Origin: Nitrosococcus wardiae
GTDB taxonomy: Bacteria > Pseudomonadota > Gammaproteobacteria > Nitrosococcales > Nitrosococcaceae
Length of the DNA: 64,000 bases
Assembly: GCF_004421105.1 (NCBI RefSeq)
Contig: NZ_CP038033.1
Location: forward strand, 391,659 to 455,658
Direction: 5' to 3'
Below are positions 1 through 64,000 of this stretch, one piece after another (within the stretch, counting starts at the first letter, position 1; the number at the start of each line of letters is the position of its first letter). A program made the translations under genes and the position numbers. The notes below the pieces were generated by a model that saw only the letters and a program-made list of their open reading frames with translations, did no database searches and was not told the DNA's origin.

Positions 1-591
1 CAGAAATATGGGATTCCTCAAATCTCTACCGGAGATTTATTGCGTGCTGCTGTGGCTGCCGGTAGCGAGTTAGGAAAAAAAGCCAAAGCGGCTATGGATG
101 CGGGAAAATTAGTCTCTGATGAAATCGTTATCGGCATTATCCGTGAACGGCTCACCCAGCCTGACGCTGCCAAGGGCTATATCCTCGACGGGTTCCCTCG
201 GAATTTGGCCCAGGCCCAGGCCCTTGATGAGATGCTCGCTGCGCTTGGACAGCCCTTAGAAGCAGTGATCCTGCTTGATGTGGACTTCGAGGTACTCATA
301 AAACGGCTGACGGGACGTCGCACCTGCCAGGTTTGTGGGGCCATCTATAATATTTATTTTTCACCACCCCAGGAGGACCAGCGTTGCGATAAATGCGGCA
401 GCGACCAACTTATTCAACGCTCCGATGATAACGAAGAGACTATTGCCAATCGCTTACAAGTTTACCAGTCCCAGACCGCGCCGTTGGTGGATTATTATGA
501 GGCTCAAGGCAAACTCCATAAGGTCAATGGAACAGACGAGGTCACAGAAGTCGCCAAGCACATTGGCCAAATCCTAGAAACTGCGATGTAA
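1..591 (+). CDS. adk: Adenylate kinase (5'-truncated by window edge)
   Basis: Interconverts ATP + AMP and 2 ADP in the cytoplasm. The frame is open from base 1 and begins inside the AMP-binding region (QKYGIPQISTGDLLRAA), so about 22 N-terminal residues, including the P-loop, lie outside the window. The DGFPRN motif and the LID domain are present. The LID carries four cysteines in two CxxC pairs (about 330-340 and 387-400), the zinc-binding type of LID, which the E. coli enzyme lacks. The gene ends 10 bp before the PfkB kinase and may be cotranscribed with it. An in-frame TTG at 40 is internal, not the true start. Confidence 0.96.
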   Translation, partial: QKYGIPQISTGDLLRAAVAAGSELGKKAKAAMDAGKLVSDEIVIGIIRERLTQPDAAKGYILDGFPRNLAQAQALDEMLAALGQPLEAVILLDVDFEVLIKRLTGRRTCQVCGAIYNIYFSPPQEDQRCDKCGSDQLIQRSDDNEETIANRLQVYQSQTAPLVDYYEAQGKLHKVNGTDEVTEVAKHIGQILETAM

Positions 592-601
592 TTATTGCCC
601 T

Positions 602-1483
602 ATGGCCAAAATACTGGGCATTGGGATCGCCACTGTGGACATCATTAATACCGTGGAGGATTATCCAGCGGAAAATGATGAAATCAGGGCTTTCTCACAA
701 CGCCGCTGCCGCGGTGGAAATTGTGCCAATACCCTCACCGTCCTCCAACAACTAGGCCATGAGTGTACGTTTGCGGGGATCTTGGCAGAGGAACCCGCTG
801 GGCAATTCATTACTCAAGAGTTAAAACAACAGGGCATTAATATGGATTATTGCCGTACCGTGACAGGAAAAACCCCCACTTCCTATGTCATCTTGAGCCG
901 TGCCACCGGCAGTCGAACTATCGTCCACTATCGGGATCTCCCAGAATTTAGCTTTGCTGATTTTGCCAACATAGATCTCTCTCCCTTCGACTGGCTCCAC
1001 TTGGAGGGCCGTAATGTGGCAGAAACCGCCCGGATGCTCGCTCTTGTCCGGGAACGATTTCCCTCCCTCCCCTGGTCGGTAGAGATTGAAAAGCCAAGAC
1101 CCGGGATTGAAAGCCTTTTTGAGGAAGCCGCTGTTTTATTGTTTTCCCGCCATTATGTGACCTATCATGGCTACTCAAAGGCCCAAGCTTTCCTTCAGAA
1201 ATGGCACACCACTTTACCTGACACCGAAAAAATTTGTGTTTGGGGGGAAGCAGGAGCCTATGCCATCGACGAGGGGGGGAAAATACATCACGCACCGGCT
1301 TTTTTTCCCCCACAAGTGGTAGATACTCTGGGGGCGGGAGATACTTTTAACGCTGGCTTCCTTGACGCCCGTCTTCGCCACCGCTCCCTCTCTGAAAGCC
1401 TGACCTTCGGTTGTCAACTGGCCGGCCGCAAATGTGGCCAGCAGGGGTTCGATGGCCTAGGCTCACGGGAATCGGGACCATGA
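602..1483 (+). CDS. PfkB-family carbohydrate kinase
   Basis: A 293-residue ribokinase/PfkB-fold kinase that phosphorylates a sugar or nucleoside with ATP. The N-terminal substrate-binding signature RRCRGGNCANTL and the C-terminal PfkB signature DTLGAGDTFNAGF, with the catalytic Asp and anion-hole glycines, are both present. Length is normal for the family and resembles the ketohexokinase-like branch, but the substrate cannot be told from sequence. It starts 10 bp after adk, and its stop overlaps the Rieske gene start (ATGA at 1480-1483), which suggests translational coupling. Confidence 0.85.
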   Translation: MAKILGIGIATVDIINTVEDYPAENDEIRAFSQRRCRGGNCANTLTVLQQLGHECTFAGILAEEPAGQFITQELKQQGINMDYCRTVTGKTPTSYVILSRATGSRTIVHYRDLPEFSFADFANIDLSPFDWLHLEGRNVAETARMLALVRERFPSLPWSVEIEKPRPGIESLFEEAAVLLFSRHYVTYHGYSKAQAFLQKWHTTLPDTEKICVWGEAGAYAIDEGGKIHHAPAFFPPQVVDTLGAGDTFNAGFLDARLRHRSLSESLTFGCQLAGRKCGQQGFDGLGSRESGP

Positions 1484-1830
1484 CCGGGGCTTCCGCTATG
1501 TTTTTATGCCATCTGGAAGAACTGCCAGAATACGGCACCCGCGGCTTTACTATCGGCCAGCAGGAAATATTCGTCATCCGCCAAGCCACCCAAATCTGGG
1601 CCTACATGAACCGCTGCCCCCATACTGGAGTGACCCTCAATTGGGTGCCCGATCAATTCCTCGATTGGGAAGGCCGATACGTCCAATGTGCCACCCATGG
1701 AGCTTTATTCCGATTTGAGGATGGCCTTTGTCTTGCCGGTCCCTGCCCTGGAACTCATTTAGAACCGGTGCCCCTTAACCTAATAGACAATAAAATCTAT
1801 CTTACCAATCCCGGAAAAATACGGTCCTAG
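1480..1830 (+). CDS. Small Rieske [2Fe-2S] ferredoxin-like protein
   Basis: A 116-residue single-domain Rieske protein, probably a soluble electron carrier or a subunit of an oxygenase. Cluster ligands are visible as CPH and CATH motifs separated by 21 residues, a little longer than in classical Rieske ferredoxins. No transmembrane segment is seen. I chose the ATG at 1480 because it overlaps the stop of the PfkB gene as ATGA; upstream in-frame GTG and downstream ATG (1498) are alternatives. The partner enzyme is not in the window. It is convergent with argJ, with only 14 bp between the two stops. Confidence 0.8.
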   Translation: MTGASAMFLCHLEELPEYGTRGFTIGQQEIFVIRQATQIWAYMNRCPHTGVTLNWVPDQFLDWEGRYVQCATHGALFRFEDGLCLAGPCPGTHLEPVPLNLIDNKIYLTNPGKIRS

Positions 1831-1844
1831 GTATATTTTTCCCA

Positions 1845-3062
1845 TCAACTGCGATATTCGGCGTTAATCTTCACATAATCAAAGGACAGATCGCAGGTCC
1901 ATATTTGCGCGCAGGAATCTCCCCGGCCCAATTCCACCCCTATGGTGATTTCATCCCGCTCCATGACGGCTCGGCCTTGTTCCTCGGTGTAATCAGGATG
2001 AGGAATTCCCTTATCCACCACACCAACTTCGCTTAAATAAAGAGACACTCCCGTTATTTCAAGATCAGGCACCCCACTACGCCCGATGGCGGCTAGAATC
2101 CGACCCCAATTGGGATCACTGGCAAAGCAGGCCGTCTTGACCAAGGGAGACTGGGCAATGGCATACGCCACCTGCTCACATTCTTGGATATTACCCCCAC
2201 CGGCCACCTTAACGGCAATAAACTTGGTAGCGCCTTCCCCATCGCGAATAATGGCCTGGGCCAAGTGCAAGCAAACCTCACTGACCGCCTGCTGCAAGGC
2301 AGCAAAATCTGAGTCCTCGGCTGCTCTTATGGAAACCCCACTTTTCCCGGTAGCCAGCAGGACGCAAGCATCATTGGTAGAGGTATCACCATCAACCGTA
2401 ATGCGGTTAAAACTCTCCGCCACCGCCTTAGTCAAGCAAAGCTGCAAGACCTCCTGGGGAACCTGGGCATCGGTCGCCAGGAAAACTAGCATGGTGGCCA
2501 TATCTGGCCGGATCATACCCGACCCCTTGGCAATTCCCGTGACCGTCACTGGGTGCCCCTGGCACGTAAAGCTCACAGAGAGGCCTTTAGGCACGGTATC
2601 CGTGGTCATTATGGCCCGAGCCGCCTCCTCCCACCCGGTCGACGAGCGCGCCTCCCAAGCTTGGGGTAGTGCCCCCCGGACAAGAGGCACCGGCAGCGGT
2701 TCACCAATTACCCCGGTGGAAAAGGGTAGGACAGCCCTTGGTGCTACCCCAGCCAGCTCGGCCAGGGTAGTGCAGCAAGCTTCAGCATCCATGATACCTT
2801 GAGCACCGGTACCTGCATTGGCATTACCCGCATTAATCAGCAGCAGGCGTGGAGAGTTCTTGGCCAAATGGCGACGGGCTACAACTACAGGTGCAGCGCA
2901 AAAAGCATTGCGAGTAAAAACAGCGGCACAGGTACTGCCCTCAATGGCCTCGATCACCGCCAAGTCGAGACGATCCCGATAGCGAATGCCAGCAGCCACC
3001 GTTCCCAGCTTAACTCCCGCTACCGGCAATAGTTCCGGCAAATGCTCAAGACCAACAACCAT
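1845..3062 (-). CDS. argJ: Bifunctional glutamate N-acetyltransferase / ornithine acetyltransferase
   Basis: Transfers acetyl from N-acetylornithine to glutamate (cyclic arginine pathway) and may also use acetyl-CoA. The 405-residue protein has the self-cleavage site in the MATML motif, with Thr190 as the expected nucleophile after autoproteolysis into alpha and beta chains. The N-terminal region ([24 protein letters not shown]) is typical. It lies 12 bp after the secA stop on the same strand, so it is probably in the secA operon, the same order as in pseudomonads. Confidence 0.96.
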
Positions 3063-3074
3063 AAGCTTTCTTTA

Positions 3075-5801
3075 TTAATTCAGTTTGCCGTGGCAATGTT
3101 TGTATTTCTTCCCTGAGCCGCAAGGGCAAGGCTCGTTACGACCAACTTTCCGACCTTCTCTAACATAGGGAGCTTTGGACTCGGATGTCTCGGATCCCGC
3201 CCTTGGGGCCTCCGCTTCGCCAGCGCCACCTGCCATCGCACTGGCAGCCGCATGCTGGTATTCTACCGCGCTAGTGGCACGACGCTGATGTTCTACAGCT
3301 TCCACATCGGACTCGGTACGCACCTGTACTTTGGATAGGAGCGTAATCACATCATATTTGATCCGCTCCAACATTTCTTGAAACAATTCAAAGGCTTCAC
3401 GCTTGAACTCCTGCTTGGGGTTCTTTTGGGCATAACCGCGCAAATGAATGCCCTGGCGCAGGTGGTCCATCATGGCAAGGTGCTCCTTCCACTGGGAATC
3501 CAGCACCTGCAGCATGGCGGCCTTTTCAAAGTGACGCAGCACTTCAGGGCTGACTAATTTCTCCTTTTCCTTATAGGCGGTTTCCATTGCTTCAAGGATG
3601 CGTTCCCGCAAAGTCTCCTCATGGAGGTCTTCATCAGCTTCCAGCCAACCCTCAATATCAAGCTGAAGACCAAATTCACTTGCCAAGGCTTCCTGCAATC
3701 CATGGACATCCCACTGCTCGTCAATGCTTCCCGGGGGGATGTGCTGGCTGAATACCGAGTCGATCACGCTCTGGCGAATACTTTGGACCATCTCCGAAAT
3801 ATCGTCCGTCGCCATCAACTCGTTGCGTTGCTCATAGACCACTTTACGTTGGTCATTGGCCACATCATCGAACTCTAGCAATTGCTTACGGATATCGAAG
3901 TTATGGCCCTCAACCTTACGTTGCGCATTTTCGATAGCACGGGTGACCCATGGATGCTCAATAGCCTCGCCTTCTTCCATGCCTAGCTTTTGCATCAAGC
4001 CAGAGATCCGTTCTGAGGCGAAAATACGCATCAAATTATCTTCTAGTGATAGGTAAAAGCGGCTAGAACCCGGGTCCCCTTGGCGCCCGGAACGCCCTCG
4101 AAGCTGATTATCAATACGGCGGGATTCATGGCGTTCAGTGCCAATGATATGTAGTCCCCCAGCCGCTACGACCTCCTCGTGGCGTTCCTGCCAAATCCGC
4201 CGCAGCTCTTCTTTCTTTGCTTTATCTGCACCCTCATCTAGCGCCGCTAACTCCGCTTCCAAGCTACCACCAAGCACTATATCGGTACCGCGACCCGCCA
4301 TGTTCGTGGCAATGGTAACCGTACCAGGCCGACCGGCCTGGGCAATAATTTGCGCCTCTTTCTCATGAAATTTAGCATTGAGCACTTGGTGCTCGATATT
4401 CTCTTTTTTGAGTAATTTTGAAAGATGTTCGGAAGCCTCAATGGAGGTGGTCCCGACCAGTACCGGCTGGCCCCGGGAGCGGCAGTCCTTAATATCTTCA
4501 GTAATCGCCTGGAATTTTTCTGCTGTAGTCAAATAAACCTTATCCCCATGGTCAACCCGCACCATGGGAAGATGGGTGGGGACGACCACCACTTCTAGGC
4601 CATAAATCTGCTGAAATTCGTAAGCCTCGGTATCCGCCGTCCCCGTCATCCCGGCCAATTTGTCATAGAGGCGGAAATAATTTTGGAAGGTAATCGAGGC
4701 CAAGGTCTGGTTCTCGCTTTGGATCGCCACCTCTTCTTTGGCCTCTACCGCTTGATGGAGTCCTTCCGACCACCGCCGACCAGGCATGGTGCGGCCCGTA
4801 AACTCATCCACAATCACCACTTGATTATCCTTAACGATATAATCGACATCCCTGTGAAAGAGCACATGGGCCCGCAAGGCTGCGTTTAGATGATGCATCA
4901 AGCCAATATTGGAGGCATCGTAGAGGCTTTCTCCTTCTTTCATTAAGCCTGATTCGAACATGATCTGTTCCACATGCTCATGCCCCGCCTCAGTGAGATA
5001 GACTTGGCGCACCTTTTCATCCACCGTGTAATCCCCCGGCCCCTCTTCCCTTTCTTGTTTGCTGAGTTGGGGGATAAAGGCGTCGATTCGCCGATAAAGC
5101 TCAGAACTCTGCTCGGCAGCGCCGGAGATAATCAGCGGTGTGCGCGCTTCATCAATCAAGATAGAGTCCACCTCATCGACAATGGCATAGTACATCTCCC
5201 GCTGCACCTTTTCCTCCAAACTAAAGGCCATATTGTCGCGTAGGTAGTCAAAGCCAAATTCGTTATTGGTCCCATAAGTGATATCTGCAGCGTAGGCGGC
5301 TCTTCGGGCGATGGGATCCATGTTGGCAACAATAGCCCCCGTGGAAATCCCCAGAAACTGATATAACGGCCCCATCCATTGGGCATCGCGCTGGGCCAGG
5401 TAGTCATTCACAGTCACCACATGGACTCCTTTGCCGGGCAGGGCATTAAGGTAGGCAGCCAGGGTGGCAACGAGAGTCTTGCCCTCACCGGTACGCATCT
5501 CGGCAATTTTGCCCTCGTGGAGTACGATGCCTCCCAAAAGCTGGACATCAAAGTGACGCATGCTGAGGACTCGCTTGCCTGCTTCTCGGACTACAGCAAA
5601 AGCCTCAGGAAGGAGGTCATCCAAATCTTCACCTGCAGCAAGCCGGTTCCGGAACTCGTCGGTTTTAGCCTGCAACTGTCCATCGCTTAGGGCCGCGATA
5701 TCCTGCTCTAAGGCATTAATCTGCGCCACAACTTTGTTCATGCTCCGCAACAAGCGATCATTGCGGCTGCCAAATACCTTGCTGAGTAAATTCGTTACCA
5801 T
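3075..5801 (-). CDS. secA: Preprotein translocase ATPase SecA
   Basis: Motor ATPase that drives secretory proteins through SecYEG. At 908 residues it has normal proteobacterial length. Visible parts are the Walker A motif GEGKT (residues 105-109), the DEVD Walker B, the helicase motif region around [17 protein letters not shown], and the C-terminal zinc/SecB-binding tail [14 protein letters not shown]. No secM-like gene precedes it; an M23 peptidase gene occupies that position. Confidence 0.98.
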
Positions 5802-5977
5802 AGCTGTTGAGTGGAGTTGGTCCTAGGATTGAAGATGGGTATTGAATTTCGATATTAAGCGGCAATGGGGCTTAACACCAACACCGGGCAGAAGATTGGC
5901 CGAGAAACTGCCCTGTTACCCTCATCATAAAATATTTAATTATAACAGACACAAGTGAGAGGGCGGGGGGCCAATGT

Positions 5978-6928
5978 CTAACTCCCCTTGGCTGTCCCGA
6001 CAAATCGGAGGGGATCAACAGTGCGCCCCTCGTGCAAAACTTCAAGATGGACATGAGGGCCCGTTGAGCGGCCACTAGAACCCATGACGGCGATAGGTTG
6101 CCCTTTGACGATACTTTCCCCCACCTGCACTAGATTCTTCTGATTGTGGGCATAGCGAGTCACGTAGCCATTGCCGTGATCGACTTCGACCATCTTTCCG
6201 TACCCGGAGCGTTCCCCCACCCAGGTCACAATACCCGCTGCTACCGCCATAATCTCCGTGCCGGCTTTACTAGCAAAATCAACGCCATTATGGAATTCCC
6301 TCCGACCATTAAAGGGATCGGTACGATACCCATATTTAGAAGAAAGCCACCCCTGGCGCACGGGGCGACCCGCTGGCAGCGCCGCTTGTCGCATCCCCCG
6401 TTCCACCAAGACCGTCTCTAATAGACTCAATTGCTGCCGACGATCAGCCATCTCTTGCTCTAATTGTCCCAAAGTCGCTAGAAAATCGTTCAACTTCAAG
6501 CTTTCTTCTATCTGGGGCAATTCTGGCCCCCCCATGGCAGGTGGATTAGTAAAATCAAACTCTCCTTCCTCCAGGTCCGCATGTACGATGAGACGTTGTC
6601 CCAGCGCATTTAGGCGGACCAAATCTGCTTGGAGGTGTCCAACCCGTTGAGCAAGCGTACCAAGACCCTCTTCAGCCTGATGCAGGGTGGTCGATAATAC
6701 TACCTGTTGCTGCTCCAATGTCGCTTGCCAATCTTCAGCCAAGGTCTTCATCTGAGCCAGAGATTGTTGCTGTGCGACAAATTGCATCTTTACGCCTAGG
6801 CAGTAGGCCCCATAGACTATCAGCAATATACATATCAACATTAAACATAAATATATAGAGAGGGCACCCCCTCCCAGATGGATACAATTGCGGCTTTTCG
6901 AGGCTTTGGGAAGAATGATAATCTCCAT
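5978..6928 (-). CDS. Membrane-anchored M23 (LytM) peptidase
   Basis: A 316-residue envelope protein that probably cuts peptidoglycan cross-links. It has a single N-terminal membrane segment (about 23-45), a coiled-coil-rich stretch (50-180), then an M23 domain. Zinc ligands are complete: His213 and Asp217 in HNGVD, and His292/His294 in GPHVHLEV, so it is probably an active enzyme rather than a degenerate activator. It lies between lpxC and secA, the position it has in pseudomonads, and is divergent from the DUF721 gene. Confidence 0.87.
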   Translation of the reverse strand: MEIIILPKASKSRNCIHLGGGALSIYLCLMLICILLIVYGAYCLGVKMQFVAQQQSLAQMKTLAEDWQATLEQQQVVLSTTLHQAEEGLGTLAQRVGHLQADLVRLNALGQRLIVHADLEEGEFDFTNPPAMGGPELPQIEESLKLNDFLATLGQLEQEMADRRQQLSLLETVLVERGMRQAALPAGRPVRQGWLSSKYGYRTDPFNGRREFHNGVDFASKAGTEIMAVAAGIVTWVGERSGYGKMVEVDHGNGYVTRYAHNQKNLVQVGESIVKGQPIAVMGSSGRSTGPHVHLEVLHEGRTVDPLRFVGTAKGS

Positions 6929-6964
6929 TACCTTACCTTTAGTATCAATCTAGGAATCCTCACT

Positions 6965-7408
6965 ATGCAAGTTACCCAATCAATTGGCAAATTACTTGAC
7001 ACCACCGAAGGGAACTTGCAGCGCTTGCTTGCCCGAGCCAAAGCATTACAACAACTCACTGTTGAGGTACGGCAGTGCCTCCCAAAAGCCCTCTCCCCTC
7101 ACTGTCTCGTCGCCAATATTCGAGATCACCGCCTCATTATCCATACTGATACCGCAGCTCGAGCCAACCTCCTGCGCTATTACACGCCAAGTATTATTAA
7201 ACATCTACAACAACACCAGGAATTGCGCAACCTTCGCAAGGTGACGGTAAAGGTGCGTCCCCCCCACCTTCTTACCACTTCCTCCCAAGCACAGCGTCCC
7301 GTCCTCTCCCCCGCCAATGGGGCTTTGCTCCGCAATATAGCCAGCGGAATGAAAGATCCTCACCTCAAATCGGCTTTTTTGCGCTTGTCCCGTCGCACTA
7401 ATCCTTGA
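6965..7408 (+). CDS. DUF721 / DciA-like protein
   Basis: A 147-residue protein of the DUF721 family, which includes DciA, the loader/activator of the replicative helicase in bacteria without DnaC. Seen here: an N-terminal segment with LARAKALQQL, a compact KH-like core (residues 35-85, with AANLLRYYTPSIIKHL), and a basic, probably disordered tail. I chose the ATG at 6965 (MQVTQSIG); the frame extends upstream to 6878 but without conserved sequence. It is convergent with lpxC with 11 bp between stops. Assignment to true DciA is inference from family and synteny. Confidence 0.65.
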   Translation: MQVTQSIGKLLDTTEGNLQRLLARAKALQQLTVEVRQCLPKALSPHCLVANIRDHRLIIHTDTAARANLLRYYTPSIIKHLQQHQELRNLRKVTVKVRPPHLLTTSSQAQRPVLSPANGALLRNIASGMKDPHLKSAFLRLSRRTNP

Positions 7409-7419
7409 GAGCTTCTAAT

Positions 7420-8331
7420 TTAAATTGCTGTTAAAGGACTTGTGAAAAGTATAGGCACTGCGGCCTCATCTTCAAAGGTGACTACCTCCCAAGCGGATTG
7501 GTCTGCCATTAAAGCGCAAAGTAGCTTGTTATTTAAGGCGTGGCCCGATTTATAACCACTAAAAGCCCCAATCAACGTATGGCCAAGAAGATACAGATCA
7601 CCGATGGCATCTAAAATTTTATGACGAGCAAATTCGTCCTCATAACGCAAACCATCTTCGTTAATCACTCGATAATCATCAACCACCACAGCATTGTTCA
7701 GGCTGCCCCCTAACGCCAGATTAGCCTCTCGTAAGCGCTCGATATCTTTCATAAAACCAAAGGTCCGGGCACGACTCACTTCCTTCACAAAAGAAGTCGA
7801 AGAAAAGTCCACCTCAACCCCTTGGGGGCGGCCCTTAAATGCTGGGTGGTCGAAATCAATCACAAAAGAGACTTTAAAACCATCAAAAGGATCAAAACGG
7901 GCCCACTTATCCTCTTCTTCCATAACGAGTGTTTTCTTGATCCGGATAAAACGCTTAGGTGCCCCTTGGGTGGCTATCCCTGCGGATTGTATTAAAAACA
8001 CAAATGGACCCGCACTCCCATCCATAATAGGTACTTCAGAAGCACTAAGATCCACATAAGCATTATCGATCCCAAGACCAGCAAAGGCCGATAGTAGGTG
8101 TTCCACGGTAGCAATCCGTACCCCCCCCTTGAGGAGGGTGGAAGAAAGGGTAGTATCCCCAACATTCTCCGCCCGAGCCTCTATCTCAACGGGAGGATTT
8201 AAATCGATTCGACGGAAGACAATACCGGTATCCGCCGCGGCTGGCCTTAGCGTGAGATAAACAGTATTCCCAGTATGTAATCCTACCCCGGTAGCGCGGA
8301 TGACATTTTTAAGCGTGCGTTGTCTTATCAT
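7420..8331 (-). CDS. lpxC: UDP-3-O-acyl-N-acetylglucosamine deacetylase
   Basis: Zinc enzyme for the committed step of lipid A synthesis. Zinc ligands are visible as His78 (TVEHLLSA), His237 and Asp241 ([11 protein letters not shown]), and the general acid/base His264 ([10 protein letters not shown]). The 303-residue length is standard. It is the last gene of the dcw cluster, 133 bp after ftsZ, leaving room for its own promoter. Confidence 0.98.
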
Positions 8332-8464
8332 GGTAGATCATTTCCTTTAGCCGATAACCCGTTATTCTTGGGTCAAGCACTTGCCGGGGAGGTGGCAAAG
8401 GCCCCATGCCCACGCGGGCCTGTAGTGGCAATGTCCCCTCTCAAACTTAAACTTGGTTGCTCCA

Positions 8465-9622
8465 TCAATCAGCCTGTCGGCGTAAAAATGCCGGAACATC
8501 CAAGTAATCCATACTGGTGTCACTGCCCACCACCATGCGATCCCGCGACGAGCCATGGCGGATCACCGTAGGCTTATCCAACATATGATAATCAATAGGT
8601 TCTTCAAGTTCAGGCTGCTGGGAGGAAGTTTGCACCAGGCTTACTGGCGCTTTCGCTTGTGTCTCTGGCTGCCCTAATCCTGTAGCCACGACAGTTACCC
8701 GCAGTTCATTTTCCAGATCCGGATCAATGACAGTACCTACCACGACGGTAGCATTTTCGGCAGCATATTCTTTAACTGTGCTACCTACCTCCTCAAACTC
8801 GCCAATGGACATGCTCGGTCCACCCGTAATATTAACCAGCACTCCACGGGCCCCCTTCAAACTGATATCTTCCAGCAAAGGGCTAGCAACCGCTGCTTCA
8901 GCTGCCAAACGCGCCCGTTCCTCTCCCGTGGCATTGCCCGAGCCCATCATGGCCATTCCCATTTCAGACATGACCGTGCGAACATCAGCAAAATCGACGT
9001 TAATAAGGCCAGGTCGGGTAATGAGCTCGGCAATCCCTTGCACGGCACCGAGCAATACATCATTGGCTGCCTTAAACGCATTTAACAGACTGATACTTTT
9101 GCCCAGTACCGGCATCAGTTTCTCATTGGGTATGGTGATCAAGGAATCAACATACTGGGTCAATTCCTTAATGCCTTGATCCGCGATGGCTGCGCGCTTA
9201 CGCCCCTCAAAGGAAAAAGGTCGAGTCACCACGGCGACTGTCAGAACCCCCAATTCTTTAGTCACCTGAGCCACCACAGGAACCCCGCCAGTCCCGGTGC
9301 CTCCCCCCATACCAGCGGTGATAAAAACCATATCCGCGCCGCTGACCACTTCCATAATCCGCTCCCGATCCTCTAGGGCAGCTTGGCGACCAATTTCTGG
9401 ATCTGCTCCCGCCCCTAGACCCTTAGTAATATTGTTGCCCAGTTGCAGCACAGTATGGGCGGCGCAATCCTTTAAGGCTTGGGCGTCTGTATTGGCAACA
9501 ATGAAATCAACCCCTTCTATCTTGGCATCTACCATATGGCGAATAGCATTGCCACCCCCTCCGCCGACACCAATGACCTTGATCACCGCACTCTGAGTAT
9601 ATGAATCCATCAATTCAAACAT
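8465..9622 (-). CDS. ftsZ: Cell division GTPase FtsZ
   Basis: Tubulin-like GTPase that forms the division ring. The tubulin signature GGGTGTG is at residues 106-112. The C-terminal conserved peptide (DYLDVPAFLRRQAD) that binds FtsA and ZipA is complete at the very end. The linker between core and tail is short (about 50 residues). The 385-residue length is typical of the group. It is preceded by ftsA at 64 bp. Confidence 0.98.
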   Translation of the reverse strand: MFELMDSYTQSAVIKVIGVGGGGGNAIRHMVDAKIEGVDFIVANTDAQALKDCAAHTVLQLGNNITKGLGAGADPEIGRQAALEDRERIMEVVSGADMVFITAGMGGGTGTGGVPVVAQVTKELGVLTVAVVTRPFSFEGRKRAAIADQGIKELTQYVDSLITIPNEKLMPVLGKSISLLNAFKAANDVLLGAVQGIAELITRPGLINVDFADVRTVMSEMGMAMMGSGNATGEERARLAAEAAVASPLLEDISLKGARGVLVNITGGPSMSIGEFEEVGSTVKEYAAENATVVVGTVIDPDLENELRVTVVATGLGQPETQAKAPVSLVQTSSQQPELEEPIDYHMLDKPTVIRHGSSRDRMVVGSDTSMDYLDVPAFLRRQAD

Positions 9623-9686
9623 GGTATATTCTCCTCATTATCTGAGTTTCTGCGATTAGTAAGCAGCTCTAAGTTCTAGTGTTTTT

Positions 9687-10922
9687 TTAAAAATTCCCCT
9701 GAAACCAGCCCTGCATCCGGTTCCATACCCCCCGAACGCTTTCCAAGGGTCGATTTCCTAGGCCCGGCGTGTAGCGATGGTAATGCCCGAAAAGTAAAAG
9801 CCCCACGCCAGTGGCATGAACGGGGTTCCTCACCACATCCGCTAATCCAGTCACATGCTGTGGCATACCGAGCCGTACCGGGGTATGAAAAACCTCCTCC
9901 GCTAACTCCGTTGCCCCTTCCATTTTGGCGCTCCCTCCCGTCAACACTACGCCGGCTCCCAACAGTTCCTCATATCCACTACGCTGTAGCTCCTCCAAAA
10001 CGAGTTCCAGCAGTTCCCTATAACGAGGTTCGACCACGCCGGCTAATGTCTGGCGTGATAATCGCCGTGGCGGCCGGTCGCCGACGCTGGGAACCTCGAT
10101 GCTCTCATCGGAGTGGGTCAATTGAGTGAGGGCACAGGCATATCTCAGCTTAATATCATCGGCGTGCTGGGTCGGCGTACGCAAAGCCACGGCAATATCA
10201 TTCGTGACTTGATCACCAGCAATCGGGATCACCGCTGTATGACGAATAGCCCCACCGACAAAAACCGCAATATCCGTAGTCCCTCCCCCAATATCCACTA
10301 AACACACGCCCAGTTCCTTCTCATCATCGGTAAGTACCGAATAACTAGAAGCTAACTGTTGCAAAATAATGTCATCCGCCTCCAACCCACACCGGCGTAC
10401 ACACTTAATAATATTCTGGGCTGCACTCACCGCGCCGGCCACCAAATGCACTTTGGCCTCCAGGCGAACACCGGACATGCCGACCGGATCCCGGATCCCT
10501 TCTTGGCTATCAATAATGAATTCTTGGGGCAACACATGGAGGATCTTCTGGTCAGCAGGAATAGCCACCGCTCTAGCCGCATCAATCACCCGTTCCACAT
10601 CTTCCGCAGTCACCTCCTTATCATGGATGGCCACGATTCCATGGGAATTGAGGCTGCGGATGTGGCTGCCGGCAATACCGGTAAAGACGGAGTGAATCTG
10701 GCAACCTGCCATCAGCTCCGCTTCTTCCACCGCTCGTTGAATAGACTGAACTGTGGAATCAATATTCACCACTACCCCTTTTTTTAATCCTCGGGAGGGG
10801 TGAGAACCAATTCCCACCACTTCGATCTCACCTTCGGGGTGAGCCTCGGCCACGATAGCGGCCACTTTAGAGGTGCCGATATCCAGGCCAACAATTAAGT
10901 TTTTATCTCCACGCTTAGACAT
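9687..10922 (-). CDS. ftsA: Cell division protein FtsA
   Basis: Actin-like ATPase that tethers FtsZ to the membrane. The 411 residues from the chosen ATG (MSKRGDKNLIVGLDIGTSKV) contain the phosphate 1 loop (GLDIGTSKV), the 1C domain, and phosphate 2 (LVDIGGGTTDIAVF). The C-terminal amphipathic helix is GVWNRMQGWFQGNF. A longer frame to 10961 exists, but its extra 13 residues run deep into ftsQ. With this start the gene overlaps the ftsQ end by 8 bp, which fits translational coupling. Confidence 0.96.
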   Translation of the reverse strand: MSKRGDKNLIVGLDIGTSKVAAIVAEAHPEGEIEVVGIGSHPSRGLKKGVVVNIDSTVQSIQRAVEEAELMAGCQIHSVFTGIAGSHIRSLNSHGIVAIHDKEVTAEDVERVIDAARAVAIPADQKILHVLPQEFIIDSQEGIRDPVGMSGVRLEAKVHLVAGAVSAAQNIIKCVRRCGLEADDIILQQLASSYSVLTDDEKELGVCLVDIGGGTTDIAVFVGGAIRHTAVIPIAGDQVTNDIAVALRTPTQHADDIKLRYACALTQLTHSDESIEVPSVGDRPPRRLSRQTLAGVVEPRYRELLELVLEELQRSGYEELLGAGVVLTGGSAKMEGATELAEEVFHTPVRLGMPQHVTGLADVVRNPVHATGVGLLLFGHYHRYTPGLGNRPLESVRGVWNRMQGWFQGNF

Positions 10923-11715
10923 CAAATGCTGCCTCACGAACCCATGCTGGCGCTGTACCATCGCGCCAGGTCACTGCAAACCCATTCGTATAGCGCATAT
11001 CCACTCGCCTTATATCCTCTCGATGTAACTGCAATAGGCGGGCATAAATCTGCTGAAACCGGGTCAGGCGCTGCTTGCTGTGTGCCCGTCCCAAGATTAG
11101 CTCCACCCCGTCTTCGAAAACGATATGCCAGTCCCGCCGTTCACCCATGGTGAGCTGGGCCACCCGCAACTCGAGGGAGCTCAGTTGTGCCTGTATCTCT
11201 CCCAAACGACTGACCAGTAATCGTTCACTACCGGAAGGCCCTTGTAATTTTGGTAAATCTTTAGGGAAACTCTCCCGTGGAGGGGCAAAAATCTCACCCT
11301 CAACATTCACCAAAGCCTCCTCACCCCAGTATGCCAACGGCACTTGCTCCTTGACTTCAATCCTCAAGCTATCAGGCCAAACCCGACGCACCCCGGCCCG
11401 GGCCACCCAAGGCAGCTCCTCTACTGCCGCTTGTATAGTCTCCAAATTCACACTAAAAAAACCGCCACTCACGTGAGCGGCTACCGCCTCATGTAATTTT
11501 TTTTGAGTCACCTGCTTAAACTGCCCCTCAATGCTGACCTTGCGCAGGGGCAAAGTCTGGGGATCGGCAAGACGACTCATCCCCCAGGCGGCTGCCCCAA
11601 CGAAGAACAGCACCAATAAGCTTTGGCCCATCGCCCGCAAAGGTAGCGCCGGGGCCGGTTGAGGGCGACTCGCTCCCTGCCGTGTCCGGCGAGGTTTTCT
11701 TCTTCTAACTGCCAT
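10915..11715 (-). CDS. ftsQ: Cell division protein FtsQ
   Basis: Single-pass membrane protein of the FtsQLB divisome complex. Basic cytoplasmic N-terminus (MAVRRRKPRRTRQ), one membrane helix at about residues 29-46, then a POTRA domain (LPLRKVSIEGQFKQVTQKKL) and a beta domain. I chose the ATG at 11715, which overlaps the ddl stop by 11 bp; the frame continues to 11778, but that part lies inside ddl. Confidence 0.94.
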   Translation of the reverse strand: MAVRRRKPRRTRQGASRPQPAPALPLRAMGQSLLVLFFVGAAAWGMSRLADPQTLPLRKVSIEGQFKQVTQKKLHEAVAAHVSGGFFSVNLETIQAAVEELPWVARAGVRRVWPDSLRIEVKEQVPLAYWGEEALVNVEGEIFAPPRESFPKDLPKLQGPSGSERLLVSRLGEIQAQLSSLELRVAQLTMGERRDWHIVFEDGVELILGRAHSKQRLTRFQQIYARLLQLHREDIRRVDMRYTNGFAVTWRDGTAPAWVREAAFDV

Positions 11716-12655
11716 TTTGGGGCATGCTCCGTTCCAGGCTACTCTCCAATATCTGTAGGACCAGTTGGTCAAACTCAATACCTGCCGCTTGAGCGGCCAT
11801 GGGCACTAAACTATGGGCAGTCATCCCAGGTACCGTGTTAATCTCAAGTAAACAGGGGCGATCCTGTTCATCGCACCTAAAATCGACTCGCCCCCAGCCA
11901 CTCGCCCCTAGAGCTTGAAAGGCCTGTAGGGCCAATGCCTGGAGGCGCTGCGCCTGCTCCTCAGGTAATCCGCACGGACACAAATAACGAGTAGTATCAG
12001 TGAGGTATTTCGCTTCGAAATCATAAAAAGTACGGGGTGTTTCCAAACGAATAAGGGGCAAAGCTCGTCCTGCCAGGATAGCGGCCGTGTACTCTGCTCT
12101 CGGAAGCCACTGCTCAGCAATCACGGTTCCATCGAAGGCCACCGCTTCCCTATAGGCCGCTCGCAGCGTTTCGATACTATCCACCTTCCTCATGCCTAGA
12201 CTGGACCCTTCCCGGGCCGGTTTAACCATCAGCGGCAGCCCCAAGTTGGCCACCACCAACGCTAAATCGGTTCCCTCGTTTAGCACGGAAAAGTCCGCAG
12301 TAGGCAACCCCATCCCCCGCCAAAGTTGCTTACTGCGCAGCTTATCCATGGCAAGAGCAGAACCAAGTACTCCACTACCGGTATAAGGCAAACCTAAGAG
12401 CTCCAAAGCGCCTTGAATAACTCCGTCTTCCCCGCCGCGGCCATGAAGAGCAATAAAGACCCGCTCAAACTGTCCTCCTGATAATTGCTCTAACACCCTT
12501 TCACCCACATCAATTCCCTGGGCGTCAATTCCCTGCCTCAGGAGGGCTTGCAGGACGGCCGTTCCACTCTGGAGAGAAATCTCCCGCTCTGCGGAACGCC
12601 CCCCCATCAGCACCGCAACCTTACCCCAGTTTTTAGTAGCCACTCTCCCTGTCAC
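11705..12655 (-). CDS. ddl: D-alanine--D-alanine ligase
   Basis: ATP-grasp ligase making D-Ala-D-Ala for the peptidoglycan pentapeptide. The 316-residue protein carries the N-terminal VLMGGRSAEREISL motif, GRGGEDGVIQ, and the C-terminal metal-binding region ending LLEINTVPGMTAHSLVPMAA. It overlaps murB upstream by 4 bp and ftsQ downstream by 11 bp. Confidence 0.97.
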   Translation of the reverse strand: MTGRVATKNWGKVAVLMGGRSAEREISLQSGTAVLQALLRQGIDAQGIDVGERVLEQLSGGQFERVFIALHGRGGEDGVIQGALELLGLPYTGSGVLGSALAMDKLRSKQLWRGMGLPTADFSVLNEGTDLALVVANLGLPLMVKPAREGSSLGMRKVDSIETLRAAYREAVAFDGTVIAEQWLPRAEYTAAILAGRALPLIRLETPRTFYDFEAKYLTDTTRYLCPCGLPEEQAQRLQALALQAFQALGASGWGRVDFRCDEQDRPCLLEINTVPGMTAHSLVPMAAQAAGIEFDQLVLQILESSLERSMPQNGS

Positions 12656-13551
12656 GCTAGCTCTCCCACAATGTGGACTTCCGGCACCAAGGTCACTTCC
12701 TTTTGCCGGGCCACCGTCTCAGTCACTAGTTGAATTAAACGCTCAATATCAGCAGCGGAGGCATCACCTGTGTTCACGATGAAGTTGGCATGCTTTTCCG
12801 AGACCTGAGCCCCGCCTACAGCAACCCCTTTGAGCCCGCAGGCCTCAATCAATCGTCCCGCCTTATCATTCGGAGGATTACGGAAAACTGATCCCGCGCT
12901 GGGCTGCTGAGTGGGCTGACAGCTGTTGCGATGCCGCAGTAGGTGCCGAATCTGCTGCTGTGCCGTCTGACTATCTCCCTGCGTCAGGCGCAACTCAGCG
13001 GCGACAAACCATTCCCCCTCTGGCCGATAAACTTCCCGGTATCCGATCTGATATTCCTGCGGCCATCGCCGGTGACGCCCCCCGCCTACAGCGACGGTCT
13101 CTACCGCCGTCACCCGCTCCCAAGTTTCGCTGCCAAAGGCACCTGCGTTCATCGCTAATGCCCCCCCTACCGTTCCCGGAATGCCTGCCATGAACTCCAC
13201 CCCTTGCAATCCTTCACGGGCACAGAACTTAGCCAGTTTGGCACAGGGCACCCCCGCCTCAACCCATACTGTCGTGGCACTGCGCCGCTCAATCCTATTC
13301 AAAGCACCGGCAACGGCAATGACCGTACCCCCGATCCCGCCATCCCGAACCAGTAAATTACTCCCCAGGCCGAGCCAGAATAACGGCTCATCCTCTGGCA
13401 GGGCACCCAGAAAGACCATCAGATCATCCACATCCACAGGGCGATACAGGCATCGCGCGGGTCCACCTACGCGCCAAGAGGTATACCCTCCCATAGATAC
13501 CTGCTGCTGCAATTGGCCTCGAAGGGAAGCAGCGCTTACCGCCACCATCAT
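12652..13551 (-). CDS. murB: UDP-N-acetylenolpyruvoylglucosamine reductase
   Basis: FAD enzyme that reduces UDP-GlcNAc-enolpyruvate to UDP-MurNAc. Motifs [12 protein letters not shown] and [18 protein letters not shown] bind FAD, and the active-site [10 protein letters not shown] follows. At 299 residues it is the shorter type II MurB, lacking the extra domain of the E. coli type I enzyme. It overlaps murC and ddl by 4 bp each. Confidence 0.97.
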
Positions 13552-14978
13552 TGGCTCCCTCCCAGGGAGACGGATAAGCGCCTGGCGAGGGCACCGATAT
13601 CACCAGCGCCTAAAGTTAATAGCACATCTCCTTCCTGCAAAACCCCTAACAACGCCTCCTCAATGGTTGCTATATTCCCCACCCAAATAGGGTCCACTTG
13701 CCCATTGGCTCGAATGGCCTGCCCTAGGGTGCGGCTGTCAGCCCCCGCAATGGGTTCTTCTCCGGCAGGATAAACTTCAAGCAAAAGCAGTACACCCGCT
13801 TGGGAGAGGGCCTCAATAAAATCTTCAAATAAGTCTCGAGTCCGGCTATAGCGATGGGGCTGAAACACCACCACGACCCGTCGGCCAGGCCAACCTGCAT
13901 GGATAGCCTCCAGCGTGGCGGTGAGCTCCCGAGGATGGTGTCCATAATCATCCACCAGAAGTACCCCTCCCCGTGGAGTGGCGATCTCCCCATAACATTG
14001 GAACCGCCGCCCGATGCCAGAAAAACCTTCCAGAGCCCTGTGGATGGCGGCGTCCTCGACCCCAAGTTCATGGGCTACCACCATAGCTGCTAATGCATTT
14101 AGAGCATTGTGGGCACCGGGCAAATTCAACACCACCGTCATCCAGTTATTATTGCCGGGGCAAGCCACCCGGAATTGAGTCCGACCTTGAGCCTGTTTCA
14201 ATTCCCGTAGCCGGTAATCAGCGTCTTCACAAGTCCCGTAAGTTAATACGGGGCGTCCGATGTCCGGTAATAACTCCCGTAATACAGGATCATTCAGGCA
14301 GACCACGGCCAAGCCATAGAAAGGCAGGTGATGCAAAAATTCCAGGAAAGCGGCTTTCAGCGCAGTAAAGTCTCCCCCGTAGGTCCCCATATGATCGGCA
14401 TCCACGTTGGTGACTACCGCCAACAAGGGCTGTAGGTGCAAAAAGGAGGCATCACTCTCATCTGCTTCAGCCACTAAATACTCACCACTCCCCAGGCGGC
14501 CATTGGCACCGATGTTGTTAACCCGGCCGCCGATGATAAAGGTGGGGTCAAAGCCCCCTTCTCCAAGGATTCCAGCAACCAGGCTGGTGGTGGTAGTTTT
14601 GCCATGGGTCCCCGCCACTGCGATGCCATAGCGGAAGCGCATCAGCTCTGCCAGCATTTCTGCCCTTGGCACCACGGGAATGAGCCGACGGCGAGCAGCG
14701 CTTACCTCTGGGTTATCCTCACTGACGGCGCTTGAGACCACAACCACATCGCACTCCTTAATATAGTGGGGATCATGGCCAATCCTAACCTGGGCACCCA
14801 AACTTACCAGCCGTTGAGTCAGCTGATTCTGACGCAGATCCGAGCCGGAAACCTGATAGCCCAAATTGAGTAGAACTTCAGCAATCCCCCCCATCCCCAC
14901 TCCGCCGATACCGACAAAATGAATCCGCCGAATCCGGCGCATCATAGGTGGAATGGGAGTCACTTGAGGTTCAACCAC
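13548..14978 (-). CDS. murC: UDP-N-acetylmuramate--L-alanine ligase
   Basis: Adds L-Ala to UDP-MurNAc. The Rossmann motif [12 protein letters not shown] and the P-loop [11 protein letters not shown] are clear. Start choice: a GTG at 14978 (VVEPQVTP) has GGAGG six bases upstream and overlaps the murG stop by 8 bp. The ATG at 14945 has no visible ribosome site, and the longest frame (15008) runs well into murG. From the GTG the protein has 476 residues, normal for MurC. Confidence 0.95.
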
Positions 14979-16053
14979 TGGCCACCTCCAAGCAACGCTC
15001 GGCGACACGTTGGGCCGCGCCCACCCGATGAAGCTGGCGGGCGATTTGAGCCATGGTCATGAGGGCAAACCGATCTGCCCCTAGGCGTTCAATTTCTCTG
15101 GCCAACCGTTGCGGGGTCACTTCTTTTTCTGGCAACAATCGGGCCGCTCCCGCCTCCACCAAATAGCCTGCATTGACACGCTGATGGTCATCAATAGCAA
15201 AAGGGAACGGCACCAATAGGGAAGCAACCCCCGCTGCCATCAGCTCTGCTATCGTCAGGGCCCCGGCACGGCCCAGGACCAGATCAGCCCAAGCATACGC
15301 CTCCGCCATTTCATCAATGAAAGGCACCAGTCGGGACTCCACTCCTACCGCTTGGTAAGCGGCAACAGTCCCTTCCCACTGTCGGGGGCCACACTGATGC
15401 CAGACCTCGGGGCGCGCCTCGGGGGTGAGCAGGGCCAGTGCCTCGGGAAGCATTTCATTGAATACCCGTGCCCCCTGGGATCCTCCCAGAACCAGTAGGC
15501 GAAAACGGCCTTTTCGATTCTGGAAACGGCTTTGCGGCTCGGGAAGTGCTTCAATTGCTTCCCGGACTGGATTGCCGGTCCACTCGGCTTTCATAGCCGC
15601 GGGAAAAGTTCCAGGAAAGGCTTCCATCACCCGACAGGCTAAATGAGCCAACAACCGGTTGGTCGTACCTGCAATGGCATTTTGCTCATGAATCAGCAAA
15701 GGCCGCCGCAGTAACCAGGCGCCCAAACCGCCTGGCCCAGAAGCAAACCCCCCTAGCCCCAATACCACTGCGGGCTGCCAGCGATACAGGGCACGCAAAG
15801 CTTGGGATAAGGCAAGCAACAATTTGAACGGTGCCCTTAACCAATTGACTAAGCCCTTGCCACGCAAACCACCGATTGAAATCCACTCCATGGAATAGCC
15901 TGCCCTGGGCACCAACTTGGCTTCTAACCCCTGATGTGTCCCCATCCAGACTACCTCTACCCCCCCTGCCCGGAGGGTATCCGCCACTGCCAAGGCGGGA
16001 AACACATGTCCCCCTGTGCCGCCAGCCATGATAAGTACCCGCGTCACCATCAC
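14971..16053 (-). CDS. murG: UDP-GlcNAc:lipid I GlcNAc transferase
   Basis: GT28 glycosyltransferase that converts lipid I to lipid II on the inner face of the membrane. The N-terminal G-loop [14 protein letters not shown] and the second loop [15 protein letters not shown] mark the two Rossmann domains. The 360-residue length is typical. Overlaps ftsW by 4 bp and murC by 8 bp. Confidence 0.98.
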
Positions 16054-17216
16054 TTAATGCTCCTCCGGGCGACTTTAGGGAAACGAGTCTCCAAATCCAC
16101 CCGCAGGATAAGGGCCACTGCAACACAGGTGACAATACTGCTACTCCCCCCTGCGCTCATCAGGGGCAGAGTCAACCCTTTGGTGGGCAACACTCCCATA
16201 TTGACCCCCAAATTGATAAAAGCCTGTAGCCCTATCCAAATCCCCAGACCATAGGCCAGATGGGCGCCAAAAGCACGGCCGGCTCGTTCCGCGGCACGGC
16301 CAATGAGCAAAACCCGATAGATGAATACAGCAAATAGAGCAATTACGGCCAAACTCCCCACCAACCCTAATTCCTCAGCCAAGACCGCATAAAGGAAGTC
16401 GGTATGGGCTTCGGGTAAATAGAACAACTTTTGAATACTGTTGCCTAAGCCAACGCCTAACCATTCGCCCCGACCAAAGGCAATTAAGGCCTGAGTCAAC
16501 TGGTAGCCACTGTTGAGAGGATCGGCCCAGGGATCGAGGAAGGAAGTGAGCCGCTGCATCCGATAAGGGGAATACCAAGCCAAGGCCGCGAGACTCGTCC
16601 CCCCTACGGCGGCGAGCAATAGAAAATGCCAAAGGCGAGCGCCTCCCAAGAACAACATCCCTAACAAGGTGGCAAATAAAACCACTACCGCGCCAAAATC
16701 TGGCTCTAGCAGCAGCAACAGCCCGGCCATGGCAAATACTCCAACCGGGAAAAGAAATCCCCTGATAGTGGTACGCACCTCGGTACTACGGCGCACTAAG
16801 TAACCGGAGAGGTAAATCACCATAAACAGTTTCACCAACTCCGAAGGCTGCAAGCTGATAGGCCCGAGAGCCAGCCATCGACGACTGCCATTGACTTCTA
16901 CCCCAATGCCCGGGATTAATGTCAATAGCAACAATCCCAACCCCAGCAGCAGCAGTACCGGGCCTAGCTTCTCCCAAAATGCCAACCGTATCCGCCAGAC
17001 TCCAAAAGCTGTTGCTAATCCCAACAATAGAAACAACCCCTGGCGCCAAAGATAGTAGGTCGGCTGTCCAAAGCGGCTATCGGCGATGGCCACAGAAGCC
17101 GATCCCACCATCACCCAGCCGAGTCCCATCAAAGCCACCGCGGCCCCTAGTAGATAGAAATCAGGTTGTGGCGCGCTACCGCCAACCGCCTGCCGGGCAG
17201 AGAAGAACCGGCTCAT
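16050..17216 (-). CDS. ftsW: SEDS peptidoglycan polymerase FtsW
   Basis: Multi-pass membrane glycosyltransferase that polymerises septal peptidoglycan with FtsI. About ten hydrophobic helices over 388 residues, with the SEDS signature (LPTKGLTLPLMSAGGSS) near the C-terminus and the conserved polar loop PEAHTDFLYAVLAEELG. Overlaps murD and murG by 4 bp each. Confidence 0.97.
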   Translation of the reverse strand: MSRFFSARQAVGGSAPQPDFYLLGAAVALMGLGWVMVGSASVAIADSRFGQPTYYLWRQGLFLLLGLATAFGVWRIRLAFWEKLGPVLLLLGLGLLLLTLIPGIGVEVNGSRRWLALGPISLQPSELVKLFMVIYLSGYLVRRSTEVRTTIRGFLFPVGVFAMAGLLLLLEPDFGAVVVLFATLLGMLFLGGARLWHFLLLAAVGGTSLAALAWYSPYRMQRLTSFLDPWADPLNSGYQLTQALIAFGRGEWLGVGLGNSIQKLFYLPEAHTDFLYAVLAEELGLVGSLAVIALFAVFIYRVLLIGRAAERAGRAFGAHLAYGLGIWIGLQAFINLGVNMGVLPTKGLTLPLMSAGGSSSIVTCVAVALILRVDLETRFPKVARRSIK

Positions 17217-18571
17217 GACAAGAGCTCCTGAACGGCTTCTATAAAGGCCTGGCCACGGGCTTCAAAACCGGAATACATGTCAAAACTGGCGCACGCAGGG
17301 GACAACAGCACACTATCCCCCGGCTGAGCTAGAGTATTCGCTTTATTTACCGCCTCGCTCATATTCCTAGCTCGATAGAGGGGGACACTATTGGCAAGCG
17401 CTGCCTCCAACCGGGGGGCATCTTGGCCCATTAAGACGACAGCCCTTGCCCGCCTAGATAAAGGTGCCCATAAAGTAGAAAAATCCGCGCCCTTGCCAAC
17501 GCCGCCCGCAATGAGTACTAATTTACCTTGGCAGGGAAGTCCTTCAATTGCGGCCACCGTGGCCCCCACGTTAGTTCCCTTGGAGTCGTTGTACCAGCTC
17601 ACCCCCTTTGCCTGTGCAACCCATTCACAACGATGAGGCAAACCCCGGAACTCTCGCAAAGCCGACAGCATTGCAGCCCGCGGCAATCCTGCTGCCTCCC
17701 CTAGGGCCAAAGCCGCCAGGGCATTCGCTACGTTATGGCGTCCCACTAAGGGTAACTGCCGTGCGGGCAGTAATAATTCATGACCCCGGGCCAACCAGGT
17801 TTCACCAACCCGCTCCCGCAGCCCATATTCATCAGCAGCAGGCACCCCCAAGGTAAATCGAAGGCAGTGCCGCTCCGGCTGGGCCAAACCTGCTACCTGG
17901 ACATCATCGGCATTAATTACCATGGTCCCGGTACCGTGATAGACGCGCGCTTTAGCCTGGACATAGGCCTCAAGATGGGAATACCGATCCATATGATCAG
18001 GACTGATATTGAGTATGCAGGCAGCGGCGGCATTTAGCGTAAAGGTTGTCTCCAATTGAAAACTGGACAACTCCAAAACATAGAGATCCGGCACCGGCTT
18101 CTCCAATAATTCCAAGGCAGGGAGTCCCAGGTTGCCGCCTGAAAGAACCTTTTTCCCAGCCTGGTGCGCCATCGCCTCAACGAGCACGGTTACCGTACTT
18201 TTGCCATTGGAGCCTGTAATCGCGACCACCGGCGCCTGCGCCCAGTAGGCAAACAATTCAATATCCCCCAGCACCGGTATTCCTCTCGCTTGGGCAGCTT
18301 GAATTGCAGGCTCACTAAGAGCCACCCCGGGGCTTATCACTAACCGTTCGGCTTGCTGCATCAGGGCAGCCTCAAAATCACCCAACCGAACCGCTGCTTC
18401 CGGAACCTGTTCCCGCAGCGCAGCAAGCCCCGGCGGCGCCTCGCGACTGTCCATCACAGTCACGGAAAGGCCGCGGTTCGCTAAGAACCGAGCGCAAGAT
18501 AACCCCGTTTTACCGAGGCCGACGATCACCGCACTTGCTACCGTCCAGGGAGGTATGGGCTCATTCAGCAT
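17213..18571 (-). CDS. murD: UDP-N-acetylmuramoylalanine--D-glutamate ligase
   Basis: Adds D-Glu to UDP-MurNAc-L-Ala. P-loop GSNGKSTV, the NISPDHMDRY metal/ATP region and the C-terminal domain (SPACASFDMYSGFEARGQAF) are all present in 452 residues. It starts 81 bp after mraY, the largest gap inside the mur part of the cluster. Confidence 0.97.
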   Translation of the reverse strand: MLNEPIPPWTVASAVIVGLGKTGLSCARFLANRGLSVTVMDSREAPPGLAALREQVPEAAVRLGDFEAALMQQAERLVISPGVALSEPAIQAAQARGIPVLGDIELFAYWAQAPVVAITGSNGKSTVTVLVEAMAHQAGKKVLSGGNLGLPALELLEKPVPDLYVLELSSFQLETTFTLNAAAACILNISPDHMDRYSHLEAYVQAKARVYHGTGTMVINADDVQVAGLAQPERHCLRFTLGVPAADEYGLRERVGETWLARGHELLLPARQLPLVGRHNVANALAALALGEAAGLPRAAMLSALREFRGLPHRCEWVAQAKGVSWYNDSKGTNVGATVAAIEGLPCQGKLVLIAGGVGKGADFSTLWAPLSRRARAVVLMGQDAPRLEAALANSVPLYRARNMSEAVNKANTLAQPGDSVLLSPACASFDMYSGFEARGQAFIEAVQELLS

Positions 18572-18652
18572 TTCATCGTCATATAAACGAAAAAAAATTT
18601 TCGGGATTAACCCTCTTCTTAATTACTTAGCACTCTCCAATTAATCAATCAG

Positions 18653-19729
18653 CTAACGAATCTTCAGGGTGGCTAAACCAATTAACACTAAAATGACGGT
18701 AATAATCCAAAACCGAACAATCACCCGAGGCTCTGGCCAGCCCTTAATTTCAAAATGGTGATGTAAAGGCGCCATGCGGAAAATACGCCGCCCTGTCAGC
18801 TTGTAAGAAACCACCTGCAAGATGACAGACACCGTCTCCACCACAAACACCCCCCCCATGATAAAAAGCACGAGTTCCTGCCGTACCAGCACTGCCAATA
18901 TGCCTAAAGCGGCGCCTAAAGCTAGCGCGCCCATATCCCCCATAAAGACCTGGGCTGGGTAGGCATTGAACCAAAGAAACCCCAATCCTGCGCCCACCAG
19001 GGCACCGCAAAACACGACTAATTCCCCTACCCCAGGAATGTAGGGAATGGCCAAATAGTGAGCAAACCCACTATGCCCCGTCGCGTAAGCAAAAATTCCC
19101 AAGGCTCCCCCCACCAATACAGTAGGCAACACCGCCAATCCATCTAACCCATCAGTAAGATTGACTGCATTACTGCTGCCTACCACCACCAAGTAGGTCA
19201 GCAAGACATAATAGCCACCCAAATCCACCGCGATGTTCTTAAAGAAGGGAACAATCAGCTCGGTTTCGGCCGACACCTGGGCAGTAAAATATAAAAATAG
19301 GGCGACTCCCAAGGCGATCACAGACTGCCAAAAATACTTGTGCCAGCCCGACAATCCCCGTGAATTCTGGGAAATCAGCTTCTTGTAGTCATCTACAAAG
19401 CCCACCCCTCCAAACAGGAGGGTCACGACTAACACCACCCACACGTAGCGGTTACTCAGGTCTGCCCACAGTAGCGTGGTCGCGGCAATAGCGGCCAGGA
19501 TAAGAGCCCCCCCCATGGTTGGCGTCCCCGCCTTACAAAGATGGGTGACCGGCCCATTGGCGCGCACGGGCTGGCCCACAAATTTCAGGCGCCGGATCAT
19601 GGCCGGACCGACGACAAAAGAGATGATCAGAGCCGTTAGCACCCCCAGGATGGCCCGCAGGGTCAAGTATTGAAACACGTAGAAGCCGCTATCGAAGCGG
19701 GCGAGATAGTCAGTCAAATACAACAGCAT
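18653..19729 (-). CDS. mraY: Phospho-MurNAc-pentapeptide transferase
   Basis: Integral membrane enzyme making lipid I from UDP-MurNAc-pentapeptide and undecaprenyl phosphate. The 358-residue protein has about ten helices and the signatures [21 protein letters not shown] and the HHHFE motif near the C-terminus. It is separated from murF by only 4 bp. Confidence 0.98.
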
Positions 19730-19733
19730 CGCT

Positions 19734-21098
19734 CTAACCGTTATCCCTGTCGCTACCCAAGGCCGCGACTATTTGTTCCATGCGCATACATCGAGACCCC
19801 TTTACCAGTACAGTCACATTCGGGCGTTGCTCCTCTCGCAAAGCCGCTAACAATGACTGTTGCTCGAAAAAATGCTGCGCCTCCCTGCCAAAAGCTTCCG
19901 CCGCCAAAGCACTCAAATGGCCCAGGGTGTAAAGTCGATTCACACCCGCTGCTCGAGCTTGTTTTCCCATCATCCGGTGCAATGGAGCAGCTTCCTCCCC
20001 TAGCTCAGCAAAATCTCCCAGCACCAGGAAACGCTCCCCAGGAAATTCAGCCAATAGCTCCAGTGCCGCTTTAAGGGAGGCTGGATTGGCATTGTAAGTA
20101 TCATCGAGTAGGCGCATTCCCCTGGCCCCGCGACGGATCTGCAATCGCCCGGGGATCGAGGGCAAAGCCGCCAATGCCGCGCTAATCTGCTCCCGATCCA
20201 ATCCCAGGGCAATAGCAACGGCGCTGGCAGCGAGGGCATTGAGGACATTGTGCCGTCCGGGCAGAGGTAACTGAACTTGGGTCTTACCTACCGGGGTTAC
20301 CAGGGTGAAGCGACTGCCCTCAGAGTGGAGCACTAGATGATGCGCCGTCACTTCCGCTGAGCGGGTCAATCCAAACCCTATCACCTGCAACTCGCTTGCC
20401 AAGCTTTGCCAGTAGCAAAAATGAGGATCATCGGCGTTAAGTACAGCCACGCCCCCCGGATGAACCCCCTGGAAAATCTCCCCCTTAGCTCGAACCACCC
20501 CCTGAAGATCACCAAACCCATCTAAATGGGCCGGCCCTGCATTAGTGATCAGGGCCACCTGGGGGCGCACCAACCGACTCAGATAGCCAATCTCGCTAGG
20601 CCGGTTAGCTCCCATTTCGATGACCGCAAAACGATGACCTGAATCGAGCCCTAATAAAGTCAGGGGAACACCGATGTCATTGTTTAAATTGCCTTGGGTG
20701 GCCAATACAGAGCCCGCTTCACCCAGGACTGAGGCTGTCATTTCCTTTACCGTCGTTTTGCCGTTACTGCCGGTCACCGCGACTATGGGATACTCAAAAC
20801 GTTGGCGCCAGTAGGTGGCCAACTGACCTAGGGCGGTCCGAGCATCCGCAACCTCAACCTGGGGCAGGGAATCTTCTATGGTTTGTTCCAACAAAGCAGC
20901 ACTGGCACCCTTCTCTCGCGCTTGGGCAACAAAAGCATGGCCGTCAAAATGCTGCCCCTTTAACGCCACAAACAAGGCCCCCGCTGTCATGGAGCGAGTA
21001 TCGGTACTGACCCCCTGGGCCACCACATCCCCCCCCTGCAGCCGTCCCTGGACTACCGGGGTAAGCTCTGCTAGGCCCATGGCAAACCCTCGCCCCAT
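19734..21098 (-). CDS. murF: UDP-MurNAc-tripeptide--D-Ala-D-Ala ligase
   Basis: Completes the UDP-MurNAc pentapeptide. P-loop [11 protein letters not shown], the [10 protein letters not shown] substrate region and the C-terminal [12 protein letters not shown] motif are visible in 454 residues. The start ATG shares one base with the murE stop (TGATG at 21096-21100). A second in-frame ATG (MGLAELTP) six codons later is an alternative. Confidence 0.96.
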
Positions 21099-22624
21099 CA
21101 GCGCAGCCCCCCTCTCCGCTGCTGCAATGCCTGCTGTGCTTGCTTTCGGTCACTAAAGGGCCGCTGCTCGGCACTGACTTGCTGATATTCTTCGTGCCCT
21201 TTTCCCGCAATAAGCACAATGTCTTTAGGTCCTGCCAATTGCACGGCACGGATGATTGCCTCAGCCCGGTCCCTGAGCTGATAAACCCTATCCGGCATCT
21301 CCACACCAGAGAGAATCTCGGTAATGATTTGGCAGGGGTCCTCATCTCGGGGATTGTCGTCAGTCAGCATCACAAAATCAGCCCAACGTTCAGCCACTGC
21401 CCCCATCAAGGGACGTTTACCGCGATCCCGATTCCCCCCGCAACCGAAGACACACCATAACCGTGCCCCCGGCTCTAAGTGGGCCCGCAAAGAGCGCAAA
21501 GCCTGCTCGAGGGCATCCGGGGTATGGGCATAATCCACAACCAGTAAAGGTTCCCCTTCCACCCCCCCCATGGGTTCCATGCGTCCCGCAACTGCCCGAA
21601 CCTGAGAAAGGCGCCGCAGCGCCTCAGCAAACGGCATCCCCGTAGTCAATAAGCCACCCAGGGTAGCAAGCAGGTTATAAGCATTGAAGCGGCCTAGTAA
21701 GGGGCAAACCAATTCGCCTTCCCCCCAGGGCCCTTGAATGTTCATGACGATGCCGCGGCGATCACAATGGAACTCATTGGCCCGAAGGCTGGCCTGAGGA
21801 TTAGTCAATCCATAGCTGATAACGGCGACCTCGGCAGGAAGATGGGCTAAAAACCCCTTCCCTGTGGCATCATCAACATTGATGACGGCGTGGCGTAATC
21901 CAGGCTGCCCAAAGAGGCGAAACTTGGCAGCCCTATAGCGGCTCATATCGCCGTGATAATCGAGATGCTCACGGCTTAAGTTGGTAAAGATAGCGGTATT
22001 AAAAACCACCCCATTGATCCGCCCTTGCTCCAGGGCGTGGGAGGAAACCTCCATCACCGCATAACGGCCTCCGGCAGCCCTCGTTGCCGCCAATTGTTCC
22101 TGCACGGTGACGGCATCTGGAGTAGTCAGTGGGCTAGGCTGGAGGGTCCCGATCAAGCCCCTACCGAGGGTCCCCATTAGCCCGCAAGGAGTCTCCTGCT
22201 GATGGAGGGCCTGGGCTAAAAAATGGCTAACGGAAGTCTTACCGTTGGTGCCCGTCACCCCGATGACACAGAGCTTTTGCGACGGCTGGAGGTAAAACCG
22301 AGCGGCAATCACCCCCACCCTAGCGCCCAAATCAGGCAAGGCAATTAGAGGTACCTTTTGGGCTTGCAGCCCGGCATGAATAAGGGGAGAAAGGGGAATG
22401 ATCGGATCGTAAACTACCGCCACAGCGCCCTGACCCACAGCGGCGCCGATATAGTCGTGGCCCGACTGCCGCATTCCTCGGCAAGCCAGAAATAGCGCTC
22501 CTGGACCGACTCGGCGGCTATCTAGAGACAAGCGGTTGATCCGCCGGTCCTGCGCTACTCCGACAGACACCAACTCCGCCAGCAAAGCGCTTAACCAACA
22601 GCTCCGATCCACGGGCTCCGTCAT
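21098..22624 (-). CDS. murE: UDP-MurNAc-L-Ala-D-Glu--diaminopimelate ligase
   Basis: Adds meso-diaminopimelate to the nascent stem peptide. P-loop GTNGKTSVSHF and the DDNPRDEDP motif, characteristic of enzymes specific for meso-DAP rather than lysine, are present. I chose the ATG at 22624 (MTEPVDRSCW), which has AGGGG at good spacing. In-frame ATGs at 22669 and 22651 are alternatives; the first lies only 8 bp after the ftsI stop. From 22624 the protein is 508 residues. Confidence 0.95.
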   Translation of the reverse strand: MTEPVDRSCWLSALLAELVSVGVAQDRRINRLSLDSRRVGPGALFLACRGMRQSGHDYIGAAVGQGAVAVVYDPIIPLSPLIHAGLQAQKVPLIALPDLGARVGVIAARFYLQPSQKLCVIGVTGTNGKTSVSHFLAQALHQQETPCGLMGTLGRGLIGTLQPSPLTTPDAVTVQEQLAATRAAGGRYAVMEVSSHALEQGRINGVVFNTAIFTNLSREHLDYHGDMSRYRAAKFRLFGQPGLRHAVINVDDATGKGFLAHLPAEVAVISYGLTNPQASLRANEFHCDRRGIVMNIQGPWGEGELVCPLLGRFNAYNLLATLGGLLTTGMPFAEALRRLSQVRAVAGRMEPMGGVEGEPLLVVDYAHTPDALEQALRSLRAHLEPGARLWCVFGCGGNRDRGKRPLMGAVAERWADFVMLTDDNPRDEDPCQIITEILSGVEMPDRVYQLRDRAEAIIRAVQLAGPKDIVLIAGKGHEEYQQVSAEQRPFSDRKQAQQALQQRRGGLR

Positions 22625-22677
22625 TATCGTCCCCTGTCCTTCTGTCGCCATTTCCTCCGCTGTCTTCATCCTTGCCC

Positions 22678-24381
22678 TTATCCCGTATTCTCCCGCTCAG
22701 CTAAACGCAGCGGATGCAAGTTGTCTGGCGCAATATTCAGTAACCGCATCGCCCCTATCATCACTCGAGAGAAAACAGGCGCCGCGACTTGTCCCCCATA
22801 GTAAATTTTCCCCTGGGGTTCATCGATAAGCACCACAGCTGCTAGCCGTGGCCGGCTTGCGGGGATAAGGCCGGCAAACAATGAAACATACCGCTCATCG
22901 GCATACCCTCCTCGAATCGCTTTCTTCACCGTTCCCGTTTTACCCGCCACCCGGTAGCTGGGAACATGGGCTTTTTCTCCCGTCCCCCCCTCGCTGACCA
23001 CTTCCTCTAGCATAGATAGCAGGGCAGACACCGTACTCTCGGACCACACCTGACGTCCGCTGACGGCCTGCTCCTGATAAAGAAAACTGACTGGCTTCAG
23101 TTCCCCCCCTGTTCCTAGAGCAGCATAGGCCCGAGCTAGCTGTAATGTGGTTAATGAAAGACCATAGCCAAAGGCCAATGTGGCTTGTTCTATTTGGCGA
23201 AAAGAAAAGGGATCAGGCAAGTGACCTTCTGCTTCACCGGGAAAGCCACTCGCTGTTGAAGCCCCCAGCCCCGCTTGGGCAAAGCCCTGCCAGAGTCGCT
23301 GAGAGTCGAGGCTCAGGGCAATTTTGCTTGCACCCACGTTGCTTGATTTCTTAATAACGGTACTGACATCCACCCGACCATAGTTGCGAATATCACGGAT
23401 AACATGGCGCCCTACACGGAAGTAACCGGGAGTGGTATCGATAGGAGTATGGGGATAATATTTTCCGGACTCTAGCGCTACCCCTATCGTAAAAGGCTTG
23501 ATGGTGGAGCCAGGCTCAAACAAATCGGTTACCGCCCGATTACGATACAAATGGCTCTTCAACTGAGAACGATCATTAGGGTTATAAGAAGGCCGGTTGA
23601 CCATCGCCAAAACTTCACCGGTGCCCACATCCAAAATCACCAATGAGCCAGCGCGAGCATTGTGTGCCCGAACTGCTGCTTTGAGCTCCCGATAGGCCAA
23701 ATACTGGAGCCGCAAGTCAATGCTTAAGCGTAAATCCTGCCCCGGTCGAGGTACTCTCAGATTTTCCACATCCTCTACGACCCGCCCACGGCTGTCTCGA
23801 ATAACCCGCTTTTTCCCGGGAACCCCTTGCAGGGTCTTGTCAAAAGCCAGCTCTAGACCTTCTTGCCCCCGATCATCGATATTTGTAAACCCCACCACAT
23901 GGGCCGCCACAGACCCGGCAGGATAATAACGCCGATATTCAGATTGGAGATTAACGCCAGGTATATCCAGGGCTTGTACTTGGCGGGCCACATCCGGCTC
24001 AACCCAACGCTTCAGGTAAACAAATTCCCGCCCATCCCCTTCTTTTATTCGACGACCCAGGTAAGCCGTAGAAACACCTACCGCTTTCGCCAAGGCCGGC
24101 CGCTGCTCTCTAGCTTCACGCAGCAGTGGGGGATTGAACCATACTGAAGCTACGGGCGTACTCACGGCTAAGGGTTCGCCGTGGCGATCGGTAATCATGC
24201 CCCGATGGGCAGGCACTTCCACAACTCGAAGGTGGCGGGCCTCACCCTCTCCTCGCAGGAAATCACGGTCAAGCACTTGCAACTCAACCAGGCGCCAGGC
24301 AAGTCCTACTGTAGCCACAGCAAAAACAAGGCCTACCACCCACAAGCGAGCGGGGTAACCTTTATCGCGCCTTCGGCTCAT
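22678..24381 (-). CDS. ftsI: Septal transpeptidase PBP3
   Basis: Class B penicillin-binding protein that cross-links septal peptidoglycan. Cytoplasmic tail, one membrane helix (about 12-30), the PBP dimer domain, then the transpeptidase domain. The three catalytic motifs are present: SxxK as STIK in EPGSTIKPFT, SxN as SSN in KKSSNVGASK, and KTG in VAGKTGTVKKA. 567 residues, typical. The gene starts 3 bp after the ftsL stop. Confidence 0.97.
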   Translation of the reverse strand: MSRRRDKGYPARLWVVGLVFAVATVGLAWRLVELQVLDRDFLRGEGEARHLRVVEVPAHRGMITDRHGEPLAVSTPVASVWFNPPLLREAREQRPALAKAVGVSTAYLGRRIKEGDGREFVYLKRWVEPDVARQVQALDIPGVNLQSEYRRYYPAGSVAAHVVGFTNIDDRGQEGLELAFDKTLQGVPGKKRVIRDSRGRVVEDVENLRVPRPGQDLRLSIDLRLQYLAYRELKAAVRAHNARAGSLVILDVGTGEVLAMVNRPSYNPNDRSQLKSHLYRNRAVTDLFEPGSTIKPFTIGVALESGKYYPHTPIDTTPGYFRVGRHVIRDIRNYGRVDVSTVIKKSSNVGASKIALSLDSQRLWQGFAQAGLGASTASGFPGEAEGHLPDPFSFRQIEQATLAFGYGLSLTTLQLARAYAALGTGGELKPVSFLYQEQAVSGRQVWSESTVSALLSMLEEVVSEGGTGEKAHVPSYRVAGKTGTVKKAIRGGYADERYVSLFAGLIPASRPRLAAVVLIDEPQGKIYYGGQVAAPVFSRVMIGAMRLLNIAPDNLHPLRLAERENTG

Positions 24382-24384
24382 CGT

Positions 24385-24657
24385 TTATAGTTTGACAATC
24401 ACGACTTCAGTCGGGCCCGGCACCACCATCTCAAGCCGTTCCCGAGCCAAGCGTTCTACCCGTCCTTGCCCCACTAAGGTGCTTTGTTCCAGAAGCAAAC
24501 GTCCCCACTCATCATCCAATCGGTCCCTTGCTTTATAGAGGCCTTGTAATTCCATAAACAATTTGCGGTTTTCGTGTTTGACATAAACAACAGACACTCC
24601 CGAGCCTAAGACCAACACAATTAATCCCCCCACTAGCAGCCACTGCAGCGATGTCAT
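24385..24657 (-). CDS. ftsL: Cell division protein FtsL
   Basis: A 90-residue bitopic membrane protein of the FtsQLB complex. Short cytoplasmic end, membrane helix at about 5-26, then a leucine-zipper-like coiled coil (KHENRKLFMELQGLYKARD) in the periplasm. Identified from its position between rsmH and ftsI and this architecture, since the family has low sequence conservation. Confidence 0.9.
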   Translation of the reverse strand: MTSLQWLLVGGLIVLVLGSGVSVVYVKHENRKLFMELQGLYKARDRLDDEWGRLLLEQSTLVGQGRVERLARERLEMVVPGPTEVVIVKL

Positions 24658-24673
24658 TAAAACATGCCCTCTG

Positions 24674-25627
24674 CTAATGGGCCGATCTCTCCGCCACCCG
24701 TAGTCGCGCGCTGCGGGCCCGCGGATTTTGAGAAACTTCTTCGGGAGTCGGCCAAATCAGCTTACCCAGCACTTGCAAACTGGCCTGAAAATGGTCCTGC
24801 ATGACCGGCAAATCTGGAGGTAAATTCTCTCCTCGAGACTTTTGCCTAAAGAAACGTTTGACCATTCGATCTTCCAAAGAATGGAAACCAATCACTACCA
24901 AACGGCCCTTTACTGCCAGGACTGCCACCGCCTGCTCAAGCGCAGCGCGCAACTCCTCCAGCTCGTTGTTAATAAAAATGCGTATCGCTTGGAAAGACCG
25001 GGTAGCAGGATGCCTACCAGGCTCCCAACTTGGATTGGCCTTGGCCACGACCTCAGCCAGTTGTCTCGTTCGAGTCAAGGGGTTGATTTCTCGGGCTTGA
25101 ACAATAGCTCGGGCAATGCGTCGGCAAAAACGCTCCTCTCCATAAGTTTTGAGAACCGCCGCGATCTCTTTTTCAGTCGCATTAGCCAGCCATTCACCTG
25201 CACTTTGTCCTACCGACGGATTCATGCGCATATCCAAAGGTCCATCCTGCAGAAAACTAAACCCTCGCTTGGCACTTTCAAGCTGTGGAGAGGAAACACC
25301 GAGATCAAACAACACCCCGTTTACCCTTTTCAGCCAACCCTGTTCTGCCACCACTCGTGCCAATTCCCCAATGGAAGCCTGAACAATAGAAAAACGCCTA
25401 TCCTGCTGGGCTAAAGCACGGCCTGCGGCAATCGCCTCGGGGTCCTTATCCACACCCAACAGACGCCCCTCGCTGGATAATGCATCCAAGATCGCTTGGG
25501 CATGTCCACCACGGCCGAAAGTCGCGTCCACATACAGACCATCTCTGCGGATGGCCAAAGCTTGGATAGCCTCCCGCAACAGCACGGGCTGGTGGGCTAA
25601 GGTTTCCTCTTCATCTATAGGGGCCAT
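24674..25627 (-). CDS. rsmH: 16S rRNA (cytosine-1402-N4)-methyltransferase
   Basis: SAM-dependent methyltransferase acting on C1402 in the ribosomal P site; its partner for the 2'-O position of the same base, rsmI, is also in this window (29365-30222). N-terminal HQPVLLREAIQAL, the SAM loop DATFGRGGHAQAIL and the FHSLEDRMVKRFF motif are diagnostic. 317 residues. Nine bp after mraZ. Confidence 0.97.
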   Translation of the reverse strand: MAPIDEEETLAHQPVLLREAIQALAIRRDGLYVDATFGRGGHAQAILDALSSEGRLLGVDKDPEAIAAGRALAQQDRRFSIVQASIGELARVVAEQGWLKRVNGVLFDLGVSSPQLESAKRGFSFLQDGPLDMRMNPSVGQSAGEWLANATEKEIAAVLKTYGEERFCRRIARAIVQAREINPLTRTRQLAEVVAKANPSWEPGRHPATRSFQAIRIFINNELEELRAALEQAVAVLAVKGRLVVIGFHSLEDRMVKRFFRQKSRGENLPPDLPVMQDHFQASLQVLGKLIWPTPEEVSQNPRARSARLRVAERSAH

Positions 25628-25636
25628 TTTCTTGCC

Positions 25637-26086
25637 TCAAAGTGCTAGTAAAGCAAGTTCCCGGGCTAACTCTTCCCCTGCCAACGTCTCCTCTTCTGTC
25701 ATCTGCTGCTCCCAAACCTTGCTATCCCAAAGTTCGAACTTATTCCCCTGTCCTACTAGGGTAATATTCTTCTTGAGGTCGGCACGTACCCTTAACTCTG
25801 ACGGCAACAGAATGCGACCATGGCTATCGAGCTCACACTCCACCGAGTGACCGATAAGTTGACGTTTGATATACCGGGCCTGACGGTTGTGGGAAGGCAG
25901 GGCAATCAGTTTCTGCTCTACAGCTTCCCACTCGGGTAGGGGATATAACTGCAAACAGGGATCCAGTAAATCAACCGTCACGACAACTTTACCATCGCAA
26001 TAGGTGCCTAGCCGCCGGCGATATTTAGCTGGTATGGACAACCGGCCTTTGGCATCCAGGTTGAGTGTTGTTATCCCTCGAAACAA
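25637..26086 (-). CDS. mraZ: Transcriptional regulator MraZ
   Basis: DNA-binding repressor of the dcw operon with two AbrB-like SpoVT halves (FRGITTLNLDAKGRLSIPAKYR, then ELDSHGRILLPSELR). The frame is open to 26176, but family homology begins at a TTG at 26084-26086 (LFRGITT), preceded by AAGGGG at about 6 bp. The three GTGGG operator repeats lie inside the would-be extension, which also argues for the TTG start. From there it is 149 residues, the usual MraZ length. Confidence 0.93.
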   Translation of the reverse strand: MFRGITTLNLDAKGRLSIPAKYRRRLGTYCDGKVVVTVDLLDPCLQLYPLPEWEAVEQKLIALPSHNRQARYIKRQLIGHSVECELDSHGRILLPSELRVRADLKKNITLVGQGNKFELWDSKVWEQQMTEEETLAGEELARELALLAL

Positions 26087-26113
26087 TGCCTGCCCCTTGA
26101 ACGGGCCACTCAC

Positions 26114-26138
26114 CCCACTTTGGCCCACTTCATCCCAC
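26114..26138 (-). promoter_or_regulatory. MraZ operator: three GTGGG repeats at 10-bp period
   Basis: On the minus strand three GTGGG pentamers lie exactly one helical turn apart: CCCAC on the plus strand at 26114-26118, 26124-26128 and 26134-26138. They begin 28 bp upstream of the mraZ TTG start. A partial fourth (GTGG) lies nearer the gene. Direct repeats of this kind with 5-bp spacers are the known MraZ binding site, so autoregulation of the cluster is expected. Confidence 0.8.
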
Positions 26139-26311
26139 CCAGCAACATAGTAGGGGTGCACGCCACAGGGTGTCAACAGAGACTTAAGAGTTTCCTTTAA
26201 GTTTTCTCCGTACAGATTAACAAATCTTTTTAAATCAAAAGATTAAGCAGGAATGCTAGGAAAGAGGCTGAAGCTAGATAACAAACAAATAGGAAAGAAT
26301 GCGAAAGGGTT

Positions 26312-26656
26312 GAGACGACCGATAAGCCGGGTTCTGTCATGGACAGCCATTCATCTAGGATGCACGTTACCGTACATCTCAAGCGGCCTACCCGGGAACG
26401 GTGCGGGCCACACCTTGGTTCCCCTATTTGGCCTTGCTCCGAGTGGGGTTTACCCTGCCGCGGAATGTTGCCACCCGCGCGGTGCGCTCTTACCGCACCT
26501 TTTCACCCTTACCGGCACCCGCAGGCACTTAGGCGGTATGTTTTCTGCGGCACTTTCCGTAGGCTCACGCCTCCCAGGCGTTACCTGGCACCCTGCCCTG
26601 TGGAGCCCGGACTTTCCTCGCTATCCCAAGAGATAACGCGGCTGTCTAGTCGTCTC
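26312..26656 (-). ncRNA. rnpB: RNase P RNA (class A)
   Basis: Catalytic RNA of RNase P, which matures tRNA 5' ends. On the minus strand the 5' end GAGACGACTAGACAGCCGCG is followed by the conserved GAGGAAAGTCCGGGCTCCAC and GGCAGGGTGCCAGGTAACG regions. The 3' end has CAGAACCCGGCTTATCGGTCG. The terminal 8 bases GAGACGAC and GTCGTCTC pair as helix P1, which fixes the ends. About 345 nt. It lies between the cation-efflux gene and the mraZ promoter region, on the same strand as both. No clear intrinsic terminator is visible downstream. Confidence 0.95.
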
Positions 26657-26672
26657 TAATTCATAATTATAC

Positions 26673-27593
26673 TCAAAAATTAATCCTGCCTCCCGAATCC
26701 TCTTCGTTTTTGTCCATGGGGTCATGGTGAATAATAATCTCTGCTTGAGGAAAGCTGTTAAGTACCTTCGCCTCCACCTCCTTTCCGATCTGGTGAGCCC
26801 GCTGCAAGCTTAGCCGGCCATCGACCCCTAGATGAAATTGAATGAACACATCCTGGCCAGCAGCCCGGGTCCGGAGATCATGGAAGTCGAGTACTTCAGG
26901 ATGGGATAAGGCGAGTTGGGCAATCTGCGCTCGTTCTTCTTCCGGGAGCTCCCGGTCCATGAGCTGATTCAGGGAATGGAAAATAATTTGCCAGGCATTC
27001 CGCAGAATATAGGCCGCAATAACCAACGCAAATAATGGATCCGCGAGAGACCAGCCCCAGAAGGTGCTTAACCCGAGGGCCACGATGACTCCTAGGTTGA
27101 CGAACACATCCCCTGTGTAATGGAGCGAATCGGCACTGATAGCCAGAGAACCCGTCTTACGTATTACGATACGCTGATAATAGACTAAAGCAAGCGTCAG
27201 GAGGATGGACGCCCCCATTACGCCTATACCCAGGGCACCGTTTGCCACCGGCTGCGGCGCCCATAGCAACCTGATGGATTCTACAGCTAGAAAAAGAGCA
27301 GATCCCGTGATAAAGGCTGCCTGACCTAACCCGGCCAAGGGTTCAGCCTTACCATGACCGAAACGATGTTCCCGATCAGCAGGCGTTAGCGCTGTACGCA
27401 CCGCCAGTAAGTTGATAAATGAGGCCGCTACATCTAGCACAGAATCAATCAAAGTGGAGAGCATGGCGACGGAACCTGTCACCCAATAGGCTCCTAACTT
27501 AATCACAACAAGAATCAGTGCCACCGATACCGCGGCATAGGTAACCTGCCGCATCATCCGGGCACTGTCATAAGGTGGAACGGTCTCTCCCAT
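26673..27593 (-). CDS. Cation diffusion facilitator (FieF-like divalent metal exporter)
   Basis: Proton-coupled divalent metal exporter of the inner membrane. Six hydrophobic helices, the HRFGHGKAEPLAGL motif, the paired metal-site segments (SLIDSVLD-like in helix 2, SADSLHYTGDVFVNLG in helix 5), and a C-terminal cytoplasmic ferredoxin-like domain (residues 210-300). The start is uncertain: the frame runs upstream through ATGs at 27593 and 27641 right to the edge of TnpB element copy 1 (27648), so the native promoter and perhaps the leader were replaced by the insertion. No good ribosome site is seen at any candidate. Metal specificity cannot be read from sequence. Confidence 0.85.
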   Translation of the reverse strand: MGETVPPYDSARMMRQVTYAAVSVALILVVIKLGAYWVTGSVAMLSTLIDSVLDVAASFINLLAVRTALTPADREHRFGHGKAEPLAGLGQAAFITGSALFLAVESIRLLWAPQPVANGALGIGVMGASILLTLALVYYQRIVIRKTGSLAISADSLHYTGDVFVNLGVIVALGLSTFWGWSLADPLFALVIAAYILRNAWQIIFHSLNQLMDRELPEEERAQIAQLALSHPEVLDFHDLRTRAAGQDVFIQFHLGVDGRLSLQRAHQIGKEVEAKVLNSFPQAEIIIHHDPMDKNEEDSGGRINF

Positions 27594-27739
27594 AGGGATT
27601 GGCTTTTCTAGTGGATGTTCAGTTTGAAATCTTATTGTCATTTGCAACTTGGAGTTTCGCCATGACTGACTGCGGCTCGGTCCCTCCTCACCTCGTCAGT
27701 CTGACAAATTCGCGTTTCTCAGCAGTCCTCAGACGGTGG

Positions 27740-28897
27740 CTAGGCCACGGCCCTTGGGGTCTTTACCGCTCCACGCGCTTTATCGGTTCCGGCACTCCCC
27801 GCCGTACCAAAATTCAAAACATTGATAGCCGCGTTGATGTCCCTATCGTGGCGGGTAGTGCAATCAGGGCAAACCCACTCGCGAACTTTGAGCGGCATGG
27901 ACTCGTGAATAGTCCCGCACTCAGAGCACGCTTTGCTAGTCGGTGCCCAGCGGTCCACGATCAACACTTCCCGGCCATACCATTGGGCCTTGTACTCCAT
28001 TTGCCGGCGAAGCTCATACAGACCACAATCCGCAACGGCTTTACTCAGGCGACTATTTCTCAACATCCCTTTGATGTTCAAATCCTCCAGGCAAATCACT
28101 GGGTTCTCGTTAATCAGCTTCGAGGATTGCTGGTGCAGAAAATCCCGGCGGCTATCCGCTATCCGGGCATGGATACGCGCCACGCGTTGCTGTTGTTTTC
28201 GGCGACGATTGGACCCTTTCTTCTTTTTGCTCAATCGACGCTGCGCCATCCTCAATTGACGGGCAGAGTGATAGGTGTACTTAGGTGCGCCCGATTTATA
28301 CCCCTCGGAAGTGATGACCACCTCCTTAATCCCCACATCCACGCCAACGGCGTTCTTGCGGGTAGGCAGCGCGGCAATCTCCACCTCGCAGGCCATGCTG
28401 GCGAAATAACGGCCAGCCGGGTCTTTACTGACCGTCACCATTTTGGGGATGCCGCCTATACGCCGGGACCATTTCAGCTTCAGCGCACCAAGTTTGGGCA
28501 GTTTCAACCGCTGGCTTTTGGCGTTGAAATTCTTTTCTACATGGCGTTGGTCCAACTGATAGCGCACCGACTGAGCTTGGTGGCGCGTCTTAAAGCGGGG
28601 ATACTTGGTCCGACCGGCAAAGAAATGCTTAAACGCCGTGTCCTGGTCCCTCAATTTCTGGATATGGCAACCGGCAGTCGCTTCGCTCAGCCACGAACAC
28701 TCCGTCTTTTTAAGTTCCGTCAATTGGCGACTGAGGTTGAGGTTATTCAGCGACTCGCCATGCTCTTTATACGCCTTCGTTCGGGTCTCCAACGCCCAAT
28801 TCCATACAAAGCGGGTATGACCAAATTCAATCGTCAATTGCCGCTTTTGCGTGGGCGTAGGATAAAACCTGAATTTATAGGCGCGTTGTGTTACCAT
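27740..28897 (-). CDS. tnpB: TnpB RNA-guided nuclease (OrfB), copy 1
   Basis: 385-residue TnpB of the IS200/IS605 superfamily; such proteins cut DNA next to a short adjacent motif, using a guide RNA made from the element's own 3' end. The RuvC-like active site is complete: Asp187 (GVDVGIKE), Glu271 (LEDLN), Asp353 (HDRDINAAIN). The zinc finger has Cys324, Cys327, Cys343 and Cys346. The start is the ATG at 28897 (MVTQRAYKFRFYPT, the standard family N-terminus); the longer frame to 29122 crosses the divergent small gene. All catalytic residues are present, so the protein is likely active. Confidence 0.93.
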   Translation of the reverse strand: MVTQRAYKFRFYPTPTQKRQLTIEFGHTRFVWNWALETRTKAYKEHGESLNNLNLSRQLTELKKTECSWLSEATAGCHIQKLRDQDTAFKHFFAGRTKYPRFKTRHQAQSVRYQLDQRHVEKNFNAKSQRLKLPKLGALKLKWSRRIGGIPKMVTVSKDPAGRYFASMACEVEIAALPTRKNAVGVDVGIKEVVITSEGYKSGAPKYTYHSARQLRMAQRRLSKKKKGSNRRRKQQQRVARIHARIADSRRDFLHQQSSKLINENPVICLEDLNIKGMLRNSRLSKAVADCGLYELRRQMEYKAQWYGREVLIVDRWAPTSKACSECGTIHESMPLKVREWVCPDCTTRHDRDINAAINVLNFGTAGSAGTDKARGAVKTPRAVA

Positions 28898-28915
28898 AAC
28901 TGCATAGTAACACAA
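28886..28915. promoter_or_regulatory. 9-bp inverted repeat over the tnpB start, copy 1
   Basis: TTGTGTTAC (28886-28894) and GTAACACAA (28907-28915) form a perfect 9-bp inverted repeat with a 12-bp spacer that contains the tnpB start codon (28895-28897). The repeat ends 16 bp before the divergent ribbon-helix-helix gene. It may be the operator for that protein, controlling both genes, or in RNA it may form a hairpin that hides the tnpB start codon. The same repeat is in copy 2. Confidence 0.6.
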
Positions 28916-28931
28916 ACCACGCGAGGCGACA

Positions 28932-29084
28932 ATGGCGAAAGAAACCGTCAATATGAGAATCGACCCAGAACTAAGGGCCAAGTTAGTAGAAATGGCAAAG
29001 CAACAGAATCGGCCCCTATCCAATCTAATAGAGACGCTTCTTTGGGAAGCCGTGAAACGCGAATTCATGGCGAAACGCAAGTAA
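28932..29084 (+). CDS. Ribbon-helix-helix small protein in TnpB element, copy 1
   Basis: A 50-residue basic protein. The pattern VNMRIDPELRAKLVEMAKQQ, then NRPLSNLIETLLWEAVKREF, is that of a CopG/Arc-type ribbon-helix-helix DNA-binding domain: a beta strand followed by two helices with a turn at NRPLS. ATG at 28932 has GAGG five bases upstream. It is divergent from tnpB with 34 bp between start codons, the spacer being filled by an inverted repeat. An exact copy is in element copy 2 (59120-59272). The likely role is a repressor of the element; this is inference, no toxin partner is visible. Confidence 0.72.
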   Translation: MAKETVNMRIDPELRAKLVEMAKQQNRPLSNLIETLLWEAVKREFMAKRK

Positions 29085-29109
29085 TACAGCCCTCGCGCTC
29101 GATGCGCCG

Positions 29110-29364
29110 CTACGCTTCGCACCCTCGCTGGGAGGTCGTCGCACTTCCTTGTGCTCCTTCAAAGCACAATATTACGAAACAGCATAAAGCAATCAAAGCC
29201 AACCCTGTAGCAATTTCTCGATTAAGGAGCCTACTTTGGAGTTCATAAGTTGCGGCCAAGGTAAGCGACCCTAAAACCAGACTCAAATAGCCAACCCAAA
29301 GAACTACTGGAGAAAATCCCGGCCGCTGCCCCTCCACGCCTATTGATCGCCACGCCGAAATCAC
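29110..29364 (-). pseudogene. Small membrane protein, 3' end replaced by TnpB element
   Basis: A GTG start at 29364 directly follows the rsmI stop (TAAGTG) and has a strong AGGAGG site, so it is translationally coupled to rsmI. The protein has two hydrophobic segments (VVLWVGYLSLVLGSLTLAA and GLALIALCCFVILCF). The native sequence ends at the element border (29164); the last 18 or so residues are encoded by the element, so the original C-terminus is probably lost. Family not recognised. Confidence 0.55.
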
Positions 29365-30222
29365 TTAATCCTCCTGAGTGGCACGCAACTCCAGCGCTAG
29401 CTGATAAAGGTGGTTTTTCTTAAATCCGGTAATTTCAGTAGCGAGGGCCACCGCTTGCTTCAAAGGTAAAGCGGCCACTAGGGGCAGCAATACCTTTAAG
29501 GCCTCTTGCCGGGGAGCATCTTGTTTTTTTTTCGCCCCATGTACTAACAACACCAGTTCCCCCCGGCCCGCCTCTGGCGCCTGCTTTGCCCAGGTGAGAA
29601 GGGCAGAAAGGGAGTCCCCATGGACCGTCTCATAGCGCTTGGTCAATTCTCGGGCGACCACGGCCTCTCTGTCTTGGCCAAATGCTTCCACCATCGCTTG
29701 GAGAGTTTGCGACAAACGATGAGGCGCTTCATAAAAGATCAGCGTGCGAGTTTCATCCGCGAGTTGCTCTAATCGATTCTGTCGAGCACCACTTTTAGCC
29801 GGCAAAAAGCCCTCGAATACAAAGCGATCAGAGGGTAATCCGGCCACAGACAAAGCAGCCACCAAAGCACAAGGGCCAGGCACAGGCACCACGGATATCC
29901 CTACTTGCCGTGCCTGCCGAACGACTCGATAACCGGGATCACTAATCAGCGGAGTCCCCGCATCACTGATAAGCGCCACCGAAAGCCCCTCCTGGCAACG
30001 GGTAATCAAGAGTTCAGCCTGCTGCCGTTCATTATACTCGTGCAACGAAATCATTGCTGTGGTAATCCCAAAATGGCGCAATAATCCCGCACTATGGCGG
30101 GTATCCTCGGCAGCAATCAAATCCACATCCTGCAAGATCTCCTGAGCCCGGGGGCTTAGATCTCCCAAATTACCAATAGGTGTTGCTACCACATACAAAG
30201 TACCCCGTTTATCGGCCATCAT
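29365..30222 (-). CDS. rsmI: 16S rRNA (cytidine-1402-2'-O)-methyltransferase
   Basis: Tetrapyrrole-methylase-fold enzyme that 2'-O-methylates C1402, the same base modified by RsmH. N-terminal LYVVATPIGNLGDLSPRA, the AEDTRHSAGLLRHFGI motif and SDAGTPLISDPGYRVV are diagnostic. 285 residues. It is divergent from lpoA, the same arrangement as in E. coli (yraL / lpoA). Confidence 0.97.
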   Translation of the reverse strand: MMADKRGTLYVVATPIGNLGDLSPRAQEILQDVDLIAAEDTRHSAGLLRHFGITTAMISLHEYNERQQAELLITRCQEGLSVALISDAGTPLISDPGYRVVRQARQVGISVVPVPGPCALVAALSVAGLPSDRFVFEGFLPAKSGARQNRLEQLADETRTLIFYEAPHRLSQTLQAMVEAFGQDREAVVARELTKRYETVHGDSLSALLTWAKQAPEAGRGELVLLVHGAKKKQDAPRQEALKVLLPLVAALPLKQAVALATEITGFKKNHLYQLALELRATQED

Positions 30223-30290
30223 GATGTGCTCTCTCTAGCCTACGCTACAGGTAGCGGTTAATATTATTCATTTTGAGCGCATTGATTGGA

Positions 30291-32201
30291 ATGTATTTCA
30301 TTACTTCTATGGTGATTTTTCTACGAAGCACAGGTCATTATCTTCCGTTAATGGGGCTTGCCATCATCCTGGGGCTTAGCGCCTGCGCACTCCCTTCCAA
30401 GCCTCCCCCAGAGAAACTCTCGGCGCTTGCCCAAGCCGAAGCGCTGGCAGCCGAAGGACGCTACCTTGCTGCAGCCGCAGAGTACATCAGGCTAGCGGCT
30501 GAAGCCCCGCCGCCGCAACGCCAAGATTATCAATTACGTGCCGCTGCCGCCCTCCTCCAAGGTAATCAATGGCAAGAGGCGCAAGAACTTCTTGAAGACA
30601 TCGTACCCCAGAGCTTGGAACCGGCATTGAAGCTTCGCTACCGCCTTCTGGCTGCTCAACTAGCCATAGCAAAACGGGAAACAAAACGGGCCTTGTCTCT
30701 CCTAAAAGGCATCCAAGCCCTGGAGCCCAGCCTAGAACAGCAGGCCACCATTCACCGGCTCTGGGCAGAGGCCTATGAGCTTGCAGACAATCCCCTTGCC
30801 GCTGCCCGTGAGCGGGTCCAACTAGAACCCCTACTATCCGATGCCCAGGCCCTGCAGGAGAATCAGCGCGCCCTTTGGCGCACCCTGATGGACCTCTCTC
30901 CTGACACCTTGAAGCGCTTGCGCAAAGAATCCCTCTCCAATGCGCTCCGTGGTTGGCTGGAGCTTGCCCAACTTTTTCAGCGCTACCAATTGAATCCCCT
31001 TGGCTTACAGCAAGCCCTTGATCGCTGGCGGGAACGCTACCCTGGACATCCTGCTTCCTTGGCATTGCTTCAGGCCGAAATGTCCACCCTTCCTACTGCG
31101 CCTTACCAACCTACCACCATTGCCCTACTGCTCCCCATCAAAGGGCGGTTTGCGGCTTCTGCCGCAGCAATACGAGACGGCTTTTTTGCCGCCTACTACA
31201 GTGATAACAGCGATTGGACTCCCATCATTCGCTTTTATGGGGTCAAAGTCGACCCCAAGCGCAGCGTCAGCAATGCCTATAAAGTTTATCAGCAAGCCCA
31301 AGCCGAAGGCGCCGACTTTGTAGTAGGGCCACTAACGAAACAATCACTGGCGCAGCTTGCCGAAGTCGGAGCTCTGCCACTCCCCACGCTGGCTCTTAAT
31401 TACTTAGAAAAATCCCATAACCCCGTAGAAAGCCTGTATCAATTGGCCTTGTCTCCAGAAGATGAAGCCCAAGGGGTCGCTGAGCGGGCCTGGCGCGACG
31501 GTCACCACAATGCCCTGGCCCTCATTCCAGATACCGAGTGGGGTCAGCGGGTAAGAGAAGTTTTTACTGAACGTTGGGAAGAGCTGGGAGGTTCATTATT
31601 GGAGGTTCAACCTTATGATCCTGAAAAGAAAGACTACTCCTTTCTGATTCAACGTTTGCTCAACATTGATGAAAGTCAATCCCGCCATCGGGAACTTCGA
31701 GAGTGGCTTAACCGTCAACTGACATTCGAACCCCAGCGGCGCCATGACGCTGATTTTGTCTTCCTTGCCGCCTTCCCGCGGCAGGCACGCCTCTTAATTC
31801 CTCAACTTCAGTTCTACCGGGCAGAGGATTTGCCTGTCTACAGTTCTTCCCATATCTATACCGGCTACCCGGATCCAGAACGGGATCTCGACTTAGACAA
31901 CGTGATATTCAGTGACATTCCCTGGGTGCTCAATGATAGCATGGAAGATGATCCTAGTTATCAAAGCCTGGCCGCTGTTTATCCAGAGAACTTCGAGCGG
32001 TTGAAGCGTCTCTACGCCTTGGGTTCCGATGCTTACCGAATCATCCCTCATTTAAATGCTCTCCATCAGGTTCAGGATATGACCTTTGAGGGGGCGACGG
32101 GTAGATTGCGTATGGACGCTGAGCAGCGCTTGCGGCGTGAGTTGAATTGGGCTCAGTTTAAAAAAGGACGGCCCCAACCTACAATTAAGCCAGCCCCTTA
32201 A
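30291..32201 (+). CDS. lpoA: Penicillin-binding protein activator LpoA (LppC family)
   Basis: Outer-membrane lipoprotein that activates PBP1A from outside the peptidoglycan. Signal peptide with lipobox LGLSAC, an N-terminal TPR-like helical domain (to about residue 250), then a periplasmic-binding-protein-like LppC domain (TIALLLPIKGRFAASAAAIRDGF onward). Start uncertain: ATGs at 30291 and 30309 and a TTG at 30273 are possible and none has a clear ribosome site. It is the first gene of lpoA-yraN-diaA-dolP, the same order as in E. coli. Confidence 0.92.
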   Translation: MYFITSMVIFLRSTGHYLPLMGLAIILGLSACALPSKPPPEKLSALAQAEALAAEGRYLAAAAEYIRLAAEAPPPQRQDYQLRAAAALLQGNQWQEAQELLEDIVPQSLEPALKLRYRLLAAQLAIAKRETKRALSLLKGIQALEPSLEQQATIHRLWAEAYELADNPLAAARERVQLEPLLSDAQALQENQRALWRTLMDLSPDTLKRLRKESLSNALRGWLELAQLFQRYQLNPLGLQQALDRWRERYPGHPASLALLQAEMSTLPTAPYQPTTIALLLPIKGRFAASAAAIRDGFFAAYYSDNSDWTPIIRFYGVKVDPKRSVSNAYKVYQQAQAEGADFVVGPLTKQSLAQLAEVGALPLPTLALNYLEKSHNPVESLYQLALSPEDEAQGVAERAWRDGHHNALALIPDTEWGQRVREVFTERWEELGGSLLEVQPYDPEKKDYSFLIQRLLNIDESQSRHRELREWLNRQLTFEPQRRHDADFVFLAAFPRQARLLIPQLQFYRAEDLPVYSSSHIYTGYPDPERDLDLDNVIFSDIPWVLNDSMEDDPSYQSLAAVYPENFERLKRLYALGSDAYRIIPHLNALHQVQDMTFEGATGRLRMDAEQRLRRELNWAQFKKGRPQPTIKPAP

Positions 32202-32204
32202 ACC

Positions 32205-32576
32205 ATGACCCGAAGCTTTCGCCATAATCAGGGACAGCAGGCAGAACAGTTAGCCTGCCATTATCTTCAAGCTCAGGGCCTGCGCCTGACCCAACGCAAT
32301 TATCGCTGCCGTCTTGGCGAGATCGATCTGGTCATGGAAGACGGAGAGCATCTGGTCTTCATTGAGGTACGCTGCCGCCGCAAGGGACGCTTTGGGAGTG
32401 CCATAGACAGTATTACTCCCACCAAACAGGCTCGCCTCATTGCAGCCGCACAACACTATTTGCAACAAGCCGGAGGAACCCACAGTAAGCCCTGTCGCTT
32501 TGATGTCGTCGGCATCACTCCCCAGCAGGGGAATAATGACATTGTTTGGTTGCAGGATGCCTTTCGATTAGAGTAA
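32205..32576 (+). CDS. yraN: YraN / UPF0102 family nuclease-fold protein
   Basis: A 123-residue protein with a restriction-endonuclease-like core: the E-IDLV-x-V-EVR pattern (RLGEIDLVMEDGEHLVFIEVRCR) carries the acidic and basic residues of the PD-(D/E)xK fold. Function in cells is not established. It starts 3 bp after lpoA. Confidence 0.9.
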   Translation: MTRSFRHNQGQQAEQLACHYLQAQGLRLTQRNYRCRLGEIDLVMEDGEHLVFIEVRCRRKGRFGSAIDSITPTKQARLIAAAQHYLQQAGGTHSKPCRFDVVGITPQQGNNDIVWLQDAFRLE

Positions 32577-32632
32577 TCAGAAAAATTCAAGGCAGGCACC
32601 GCAGAATGAGGGATGATTAACTACTCCTTTAA

Positions 32633-33295
<663 letters not shown>

Positions 33296-33298
33296 TTC

Positions 33299-33898
33299 AT
33301 GAAATCCTCTCTCACTATTGTGCTCTTTTGTTTCGCAGTCCTTTTCCAAGGTTGTGCTGCTGTTGTCGCTACCGGGGTCGTTGCTGGGGCAGCAACTGGT
33401 ATTTCCACCGCCTATGACCGCCGCACTTTTGGTACTGTCATTGATGATCAAAGCATTGAGCTTAAGGCCAGCGCAACCCTGCGAAACGACGAAGTCCTCC
33501 ATGACAGTGCTCATATCAATGTCACCAGTTATAATGGAATGGTATTATTAACGGGCGAAACCCCTAACCAGGAGCTCAAAAAAAGAGCTACAGAACTTAT
33601 CCAACCCATTCCTAATATTAAGCAAATCTATAATGAATTGGACATTCTGGCCCCCAGTTCCCTAGTGTCCCGTTCCAACGACTCCTGGATCACCACCAAA
33701 GTCAAAACCAAAATAGCCGCTGAGAAAGGCGTTAATCCTACTCGAGTCAAAGTAGTCACCGAGCGGGGTACGGTTTACCTGATGGGACTCGTCACCGCTC
33801 GGGAAGCTGAGTTAGCCACTACCATAGCCCGCCATACCCAAGGGGTGCAACGGGTCGTCAAAATTTTTGAGTATTTACCCGAAACTGATCTTGAATAG
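33299..33898 (+). CDS. dolP: BON-domain outer-membrane lipoprotein (DolP-like)
   Basis: A 199-residue lipoprotein with a signal peptide ending FQGC, a glycine/alanine-rich stretch (VVATGVVAGAATGIST), then two BON domains (about residues 60-125 and 130-195) that bind phospholipid. It matches E. coli YraP/DolP in length, architecture and position after diaA. DolP supports outer-membrane integrity. Three bp after the diaA stop. Confidence 0.88.
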   Translation: MKSSLTIVLFCFAVLFQGCAAVVATGVVAGAATGISTAYDRRTFGTVIDDQSIELKASATLRNDEVLHDSAHINVTSYNGMVLLTGETPNQELKKRATELIQPIPNIKQIYNELDILAPSSLVSRSNDSWITTKVKTKIAAEKGVNPTRVKVVTERGTVYLMGLVTAREAELATTIARHTQGVQRVVKIFEYLPETDLE

Positions 33899-35297
33899 CC
33901 CTTCTGTCACTACCCAGGAATTCCTGACAAATCTTATTCAGATTGTAGGAGAACAGCGGGTTCGCTTCGATCCGGCTGACTGTTGGCCCTATGGCTATGA
34001 CAATAGTCGCCGGCATGCCCTACCCCAATGGGTAGTTTTTGCCCTTACTCATGAGGAAATCCGCGACATTATCTGCCTATGCAACCATGTCCACGTCCCC
34101 CTCATTCCCCGCGGGCGGGGCACTGGAACTACGGGAGCAACAGTTCCAATCAGTGGCGGTCTAGTCCTTTCCTTAGAGCGCATGAGCTGCATTCGCCTCA
34201 TCGACCCCGTTAACCGCGCGATGATCGTGGAACCGGGCGTTACCAACCAAGAGGTCCAAATAGCAGCCGAGCAACGGGGATTTTTCTGGCCTCCTGATCC
34301 GACCAGTGCGGCTTTCTGTACCGTAGGCGGCAATCTGGCTTATAACTCTGCAGGTCCACGGGCGGTAAAATATGGGACCCCCCGGGAAAATGTGCTTGGC
34401 CTTCGAGCTGTTACCGGTGCCGGAGAAGAGATTCGCTGCGGCAGCTATACCACTAAAGGAGTCGTCGGCTACGATCTCACTCGCCTTCTGATCGGCTCTG
34501 AGGGCACCCTTGCCATTATTACTGAGGCAACACTCAAATTAACGCCCCTAGCCGAAGCGAAGCGAACCCTTCGCGCCACCTACCGAGATACGGAAAGCGC
34601 AGGACAGGCTGTGGCAACGCTGATGAGCCAGCCTCTCACCCCTTGTGCACTGGAATTCATGGACCGCCAAGCAGTAACCTTAGCCCAAGCGCAAGGCGGC
34701 GTAATTTTACCTACGGGGACAGGCGCGCTGCTCATGATTGAAGTGGATGGTCCCGCTGCAGCAATGGAAGAGGCCATCACTCAAATCAAGCAAGCGGCTG
34801 ACAATGCTGGACTTTTAGAGATAGTTGCCGCCCACACTCCCCAAGAGGCTGCCCAGTTATGGTCCGCCCGCAAAGCTCTTTCGCCTGCTCTACGGACCTT
34901 AGCGCCCAAAAAGATCAATGAAGATGTGGTGGTCCCCGTCTCCCATCTGCCTGCACTGATTGGGGGCCTCGAACGCCTAGCCAGAGAATTTGCCATCACG
35001 ATTGTCAATTTTGGCCATGCGGGTAACGGTAATATTCATGTTAATCTATTGATTAATCCTGATGATCCTCTCGAAATGGAGCGGGCAGGAAAATGTCTAG
35101 AACAGGTGTTTGAGCTGGTTTTAAGTCTCAATGGTTCCCTTTCTGGGGAACACGGGGTAGGGTTGGAAAAGCGGGATTTCGTGGCTCGAGAGATCGATGC
35201 CACTACCCTCAACCTGATGGGACGCCTTAAGGCCCAATTCGATCCCCGCGGGATACTCAACCCGCAAAAGACGCTCCCCTTAAACTCATTGACTTAG
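33867..35297 (+). CDS. FAD-linked oxidase of the GlcD / D-lactate dehydrogenase family
   Basis: Flavoprotein that oxidises a 2-hydroxy acid (glycolate or D-lactate type). FAD-binding PCMH domain with PRGRGTGTTGATVPISGGLVLS and the PDPTSAAFCTVGGNLAYNSAGPRAVKYG segment, then the C-terminal FAD oxidase domain with NFGHAGNGNIHVNLL and SGEHGVGLEKRDF. The start is unsure: TTG codons at 33867 and 33891 are both possible and overlap the dolP end. Substrate not determinable. About 470 residues. Confidence 0.85.
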   Translation: MSIYPKLILNSPSVTTQEFLTNLIQIVGEQRVRFDPADCWPYGYDNSRRHALPQWVVFALTHEEIRDIICLCNHVHVPLIPRGRGTGTTGATVPISGGLVLSLERMSCIRLIDPVNRAMIVEPGVTNQEVQIAAEQRGFFWPPDPTSAAFCTVGGNLAYNSAGPRAVKYGTPRENVLGLRAVTGAGEEIRCGSYTTKGVVGYDLTRLLIGSEGTLAIITEATLKLTPLAEAKRTLRATYRDTESAGQAVATLMSQPLTPCALEFMDRQAVTLAQAQGGVILPTGTGALLMIEVDGPAAAMEEAITQIKQAADNAGLLEIVAAHTPQEAAQLWSARKALSPALRTLAPKKINEDVVVPVSHLPALIGGLERLAREFAITIVNFGHAGNGNIHVNLLINPDDPLEMERAGKCLEQVFELVLSLNGSLSGEHGVGLEKRDFVAREIDATTLNLMGRLKAQFDPRGILNPQKTLPLNSLT

Positions 35298-35366
35298 GTT
35301 TTAATGATTGGCATCCATATCCTGGCCTATTGATGTTCGATTAACCTGAAAGCTAAGGATGGAGCA

Positions 35367-35681
35367 TTGAAACTGATTTATAGCGCACCGAATCTTTTGC
35401 TAGTGAGACATTTCCAAAATTTGTTGGAGTCCCACGGCATCGGTTGTGTCATCAAAAATGAAAACCTTAGCGGTGCAGCCGGGGAGCTGCCCCCTACAGA
35501 ATGTTGGCCAGAACTTTGGCTGACCGAGGAGAAACACTACAGGGAGGCCTCCCGGCTTTTAAATGGGGCTGAGGACGATCAGCAACTGTGGACTTGTCCC
35601 CGTTGTAACGAATCACTGGAAGGGCAGTTTGACCGATGCTGGAATTGTGGCGAATATCGGGCTAACGAGAACATTCTCTAA
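35367..35681 (+). CDS. DUF2007 domain protein with C-terminal zinc ribbon
   Basis: A 104-residue soluble protein. Residues 1-66 fit the DUF2007 (putative signal-transducing) fold: KLIYSAPNLLLVRHFQNLLESHGI. The tail has CPRCNES and CWNCGEY, a two-CxxC zinc ribbon. Start is a TTG at 35367 with GGAG just upstream. The role is unknown. It sits between the oxidase and the Mla operon. Confidence 0.75.
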   Translation: MKLIYSAPNLLLVRHFQNLLESHGIGCVIKNENLSGAAGELPPTECWPELWLTEEKHYREASRLLNGAEDDQQLWTCPRCNESLEGQFDRCWNCGEYRANENIL

Positions 35682-35748
35682 GCATTGCAGACTAGAGAGT
35701 ATAGCCCTTTGGTGCCAATCCCATGACTTTATAATGGGCAATTTCACC

Positions 35749-36876
35749 ATGAAACCTGAAACGGCTGCCAACCCTGCCCGCCTCGAATATGATTCAGCCA
35801 CCTCCACCTTACATTGTTTGGGCGCTTGGACCCTCTATGGCATCAGTCAGCTAGAGCAAACCCTACCTCTCTCCCAACCGCACCCTCCTGTGCAAGCGGT
35901 AGATGCGAGTGGCATCACCCAGATGGATACGGGCGGCGCTTGGTTATTACAGCGTCTCATTGCCGATCTCGAGCAACAAACCCGGCCTATTCCCTGCAAA
36001 GGACTGGGACAGGAACAGCAGAAACTGTTGCGACTCATTCAAGTCAGCAGCACTAGCCAACGGCTCACCACCGCCTCCCCACCTGGCATACTGGAGAGAA
36101 TAGGCCGCTTAACCTGGGCCCATGTGGAAGAAGCCTTATCATTTTTAGCGTTTATTGGGGAAACCCTCCTCTATTTCCTCCGCAGCATGACCCACCCTTC
36201 CCGGATTCGCTGGCGCCCCTTCCTGAGTAATCTGCAAACTGCGGGAATCAATGCACTCCCTATTGTGGGTCTTTTGATTTTTCTGGTTGGCGTCGTCCTT
36301 GCCTACCAAGGGGGTATCCAACTCCGCACTTATGGTGCCAATATTTTTATTGTGGAGTTGGTCACCCTCACGATGGTGCGGGAACTCGCCCCCCTGATGG
36401 CCGCTATCATTATTGCCGGGCGGACCGGCTCGGCTTTCACCGCCCAAATCGGGACCATGCAGGTCACCGAAGAAATTGATGCTCTGCGCACCCTGGGTAT
36501 CCCTCCCATGGAGCAATTGGTCTTACCCAAGATCTTTGCACTGGTATTGGCCCTGCCCCTATTGACCGTATTCGCTGATATGGTGGGCATTTTCGGTGGC
36601 ATGGTAATGTCCCAGGCCCTGTTGGAGGTGGAATTCCAGGAGTTCGCTCAACGTATCCCGGAGGTGGTCCCCCTCTCTTCCTTTGTAATCGGCGTGGGGA
36701 AAGCTCCTGTTTTTGCCGTCATTATCGCCACCGTGGGATGCTATCAAGGCTTCCGGGTGGGCGGGGGCGCCGAAAGCGTAGGCCGGCATACAACTACCAG
36801 TGTGGTCCAAGCCATCTTTCTGGTGATTATTGCCGATGCTGCATTTTCCATCCTTTTTAGCTGGCTTGGAATCTAA
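35749..36876 (+). CDS. mlaE: MlaE-type ABC permease with fused N-terminal STAS domain
   Basis: Inner-membrane permease of an MCE lipid-transport ABC system. Residues 1-110 form a STAS-like domain (VDASGITQMDTGGAWLLQRLI); in E. coli this function is the separate protein MlaB. The MlaE domain follows with five or six helices and the conserved MVRELAPLMAAIIIAGRTGSAF loop. I chose the ATG at 35749 (MKPETAANPARL); 35734 is also possible and the frame extends to 35563 over the upstream gene. Two bp before mlaF. Confidence 0.92.
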   Translation: MKPETAANPARLEYDSATSTLHCLGAWTLYGISQLEQTLPLSQPHPPVQAVDASGITQMDTGGAWLLQRLIADLEQQTRPIPCKGLGQEQQKLLRLIQVSSTSQRLTTASPPGILERIGRLTWAHVEEALSFLAFIGETLLYFLRSMTHPSRIRWRPFLSNLQTAGINALPIVGLLIFLVGVVLAYQGGIQLRTYGANIFIVELVTLTMVRELAPLMAAIIIAGRTGSAFTAQIGTMQVTEEIDALRTLGIPPMEQLVLPKIFALVLALPLLTVFADMVGIFGGMVMSQALLEVEFQEFAQRIPEVVPLSSFVIGVGKAPVFAVIIATVGCYQGFRVGGGAESVGRHTTTSVVQAIFLVIIADAAFSILFSWLGI

Positions 36877-36878
36877 TA

Positions 36879-37664
36879 ATGCCCAGGACCCAAGAACCCG
36901 TCATTCAAATCCAAAATTTGGAAACCCGTTTTGGCACAGCACTGATTCATAAGGAGATTAGTTTGGAGGTCTACCGGGGCGAGATCTTTGCCATTGTCGG
37001 GGGAAGCGGTTCCGGCAAATCTACTCTGCTTAGGGAAATTATCATGCTAACCTCGCCCTCGGCAGGCTCTATCCGGATCTTTGGGGAAGAGTTGGGAAGG
37101 CTGGATGAGACCTGCGCGGCACACCTTCAGGCCCGTTTCGGAATGATGTTTCAACAAGGAGCCCTCTTCAGCTCCTTAACCGTATTGGAAAATGTTGCGC
37201 TTCCTCTAAAAGAACATACTCCGCTCTCCTCACAACTCATTACCGAACTGGCATTGCATAAAATTAAGTTAGTAGGCCTGCCCCTAGAAGCGGCGACTCA
37301 ATATCCCCGAGAACTTTCTGGCGGTATGATTAAGCGAGCGGCCGTGGCACGGGCACTGGCGTTAGATCCAGAACTGTTATTTTTGGATGAACCCAGCGCT
37401 GGCTTAGATCCGGTAAGCGCTGCGGCCTTAGATAAACTCATCCTTGATCTGCGGGATTCCCTTAATCTCACCGTGGTTCTCGTTACCCATGATCTGGATT
37501 CTTTATGGCGGATCACCGACCGAGCAGCATTTCTAGGAGAGAAAACGCTTCTAGGCCTAGATACTGTGGCAGCACTGGCCCGCTCGGAACATCACTTGCT
37601 CCAGGCCTACTTTAGAGGGCCTCGGGGTCGTACCGCCCAGGAGAGTGCATGGACACGAAAGTAA
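36879..37664 (+). CDS. mlaF: MlaF-type ABC ATPase
   Basis: ATP-binding subunit of the MCE lipid transporter. Walker A GGSGSGKSTLL, Q-loop FQQGALFSSLTV, ABC signature LSGGMIKRAAVARAL, Walker B LLFLDEPSAGLDPVS and H-loop VTHDLDSL are all present in 261 residues. Overlaps the MCE gene by 16 bp, suggesting coupling. Confidence 0.95.
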   Translation: MPRTQEPVIQIQNLETRFGTALIHKEISLEVYRGEIFAIVGGSGSGKSTLLREIIMLTSPSAGSIRIFGEELGRLDETCAAHLQARFGMMFQQGALFSSLTVLENVALPLKEHTPLSSQLITELALHKIKLVGLPLEAATQYPRELSGGMIKRAAVARALALDPELLFLDEPSAGLDPVSAAALDKLILDLRDSLNLTVVLVTHDLDSLWRITDRAAFLGEKTLLGLDTVAALARSEHHLLQAYFRGPRGRTAQESAWTRK

Positions 37665-38653
37665 ATTACATGTTGGTTGGCCTCTTTACCATTCTGCTGG
37701 CAATTGCCCTGACGGCTATAATTTTCTGGCTCAGCGCAGCCCCGGTAACCAAAAATTATCAAACCTACCTGGCTTATATGCGGGAATCGGTGGCCGGGCT
37801 TAACATGAATGCTGCGGTGAAATACCGAGGGGTAGACGTTGGACGGGTTGAGGCCATTGAATTGGATAAACAAAATCCTGAACGAGTCCGCCTAACCCTA
37901 GCTATCGAGCAAGACACTCCCATCAAAGAAGACACCATCGCTATCCTGGCCTCCAATGGCCTCACGGGTATCGCCTATGTGGAGCTAACAGGGGGAACTC
38001 AAGACTCCCCTACCCTCCAGGCGGAAAAGGACCAACCTTATCCTGTGATCCAGACGGGACCTTCTCTTCTCATGCGACTAGATACGGCACTCACCAAATT
38101 ATTGACCGAACTGACGGGGGTGGCCGGCGATCTGAGCCGTATCGCCCAAAGCGTTAACACCGTACTCATCGAGCAAAACCAGCAAGCCCTTGCTGAAACC
38201 TTAAGCAATGCTGAACGTCTCAGCAAAGCCTTAGCGGATTTAGCGACTAACCAAGAAAACCAACAGGCACTGAGAAAAACACTCCACAATACCGAGTACC
38301 TCACGGCACGCCTTGCGGGACACGGATCTCAGTTAGAAACCGCAATTGAAGATTTAGTGACCATTCTGGAAGCAGGGGCAAAGGCCAGCAAGCAGCTTCC
38401 TATTCTGGTAGAACAAGCCTCGCGCAGTTTACGTCCCATCGAGAGGACAGCCAAGGGCTTGGAAACCTTGCTCCGGGACGGAGAGCAAGGATTTCGACTA
38501 TTCACTCAAAGTACTTTGCCCCGCATCAATCAACTGCTTAATGACTTTGAGCGTGTCACCCGCAATCTGGAACGCTTTAGCCAACAGGTGGAACAAAATC
38601 CTCGCACCCTATTATTTGGTTCACCTCCTAATCACCTTGGACCGGGAGAATAA
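37649..38653 (+). CDS. mlaD: MCE-domain substrate-binding protein (MlaD-like)
   Basis: A 334-residue periplasmic MCE protein anchored by one N-terminal helix (about 8-30). The MCE domain (about 38-120, with AAVKYRGVDVGRVEAIEL) is followed by a long helical, coiled-coil-like region (150-310). It is nearly twice as long as E. coli MlaD (about 183 residues), closer to the mycobacterial and plant-type MCE proteins with extended helices that may form a tunnel. Confidence 0.9.
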   Translation: MDTKVNYMLVGLFTILLAIALTAIIFWLSAAPVTKNYQTYLAYMRESVAGLNMNAAVKYRGVDVGRVEAIELDKQNPERVRLTLAIEQDTPIKEDTIAILASNGLTGIAYVELTGGTQDSPTLQAEKDQPYPVIQTGPSLLMRLDTALTKLLTELTGVAGDLSRIAQSVNTVLIEQNQQALAETLSNAERLSKALADLATNQENQQALRKTLHNTEYLTARLAGHGSQLETAIEDLVTILEAGAKASKQLPILVEQASRSLRPIERTAKGLETLLRDGEQGFRLFTQSTLPRINQLLNDFERVTRNLERFSQQVEQNPRTLLFGSPPNHLGPGE

Positions 38654-38656
38654 CCC

Positions 38657-39283
38657 ATGCTCTCCCCATCAAAATGCCAACTACCCTACCGAGGGTTGTG
38701 CTTAATCATGATCATCATCCTTTCTAGCTGTACCCTGTCCCCAGAGCAGTCCGGCCCCGTTCGGACTTACATCTTAGCGCCCCAACTTCCCCCTCAAACA
38801 GCTGCTTCTCCCACTCGATTAACCTTGTTAGTTTCCACGCCCCAGGCGGCAGCCGGCTATGGCACCCCTCAGATCGCCTATACCCGCAAACCCTATGAGC
38901 TAGATTACTTTAGTCGCAACCAGTGGGTTGACACCCCTGGACGCATGTTAAAACCGATTCTTGTCAATGCCTTAGAAGCTAGCGGGCTTTTTCAAAGTGT
39001 TGCCCCCGGTGACACGCGGATACTGGCTGAACTAAGATTAGATACAGAAATCCTCCGTCTGGTACAAGATTTCTCAGACCAACCTAGCCAAAGTCACCTG
39101 ATCCTTCGTGCCCGACTCATTGACCTTGCCAGGGGTGAGGAAATTGCTAGTCGGATTTTTAAGGCCCAGGAGCCTGCACCTGAAGAGGGACCCTACGGCG
39201 GAGTCATCGCCCTGAACCGCGCTTTAGAGCGCATTCTTGGGGAGTTGGTGGCTTTTTGTACTCAGGCCTATTTGAAGCGCTAA
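38657..39283 (+). CDS. ABC-type transport auxiliary lipoprotein (PqiC-like)
   Basis: A 208-residue lipoprotein with lipobox LSSC and the PqiC/ABC_trans_aux pattern: YILAPQ near the N-terminus, then a domain with PQIAYTRKPYELDYFSRNQW. Such proteins sit in the outer membrane as the receiving end of MCE systems. It is the last gene of the operon, 3 bp after the MCE gene. In the E. coli Mla system this place is taken by MlaA/MlaC, which are absent here. Confidence 0.85.
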   Translation: MLSPSKCQLPYRGLCLIMIIILSSCTLSPEQSGPVRTYILAPQLPPQTAASPTRLTLLVSTPQAAAGYGTPQIAYTRKPYELDYFSRNQWVDTPGRMLKPILVNALEASGLFQSVAPGDTRILAELRLDTEILRLVQDFSDQPSQSHLILRARLIDLARGEEIASRIFKAQEPAPEEGPYGGVIALNRALERILGELVAFCTQAYLKR

Positions 39284-39404
39284 CCCGGATAATTCATGAG
39301 ATCACCACAAAGTTCCAAAGAAATCATAAACTTAGATGCATTAGAACAATTTACTTCATTAGAGATTAATATCTCCATTAGTCTCTCCCAACTGACTGAG
39401 ATTC

Positions 39405-39440
39405 TTTCACCTTCGTGTCCTTTGTGTCTTGGTGGTGAAA
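39405..39440. repeat. Short dispersed repeat: 9-base-periodic CTTCGTGTCC type
   Basis: Three imperfect 9-base units (TTCGTGTCC, TTTGTGTCT, TGGTGGTG) lie in the 184-bp gap between the Mla operon and the HAD gene. The block is bounded by TTTCACC and GGTGAAA in inverted orientation. Sequences of this type occur as dispersed intergenic repeats in many bacterial genomes; this is recalled, not searched. The rest of the gap holds nothing I recognise. Confidence 0.4.
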
Positions 39441-39467
39441 AATCCAGGCTAAGTATGAGGGCATGCA

Positions 39468-40229
39468 ATGATTAAAGGCGTTCTGCTTGATTTAAGCGGT
39501 GTCCTTTATGTGGGTCAACAGATAGTACCTGGAGCACTCAAGGCGTTGGCGCGACTGAGGGAGGCGGGGTTACCGGTGCGCTATCTTACCAACACTTCCC
39601 GCAGTACGGGAGGCACCATCTACACTAAATTGAGCGGTATGGGGTTTGACATTTCAATCAATGAAATTTTCACCGCACCATTGGCAATTCGCCGTTATTT
39701 AGAAACTCATCAACTCCGCCCCTACTTGGTGGTTCATCCTGACTTAACGCCTGAATTTGCCGGTTTTTCCCAAACCGAACCCAACGCCGTAGTGCTCGGA
39801 GATGCCGGTCATGCCTTTACTTATCCGCGACTGAATGAAGCTTTTCGGGTGCTGCTTACCGGAGCCCCCCTGCTGGCAGTGGGAAATAACCGTTATTTCC
39901 AAGAAGCCGAGGGGTTAAGCTTAGATGCAGGTCCCTTCCTTAAGGCCCTAGAATATGCCGCCAATACTCAAGGGATCATCTTAGGCAAACCGGCAAAAGA
40001 ATTCTTTCACAGTGCAGTAGACAGCCTCAATTGTCTTCCCCAAGAAGTAATCATGGTCGGTGATGATGCCAAAGCCGATGTGGAAGGGGCGCTGAAAGCA
40101 GGCCTCCAGGGCGTACTGGTGAAAACCGGCAAGTACCATCCTGGCGACGAGGCCACTATCCAGCCGCCTGGCACCGTTCTCCAAAATAATATTGAGGAAG
40201 CCGTAGACTGGGTTTTGAATTCTTCATAA
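39468..40229 (+). CDS. HAD-superfamily hydrolase, subclass IIA (LHPP/HDHD2-like)
   Basis: A 253-residue HAD phosphatase with a C2-type cap. Motif I is DLSGVLY, with Ser at the second position where most HADs have Asp; this substitution is characteristic of the LHPP/HDHD2 branch. Motif II is TNTS, and motifs III/IV are LGKPAKEFF and MVGDDAKADVEGALKAG. Substrate unknown. The ATG at 39468 follows GGGCATGCA; no strong ribosome site. Confidence 0.85.
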   Translation: MIKGVLLDLSGVLYVGQQIVPGALKALARLREAGLPVRYLTNTSRSTGGTIYTKLSGMGFDISINEIFTAPLAIRRYLETHQLRPYLVVHPDLTPEFAGFSQTEPNAVVLGDAGHAFTYPRLNEAFRVLLTGAPLLAVGNNRYFQEAEGLSLDAGPFLKALEYAANTQGIILGKPAKEFFHSAVDSLNCLPQEVIMVGDDAKADVEGALKAGLQGVLVKTGKYHPGDEATIQPPGTVLQNNIEEAVDWVLNSS

Positions 40230-40259
40230 AAAACCCACGGCTCGACTTTCCCTCAATCC

Positions 40260-40730
40260 CTATGGCGCAACACCACAGATTTGACCACTATAAGCCAGAG
40301 TCACTAGACCCCGATGGGTATCCGCCTCTCCGTGGTTCTTAAAGGTCCCCGTCGCCTCAGCAAACCTTCCCGTGCCCCCGGTCACCTTGTATTGGGTACT
40401 CATATGGTACACTCCAGTCCTGCCAGGGATAGGGATCCACAGGGCTTTATCCCTGGTCTGGAGAGTATCGCGGCTTTTCGTCACAAAAATATGTTTTAGC
40501 TCCAAATCTACTCTGTCTTCGCCCTTTTCCTGCTTAGTAATGGTCGCCTGGGTGGCTCCTTGAAGGGAGCCGGTGACTGTGCCCAGCACAGAAGTGGGTC
40601 CAACGATGCTCCCGGCAATCGCCCCGCTAATAGAGAGACAACGAGTCTCCTCAGCCCAGCCCGGGGTAGCTATCCCCAAGGCGAGGCAGGCAAACCCCAC
40701 GGCATAGAAGGCTAGTCGCTTCATGGTCAT
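40260..40730 (-). CDS. Secreted hypothetical protein
   Basis: A 156-residue protein with a clear signal peptide (MKRLAFYAVGFACLALGIA, cleavage near GWA-EE). The mature part is beta-rich with the GGTGRFAEATGTF motif seen in small lipocalin/allene-oxide-cyclase-like barrels, and two cysteines that could pair. The ATG at 40730 has AAGGGG four bases upstream. Function not recognised. It is convergent with the HAD gene. Confidence 0.65.
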   Translation of the reverse strand: MTMKRLAFYAVGFACLALGIATPGWAEETRCLSISGAIAGSIVGPTSVLGTVTGSLQGATQATITKQEKGEDRVDLELKHIFVTKSRDTLQTRDKALWIPIPGRTGVYHMSTQYKVTGGTGRFAEATGTFKNHGEADTHRGLVTLAYSGQICGVAP

Positions 40731-40866
40731 TTTCCCCTTGAAAATCCTTACTTTTTAAAATACAAAAGTATAGCTTTCGCTAAGCCAAATTCTAGATTCC
40801 CCGCGCCTAACTTCTCGGCAGATTCACGAAAGCGCCTATAAGGAAAAAATAAGGAGCGAAGACAGG

Positions 40867-41031
40867 ATGCCACCTTTAAACCCGGAGCATCGCAGGACAG
40901 AAGATCTTCTAGAACAGTGCTATCAATATTCTCTAGCACTGCTGCGTCGCAATTCCACCCCTGCAGGTATTATGGCATGCACGCCTAGCGAAAAAGCCTC
41001 CAAAAGAACTTCTATTACGAGGGTGTATAAA
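40867..41031 (+). pseudogene. Possible remnant of a glucosidase/invertase N-terminus
   Basis: A short frame (ATG 40867 to a stop at 41039 overlapping the next gene) reads LLEQCYQYSLALLRRNSTPAG, then IMACTPSEKASKR. That pattern resembles the start of GH15/GH100-type amylo-glucosidase or invertase-like proteins (LL..C...SL.LL..NSTP.GI.A..P). Only this piece remains and it ends abruptly, so if real it is a fragment. Resemblance is from memory and needs a search. The rest of 40731-41032 shows nothing else; the minus-strand frame 40748-40939 looks spurious. Confidence 0.3.
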
Positions 41032-41032
41032 C

Positions 41033-41275
41033 ATGACTGATTATGTCCCCATAAACTGTAATTTTCATGATCACCTTGAAGCTCTCGCCACGCTTCGCAA
41101 ACAGTGCCGGATTGTTTACCAAACCGCTGATGGCAAGCTCATTGAAACATTTGATACTATCGCTGATATTTACACCAAGCATAAAGAGGAGTTTGCTGTG
41201 CTAGGTTCAGGCGAAATTATCCGTCTGGATACCCTCAAGGAGGTTGACGGACAATCTATCTATACCGGACTCTAA
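41033..41275 (+). CDS. Rho-binding antiterminator (Rof)-like protein
   Basis: An 80-residue protein with the Rof-type opening Y-x-PI-x-C-x-x-HDHLE (YVPINCNFHDHLEALATL) and the beta-rich body expected for the Sm-like fold (RIVYQTADGKLIETFDTIADI, IIRLDTLKEV). Rof in E. coli binds and inhibits Rho. Assignment is by motif only. The upstream GAGGGTG provides a plausible ribosome site. Confidence 0.6.
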   Translation: MTDYVPINCNFHDHLEALATLRKQCRIVYQTADGKLIETFDTIADIYTKHKEEFAVLGSGEIIRLDTLKEVDGQSIYTGL

Positions 41276-41313
41276 ATCAGAACCTCCTCCCTCAGAGATG
41301 GGACGAGGAATCA

Positions 41314-41598
41314 TTACCGAAACATCAATCCGATTCCCTCTTGAGAGCGGTGCACCACAATAGCGGATAGATGGTGCGTCTTAATTAAGGATTCTGCTGG
41401 GAGCACAAAAACTAATTTGATAATCCCGTCTTCAGGAATTCGTAACGGTCCGACTTCGACAAATGCTCCCGTCACACTAAGATTCGTTACCCGGCAACGG
41501 CATGGCTGCTGTCCTGACCAGGATAAATAAACTCTAACCGCAGCCTGCTTCCTTGGATTTCGGCGACGTTCTATTCTCTTGCTAAGAAAGCATGACAT
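41314..41598 (-). CDS. Single-domain PilZ protein
   Basis: A 94-residue protein that is almost entirely one PilZ domain, a cyclic-di-GMP receptor. The RxxxR element (ERRRNPRKQ) and the (D/N)xSxxG element (NLSVTGAFVEVG) are both present, so binding is likely. It could control motility, adhesion or an enzyme in trans. Convergent with the Rof-like gene. Confidence 0.8.
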   Translation of the reverse strand: MSCFLSKRIERRRNPRKQAAVRVYLSWSGQQPCRCRVTNLSVTGAFVEVGPLRIPEDGIIKLVFVLPAESLIKTHHLSAIVVHRSQEGIGLMFR

Positions 41599-41740
41599 TA
41601 TTCGATTTTACCCCCAGAACAATAAGCACTTAGCACCAACAATCAACCTACCGCAATTCAACCCAAAGCCACTGACGCTTTGCAATTTATTATAGTGATT
41701 GTCATTCCAATAAAACTATCCAGCATAATTCATGCCTAAA

Positions 41741-42334
41741 CTAATTCTTATTGGGCTGGGCAAAGTATTGCCACCCTACCAAAATAGCAATGATGGGCGT
41801 AATCAGGGTCGCTGCTAGGAGAAATAGAATTAAACCATCTAACCACATAATCAGCGGTAGCAAATATAAGGTATCTTCAGGCTCAAAACCTGCAAAACTG
41901 GGTTGTTTCGTCGCTATCTTGCCGGATCTCTGCTCAATTTCGTTACGAAAATGAAAAATGATAGCAATAGCAATCCCTGCTACCCCACCCATCAAGAGAG
42001 TCCATTCCCCCAAGTGGGAACTGGTGAGGCCCCAACCAATACCAATGAATAGGCCAACGGTGGCGACTGCATCTGTCGCCAGATCATAGAAATGACCCCC
42101 TCGGGATTGCTTACCACTCATGCGCGCCAATTCACCGTCGGTATGATCGAGAAAGGTAGACATCACCCACAACCAGGCAGCTAGGTTGAGCCATTCACCG
42201 CTCCCAAAACATAACGCCGCCCCAAGCCCTGTCACCAACCGCAAGGTTGTCAAATGGTTAGGTGTTACCCAACTGTTACAAAGTGGCCGAACGATTAAGG
42301 CGGCAAGGCGGGCATCCCACGGAGTATTGGTCAT
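41741..42334 (-). CDS. CDP-alcohol phosphatidyltransferase family protein
   Basis: A 197-residue integral membrane enzyme that transfers a phosphoalcohol from a CDP-linked donor. The signature D-G-x2-A-R-x8-G-x3-D-x3-D is visible as DGELARMSGKQSRGGHFYDL plus the following D. Four to six hydrophobic segments. The substrate (phosphatidylglycerol phosphate, inositol-type or other) is not clear. It lies 79 bp downstream of ubiD on the same strand. Confidence 0.8.
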   Translation of the reverse strand: MTNTPWDARLAALIVRPLCNSWVTPNHLTTLRLVTGLGAALCFGSGEWLNLAAWLWVMSTFLDHTDGELARMSGKQSRGGHFYDLATDAVATVGLFIGIGWGLTSSHLGEWTLLMGGVAGIAIAIIFHFRNEIEQRSGKIATKQPSFAGFEPEDTLYLLPLIMWLDGLILFLLAATLITPIIAILVGWQYFAQPNKN

Positions 42335-42413
42335 AACGTTTCTTAGATCATTTTGTAAACAACAGGAAGTTCTTGGAGCGATTCAAGAATCCTCGCCCGA
42401 AGAGCGGAAAGTG

Positions 42414-43877
42414 TCAGAGGCCTAAGCGATCCCACATCTCGTCAATCCGCTGCTTAACTGCTTCATCCATGACAATAGGTTGGCCCCATTCACGCTGAGT
42501 CTCACCTTTCCATTTATGGGTGGCATCAAAGCCGATCTTGGAACCAAGGCCCGAAACGGGGGAGGCAAAATCCAGATAATCAATGGGCGTATTTTCAATC
42601 ATTACACAATCTCGTGCTGGATCCATGCGGGTCGTCATAGCCCAGATCACATCTTTCCAATCCCTGGCGTTGATATCCTCGTCTGTAACAATCACAAATT
42701 TGGTATACATAAATTGGCGCAGGAAAGACCAAACTCCCAACATAACTCGCTTCGCATGCCCAGGATATTGCTTCTTCATGGTCACCACGGCCAGCCGGTA
42801 AGAACAACCTTCGGGGGGCAAATAAAAATCCACAATCTCCGGGAATTGCTTCTGCAAAATAGGGGTAAATACCTCATTTAAGGCCACCCCCAAAATAGCA
42901 GGCTCATCGGGCGGGCGCCCCGTATAGGTACTATGGTAAATAGGATGGCGCCGGTGGGTAAGGCGCTCAATGGTAAATACGGGAAAGCGTTCTACCTCGT
43001 TGTAGTAGCCGGTATGATCGCCAAATGGACCTTCATCGGCCTCATCACCTGGCTTTAAATACCCTTCTAACACAATCTCAGCACTCGCGGGAACCTGCAA
43101 CTCACTCCCCAGACAACGGGTCAGTTCGGTTCTTGATCCCCGCAACAATCCTGCAAAGGCGTATTCCGACAAGGTATCCGGGACCGGAGTTACGGCTCCT
43201 AGGATAGTCGCCGGGTCTGCCCCTAAAGCGACCGCTATCGGAAAAGGTTCACCGGGACGGGCCTGTTGCCATGCTTGAAAATCCAGTGCCCCGCCACGGT
43301 GAGCCAGCCAGCGCATGATGACCCGATTAGGACCTAAGACCTGCTGGCGATAGATGCCCATATTCTGCCGTTCTTTATAGGGCCCTTTAGTCACCACCAA
43401 TCCCCAGGTAATTAAAGGGGCGGCGTCACCTGGCCAACAGGTCTGGATAGGCAGTTGACCCAAATCCACCTGAGCACCTTCAAGGACTACCTCTTGGCAA
43501 GGGGCAGAACGCACGATTTTAGGCGCCATATCCAGTACTTTTTTAAAAATCGGTAGAGTCCGCCAGGCTTCCTTCATACCCCGGGGCGGATCGGGCTCCT
43601 TAAGAAAAGCAAGGAGTTTGCCCACTTCCCGCAAGGCGGCCACTGAGTCCTCCCCCATGCCCAGGGCCACCCGCCGCGAGGTCCCAAATAAATTGCCAAG
43701 CACCGGCATCGAGACGCCCTTGGGGCGTTCGAATAGCAAGGCCGGCCCCCCAGCATGTAGGACCCGATGGCAGATCTCGGTCATCTCCAGGTGAGGATCG
43801 ACCTCCACGGCAATCCGCTTCAGTTCCCCTTCTGCTTCTAACTTGGCAATAAAATCACGCAGGTCTTTGTATTTCAT
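42414..43877 (-). CDS. ubiD: UbiD-family 3-octaprenyl-4-hydroxybenzoate decarboxylase
   Basis: Prenylated-FMN-dependent decarboxylase of ubiquinone synthesis. The 487-residue protein is standard in length and begins [21 protein letters not shown]. It has the E-(x)n-R-x2-E catalytic region ([15 protein letters not shown], followed by the [20 protein letters not shown] segment) and a conserved C-terminus ([10 protein letters not shown]). The flavin prenyltransferase UbiX is not in the window. Confidence 0.96.
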
Positions 43878-43917
43878 GGAAGCGGAGTCTACTCGGGAAT
43901 TGACAAATGGTCATCAC

Positions 43918-45729
43918 CTAGGAGGGCTGGCTTTGGGCTGTACCTGAAACCTGCTCTACATCCTCTCCAAAGCAACTTAAGATAGCGTCTCGGTTCTTCT
44001 CTTCTAAGGCGGCGAAAAGTTCTAAAAGCCAAGCCCGGTAAGGCCGTAGCTGTTCAGCCTGGGTGATAAAATATTTGCTACCTCCAAATGTCCACTCCAG
44101 GGAAAAATCTTCAGGCTGGTGGGCAATAGCCACACATAGATCCTTAAATTTTTGTGGAACCACCGCCTTTTGATTCAAACCCAATAGTGCCGCAACCTCA
44201 AAAGCCTGCAACGGAATCTTGATTTGGGGATCAAGTTCAGGGTTTGCCAAAAGCCTGGCAAAATGCTCAAGGGCCTCGGCAAAACGACCGGTAGTGAAAC
44301 ACTGTTCCGCGAGTTGGCTGTGGGCCTCCAGGTCTTCAGGATGAGAATAGAGCCATTGCTGGCTAAGGGAAAAAGCCTTTTCAAAAGCAAACAATTTCTC
44401 GTGGTAGAGCACACTGGCCGCGTAGTAGGCCTCCCCATTACCGGGAAATACCTGGAGCAACTGAACAAAGCTTGCCGCTGCCTCAGACCAGGCTTCAAGC
44501 GCTAAATAAGTCTGGGCTAAATGATATTGAGTTTGGGTCCAATACCCGGGAAGAGTCTCAGCTGTCTGCACCGCTAACGCTCCTTGGTAAGAAGCGATTG
44601 CCTCTTCCAGTAGCTGCCGCCCAGCCTTGCCCTCTATCCGGGCCCCTTGCTCCCGTAAAGCCGTCCCCAAATGGGTCTGGGTCCAGGCCCAATCCTGGGG
44701 CAGATGCCCCTGAGTCTGAACCTCCAATGCCTGCCGGTAGGCCGCTATGGCCTCCTCCAGCAGCCGCTGCCCCGCTTCTCCCCCCAGCCGGATCCCTTGC
44801 TCCCGCAAAGCCGTCCCCAAATGGGTCTGGGTTCGCGCCCAATCCTGGGGCAAATGCCCCTGAGTCTGAACCTCCAATGCCCGCCGATAGGCCGCCACCG
44901 CCTCCGCTAGCAGCCGCTGTCCCGCCTCTCCCTCCAGCCGGACCCCTTGCTCCCGCAAAGCCGTCCCCAAATGGGTCTGGGTCCAGGCCCAATCCTGGGG
45001 CAAATGCCCCTGAGTCTGAACCTCCAATGCCCGCCGATAGGCCGCCACCGCCTCCGCTAGCAGCCGCTGTCCCGCCTCTCTCCCCAGCCAAACCCCTTGC
45101 TCCCGCAAAGCCGTCCCCAAATGGGTCTGGGTCCAGGCCCAATCCTGGGGCAGATGCCCCTGAGTCTGAACCTCCAATGCCCGCCGATAGGCCGCCATTG
45201 CCTCCGCTAGCAGCCGCTGCCCCACCGCCCTCCCTAGCCGGATCCCTTGCTCCCGCAAAGCCGTCCCCAAATGGGTCTGGGTTCGCGCCCAATCCTGGGG
45301 CAAATGCCCCTGAGTCTGAACCTCCAATGCCCGCCGGTAGCTTTCCACTGCAGCCGATAAATGATGGTGCAGCGCTACTCCTTCAATTCGAATACCCAGC
45401 TCATAGTATGCTTTTCCCACTTGGGTCACCACAACTGCCCATAAATGGGGAGTAAGCTCTCTCGATACATATTCCAATGCCCGCTCATATACTTCCAAGG
45501 CCTGGTCAAAAGCATAATTGTTGCTGTGGGCATCTCCCGCAAGCCGAAAACTACTCACGGCTTCTTCCGTAAGTTGTTCCAGTTCCTTGCGTACTTTATC
45601 GAGTTGTTTCGCCTTCCTTTCCGCCGCTTCGCAAAGCAGCTCGCCAGCCCCGCCAAAGTTTCTTTGGCAAAGGCGATTCACCCAGGTTTTTAACTCTGCG
45701 CCTAGTTCGCTTTGATTTTGAGCACCCAC
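43918..45729 (-). CDS. Tetratricopeptide-repeat protein with near-identical internal repeats
   Basis: A 603-residue protein with no signal peptide or membrane helix seen. An N-terminal helical region (1-90), then four to five nearly identical 50-residue units (AYRRALEVQTQGHLPQDWAW, then TQTHLGTALREQG), each a TPR pair, then more diverged TPR-like repeats and a non-repetitive C-terminus (from about 480). Repeats this uniform imply recent expansion. Probably a protein-interaction scaffold; the partner is unknown. Confidence 0.75.
   Translation of the reverse strand: MGAQNQSELGAELKTWVNRLCQRNFGGAGELLCEAAERKAKQLDKVRKELEQLTEEAVSSFRLAGDAHSNNYAFDQALEVYERALEYVSRELTPHLWAVVVTQVGKAYYELGIRIEGVALHHHLSAAVESYRRALEVQTQGHLPQDWARTQTHLGTALREQGIRLGRAVGQRLLAEAMAAYRRALEVQTQGHLPQDWAWTQTHLGTALREQGVWLGREAGQRLLAEAVAAYRRALEVQTQGHLPQDWAWTQTHLGTALREQGVRLEGEAGQRLLAEAVAAYRRALEVQTQGHLPQDWARTQTHLGTALREQGIRLGGEAGQRLLEEAIAAYRQALEVQTQGHLPQDWAWTQTHLGTALREQGARIEGKAGRQLLEEAIASYQGALAVQTAETLPGYWTQTQYHLAQTYLALEAWSEAAASFVQLLQVFPGNGEAYYAASVLYHEKLFAFEKAFSLSQQWLYSHPEDLEAHSQLAEQCFTTGRFAEALEHFARLLANPELDPQIKIPLQAFEVAALLGLNQKAVVPQKFKDLCVAIAHQPEDFSLEWTFGGSKYFITQAEQLRPYRAWLLELFAALEEKNRDAILSCFGEDVEQVSGTAQSQPS
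44640..45345. repeat. 150-bp tandem repeat array inside the TPR gene
   Basis: The segment (CAAATGCCCCTGAGTCTGAA, with CAGATG in some units) recurs at 44701, 44851, 45001, 45151 and 45301, an exact 150-bp period equal to 50 codons. Units differ at only a few bases. The GC-rich coding repeats also keep other frames open on both strands (for example 44472-45455 plus and 44558-45292 minus), which are artefacts. Confidence 0.9.
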
Positions 45730-45779
45730 AGAGGGAAGATAACTAAGAGGCTTTTAAAGATGAAACCGCGCTGGTTGCG

Positions 45780-46553
45780 CTAAGCAAAAGTTGCAATGAC
45801 AGGGGCATGATCAGAGGGACGCTGTAAACAACGGGGTTCTTTATCAATAGCGCACCCTGTACACTTTGGCACTAAAGCTTTGCTAATTAAAATTAGATCA
45901 ATGCGCAGCCCCCAGTTACGTCGGAAAGCCCCTCCTCGATAATCCCACCAACTAAAGGATTGCCCTTCCTGCCCAAACAAACGAAAGCTATCGTGAAACC
46001 CTAAATCGAGGATTTTTTTTAGCGCCTCCCGCTCTGGAGTACTACATAGGATTGTCTCGTGCCAAATTTCAGGATTATGGACATCCCCGTCCCCTGGGGC
46101 CACATTAAAATCACCCAAGACAATAAACTTAGGATACTCAGCCAAAGCCTCCTGTAAATAGTCTTTTACCCGCGCCAACCAGTCTAACTTATAGACATAT
46201 TTTTCTGATCCCACTTCACTGCCGTTGGGGACATAGAGATTCAGCAGGCAAATATCACCCAAACGAATCCCCAGAATACGCCGCTGGGGATCTTCCAAGT
46301 TAGGGAGGTCGGTCACGATATCCTGGGGTTCTTGGCGGCAAAGGATAGCAACTCCATTATAGGTTTTCTGGCCAGAATACACTGCCCGATAACCCCTATC
46401 CCCAAATGCCTCCTGGGGAAACTCCTCATCACTGAGTTTTGTTTCCTGCAGCGCCAAGATATCTGGCTGGTGAACCTCTAGCCAATCCACCACCTGGGGC
46501 AGCCGCACCCGCAGGGAGTTGACATTCCAAGTGGCAATTTTCAGCTTAGGCAT
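45780..46553 (-). CDS. xthA: Exodeoxyribonuclease III
   Basis: AP endonuclease and 3'-5' exonuclease in base-excision repair. EEP-fold motifs are complete: TWNVNSLRVR, LQETKLSDE, GDFNVAPGDGDVHNP and the C-terminal SDHAPVIATF. 257 residues. Its start shares one base with the prlC stop (TGATG), so the two are coupled. Confidence 0.95.
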   Translation of the reverse strand: MPKLKIATWNVNSLRVRLPQVVDWLEVHQPDILALQETKLSDEEFPQEAFGDRGYRAVYSGQKTYNGVAILCRQEPQDIVTDLPNLEDPQRRILGIRLGDICLLNLYVPNGSEVGSEKYVYKLDWLARVKDYLQEALAEYPKFIVLGDFNVAPGDGDVHNPEIWHETILCSTPEREALKKILDLGFHDSFRLFGQEGQSFSWWDYRGGAFRRNWGLRIDLILISKALVPKCTGCAIDKEPRCLQRPSDHAPVIATFA

Positions 46554-48592
46554 CAGGCAGCAATACCGCTATGGCGAAGCAAAGCATCGATGGTTGGCTC
46601 GCGGCCCCGAAATTCAACAAACAACTCCAAGGGCTCACGGGTCCCCCCTTGCTCTAAGATGCTCGCCATGAAAGCCCGCCCTGCTTGCTGGTTAAAAATT
46701 CCCTCTTCCTCGAAGCGGGAAAAGGCATCTGCCGAGAGAACCTCAGCCCACTTATAGCTATAGTAACCCGCGGCATAGCCACCCGCGAAGATATGACTAA
46801 AGCTATGGGCAAAACGGTTAAAGGAAGGGGGTTGGACAACGGCAACTTGCTCCCGTACCTCTTGCAGCAACGCATCAATGCGAGCACCCCTAGCAGGCTC
46901 ATATTCTAAGTGCAAACGAAAATCAAACAAGGCAAACTCTAACTGGCGCACCATCATCATCCCTGAAAGGAAATTTTTAGCCGCCAACATGCGCTCAAAT
47001 AATTCTTCAGGAAGGGGCTCGTTGGTTTCAAAATGACGGGCAATGAAATCTAGCGCCTCTCGTTGCCAACACCAATTTTCCATGAACTGGCTAGGCAATT
47101 CCACTGCATCCCAAGGCACACCGCTAATCCCTGCCACACTGGGATAATCAACCTTGGTGAGCAGGTGATGCAGTCCATGGCCAAACTCGTGAAACAGAGT
47201 GATCACTTCACTGTGGGTGAATAGGGCCGGTTTATCGCCCACCGGTGGAGTCAAATTACAGGTGAGGTAGGCCACTGGAATTTGTAATTGGCTTCCCTGG
47301 CGTTTGCGGGACAAGCAATCGTCCATCCATGCTCCCCCCCGCTTGTTGCTGCGGGCATAGAGGTCTAGATAGAACTGCCCACGCAGTTCGCCATGGTCAT
47401 CGAAAATATCAAAAAAACGCACCTCAGGATGCCAAGTATCCACATCTTCTCGTTCCTGTATCTCTAGGCCATAGAGTCGGTGCACGATGGTAAATAGCCC
47501 TTCCAACACCTTCTGGGCGGGGAAATAAGGCTTCAATTCCTCCTGAGAAATGGCGTACTTGTGCTGCCGCAATTTTTCTCCATAATAAGCCACATCCCAA
47601 ACCTGGAGATCCTCGACACCATACTGTTCCTGGGCAAAGGATTTGATCTCAGCAAAATCACGTTCAGCCACCCCCTTGGAGCGAGCAGCCAAATCGGTGA
47701 GAAAATCTAATACTTGTTGAGGACTTCCGGCCATTTTGGTGGCTAGGGAGCGCTCGGCATGATTGGCAAAACCCAGCAGTTGCGCCGCTTCATGACGCAA
47801 GGCCAAGATTTCTTCCATCACTTGAGTATTATCCCAGCGTCCCCCATGAGGACCCTGATCCGAAGCTCGAGTGACAAAAGCAGTGTATATTTCTTCCCGC
47901 AGATCCCGATCGTCGGCATAGGTCGTGACGGCAATATAGGAGGGCGCTTCCAAGGTCAACAACCAACCCTCTAAACCGGCATATTCCGCCGCCTGGCGCG
48001 ATTGGGCCCGTGCTCCCTCGGGTAATCCTGCTAGTGCTGCTTCATCCGTAAGGTGTTTACGCCAAGCCTGGGTCGCATCCAGCAGGTTTTCCTCAAATTT
48101 GGCGGTCAAACTGGCTAACCGCTGCTGGATGGTTTTGAAGCGAGCCTTTTTTTCCGGTGGCAGGGTCACTCCCGAGAGCCGAAAATCACGCAAGGCATTG
48201 GCAATAATCTTTTTCTGGGAAGTATCCAGTTTCGGATACTCGCCTCCTTCCGCGATAGTCTGAAAAGCCTGATACAGCTCCTCATTTTGCCCCAGTTCGG
48301 TAGTAAAATCACTGAGTTTAGGCAAACAAGCATTGTAGGCCCGCCGCAGCTCATCACTATTGACCACGGCATTCATATGGGAAACGGGAGACCAAACGCG
48401 GTCAAGGCGCTCCTGCATTTCTTCCAATGGCTGGACTAAAGTAGTCCAGGTATACTCGGTATGGCTAGCAAGTAGCTGCTCAACTAAAGCCCGCCCCTCT
48501 GCCAGCAAACTGTCAATCGCAGGTTCCACATGGGCAGGCTGAATCTTCGAAAATGGAGGTCGGCCTGTAAATTCAAGGAGTGGATTACTCAT
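46553..48592 (-). CDS. prlC: Oligopeptidase A (M3 family)
   Basis: Cytosolic zinc metallopeptidase that degrades oligopeptides, including cleaved signal peptides. The zinc site HEFGHGLHHLL is present, with the downstream Glu in LPSQFMENW. 679 residues, standard length. The start ATG at 48592 gives MSNPLLEFTGRPPF, the typical family N-terminus. Confidence 0.95.
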   Translation of the reverse strand: MSNPLLEFTGRPPFSKIQPAHVEPAIDSLLAEGRALVEQLLASHTEYTWTTLVQPLEEMQERLDRVWSPVSHMNAVVNSDELRRAYNACLPKLSDFTTELGQNEELYQAFQTIAEGGEYPKLDTSQKKIIANALRDFRLSGVTLPPEKKARFKTIQQRLASLTAKFEENLLDATQAWRKHLTDEAALAGLPEGARAQSRQAAEYAGLEGWLLTLEAPSYIAVTTYADDRDLREEIYTAFVTRASDQGPHGGRWDNTQVMEEILALRHEAAQLLGFANHAERSLATKMAGSPQQVLDFLTDLAARSKGVAERDFAEIKSFAQEQYGVEDLQVWDVAYYGEKLRQHKYAISQEELKPYFPAQKVLEGLFTIVHRLYGLEIQEREDVDTWHPEVRFFDIFDDHGELRGQFYLDLYARSNKRGGAWMDDCLSRKRQGSQLQIPVAYLTCNLTPPVGDKPALFTHSEVITLFHEFGHGLHHLLTKVDYPSVAGISGVPWDAVELPSQFMENWCWQREALDFIARHFETNEPLPEELFERMLAAKNFLSGMMMVRQLEFALFDFRLHLEYEPARGARIDALLQEVREQVAVVQPPSFNRFAHSFSHIFAGGYAAGYYSYKWAEVLSADAFSRFEEEGIFNQQAGRAFMASILEQGGTREPLELFVEFRGREPTIDALLRHSGIAA

Positions 48593-48727
48593 TTTAATCC
48601 CAATATAAAAGCTAAATTTAAGTATCTCAGTAAAAGTTTTGAAGTACTCCTAAAACACCTCATGTTTTATTCATAGGTACTTATTTTCTAAATCTTACCA
48701 AACGGAGACCCTGGTAAGAATGACTGC

Positions 48728-50794
48728 CTACAATATTTTCACCACCACCATGGTGACATCGTCCTCAAAGGTTTTTCTGTGACAAAAAGCCTGCAACCGC
48801 TCAATAATGGTGGTGATAATCTCCTGAGGTTCCGATCCCATTTGATGATGCTGATTGAGCAAATCACAAAGGCGATCAATCCCGAAACATTCGCCTTTTT
48901 GATTTTCGGTTTCGATGATGCCATCGGTGTAAAGGAAAATCATATCCCCCCGCTGCAAATTCACTAAACGTTCCTCGAAAATCACGTCTAGTTTTACACC
49001 AAGCACCAGCCCATCCGCATCCAGTTGCCGACAAGGCTGTCCTTGGCGAAATAGCAAGGGCGGAATATGGCCCGCATTGGCATAGGCTAACTGACCTGTC
49101 GCCGTATCGTAGCGCAGATAACCCATGGTGATGAAATGATCAGAGCGGTCCAAATCTTCATAGAGGGCCTCATTGAGCCCCGACAGAGTATCCGCTACTG
49201 TTCTATGCAAATGAAATTGCGCTTTTAGAGCGCTACGTGTCTCCGCCATCAGTAAGGCCGGCCCCACGGAATGCCCCGAAACATCCGCAATGACAATATC
49301 GACAGCCTCATCCTGCCACTGAAAGTAATCAAAGTAATCCCCACCCACATGAGTGGCAGGGAGGCAATAGCCTCTAATTTCCACTGTCGGCAATATCAAG
49401 GGGGCGGGAGGGAATAATGATTCTTGAATCTGCTGAGCAATCCGCATTTCATTACGGGAGACTGCCAGCTTGACGCGTGCCCGCCGAATGGCCTCCTCCG
49501 CTTCTTTGCGCTGAGTAAGATCACGCAGGAAGCCGCTGAATACATAGCTCTCCCCTACCTTTAGAGGTGACACGGTAAGCTCAACCGGGAATTCATTGCC
49601 ATCCCGGTGTAATGCGCTTAATTCAAGCCGCTTGCTCAGCACCGGCCCCTCCCCTGTCTTTAGAAACCGCTGCAGCCCCTGCCGATGGGCTTGCCGATAA
49701 CGGGGAGGAATGATGGTGTCCGCCAACGACGACCCCAGCACTTCGTTGCGATTCCAGCCAAATATTTTTTCAGCCTGGGGATTCCAATCGGTGATTAACT
49801 CATCGGCATCCATCAGGATAATGGCATCCAAAGCGTTCTGGATAATCAGCCGGGTCTGGGCCTCACTCTCCCGCAAGGCAGCCTCGACCCGTTTCCGCTC
49901 AGTAATGTCTTGCTGGATAGCCAAGAAATGGGTAGGGTTGCTTGCGGCATTTCGGATCGGCGCAATGCTCTCCAAAGCCCAATAAAGCTCCCCATTTTTT
50001 TTTCTATCCTGGATTTCATCCCGCCATTCACGACCAGCAGTAATGGTGTCCCAAAGCCGTCGATATTGCTCAAGGGAGGTCTTTCCAGATTGCAAAAGGC
50101 GGGGGTTTTTGCCAATCACTTCCTCAGGCTTATAACCGGTCAACCGCGTAAAGGCAGGATTCACGTATTCGATATTGCCATCAAGATCACTAATCAAGAT
50201 GGCGTTAGGGCTTTGCTCTAGTGCTCGGGAAAGTTTGAATACCAGTTCGTCAGCCTGCCGAGTCGCAGTAATATCTCGATCAATACCGCGCCATTTGAGC
50301 AATTGGTGTTGGTCATCAAAAATGGGTACAGCCGTTGACTCGGTGAAAATAAGATGCCCATTCCGGTGCTGATAACGACGAATGAGATGCTGGAAACCTT
50401 CTTCCGTCTCGGCACCTTTGCGCAATTTCAAACGTAGCGCCTGCTGATCTTCCGAGGGCACGAATTCGCCGTAAAACCGCCCAATCAACTCCCGCCACGG
50501 ATAACCCAAGATGACATTGACACTGGCGCTACAATAAGTATAGCGCCCCTCGGCATCCTGCTCCCAAATCCATTCCCCTGTCATGGCGGCGATCTGATTA
50601 AAGCGCTCTTCACTTTCCTTAAGAGCCGCCTTAATGGCCTCTAGTTTGGCCGATTGCTGGGCTAGGCGCTCTTCCAGATTGGCAAACCGCTGGCGCAACG
50701 CCTGCTCAGTAGGCCTTCCTCTCGCCAACTTATGCTCTGCATCCGATTCGGTACGGATAGGATCAACTTCTCGTTCATTCATTCCAATAGACAC
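48728..50794 (-). CDS. PAS-sensor SpoIIE-type serine phosphatase
   Basis: A 688-residue cytoplasmic signalling protein. N-terminal coiled coil (about 25-65), three PAS domains (about 65-180, 190-310 and 315-435), then a PP2C-like SpoIIE phosphatase domain (465-688) with GDYFDYFQWQDEAVDIVIADVSGH and the terminal FLYTDGIIE and DDVTMVVVK motifs. It probably acts on an anti-sigma-factor antagonist (STAS) protein, but none is encoded nearby. No membrane segment is seen, so the PAS domains likely sense a cytoplasmic signal such as redox state or a ligand. Confidence 0.88.
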   Translation of the reverse strand: MSIGMNEREVDPIRTESDAEHKLARGRPTEQALRQRFANLEERLAQQSAKLEAIKAALKESEERFNQIAAMTGEWIWEQDAEGRYTYCSASVNVILGYPWRELIGRFYGEFVPSEDQQALRLKLRKGAETEEGFQHLIRRYQHRNGHLIFTESTAVPIFDDQHQLLKWRGIDRDITATRQADELVFKLSRALEQSPNAILISDLDGNIEYVNPAFTRLTGYKPEEVIGKNPRLLQSGKTSLEQYRRLWDTITAGREWRDEIQDRKKNGELYWALESIAPIRNAASNPTHFLAIQQDITERKRVEAALRESEAQTRLIIQNALDAIILMDADELITDWNPQAEKIFGWNRNEVLGSSLADTIIPPRYRQAHRQGLQRFLKTGEGPVLSKRLELSALHRDGNEFPVELTVSPLKVGESYVFSGFLRDLTQRKEAEEAIRRARVKLAVSRNEMRIAQQIQESLFPPAPLILPTVEIRGYCLPATHVGGDYFDYFQWQDEAVDIVIADVSGHSVGPALLMAETRSALKAQFHLHRTVADTLSGLNEALYEDLDRSDHFITMGYLRYDTATGQLAYANAGHIPPLLFRQGQPCRQLDADGLVLGVKLDVIFEERLVNLQRGDMIFLYTDGIIETENQKGECFGIDRLCDLLNQHHQMGSEPQEIITTIIERLQAFCHRKTFEDDVTMVVVKIL

Positions 50795-51281
50795 CGCTCG
50801 AATTGCTCAACCGACGCGGAAGCGACAGTGGCATCCGGTTCGCCTACCTCTGGGGAAAAACCGAATACGGGTATAAGGTCGGCGACTCTGTTGCCCTCCG
50901 TGCTCGCACCCCAAAAGATTGCCCTACGGAAAACGACTTGCTCAAAATAGCCTAGAAGACTTACTTAAATACTAGTAAATGGTAAATTCGCCGTATTTAT
51001 GCCCTAAGACCTCATTAATAGGCACCCGAATGCCTGACCTTAAGATAAGGAAAATAGACAAAACGGGTAAAGGGTAACTCCTTATGGGAGTCTGAGCAAG
51101 GCAAGGGAGGAACCAGGCTGCCCCTGGTTGAAAAGAGGAGTCAAGGGAAAATCTTGGCCTTTCAAGACCCTGGATAGTACTGAGCAACCCTACTTTTCAT
51201 AATTAGGGGTAGAGTGTGGATTGAGTGCAGTAATTGATGCGCCAGGAAGGGCGCACATCACCAAGGAAAAAGATCACGGCA
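50795..51281. other. Gene-poor gap
   Basis: 487 bp between the phosphatase start and a small hypothetical gene. Short frames exist on both strands (for example 50972-51187 minus), but none has a ribosome site or recognisable sequence. No tRNA, repeat array or strong hairpin is visible. It must hold the phosphatase promoter; I cannot locate it with confidence. Confidence 0.5.
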
Positions 51282-51557
51282 CTAGGAAGCCTGAATCTTA
51301 CAAGCAGCCAATCTCACTTGCCACTCCTCCAGTACTTGCTGACGAATAACCTTATCATCAGCGCTAGCCAACAGCACTTCTTTAGGAATAGAGAGGGTTA
51401 CCATTTCCCAACCTTCTTTAATGGCACATTCCACTTTGACTTCCCAGTGGCTATTCCGTGGTTCCACCTCGAATAAATAGGCCTCTAATGCCAACTCATC
51501 CAACAATTCGGCTACTGTATCCCGAGCTTTGACAAAATCGATAGTGCTTAAAACCAT
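51282..51557 (-). CDS. Hypothetical acidic protein
   Basis: A 91-residue protein with no signal or membrane segment. A helix (MVLSTIDFVKARDTVAELLDEL), a beta-rich middle (AYLFEVEPRNSHWEVKVECAI, MVTLSIPKEVLLA) and a C-terminal helix suggest a small alpha/beta fold. Codon use and composition look like a real gene. No family recognised. Confidence 0.5.
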   Translation of the reverse strand: MVLSTIDFVKARDTVAELLDELALEAYLFEVEPRNSHWEVKVECAIKEGWEMVTLSIPKEVLLASADDKVIRQQVLEEWQVRLAACKIQAS

Positions 51558-51689
51558 CTAGTTGCTCCGAGGTCTTATCCTATTTACAACAGTTATAGCA
51601 TTTCCCGTTTAAATGAGACTGAGGCGTTTGGGGTCAACGTGACCCGACCCACTCTCAATCCATCCCTGGAAGCTCAACGCCGGCTTGCC

Positions 51690-51713
51690 ACGCCAGGCTT
51701 TCCTGCCTGGCGT
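51690..51713. repeat. 9-bp hairpin (possible mobile-element end)
   Basis: ACGCCAGGC (51690-51698) pairs with GCCTGGCGT (51705-51713) around a 6-base loop, without a following T run, so not an ordinary terminator. On the minus strand a frame with stop at 51674 runs through it and upstream toward 51800, in a style (GVDATRPSAARVDR) like the tail of some OrfB transposases. It may be the relic of another TnpB-type element. Confidence 0.3.
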
Positions 51714-51824
51714 TCACCAGTCTGCGTAGGTCCAGCGGGCCCACGGTCCCGGTCCACCCTTGCCGCCGACGGTCTGGTCGCGTCGACCCCAACATCGTTC
51801 CCTCTAGATGAATAGTATGTGTAG

Positions 51825-52701
51825 TCAACGCTTACCTTTTGGAACCATATGGAAAATCCTTGCTATGCGGCGCTCTGTAAGAAAAGCAAGGCAAAAGAGT
51901 TGGACTAAGTTATCCGCTTGGACTAACTCCAATCCAATTTTCTTTGGAACTAACTCCTTACGGGTACCAAACAAACGATCCCATATAGATAAAACGATAC
52001 CATAATTACTGTCGTGCTCGCTTCTCAAAGTTGAGTGATGAACCCGATGAAGAGTGGGCACAATAATAATTTTTGACAGCCACTTTTCGCCTTTAAACGA
52101 TAGATTGCTATGATGAAATAGAACAAAGAGCGTTTTACTGAGATCACAAACTAGGACCACATAAGCATTAACTCCTACCACTACGACAAAAAGACACTTG
52201 TAAATTACTTCTAAACATAGATCAAACACATGGAAACGAAACCCGGTGCTGACATTAAGGCTTTTATCACTATGGTGAATTTTGTGGAATCGCCATAAAA
52301 ACTCAAAACGATGGCTGGCAACATGCCATCCATAGAGTGCAAGATCAAACAATAGGTAAAGACACCACCCATTTAAAAACACCGTTATCGAGACCACTTA
52401 ACAGGCCTAGGTGTGAATATTGTTGTGCAATCAAAAATAATGATGATATGGAGACGAGGGTTAAAATCACATCGTTGAACAGAAATACGGTAGTATTTGT
52501 CGCCAAAGAATCCCTGGTTATTTTTTTCGTAAATCGCCTATAGGGATGCAAGATTTCCATTATCAAGAGTAAAAAAAATACACCAAAGACTGCCATCATC
52601 AGAACATCTTCGATGCCAAATGAAGAAAACAGAGTTGTCAAGGGCTCGCCGCCCTCAATGGGGGTATTTACCGGCTTTAGGGAAGTCGCTGAGGCCGTCA
52701 C
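51825..52701 (-). pseudogene. Fatty-acid hydroxylase / sterol desaturase family, frameshifted
   Basis: Two overlapping frames make one membrane di-iron hydroxylase. 52701-52345 encodes the N-terminus with two hydrophobic helices; 52397-51825 encodes the rest with the three histidine clusters HVASHR, HKIHHS and HRVHHS. Adding one T in the run at about 52347-52351 would join them as VVSLPIVFDLALYGWH, which matches the expected continuity. So one base has been lost (true mutation, sequencing error, or less likely recoding). All metal ligands remain. Confidence 0.75.
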
Positions 52702-52876
52702 TGTCCACCTCCTCGCGCTGACAGCAGCCTTACGACCCGCAATGCCTAGAGATTGGCACGCTTAGGAATGTAAGGATAAGCTCTGTTAAGGAATACCGAT
52801 AAGACCCCCCAGGGAGATCGGAGTTCCACAAGCCCTGGTTATTTACCTACCCTGGCAAGGTAGCGTAAACAATATC

Positions 52877-53287
52877 TTACAGCCGAATATAGCTTTTGGC
52901 CCGCAGCAGTAGTTTATAATCAGCAGGACTGTGATGAAAGATTAACCCGCCCCTGCGACTCGAGCTAGGAGGCACGTAATCGAAGGTGGTCTCACTGGTT
53001 TCCACCGGCGTGCCGGTGGAAACGCCGGAAGGCAGTAGCTGACCTTCAATGATAGCGTCTTTAGCAGTTTCCCTGCCTGCATTATATACCTCGATTTCCA
53101 CAAGGTACGCATTATCCTGCACGATGGTGAACAGCTGCCTGATTCGCAGTTCCGGCGGACCGCCAGGCTGAAGCGCCAAGTCGATGAGATATCCAATCAC
53201 CATGATTAGCAGCAATAGACCGGCACCTCCAATCATCTTTTCGGGTAACGGCGTTTTTCCTTTGGTGTAATTCTGCTGTTTCTGCAT
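52877..53287 (-). CDS. TIGR02588-like membrane-anchored protein
   Basis: A 136-residue protein with one N-terminal helix (about 18-38) and a periplasmic beta-sandwich-like domain (IRQLFTIVQDNAYLVEIEVYNAG, then TFDYVPPSSSRRGGLIF). It starts 17 bp after the larger membrane gene on the same strand. The pairing and sizes fit the TIGR02587/TIGR02588 gene pair of unknown function; the assignment is from memory of those families. Confidence 0.6.
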   Translation of the reverse strand: MQKQQNYTKGKTPLPEKMIGGAGLLLLIMVIGYLIDLALQPGGPPELRIRQLFTIVQDNAYLVEIEVYNAGRETAKDAIIEGQLLPSGVSTGTPVETSETTFDYVPPSSSRRGGLIFHHSPADYKLLLRAKSYIRL

Positions 53288-53304
53288 ATTGTGCCTTCAT
53301 TGGG

Positions 53305-54153
53305 TTACAGAATCAGCCGTGCGGCCGCCGCGCCAATCGCACCGGGCAGTCCTAGTACGGTCATTGAAAGCACCATGTTATACAACGAGCCACCGTCCAG
53401 TCGGCCGAAAGTCCACAGGGTGTAAAGACTACCAAGCAGCACTAGAGCGTATCCGGCCACAGAAAAATACAGAAAGGCTCTAAAGAAACCTGCCTCTTCT
53501 AGTATTTCCTCCTGACCGCGGAACCCCACCCCATACACAAAAGCATGCATGGTAATGATGGAGACCACAACCAGCAGCAGCGCAATCGGAGGCGTGATCT
53601 TGTAGGAGATCAGCACTATTTCTTCGGTGGGCGCCAAATTGAAAGAAAGAAAAATGGCCCCTACCAACATGATGAACAACTCGCGCAGATAGTGTAACGT
53701 GGGCGGTATATTATCCTCCCACACTTCTCCTTTTCCAAGCTGACTGCGCGCAAGTAGCGCACCGATGCTGGCTGGAACGGCTTGCAGCGAGATCTTGCCG
53801 ATGATTTCATCCATACTCATACCGATTTCGACCACGCCGAAGAGGGGAAGAAAAAACGCACCTGCGACAAACCCAATGGCGTAGCCAACAAAGGCGTCGA
53901 TAATCGTATCAAACCATCCGATACTGCGCTTGAACCCCCAGTAGCGCGCCAGGCCAACAAGCAGCAGCGCATTTATGGCTGTTAGCACTGCAAGCCGCAA
54001 AGGGCTTATGTAGAAGCCAAGATACCACATCTCCATGGTCATCAGCATGGGCAGGGAAAAGATAACGGCGCCGGCAAAAGCACGCGCAATTCCAACCCAA
54101 AACGCCCTTTCACGGGTGTGGCCGCGCCGTTGATTATATCCGCTTTTTGGCAT
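53305..54153 (-). CDS. TIGR02587-like integral membrane protein
   Basis: A 282-residue protein with seven or eight hydrophobic helices, a basic N-terminus (MPKSGYNQRRGHTRERAFW) and charged loops (FKRSIGWFDTIIDAF, SQLGKGEVWEDN). Only two genes in the unit; the second is the smaller anchored protein. Function unknown. No transport or enzyme motif is seen. Confidence 0.6.
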   Translation of the reverse strand: MPKSGYNQRRGHTRERAFWVGIARAFAGAVIFSLPMLMTMEMWYLGFYISPLRLAVLTAINALLLVGLARYWGFKRSIGWFDTIIDAFVGYAIGFVAGAFFLPLFGVVEIGMSMDEIIGKISLQAVPASIGALLARSQLGKGEVWEDNIPPTLHYLRELFIMLVGAIFLSFNLAPTEEIVLISYKITPPIALLLVVVSIITMHAFVYGVGFRGQEEILEEAGFFRAFLYFSVAGYALVLLGSLYTLWTFGRLDGGSLYNMVLSMTVLGLPGAIGAAAARLIL

Positions 54154-54475
54154 GCTTTCTTTCGCTTAACCTACGGACGTAAAAAAGGCCAGATTGCATG
54201 AACTAGCTGCTCGGCAGCGCTGTCGTGCACTGCGTGGCCTCATTTTGGGATTTTGTTGATTGTTTAAACTTTTGACCTACTGAGGATAAAAATCCTATCA
54301 CTACTTCCCACAACATACTCACAATATTAATGAATATGGAGGAACAAGGAAGTCATACTACGACTTTCCCCAAAAGTCCGGATCATTGCTTATAATTTTG
54401 TACAGTAATCTAATTATAAGGAATATTTCCCCTTGAACTATGGCGAGAGGGACACCCCTATTAGGATGACATTCA
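54154..54475. promoter_or_regulatory. Divergent intergenic region upstream of Crp-family gene
   Basis: 322 bp between two divergent starts. It is AT-rich near 54340-54425 and contains a perfect TATAAT at 54391-54396 on the plus strand, about 80 bp before the regulator start, but no convincing -35 box at standard spacing. No gene is seen. Confidence 0.3.
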
Positions 54476-55120
54476 ATGCCCTTAAATACATTATCCTCCT
54501 TAGAATTTTCTCCAGAAGACCTGGAGTTGCTTTGCAGTTGCGGAGTCACAAGAAGTTACCCAAAGCATACAATTTTGATTCACGAAGGAGATCTCAGCGA
54601 CTCGCTTTATATCATCCTGAACGGTAAGGTAAAGGTTTATGTCAGTGATGAAAATGGCAAGGAAGCCATTCTCCGGACCCAGAAAGAGGGAGAATACTTT
54701 GGCGAATTAGCGCTGCTTGATGAGAGACCTCGCTCAGCTTCTGTAATGACCCTTGAAAAATCCCGCCTATCGGTGGTCTCAAAAGCGGTATTTAGCCGCT
54801 GCCTTAAAGAACACCCTGATTTCGCGCTCAAGCTCCTTTGTACTTTAACCCACCGAATTCGCTCTCTCACCGACAGTGTTAGGAACTTAGCATTACTGGA
54901 TGTCTATGGCCGGGTTGCCCGCACCCTTCTAGACCTTGCCATCGAAAAAGAAGGTAAACTTGTCATCGAAGAGCGCCCCACCCATCAGGAAATTGCCCAA
55001 AGAGTAGGGGCTTCCCGGGAAATGGTTAGCCGGATCATGGGAGATCTTGCCACTGGAGGTTATATTGAAGTCACCCCCAAAACCATTGTTATCCCCCGAA
55101 ACTTACCGTCTGCCTGGTAA
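54476..55120 (+). CDS. Crp/Fnr-family transcriptional regulator
   Basis: A 214-residue regulator with an N-terminal cyclic-nucleotide-binding fold (about 12-130: YIILNGKVKVYVSDENGKEA, GEYFGELALLDERPRSASVM) and a C-terminal winged helix (THQEIAQRVGASREMVSRIM). The FGELALLDERPRSA phosphate-binding cassette resembles that of true cAMP receptors. There is no N-terminal cysteine cluster, so it is not an Fnr-type oxygen sensor. Ligand and targets unknown. Confidence 0.88.
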   Translation: MPLNTLSSLEFSPEDLELLCSCGVTRSYPKHTILIHEGDLSDSLYIILNGKVKVYVSDENGKEAILRTQKEGEYFGELALLDERPRSASVMTLEKSRLSVVSKAVFSRCLKEHPDFALKLLCTLTHRIRSLTDSVRNLALLDVYGRVARTLLDLAIEKEGKLVIEERPTHQEIAQRVGASREMVSRIMGDLATGGYIEVTPKTIVIPRNLPSAW

Positions 55121-55299
55121 TCTTTACCATCACCCAGGGCTAGGCAAGCAAGAACAGCATCGGGAAAAATATTGCATGGCTTACCCGCCGACTTGGAAGA
55201 AAAATTAATTCTATTAAAATAGAAAGCACTTAATCTCTCCGAGATGAGCATTATAAAACCCTATTGATTTCCAACCTAAAACTGTCAAACACCAGGACA

Positions 55300-55761
55300 A
55301 TGCTGACATCATCTAACGAAGAGTCCCTCCATCTGCATGAGAATGAATTCAAGAATATCCTTGCCGCCCATCAACAGTGGCTACGATCAGAGGGAAAAGA
55401 AGGTCAACAAGCCCACCTTGATGGGGTTATCCTTCGGGGGGCTAATCTGAAAGGCGTTAATCTCCAGCGAGCCAATCTTACCTTGGCCTGCCTAGAGGGG
55501 GCCAACCTAGAAAATGCTGACCTTCAAGGATGCACCCTCATTCTTGCCAGCCTAAAAGAAGCGAACCTGACCAATGCTAGGCTTCGGGGAGCGGATCTCA
55601 ACAGTTGTAAATTACAGGCGGCTGATCTTCAGGGCGCCGATCTATCCGCTGCCAACCTAGAATGGACCGACTTATCCTATGCGAACCTTTATCAGACCAA
55701 CCTCCGCGGTGCCAACCTAGACAATGCTAATCTCAATAACGCCCTTGGAGTTTCGCCATGA
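55300..55761 (+). pseudogene. Pentapeptide-repeat protein, 3' end cut by TnpB element copy 2
   Basis: From the ATG at 55300 (MLTSSNEESLHLH) a helical N-terminus is followed by about 20 A(N/D)LxX pentapeptide repeats (GANLKGVNLQRANLTLACLEG and on), which form a right-handed beta-helix. The native sequence ends at 55743; the last residues (LGVSP) and the stop come from the element. The protein may still fold, but its natural C-terminus is lost. Role unknown. A TTG at 55264 is an alternative start. Confidence 0.7.
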
Positions 55762-55835
55762 CTGACTGCGGTTCGGTCCCTCCTCACCTTGTCAGCCTGG
55801 AGAATTCGCGTTTCCTCGCGGTCCTTGGGCGGTGG

Positions 55836-56054
55836 CTAGGCCACGGCCCGTGGGGTCTTTACCGCTCCACGCGCTTTATCGGTTCCGGCGCTCCCCGCCG
55901 TACCCAACATCAAAACATTGATGGCTGCATTGATATCCCTATCGTGTTCCGTTCCACAGTCCGGGCATTCCCACTCACGGATTTTGAGCGGCATGGACTC
56001 TTGAATAGTCCCGCACTCAGAGCACGTTTTACTGGTGGGCGCCCATCGGTCCAC
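55836..56054 (-). CDS. tnpB: TnpB copy 2, exon 2 (zinc finger and last catalytic Asp)
   Basis: 72 codons plus stop, beginning VDRWAPTSKTCSECG. It holds both CxxC pairs of the zinc finger and the third catalytic Asp (HDRDINAAIN). Joined to exon 1 it restores a 385-residue TnpB. It differs from the matching part of copy 1 at roughly two dozen of 219 bases by eye (for example CPDCGTEHDRD in place of CPDCTTRHDRD), unlike exon 1, which is nearly identical. Confidence 0.85.
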   Translation of the reverse strand: MDRWAPTSKTCSECGTIQESMPLKIREWECPDCGTEHDRDINAAINVLMLGTAGSAGTDKARGAVKTPRAVA

Positions 56055-56105
56055 ATAGGGTAGGGGGGCTCGCATCCGCGTGGGAATACGGCTCCCCCTC
56101 CCTCC

Positions 56106-56140
56106 GAACCGGACGTGATAGTTTCCCATCATCCGGCTCT
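56106..56140 (-). ncRNA. Group II intron domain V
   Basis: On the minus strand AGAGCCGGATGATGGGAAAC, then TATCACGTCCGGTTC, folds into the domain V hairpin: AGAGCCGGA-type lower stem, bulge, and a GAAA tetraloop. This is the catalytic core of the ribozyme and looks unmutated. It is followed by a GC-rich stem that would be domain VI with the branch site. Confidence 0.85.
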
Positions 56141-56169
56141 CCGAACCTGCGTGTTCCGTGTTGTCCGCT

Positions 56170-57544
56170 GGCTTTGGGCGTGTGTCTGTGCAGGGCAAGT
56201 GTGGCAGAGCACGATGCGTTTCCGCAGTCTGGCCGCCTTTACTTGCTGCCATAGCGGGGTTCCTTGTCGGTCCTTAAGGTGCCGAACGTGGTGGACCTCG
56301 CAGGGCTCGCTGGTGTTACCGCAGCGTTCGCACTGTTGCGCTTTCAGCCGATCAATGACATCAGACCTCGTAGCGGTGAGCTGGAGGGCCCTTGGTGAAG
56401 CGGGGCAACGTCTGTACGTCCTTAATGTTAAAGACTTCCAGTCGCCGCACGGTCCCGTTTACCATTGCTTGGACAACTAATTTTCCCGGTGCGATTCTCA
56501 GTCTATTAGCCTGTTTTTGTACGGACGACTTGTGCTTAATCGCCAAGGTCTTGAGTAAGCTGGTGGTCCCTAACAGGAGCAGTTTTCTCAGTTGGTATTT
56601 AACGAGTGGCGCAAGCTTGTAGCCCCCGCATTTCCGCATTGTAGGCCAGTACCATCTCGAAGTCCGAGCTATCGATCAGGTACTTCCGATGCTTCGCTTT
56701 GAGGGTGTCGAGGTTTCCATATCCGCACCTGTCCGCGAACGTAAACAGTCTGTCCTTCGGGACGTTGAGCCGTACCGCATCGGAGGTGATCCGGCTTTTC
56801 ACTCTCTGCCCGTTCAGATTAACCCTGTGTTCCTTGGTGGCGGTGCCGCTGGTGCGGACTTCGTAGCCAAGAAACCGCGTTCCGTTCGTGGCCTTGCTCA
56901 GTGTGCTTTTCTCCGGCGATGCTTCCAGTTTCAACTCCCGGTCAAGGAATGTCTTGATCCGTTGCATTACCTGTTCAGCATCCGCCTTTGCTCCGATGAT
57001 GCCCACCAGAAAGTCATCGGCATACCGCACATAGTTCAGTCGCCGATAATTGGGGTCCAGTGGGTCACCGTAGGGGAGTTCCGAGCGTTGGCGCTGGAGG
57101 GCTTTGACTTCCTCCACACACCGGCGGGCTTCGTCCGGTTTCCCTTCCTCAGCCAGCTTGTCGGCTTTCTTTCTGAGTTGGTACATTTTCTGACGCAGGG
57201 ACACATAGGGCGGATTCTGCCGCCGTCGGGATTCCCAGCGGTCTGGTTTTCCCGTTGGCTTTCGGGATGTGTACCCGTCTGACAGGATTGAAGACAGACG
57301 TCCCGTTTCGCAACTGTGCAATGATCCGTTCCACCGTGCCCAGTGAAAAACCGTGCAGGGTGTCCTGGATGACGCCCCGAGTTGTTGCCCCCGCATTGGA
57401 GGCAACGTTTTCGTAGGCGCGTTCCCATAGCGGCATTTCGCATAGGAGCCGAAACAGTCCGTTAATCCTTTTCCCCTGTGTGGACAGGTTTGGAATGGCA
57501 TTCATTCGCTTTTCTAGAGTCATGGATAGCATCAGCACGTCCAC
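56170..57544 (-). pseudogene. Degenerate group II intron reverse transcriptase/maturase (IEP)
   Basis: Pieces in three or more frames. 57544 to about 57224: N-terminus and RT0/RT1 (KANGKTRPLGIPT). The next piece resumes at RRQNPPYVSLRQKMYQLRKK, which normally lies after RT4, so RT2-RT4 (probably 400-500 bp) are deleted with a frame change. RT5 with YADD (RLNYVRYADDFLVGI), RT6 and RT7 follow. A second break near 56625 (NAEMRGL / YKLAPLVKYQ) starts the maturase X domain. A third near 56360 begins an HNH domain (CERCGN, CEVHHVRHLKDRQGTPLW), which itself shifts frame near CHTC. No functional protein is expected. Confidence 0.85.
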
Positions 57545-58146
57545 TCCGTTAGTGATTGAATACCGCAGGTTCTGTCACCCTTCACCCGGTTATCGAAGAT
57601 TCCCCGTTCCGTTGCCGGTTCGGTTTCACCCGTCCCCGTCAGCCTTATGGCTGCTGTCCTGGATATTACTCCAGGCGTTTGGCTACTAGGGTGACTCTGT
57701 CGCCATTCGGATTGAGCCAGGCTCATCCGGGCAGGCGATCCCGTGTTTACGCCATTTAGGAGATACGATGAGGTGAGATGCTCCGTTCGTTCCTTTAATC
57801 CTCCCGACGGGAGGCAGGCCGCGTTGGCTGGGCCGGGAAGGTCTGATCGCACCCTTCCCTTCAGCCGCGGTGCAACGCGCCAGACACTGCTACGTTGCCA
57901 CCGAGGATAAAGCCCTGAGAACTGGAGTTCAGGCAGTGTAGCTTTCACCATACTCATCTTGCACTGACCCTCTTAACTTACAGTGACTTCAGTTATTTGG
58001 GCCTTTTCCCGGCATGCTATGGTCCCGTTCCCCTTTCGGGGTTTCAGGGAGGGGTTGCCTCCCACCGGTAAGCCTGGTGTGCAGGGATTTTCCCAGCTAT
58101 CCTAATGCATTGGCATCGCTCCTTAAATTGCGCCACCACGGCGCAC

Positions 58147-59085
58147 GATCAACACTTCCCGGCCATACCATTGGGCCTTGTACTCCATTTGCCGGCGAAG
58201 CTCATACAGACCACAATCCGCAACGGCTTTACTCAGGCGACTATTTCTCAACATCCCTTTGATATTCAAATCCTCCAGGCAAATCACTGGGTTCTCGTTA
58301 ATCAACTTCGAGGATTGCTGGTGCAGAAAATCCCGGCGGCTATCCGCTATCCGGGCATGGATACGCGCCACGCGTTGCTGTTGTTTTCGGCGACGATTGG
58401 ACCCTTTCTTCTTTTTGCTCAATCGACGCTGCGCCATCCTCAATTGACGGGCAGAGTGATAGGTGTACTTAGGTGCGCCCGATTTATACCCCTCGGAAGT
58501 GATGACCACCTCCTTAATCCCCACATCCACGCCAACGGCGTTCTTGCGGGTAGGCAGCGCGGCAATCTCCACCTCGCAGGCCATGCTGGCGAAATAACGG
58601 CCAGCCGGGTCTTTACTGACCGTCACCATTTTGGGGATGCCGCCTATACGCCGGGACCATTTCAGCTTCAGCGCACCAAGTTTGGGCAGTTTCAACCGCT
58701 GGCTTTTGGCGTTGAAATTCTTTTCTACATGGCGTTGGTCCAACTGATAGCGCACCGACTGAGCTTGGTGGCGCGTCTTAAAGCGGGGATACTTGGTCCG
58801 ACCGGCAAAGAAATGCTTAAACGCCGTGTCCTGGTCCCTCAATTTCTGGATATGGCAACCGGCAGTCGCTTCGCTCAGCCACGAACACTCCGTCTTTTTA
58901 AGTTCCGTCAATTGGCGACTGAGGTTGAGGTTATTCAGCGACTCGCCATGCTCTTTATACGCCTTCGTTCGGGTCTCCAACGCCCAATTCCATACAAAGC
59001 GGGTATGACCAAATTCAATCGTCAATTGCCGCTTTTGCGTGGGCGTAGGATAAAACCTGAATTTATAGGCGCGTTGTGTTACCAT
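58147..59085 (-). CDS. tnpB: TnpB copy 2, exon 1
   Basis: 313 codons from the ATG at 59085 (MVTQRAYKFRFYPT) to isoleucine 313, with catalytic Asp187 and Glu271. If the intron is not spliced, translation runs on for seven residues (VRRGGAI) and stops, giving a protein without the zinc finger and without the third catalytic Asp. Only two base differences from copy 1 are seen over this stretch, both silent in tnpB or conservative. Confidence 0.88.
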
Positions 59086-59103
59086 AACTGCATAGTAACA
59101 CAA
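59074..59103. promoter_or_regulatory. 9-bp inverted repeat over the tnpB start, copy 2
   Basis: Same TTGTGTTAC / GTAACACAA pair with a 12-bp spacer as in copy 1, at 59074-59082 and 59095-59103, flanking the tnpB start codon at 59083-59085. Confidence 0.6.
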
Positions 59104-59119
59104 ACCACGCGAGGCGACA

Positions 59120-59272
59120 ATGGCGAAAGAAACCGTCAATATGAGAATCGACCCAGAACTAAGGGCCAAGTTAGTAGAAATGGCAAAGCAACAGAATCGG
59201 CCCCTATCCAATCTAATAGAGACGCTTCTTTGGGAAGCCGTGAAACGCGAATTCATGGCGAAACGCAAGTAA
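59120..59272 (+). CDS. Ribbon-helix-helix small protein in TnpB element, copy 2
   Basis: Identical 50-residue protein to the one at 28932-29084, divergent from tnpB copy 2. Presence of the intact gene in both copies with no base change suggests that it is maintained or that the copies are recent. Confidence 0.72.
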   Translation: MAKETVNMRIDPELRAKLVEMAKQQNRPLSNLIETLLWEAVKREFMAKRK

Positions 59273-59348
59273 TACAGCCCTCGCGCTCGATGCGCCGCTA
59301 CGCTTCGCACCCTCGCTGGGAGGTCGTCGCACTTCCTTGTGCTCCTTC

Positions 59349-59376
59349 AAAGAACCCCGCTGAGGCGGGGTTCTTT
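59349..59376. terminator. Bidirectional intrinsic terminator
   Basis: AAAGAACCCCGC (59349-59360), loop TGAG, GCGGGGTTCTTT (59365-59376): a perfect 12-bp stem with A-rich and T-rich edges on both sides, followed by GTTT. It lies just beyond the element border and probably ended the pentapeptide-repeat transcript before the insertion. It now also ends transcripts of the porin-like gene from the other side. Confidence 0.85.
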
Positions 59377-59408
59377 GTTTAAAGAGAGCAGCCTAAATTC
59401 CCTCACCA

Positions 59409-60710
59409 TTAAAATTGTAATTGCACGAAGGCCCAAAATTTAGAGATGTCTTTATCTAGGCTGCCCCCATTACGGAGGGTATTCTGAGCATTATTATCTG
59501 CCATGTAATCTGCATATTTCAGGCCCACCGTATAGTGTTTCCTAAAAGTATACGTTGCCAGCAAATCAATCTCACTGCCGTAGTCATAATCAAGATGATC
59601 TGACCAAAATTCATGATAGACCGCCATCAATTTGGCGCCAAAGACAGTAGCACTCACAGTAAAATAGAGATCCCGAATACCGTCACGTGGGGTCTTCACA
59701 AATTTATCCGCCCATCCTTGAAAAGCATGGCCAGTAGCCAGCTGCGTCTGAAAACCGTAAGTGCCATCCCCGCTTAACCGTTCGTAATCGACTTTGGCTG
59801 TCAGCATTTTATAACTGCCACCTAACTGCAAGTGGAGATAATCGGCATCATTGGTCTCTAGACCATCGGCAAAGTCACTCTGGTTAGCGTACTCAGCTTG
59901 ATACAGAACTCGAACATCCTCCATCACCGACGGCGTACCATAGATTCGAGCGCCAAAGGTTTTGGTGGAATCGAGTTCATCAAAATCTACTCCTGGTTTA
60001 TCTTCATTTTGGTTACCGATTAGATAACCATAAGCCTCCAGCTTAGTGTTAGCCAACCCCCTATATTGGGCATTAAAAAGATGGGTATTCATTTCAATGT
60101 CGCCTCGGAGAGGATTGTCTTCGCCGAAGATTCGGTTGCTGTTCCAGATGAAAGCGTAACTTAAAGTCGTCTCGGGCAGAGATTGATTCGCCACTGAAAA
60201 AGCATCAAAAGTCTGCCAATTCTGCCGCCATAAAACAGTGCCAATAAAACGGTGCAGAGGTGCCTTGCGGTAGGTAATGATCTGGCGGCCTGCCCTGAAG
60301 ACGGTTTTATCGAGCCCCTGATAACTGAGGTAGGCTTGGTTAATTTCGGTATCTTCAGGATCAATCACTGCGGGGAATTGGGTTTTACCGTTGACACCGT
60401 CCAAGAAGTCATCCCCCCCTAAATGCCTGACATCTTCAAGTTCAAGATAAGCACCAAAATCATAGAACAATCCCGTACGGTACCCCAAGGCCGTCCGCAG
60501 TGTATTGGCATTGGCGTCTTTATTTTTAGTTTCATCATCCACATGCTCGAAACGGTAACGGAGATAGAGAGTAGGCTTACCCCCAATAAGGGCTTGCCAT
60601 AGGCTATCTTCCCCATAGACTGGAGTAGGGCTAATGAAACTTGCCGTGGCGACAATAAACATCAAAGCTTGAATAAAAGAGTATGAATATAAATTTTTCA
60701 GTAGCTTCAT
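59409..60710 (-). CDS. Outer-membrane beta-barrel protein, alginate-export/porin type
   Basis: From the ATG at 60710 (MKLLKNLYSYSF) a signal peptide ends near PVYGED. The mature 400 residues are an alternating polar/hydrophobic beta barrel (LYLRYRFEHVDDETKN, FRAGRQIITYRKAPLHRF) ending in aromatic FWAFVQLQF, the usual outer-membrane assembly signal. RFEHVDD, GRQ and the RQNWQTFDAFSV segment fit the alginate-export (AlgE/OprD-like) family. The frame extends to 60758, but the shorter start gives a proper signal peptide. Substrate unknown; divergent from the dehydrogenase gene, 290 bp apart. Confidence 0.8.
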   Translation of the reverse strand: MKLLKNLYSYSFIQALMFIVATASFISPTPVYGEDSLWQALIGGKPTLYLRYRFEHVDDETKNKDANANTLRTALGYRTGLFYDFGAYLELEDVRHLGGDDFLDGVNGKTQFPAVIDPEDTEINQAYLSYQGLDKTVFRAGRQIITYRKAPLHRFIGTVLWRQNWQTFDAFSVANQSLPETTLSYAFIWNSNRIFGEDNPLRGDIEMNTHLFNAQYRGLANTKLEAYGYLIGNQNEDKPGVDFDELDSTKTFGARIYGTPSVMEDVRVLYQAEYANQSDFADGLETNDADYLHLQLGGSYKMLTAKVDYERLSGDGTYGFQTQLATGHAFQGWADKFVKTPRDGIRDLYFTVSATVFGAKLMAVYHEFWSDHLDYDYGSEIDLLATYTFRKHYTVGLKYADYMADNNAQNTLRNGGSLDKDISKFWAFVQLQF

Positions 60711-61000
60711 TTTTCTATTCGTTATTGAAAAGTTTTCCAGGAAATAGAAATAAAACAATGTTGAATTAATGGGTATATTTACTTATTTTGTCTAATCTGA
60801 AGCTGTGTTTGGCCTAACAAGAATAAACACTAGAGTCTGCCCCTCGCATCCCTTGGAATCAACATATCCCCAAGGGCCATGGTGCTAATCTAGAGACTAA
60901 GGGGGGTAGTTAATTGAATTAGCCTTCTGCAATTAGCGCCACAGTGACGAAGATTTTTAAATTTAAGGTGTATAGTTATCACCATCATCAGGAGTGATCT

Positions 61001-62995
61001 ATGCCTATCCGCTATTTGGTCTTGACCCTATTTTTTCTACTTAATGGCCCTGTGTGTGTTGCAGGCCTGGCGCCTGTCGCCCCAATTCCGGCAGATCCTG
61101 TGACCAAGCTCAAGGCGCCCCCAGGGTTCGAAGTGGAGGTTTATACCCGTGGCCTAGCGCCAGCTGGCGCTGAGTTCTATCGCGGTCCTCGTTTTATGGT
61201 CTTTGATGAGGAAGGCAACCTCTACGTTTCTCTGGGATTGACCCATAATAAAGTTGTCATGCTGCCCAAGAAGGGTGCCCAAGAGGAGAACACGCTTTGT
61301 CTTGTTGCCGATGGATTGAATGGACCTCAAGGCTTGGCTTTTTTAGAAGGAGACCTATTGGTCGCCAATCAAGATAGCATCATTCGTTTGCAGCAGGAGG
61401 ACAAGGCCTGCCCTGCAACCCGCATGGAAACGGTTGTCAGCGGGCTTCCAGGTGGGGGAAGGCATCCAATGAAGACCCTCAAAGTGGGACCAGATGGACT
61501 GCTTTATGTCACCGCCGGATCCTCATGCAATATCTGCGTGGAGAAAGACCCACGGCAGGGGAGTATCCTCCGCTTTTATCCTGATGGCCGTCCCGCGGGC
61601 GCTGACGATCTTCCCGAGGGCGTCTATGCTACCGGCCTACGAAATGCCGAAGGCTTTGCTTGGCACCCGGAAACGGGCGCCCTCTATGCCACCAACAATG
61701 GCGCGGATAATCGCACAGCTACCGCCGGCGGTCCCCCCCGTGATGATCTTCCTCCTGAAGAAATTAATTTAGTAAAGAAAGGCGCCCATTATGGGTGGCC
61801 ATACTGTTGGGGCAATCGGGTCCCCGATCCCAATTTTCCCGCTCCTGAATCTGATTTCTGCCAGGGTACTGAACCTCCGGTCCTGACGTTGCCCGCCCAT
61901 GCTGCCCCCCTAGGGATTACTTTTTACACTGGGGATCAATTTCCCACTGAATATCGGCATGATGCCTTTGTTGCTCTCCATGGCTCGTGGAACCGCAATC
62001 AAAGCTACGCCGGCTATAAAGTCATCCGGATTCACTTTGAAGATGGCAAACCCGTACGGGCGACAGACTTTATCACCGGCTGGTTAGAACCCACTCAGAG
62101 GGCCTGGGGTCGGCCGGTAGATGTCATTCAGGGGCCTGAAGGGGCTCTTTATATTTCCGATGACCGGGGCGGTATGATCTATCGAGTCCGCTACCGCGGC
62201 GAAAACCCCATCTATAGCACAATCACCCATTTGGTCAACCCCGAATCCGCCTTAACCGGCCCAGATGAGCGAGTCTATGTTTCCCAAATTGGTGAGTTTG
62301 ATGTGGATGGGGACGGTGTCATTATGGTCATTGGCAGCGATGGGGAACCCCAAGTTTTTGCGAAAGGTTTGAACGACCCTAAGGGGTTGGCGGTATGGGA
62401 CAATCAGATTTATGTCACTGATCGAACCCGTATTGTCCGGATTGGCCCAGATGGAGTAAGCAAGGAGTTTGTCACCGCTTCAGCTTTCCCCCGTCCACCC
62501 CGTTTTCTTAATGACCTAGAATTTGGGTCCGATGGCACTCTGTATGTTTCTGACAGCGGGGATCTCAAAGGCCAAGGCGGCGCCATTTTTAAGATTTCCC
62601 CAAGTGGCCAGGTAGATCTACTAGCGGACGGTGAATCAGCGGCCGAAATTAAAAGCCCCAATGGTCTCTTAATGGATGACAAAAATCATCTCTTAATGGT
62701 GGATTTTATGACCGGCGAACTTTACCGAATAGCGCTTAAGACGGGGACTATGGAACGCATCAACGGCGGTTTTGGTGGCGGCGATGGCCTGGTCCAAGAT
62801 ACCCAAGGACGACTCTATGTGAGTGATTATAAAAACGGCAAAGTATATATACTGGACTCGCCTACAGCCGCTCCCCGCTTACTTAGGGATCAATTCCAAG
62901 CTGCTGCGGATATTGGTCTAGCCCCGGATGGGAACCATCTATTAGTGCCCGATATGAAGGCTGGACGGCTGATATGGCTGCCATTACCCCAATGA
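61001..62995 (+). CDS. Secreted double beta-propeller, sorbosone/glucose dehydrogenase-like
   Basis: A 664-residue exported protein (signal peptide ending VCVAG). Residues 35-400 match the PQQ-dependent sorbosone/aldose dehydrogenase propeller (PPGFEVEVYTRGL, LPGGGRHPMKTLKVGPDGLLYV, YATGLRNAEGFAWHPETGALY, NLVKKGAHYGWPYCWGN). Residues 400-660 form a second, NHL/SMP-30-like propeller (ALTGPDERVYVSQIGEFDVDGDG). A CNIC pair (GSSCNICVEKD) could bind metal or form a disulfide. Whether PQQ is bound is not certain. The ATG follows GGAGTGATCT. Confidence 0.8.
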   Translation: MPIRYLVLTLFFLLNGPVCVAGLAPVAPIPADPVTKLKAPPGFEVEVYTRGLAPAGAEFYRGPRFMVFDEEGNLYVSLGLTHNKVVMLPKKGAQEENTLCLVADGLNGPQGLAFLEGDLLVANQDSIIRLQQEDKACPATRMETVVSGLPGGGRHPMKTLKVGPDGLLYVTAGSSCNICVEKDPRQGSILRFYPDGRPAGADDLPEGVYATGLRNAEGFAWHPETGALYATNNGADNRTATAGGPPRDDLPPEEINLVKKGAHYGWPYCWGNRVPDPNFPAPESDFCQGTEPPVLTLPAHAAPLGITFYTGDQFPTEYRHDAFVALHGSWNRNQSYAGYKVIRIHFEDGKPVRATDFITGWLEPTQRAWGRPVDVIQGPEGALYISDDRGGMIYRVRYRGENPIYSTITHLVNPESALTGPDERVYVSQIGEFDVDGDGVIMVIGSDGEPQVFAKGLNDPKGLAVWDNQIYVTDRTRIVRIGPDGVSKEFVTASAFPRPPRFLNDLEFGSDGTLYVSDSGDLKGQGGAIFKISPSGQVDLLADGESAAEIKSPNGLLMDDKNHLLMVDFMTGELYRIALKTGTMERINGGFGGGDGLVQDTQGRLYVSDYKNGKVYILDSPTAAPRLLRDQFQAAADIGLAPDGNHLLVPDMKAGRLIWLPLPQ

Positions 62996-63049
62996 TATCC
63001 CCGCTTAGTTTCCCTGGGGTCGCAAAATCCTGACACCACTGGATAGCAC

Positions 63050-63865
63050 GTGCTGACAACCTCTAATACGGAGGGGGGGGGTATTGCCAGCCTCCCTATC
63101 GGCATTGCCTCCGAGGACCCAGAGCAGGTAGATGCTGCCCGCCAATTAGCTCACCAACTGAGTCTTCCCCTGCTTAACCCTCCCCTTGACCGGTCCACCA
63201 TAGCGCTGGTCCTAAATGCCCAACGACTAGAAATACGCCACCCTGAGCTGGGATCCCCCCTCTTTATAGACTTTGTCAAAGGGGCCATGGGTTACCGTCG
63301 CCGCCGAGGCGAAGGACGTCAACAACCGCTGGCCCGAGCTATCGGCCTTAAGGGAGGGGCCTGCCCTGATGTACTAGATGCTACCGCCGGCCTAGGCCGG
63401 GATGCCTTTGTGCTCGCTTCATTAGGTTGCCAAGTGCTCTTAGTAGAACAATCACCCATTGTAAGAGCGTTGCTAGACGATGGTCTGGAGCGCGCACGCC
63501 AAGCACCTGAAACCGCTCCGGTAGCAACCCGAATGACATCAATTCAAGCGAACGCCATAGATTGGATGGCCAAACTCAGCGCCCAGGATCTTCCTGAGGT
63601 GGTCTACCTCGATCCCATGTACCCTGAACGTACTAAAAGCGCCTTGGTAAAAAAAGAAATGCGCCTGCTGCGCGCCCTGGTGGGCAAAAGTGAGAATGTC
63701 TTCTTACTCCTTGAAGGCGCACTGAAATGTGCGCGGCAGCGGGTCGTTGTCAAGCGTCCTCGCCTAGCCTCTCCCGTGGCAGGATTAAAACCAGACTTTG
63801 CTATTGAGAGCAAAAACACCCGGTTTGACGTCTACCTCACCCGTAAACGCTCAAAAACCCCTTGA
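63050..63865 (+). CDS. rsmJ: 16S rRNA (guanine-1516-N2)-methyltransferase
   Basis: SAM-dependent methyltransferase (YhiQ family). The SAM loop DATAGLGRDAFVLASLGCQVLLVE and the catalytic YLDPMYPERTKSALVKKEM motif are both typical. 271 residues from a GTG at 63050, longer at the N-terminus than E. coli RsmJ by some 20 residues, so the start may be later. It is the third 16S rRNA methyltransferase gene in the window. Confidence 0.92.
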   Translation: MLTTSNTEGGGIASLPIGIASEDPEQVDAARQLAHQLSLPLLNPPLDRSTIALVLNAQRLEIRHPELGSPLFIDFVKGAMGYRRRRGEGRQQPLARAIGLKGGACPDVLDATAGLGRDAFVLASLGCQVLLVEQSPIVRALLDDGLERARQAPETAPVATRMTSIQANAIDWMAKLSAQDLPEVVYLDPMYPERTKSALVKKEMRLLRALVGKSENVFLLLEGALKCARQRVVVKRPRLASPVAGLKPDFAIESKNTRFDVYLTRKRSKTP

Positions 63866-63978
63866 ATTTATAATCTAATCGCTTGATTTGCTAACTTTTA
63901 CAAATATAGATAAGAAGAAACTGTTGCTATAATAGTGGTTGAAAGAATCTTAAAGAAAGATATCGATGGAGTTTGCTT

Positions 63979-64000
63979 ATGACTAATCAAGAAGCGACTA
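63979..64000 (+). CDS. Start of a gene running off the window
   Basis: ATG at 63979 (MTNQEAT...) with GGAG eight bases upstream (within ATGGAGTTTGCTT). Only seven codons are visible, too little to identify. An AT-rich stretch (63885-63945) upstream could hold its promoter. Confidence 0.4.

What the first reader, a model, noticed from the sequence alone, without database searches (positions are those of the whole stretch)
56055..58146. Group II intron splits tnpB exactly between codons; splicing would restore a full-length nuclease
The intron ends (GTGCGCC...CCTAT) fall so that the flanks rejoin as GATC/GTGGACC, the sequence of intact copy 1. Exon 1 has 313 codons and exon 2 has 73 with the stop; together 386, the same number as copy 1. 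The insertion is between codons 313 and 314, between catalytic Glu271 and the zinc finger. Intron retention would give a 320-residue protein without the zinc finger or third catalytic Asp. So nuclease activity of this copy would depend on ribozyme splicing: a mobile element within a mobile element that need not inactivate its host.
Basis: partly seen in the sequence, partly recalled or inferred. Interest (0 to 1): 0.82.

Follow-up and report, generated by a model that had tools for sequence, protein, structure and literature searches.

The report
Maturase-less group II intron inside tnpB
A real self-splicing-type RNA intron sits exactly inside one copy of an RNA-guided nuclease gene (tnpB); its RNA part still looks intact, but the protein it needs to splice and move is broken and no replacement was found in the genome, so whether the gene is ever restored is open, and introns nested in transposon genes are already known.

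Summary
A 2,092-nt group II intron (58146-56055, minus strand) interrupts tnpB copy 2 in sense orientation between codons 313 and 314. The flanks give a 385-residue TnpB with D187, E271, D353 and both zinc-finger CxxC pairs, colinear with copy 1 (8 substitutions, all in exon 2).

The ribozyme looks sound. Domain V is identical to that of two intact relatives, DVI has a bulged A, EBS1 pairs 6/6 with the exon end, and DI-DIII share a covarying fold with seven intact introns (137 pairs, 80 with two-sided changes).

No second copy and no intact group II maturase was found in the 4.02-Mb genome. So 'nuclease activity depends on splicing' is possible, not shown.

Group II introns in IS transposase genes are known (RmInt1 in ISRm2011-2, <1% exon ligation; E.c.I4 in IS3-type elements). 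tnpB as host gene is the new detail; I found no report of it in the papers searched.

Exon 1 is 99.75% identical to copy 1 but exon 2 only 86%: the copies are mosaics.

The parts
58147..59085 (-). tnpB copy 2, exon 1 (codons 1-313; D187 and E271)
   Evidence: 99.75% identical to copy 1 over exon 1 and the IS left end; catalytic motifs by alignment to ISDra2 TnpB
55836..56054 (-). tnpB copy 2, exon 2 (codons 314-386 with stop; zinc finger CSECG...CPDCG, D353)
   Evidence: open; exon 2 plus right end 85.8% identical to copy 1, 92-93% to copies in a congeneric genome; about 13 synonymous versus 4 nonsynonymous differences from L046
56055..58146 (-). group II intron, 2,092 nt, GTGCG...CCTAT, single copy in the genome
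   Evidence: Rfam hit; colinear with a 2,569-nt intact relative (L034) from first to last base
57552..58146 (-). ribozyme domains I-III (stretch aligned; exact domain borders not drawn)
   Evidence: 137 consensus pairs in 8 introns, 80 with two-sided change, 0/500 shuffles as high; this intron keeps 126/137
57843..57848 (-). EBS1 (GAUCAG, intron 299-304) in the terminal loop of its hairpin
   Evidence: pairs 6/6 with IBS1; aligned loops of five relatives pair 7/7 with their own exons
58147..58152 (-). IBS1 (TTGATC), last six bases of exon 1
57917..57921 (-). candidate EBS2 (UUCUC, intron 226-230), pairing with GGGAA at -14..-10 (58156-58160)
   Evidence: same loop position as UCCUC in L034, which pairs with its exon at -12..-8; not general across relatives, tentative
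57212..57532 (-). IEP pseudogene piece 1: N-terminal RT part, intron frame 2
   Evidence: TIGR04416 positions 5-73
56620..57213 (-). IEP pseudogene piece 2: RT with YADD, intron frame 0; about 137 residues upstream of it are deleted
   Evidence: RVT_1 145-205; TIGR04416 205-296
56364..56621 (-). IEP pseudogene piece 3: maturase (X) region, intron frame 1
   Evidence: tblastn to L034 only; no Pfam match on its own
56132..56362 (-). IEP pseudogene piece 4: HNH endonuclease, intron frame 2, last CH pair altered
   Evidence: PF21368, E 9e-14
56106..56139 (-). domain V, 34 nt
   Evidence: identical to DV of L034 and L036
56055..56105 (-). domain VI with bulged A at 56061 (-7 from the 3' splice site)
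   Evidence: fold z -4.6 for DV plus DVI
27740..28897 (-). tnpB copy 1, uninterrupted
59120..59272 (+). divergent 50-aa ribbon-helix-helix-like ORF inside the IS (present in the family, no tnpA seen)

Best explanation
Copy 2 is an IS200/IS605-type tnpB element invaded by a mobile group II intron of the RT-X-HNH kind. Inferred: the intron arrived by retrohoming or ectopic retrotransposition at a site that its EBS1 could pair with, in sense orientation. Shown: its protein gene has lost the RT core and its frame, and no other copy or intact group II maturase was detected in the genome, while the ribozyme still has the structural parts I could check. Inferred: the intron is now immobile, and any splicing depends on unaided ribozyme activity, so mature mRNA for a full TnpB is probably rare. 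The usual product of copy 2 would be a 320-residue protein without the zinc finger and third catalytic Asp, and copy 1 is the likely source of TnpB.
For: Intron identity and exact ends. EBS1-IBS1. Intact ribozyme fold with compensatory changes specific to this intron, such as 453-572 and 455-570 in the DIII base. DV identical to two intact introns. IEP pieces in three frames with about 137 RT residues missing. Single copy. Other group II RTs in the genome are N-terminally truncated and of another type, and the two full RTs look like retron-type defence proteins by architecture. [quoted passage not shown]
Against: Exon 2 shows no decay (13 synonymous to 4 nonsynonymous differences from L046), which would also fit a spliced, translated gene. 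The ribozyme shows no excess of broken pairs over intact relatives. A plasmid or host factor not in the one-contig assembly could supply a maturase. No RNA data were available.
Confidence: 0.6

Rival explanations
1. The intron splices well enough, unaided or with a helper maturase, and copy 2 yields functional TnpB.
For: Ribozyme parts intact; exon reading frame exactly restored; exon 2 undamaged.
Against: Own maturase destroyed; no intact group II maturase found; candidate EBS2-IBS2 is short and shifted; an IS-resident intron is reported to ligate exons poorly (PMC4238363).
Confidence: 0.2
2. The ribozyme is already dead from changes that comparison does not reveal; copy 2 is a plain tnpB pseudogene with an intron relic.
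For: 30 departures from columns otherwise invariant in DI-DIII; IEP decay; single copy.
Against: Intact-IEP relatives L036 and L040 depart as often (28 and 31); many departures are compensated pairs; DV unchanged.
Confidence: 0.18
3. The apparent splitting is an assembly artefact or chance colinearity.
For: None found.
Against: Unique intron in a single-contig genome with 5' and 3' joins in frame; structure and relatives agree on both ends.
Confidence: 0.02

Closest known systems
RmInt1 in ISRm2011-2 (Sinorhizobium meliloti, IS630 family), PMC4238363 and PMC5894124
   Same: Group II intron inside the transposase gene of an insertion sequence; in-frame stops make splicing necessary for the host protein.
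   Different: RmInt1 has an intact IEP and is mobile, and its host gene is the transposase of an IS630-family element; here the host gene is tnpB, the intron is single-copy and the IEP is dead.
E.c.I4 in IS3-type transposases (IS629, IS911, ISEc16, ISEc31), PMC3522654
   Same: Group II intron sitting at specific positions in IS genes.
   Different: Recently proliferating in E. coli; other IS family.
Intron on Sphingobium sp. YBL2 plasmid NZ_CP010956 (L034) and relatives on sphingomonad and rhizobial plasmids
   Same: Same intron family: 68.6% DNA identity over the aligned parts, same ends, DV identical, RT-X-HNH protein.
   Different: Intact 630-residue IEP; several lie in or beside ArdC-family genes (annotation), not in tnpB.
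IStrons (group I intron plus IS element), PMC4227781
   Same: Self-splicing-type RNA combined with an insertion sequence.
   Different: IStrons are group I introns that carry the IS genes within one mobile unit; here a group II intron lies inside tnpB.

Membership tests
Group II intron | DV-DVI catalytic domain | tested here: met
   RF00029 67.3 bits, gathering 40
Group II intron | 5' GUGYG and 3' AY ends at the exon joins | tested here: met
   GTGCG...CCTAT; relatives share the start and L034 the end
Group II intron | Domains I-III with conserved covarying fold | tested here: met
Group II intron | EBS1-IBS1 pairing | tested here: met
   6/6; 2.3% of hexamers from the window do so
Group II intron | EBS2-IBS2 pairing | tested here: inconclusive
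   5 bp candidate at shifted spacing; not general across relatives
Group II intron | Bulged A in DVI | tested here: met
   predicted bulge at -7
Group II intron | Splicing activity | not testable with these tools
   no RNA data
Mobile (autonomous) group II intron | Intact RT/maturase ORF in DIV | tested here: not met
   pieces in three frames, about 137 RT residues missing
IS200/IS605 TnpB RNA-guided nuclease (copy 2, spliced form) | RuvC D-E-D triad and zinc finger | tested here: met
   D187, E271, D353; CSECG and CPDCG; copy 1 scores 341.8 bits to NF040570, cutoff 100
IStron | Group I intron ribozyme forming part of an IS-borne mobile unit | tested here: not met
   only a group II match in this region at Rfam gathering scores

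The most novel reading that the evidence does not exclude
A maturase-less group II intron acts as a lasting splice switch on an RNA-guided nuclease: exon 2 and the right end, where TnpB guide RNA normally originates, remain intact whether or not the intron is removed, so the element could supply guide RNA constantly while making its own nuclease only when the ribozyme splices.
Probability: 0.1. Interest if true: 0.55.

Novelty: new member of a known kind. Interest (0 to 1): 0.32.

Why it matters
If copy 2 is spliced, an RNA-guided nuclease of the Cas12-ancestor family would be under ribozyme control by a group II intron, a parallel to the group I IStrons, and a natural maturase-independent bacterial group II intron could be studied. 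If not, it is a clear snapshot of an intron whose protein decayed before its ribozyme, inside a mobile element that is still homogenised with its sister copy.

Tried and rejected
Search for close intron relatives in GTDB contigs (one 31% hit), viral contigs (none), 63 genomes of the order and 369 of the class: no relative above the thresholds used except the window itself. The phylum search with the IEP alignment at E <= 1e-150 was probably too strict: nothing rang, so it shows nothing. The PF01348 search of the genome is also uninformative because it rang nowhere, controls included; absence of a maturase therefore rests on the RVT_1 and GIIM searches, both of which ring in control genomes. 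A test of decay in exons versus IEP was dropped: exon 1 was homogenised with copy 1, leaving 219 nt, too few for power. In one search the row 'c1' was read one base out of frame and is disregarded; the other rows are in frame. The idea that the mosaic breakpoint marks intron-driven co-conversion was considered; the breakpoint also matches the inner end of a deletion derivative (L065), so it is not claimed. The intron's structural subclass was not determined.

Full report
What is there. The minus strand from 59085 carries tnpB copy 2: exon 1 of 313 codons (59085-58147), a 2,092-nt insertion (58146-56055) and exon 2 of 73 codons with stop (56054-55836). The insertion begins GTGCG and ends CCTAT, and Rfam finds the group II DV-DVI domain at 56141-56055, ending on the last base of the insertion. 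The joined flanks align without gaps to copy 1 (27740-28897) and differ by 8 residues, all in exon 2. Alignment of copy 1 to ISDra2 TnpB places the RuvC acids at D187, E271 and D353 (numbering; the identity of the catalytic residues of ISDra2 TnpB is from my own knowledge); the first two are in exon 1, the third and the zinc finger in exon 2. Retention gives 320 residues.

The intron and its relatives. The closest full-length relative found is on a Sphingobium plasmid (L034, 1501-4069): it aligns from the first to the last base, is 2,569 nt long and encodes a 630-residue RT-maturase-HNH protein. Six more relatives with full-length proteins come from sphingomonad and rhizobial plasmids; several sit in or next to ArdC-family genes. 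No relative of the window's RT fragment was found in 63 genomes of the order at E <= 1e-20 nor in 369 of the class at E <= 1e-40.

Ribozyme. An alignment of the first 595 bases with seven relatives gives a consensus of 137 pairs, 80 of them with changes on both sides in at least one sequence; 95.9% of cells pair, against 81% in shuffles and 36-43% when partners are slid. The structure was derived from these sequences, so the percentage paired is biased upward; the two-sided changes are the stronger part. This intron keeps 126 of 137 pairs, as many as L034, and departs from otherwise invariant columns 30 times, against 28 and 31 in L036 and L040, whose proteins are intact. Many of its private changes are compensated, for example U453-A572 and A455-U570 in the helix at the base of domain III, where all seven relatives have C-G and G-C. 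Domain V is identical to that of L034 and L036, and DVI folds with a bulged A seven bases from the 3' end. EBS1, defined by an aligned loop that pairs 7/7 with the exon in five relatives, pairs 6/6 with TTGATC before the insertion; 2.3% of hexamers drawn from the window would do this. EBS2 is only a candidate.

Protein. The ORF is broken. Relative to L034, residues of about 119-255 are gone, including the first catalytic Asp of the RT and the PQGG motif, and the frame changes there; further small deletions shift the frame at about residues 458-460 and 544-550; the last CH of the HNH is altered. The pieces lie in frames 2, 0, 1 and 2. The intron is single-copy. The genome (4,022,640 bases, one contig) has five RVT_1 matches: this one, two N-terminally truncated group II proteins of another type, and two full RTs fused to a TIR-like and a protease-like region, read as retron-type defence proteins from their architecture. 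No intact group II maturase was detected. A helper on a missing plasmid cannot be excluded.

Function. Splicing has not been shown. [quoted passage not shown] I therefore think that copy 2 makes little full-length TnpB, but the ribozyme could be alive. Exon 2 is intact and differs from the L046 copy of a congeneric genome by about 13 synonymous and 4 nonsynonymous changes. That fits either a recent insertion or continued use; the data cannot tell these apart.

Mosaic. Exon 1 and the left end are 99.75% identical to copy 1, whereas exon 2 and the right end are 85.8% identical to copy 1 but 92-93% to copies in a congeneric genome. Copy 1's right part is 95.7% identical to another copy, L014, and 100% for roughly 170 nt starting 24 nt before the intron site. 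The switch therefore lies between -24 and +8 of the intron. Gene conversion between sister elements that stopped at the 2-kb heterology is one explanation; a right arm copied from a deletion derivative whose inner end is also at -24 (L065) is another. I do not choose between them.

Organism. The genomes of the genus and family have sizes expected for Nitrosococcus and its relatives, and a one-contig 4.02-Mb genome would fit N. wardiae; this is inference and my own knowledge, not a database identification.

Known or new. Group II introns nested in IS transposase genes are established (RmInt1 in ISRm2011-2; E.c.I4 in IS3-type elements), and RmInt1 has been proposed to limit its host's spread by poor splicing. 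Three literature searches for group II introns with tnpB, IS605, IS1341 or IStrons gave no case inside tnpB, but only open-licence papers are held. It is a new member of a known kind, with an unusual host gene.

Noticed in passing
window 27740-29122 and 55740-59360; L014: tnpB copies are mosaics: copy 1 matches copy 2 at 99.75% up to the intron site and L014 at 100% for about 170 nt from 24 nt before it; switch window -24..+8.
   Followed up: partly
L002 1324-2445 (G000:C1 around 3610234-3611355): One 374-codon open frame joins a TnpB N-terminal HTH fragment (PF12323) to a truncated group II RT plus maturase domain: a second tnpB/group II contact in the same genome.
   Followed up: partly
G000:C1:3364945-3365755 (L003, L010) and G000:C1:1583961-1584032 (L011): Other group II remnants: a truncated RT with maturase domain and DV, and a DV-like match just under the Rfam threshold.
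   Followed up: partly
window 59120-59272 and homologues in L012, L014, L041-L043, L045, L049, L052: A divergent 50-aa ribbon-helix-helix-like ORF lies inside the IS upstream of tnpB and is conserved in the family; weak Pfam RHH_5 match below cutoff. No tnpA seen in the element.
   Followed up: partly
L065, L063, L062: MITE-like deletion derivatives lack most of tnpB; their right arms begin near -24 to -42 of the intron site.
   Followed up: partly
L004 1228-2829 and L005 613-2286 (G000:C1:1160553, 3368665): Two full RTs fused to TIR-like and trypsin-like regions, probably retron-type defence genes (by eye, not scanned).
   Followed up: no
window 26307-26657: Bacterial class A RNase P RNA, 345 bits, a short way from tnpB copy 1.
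   Followed up: no
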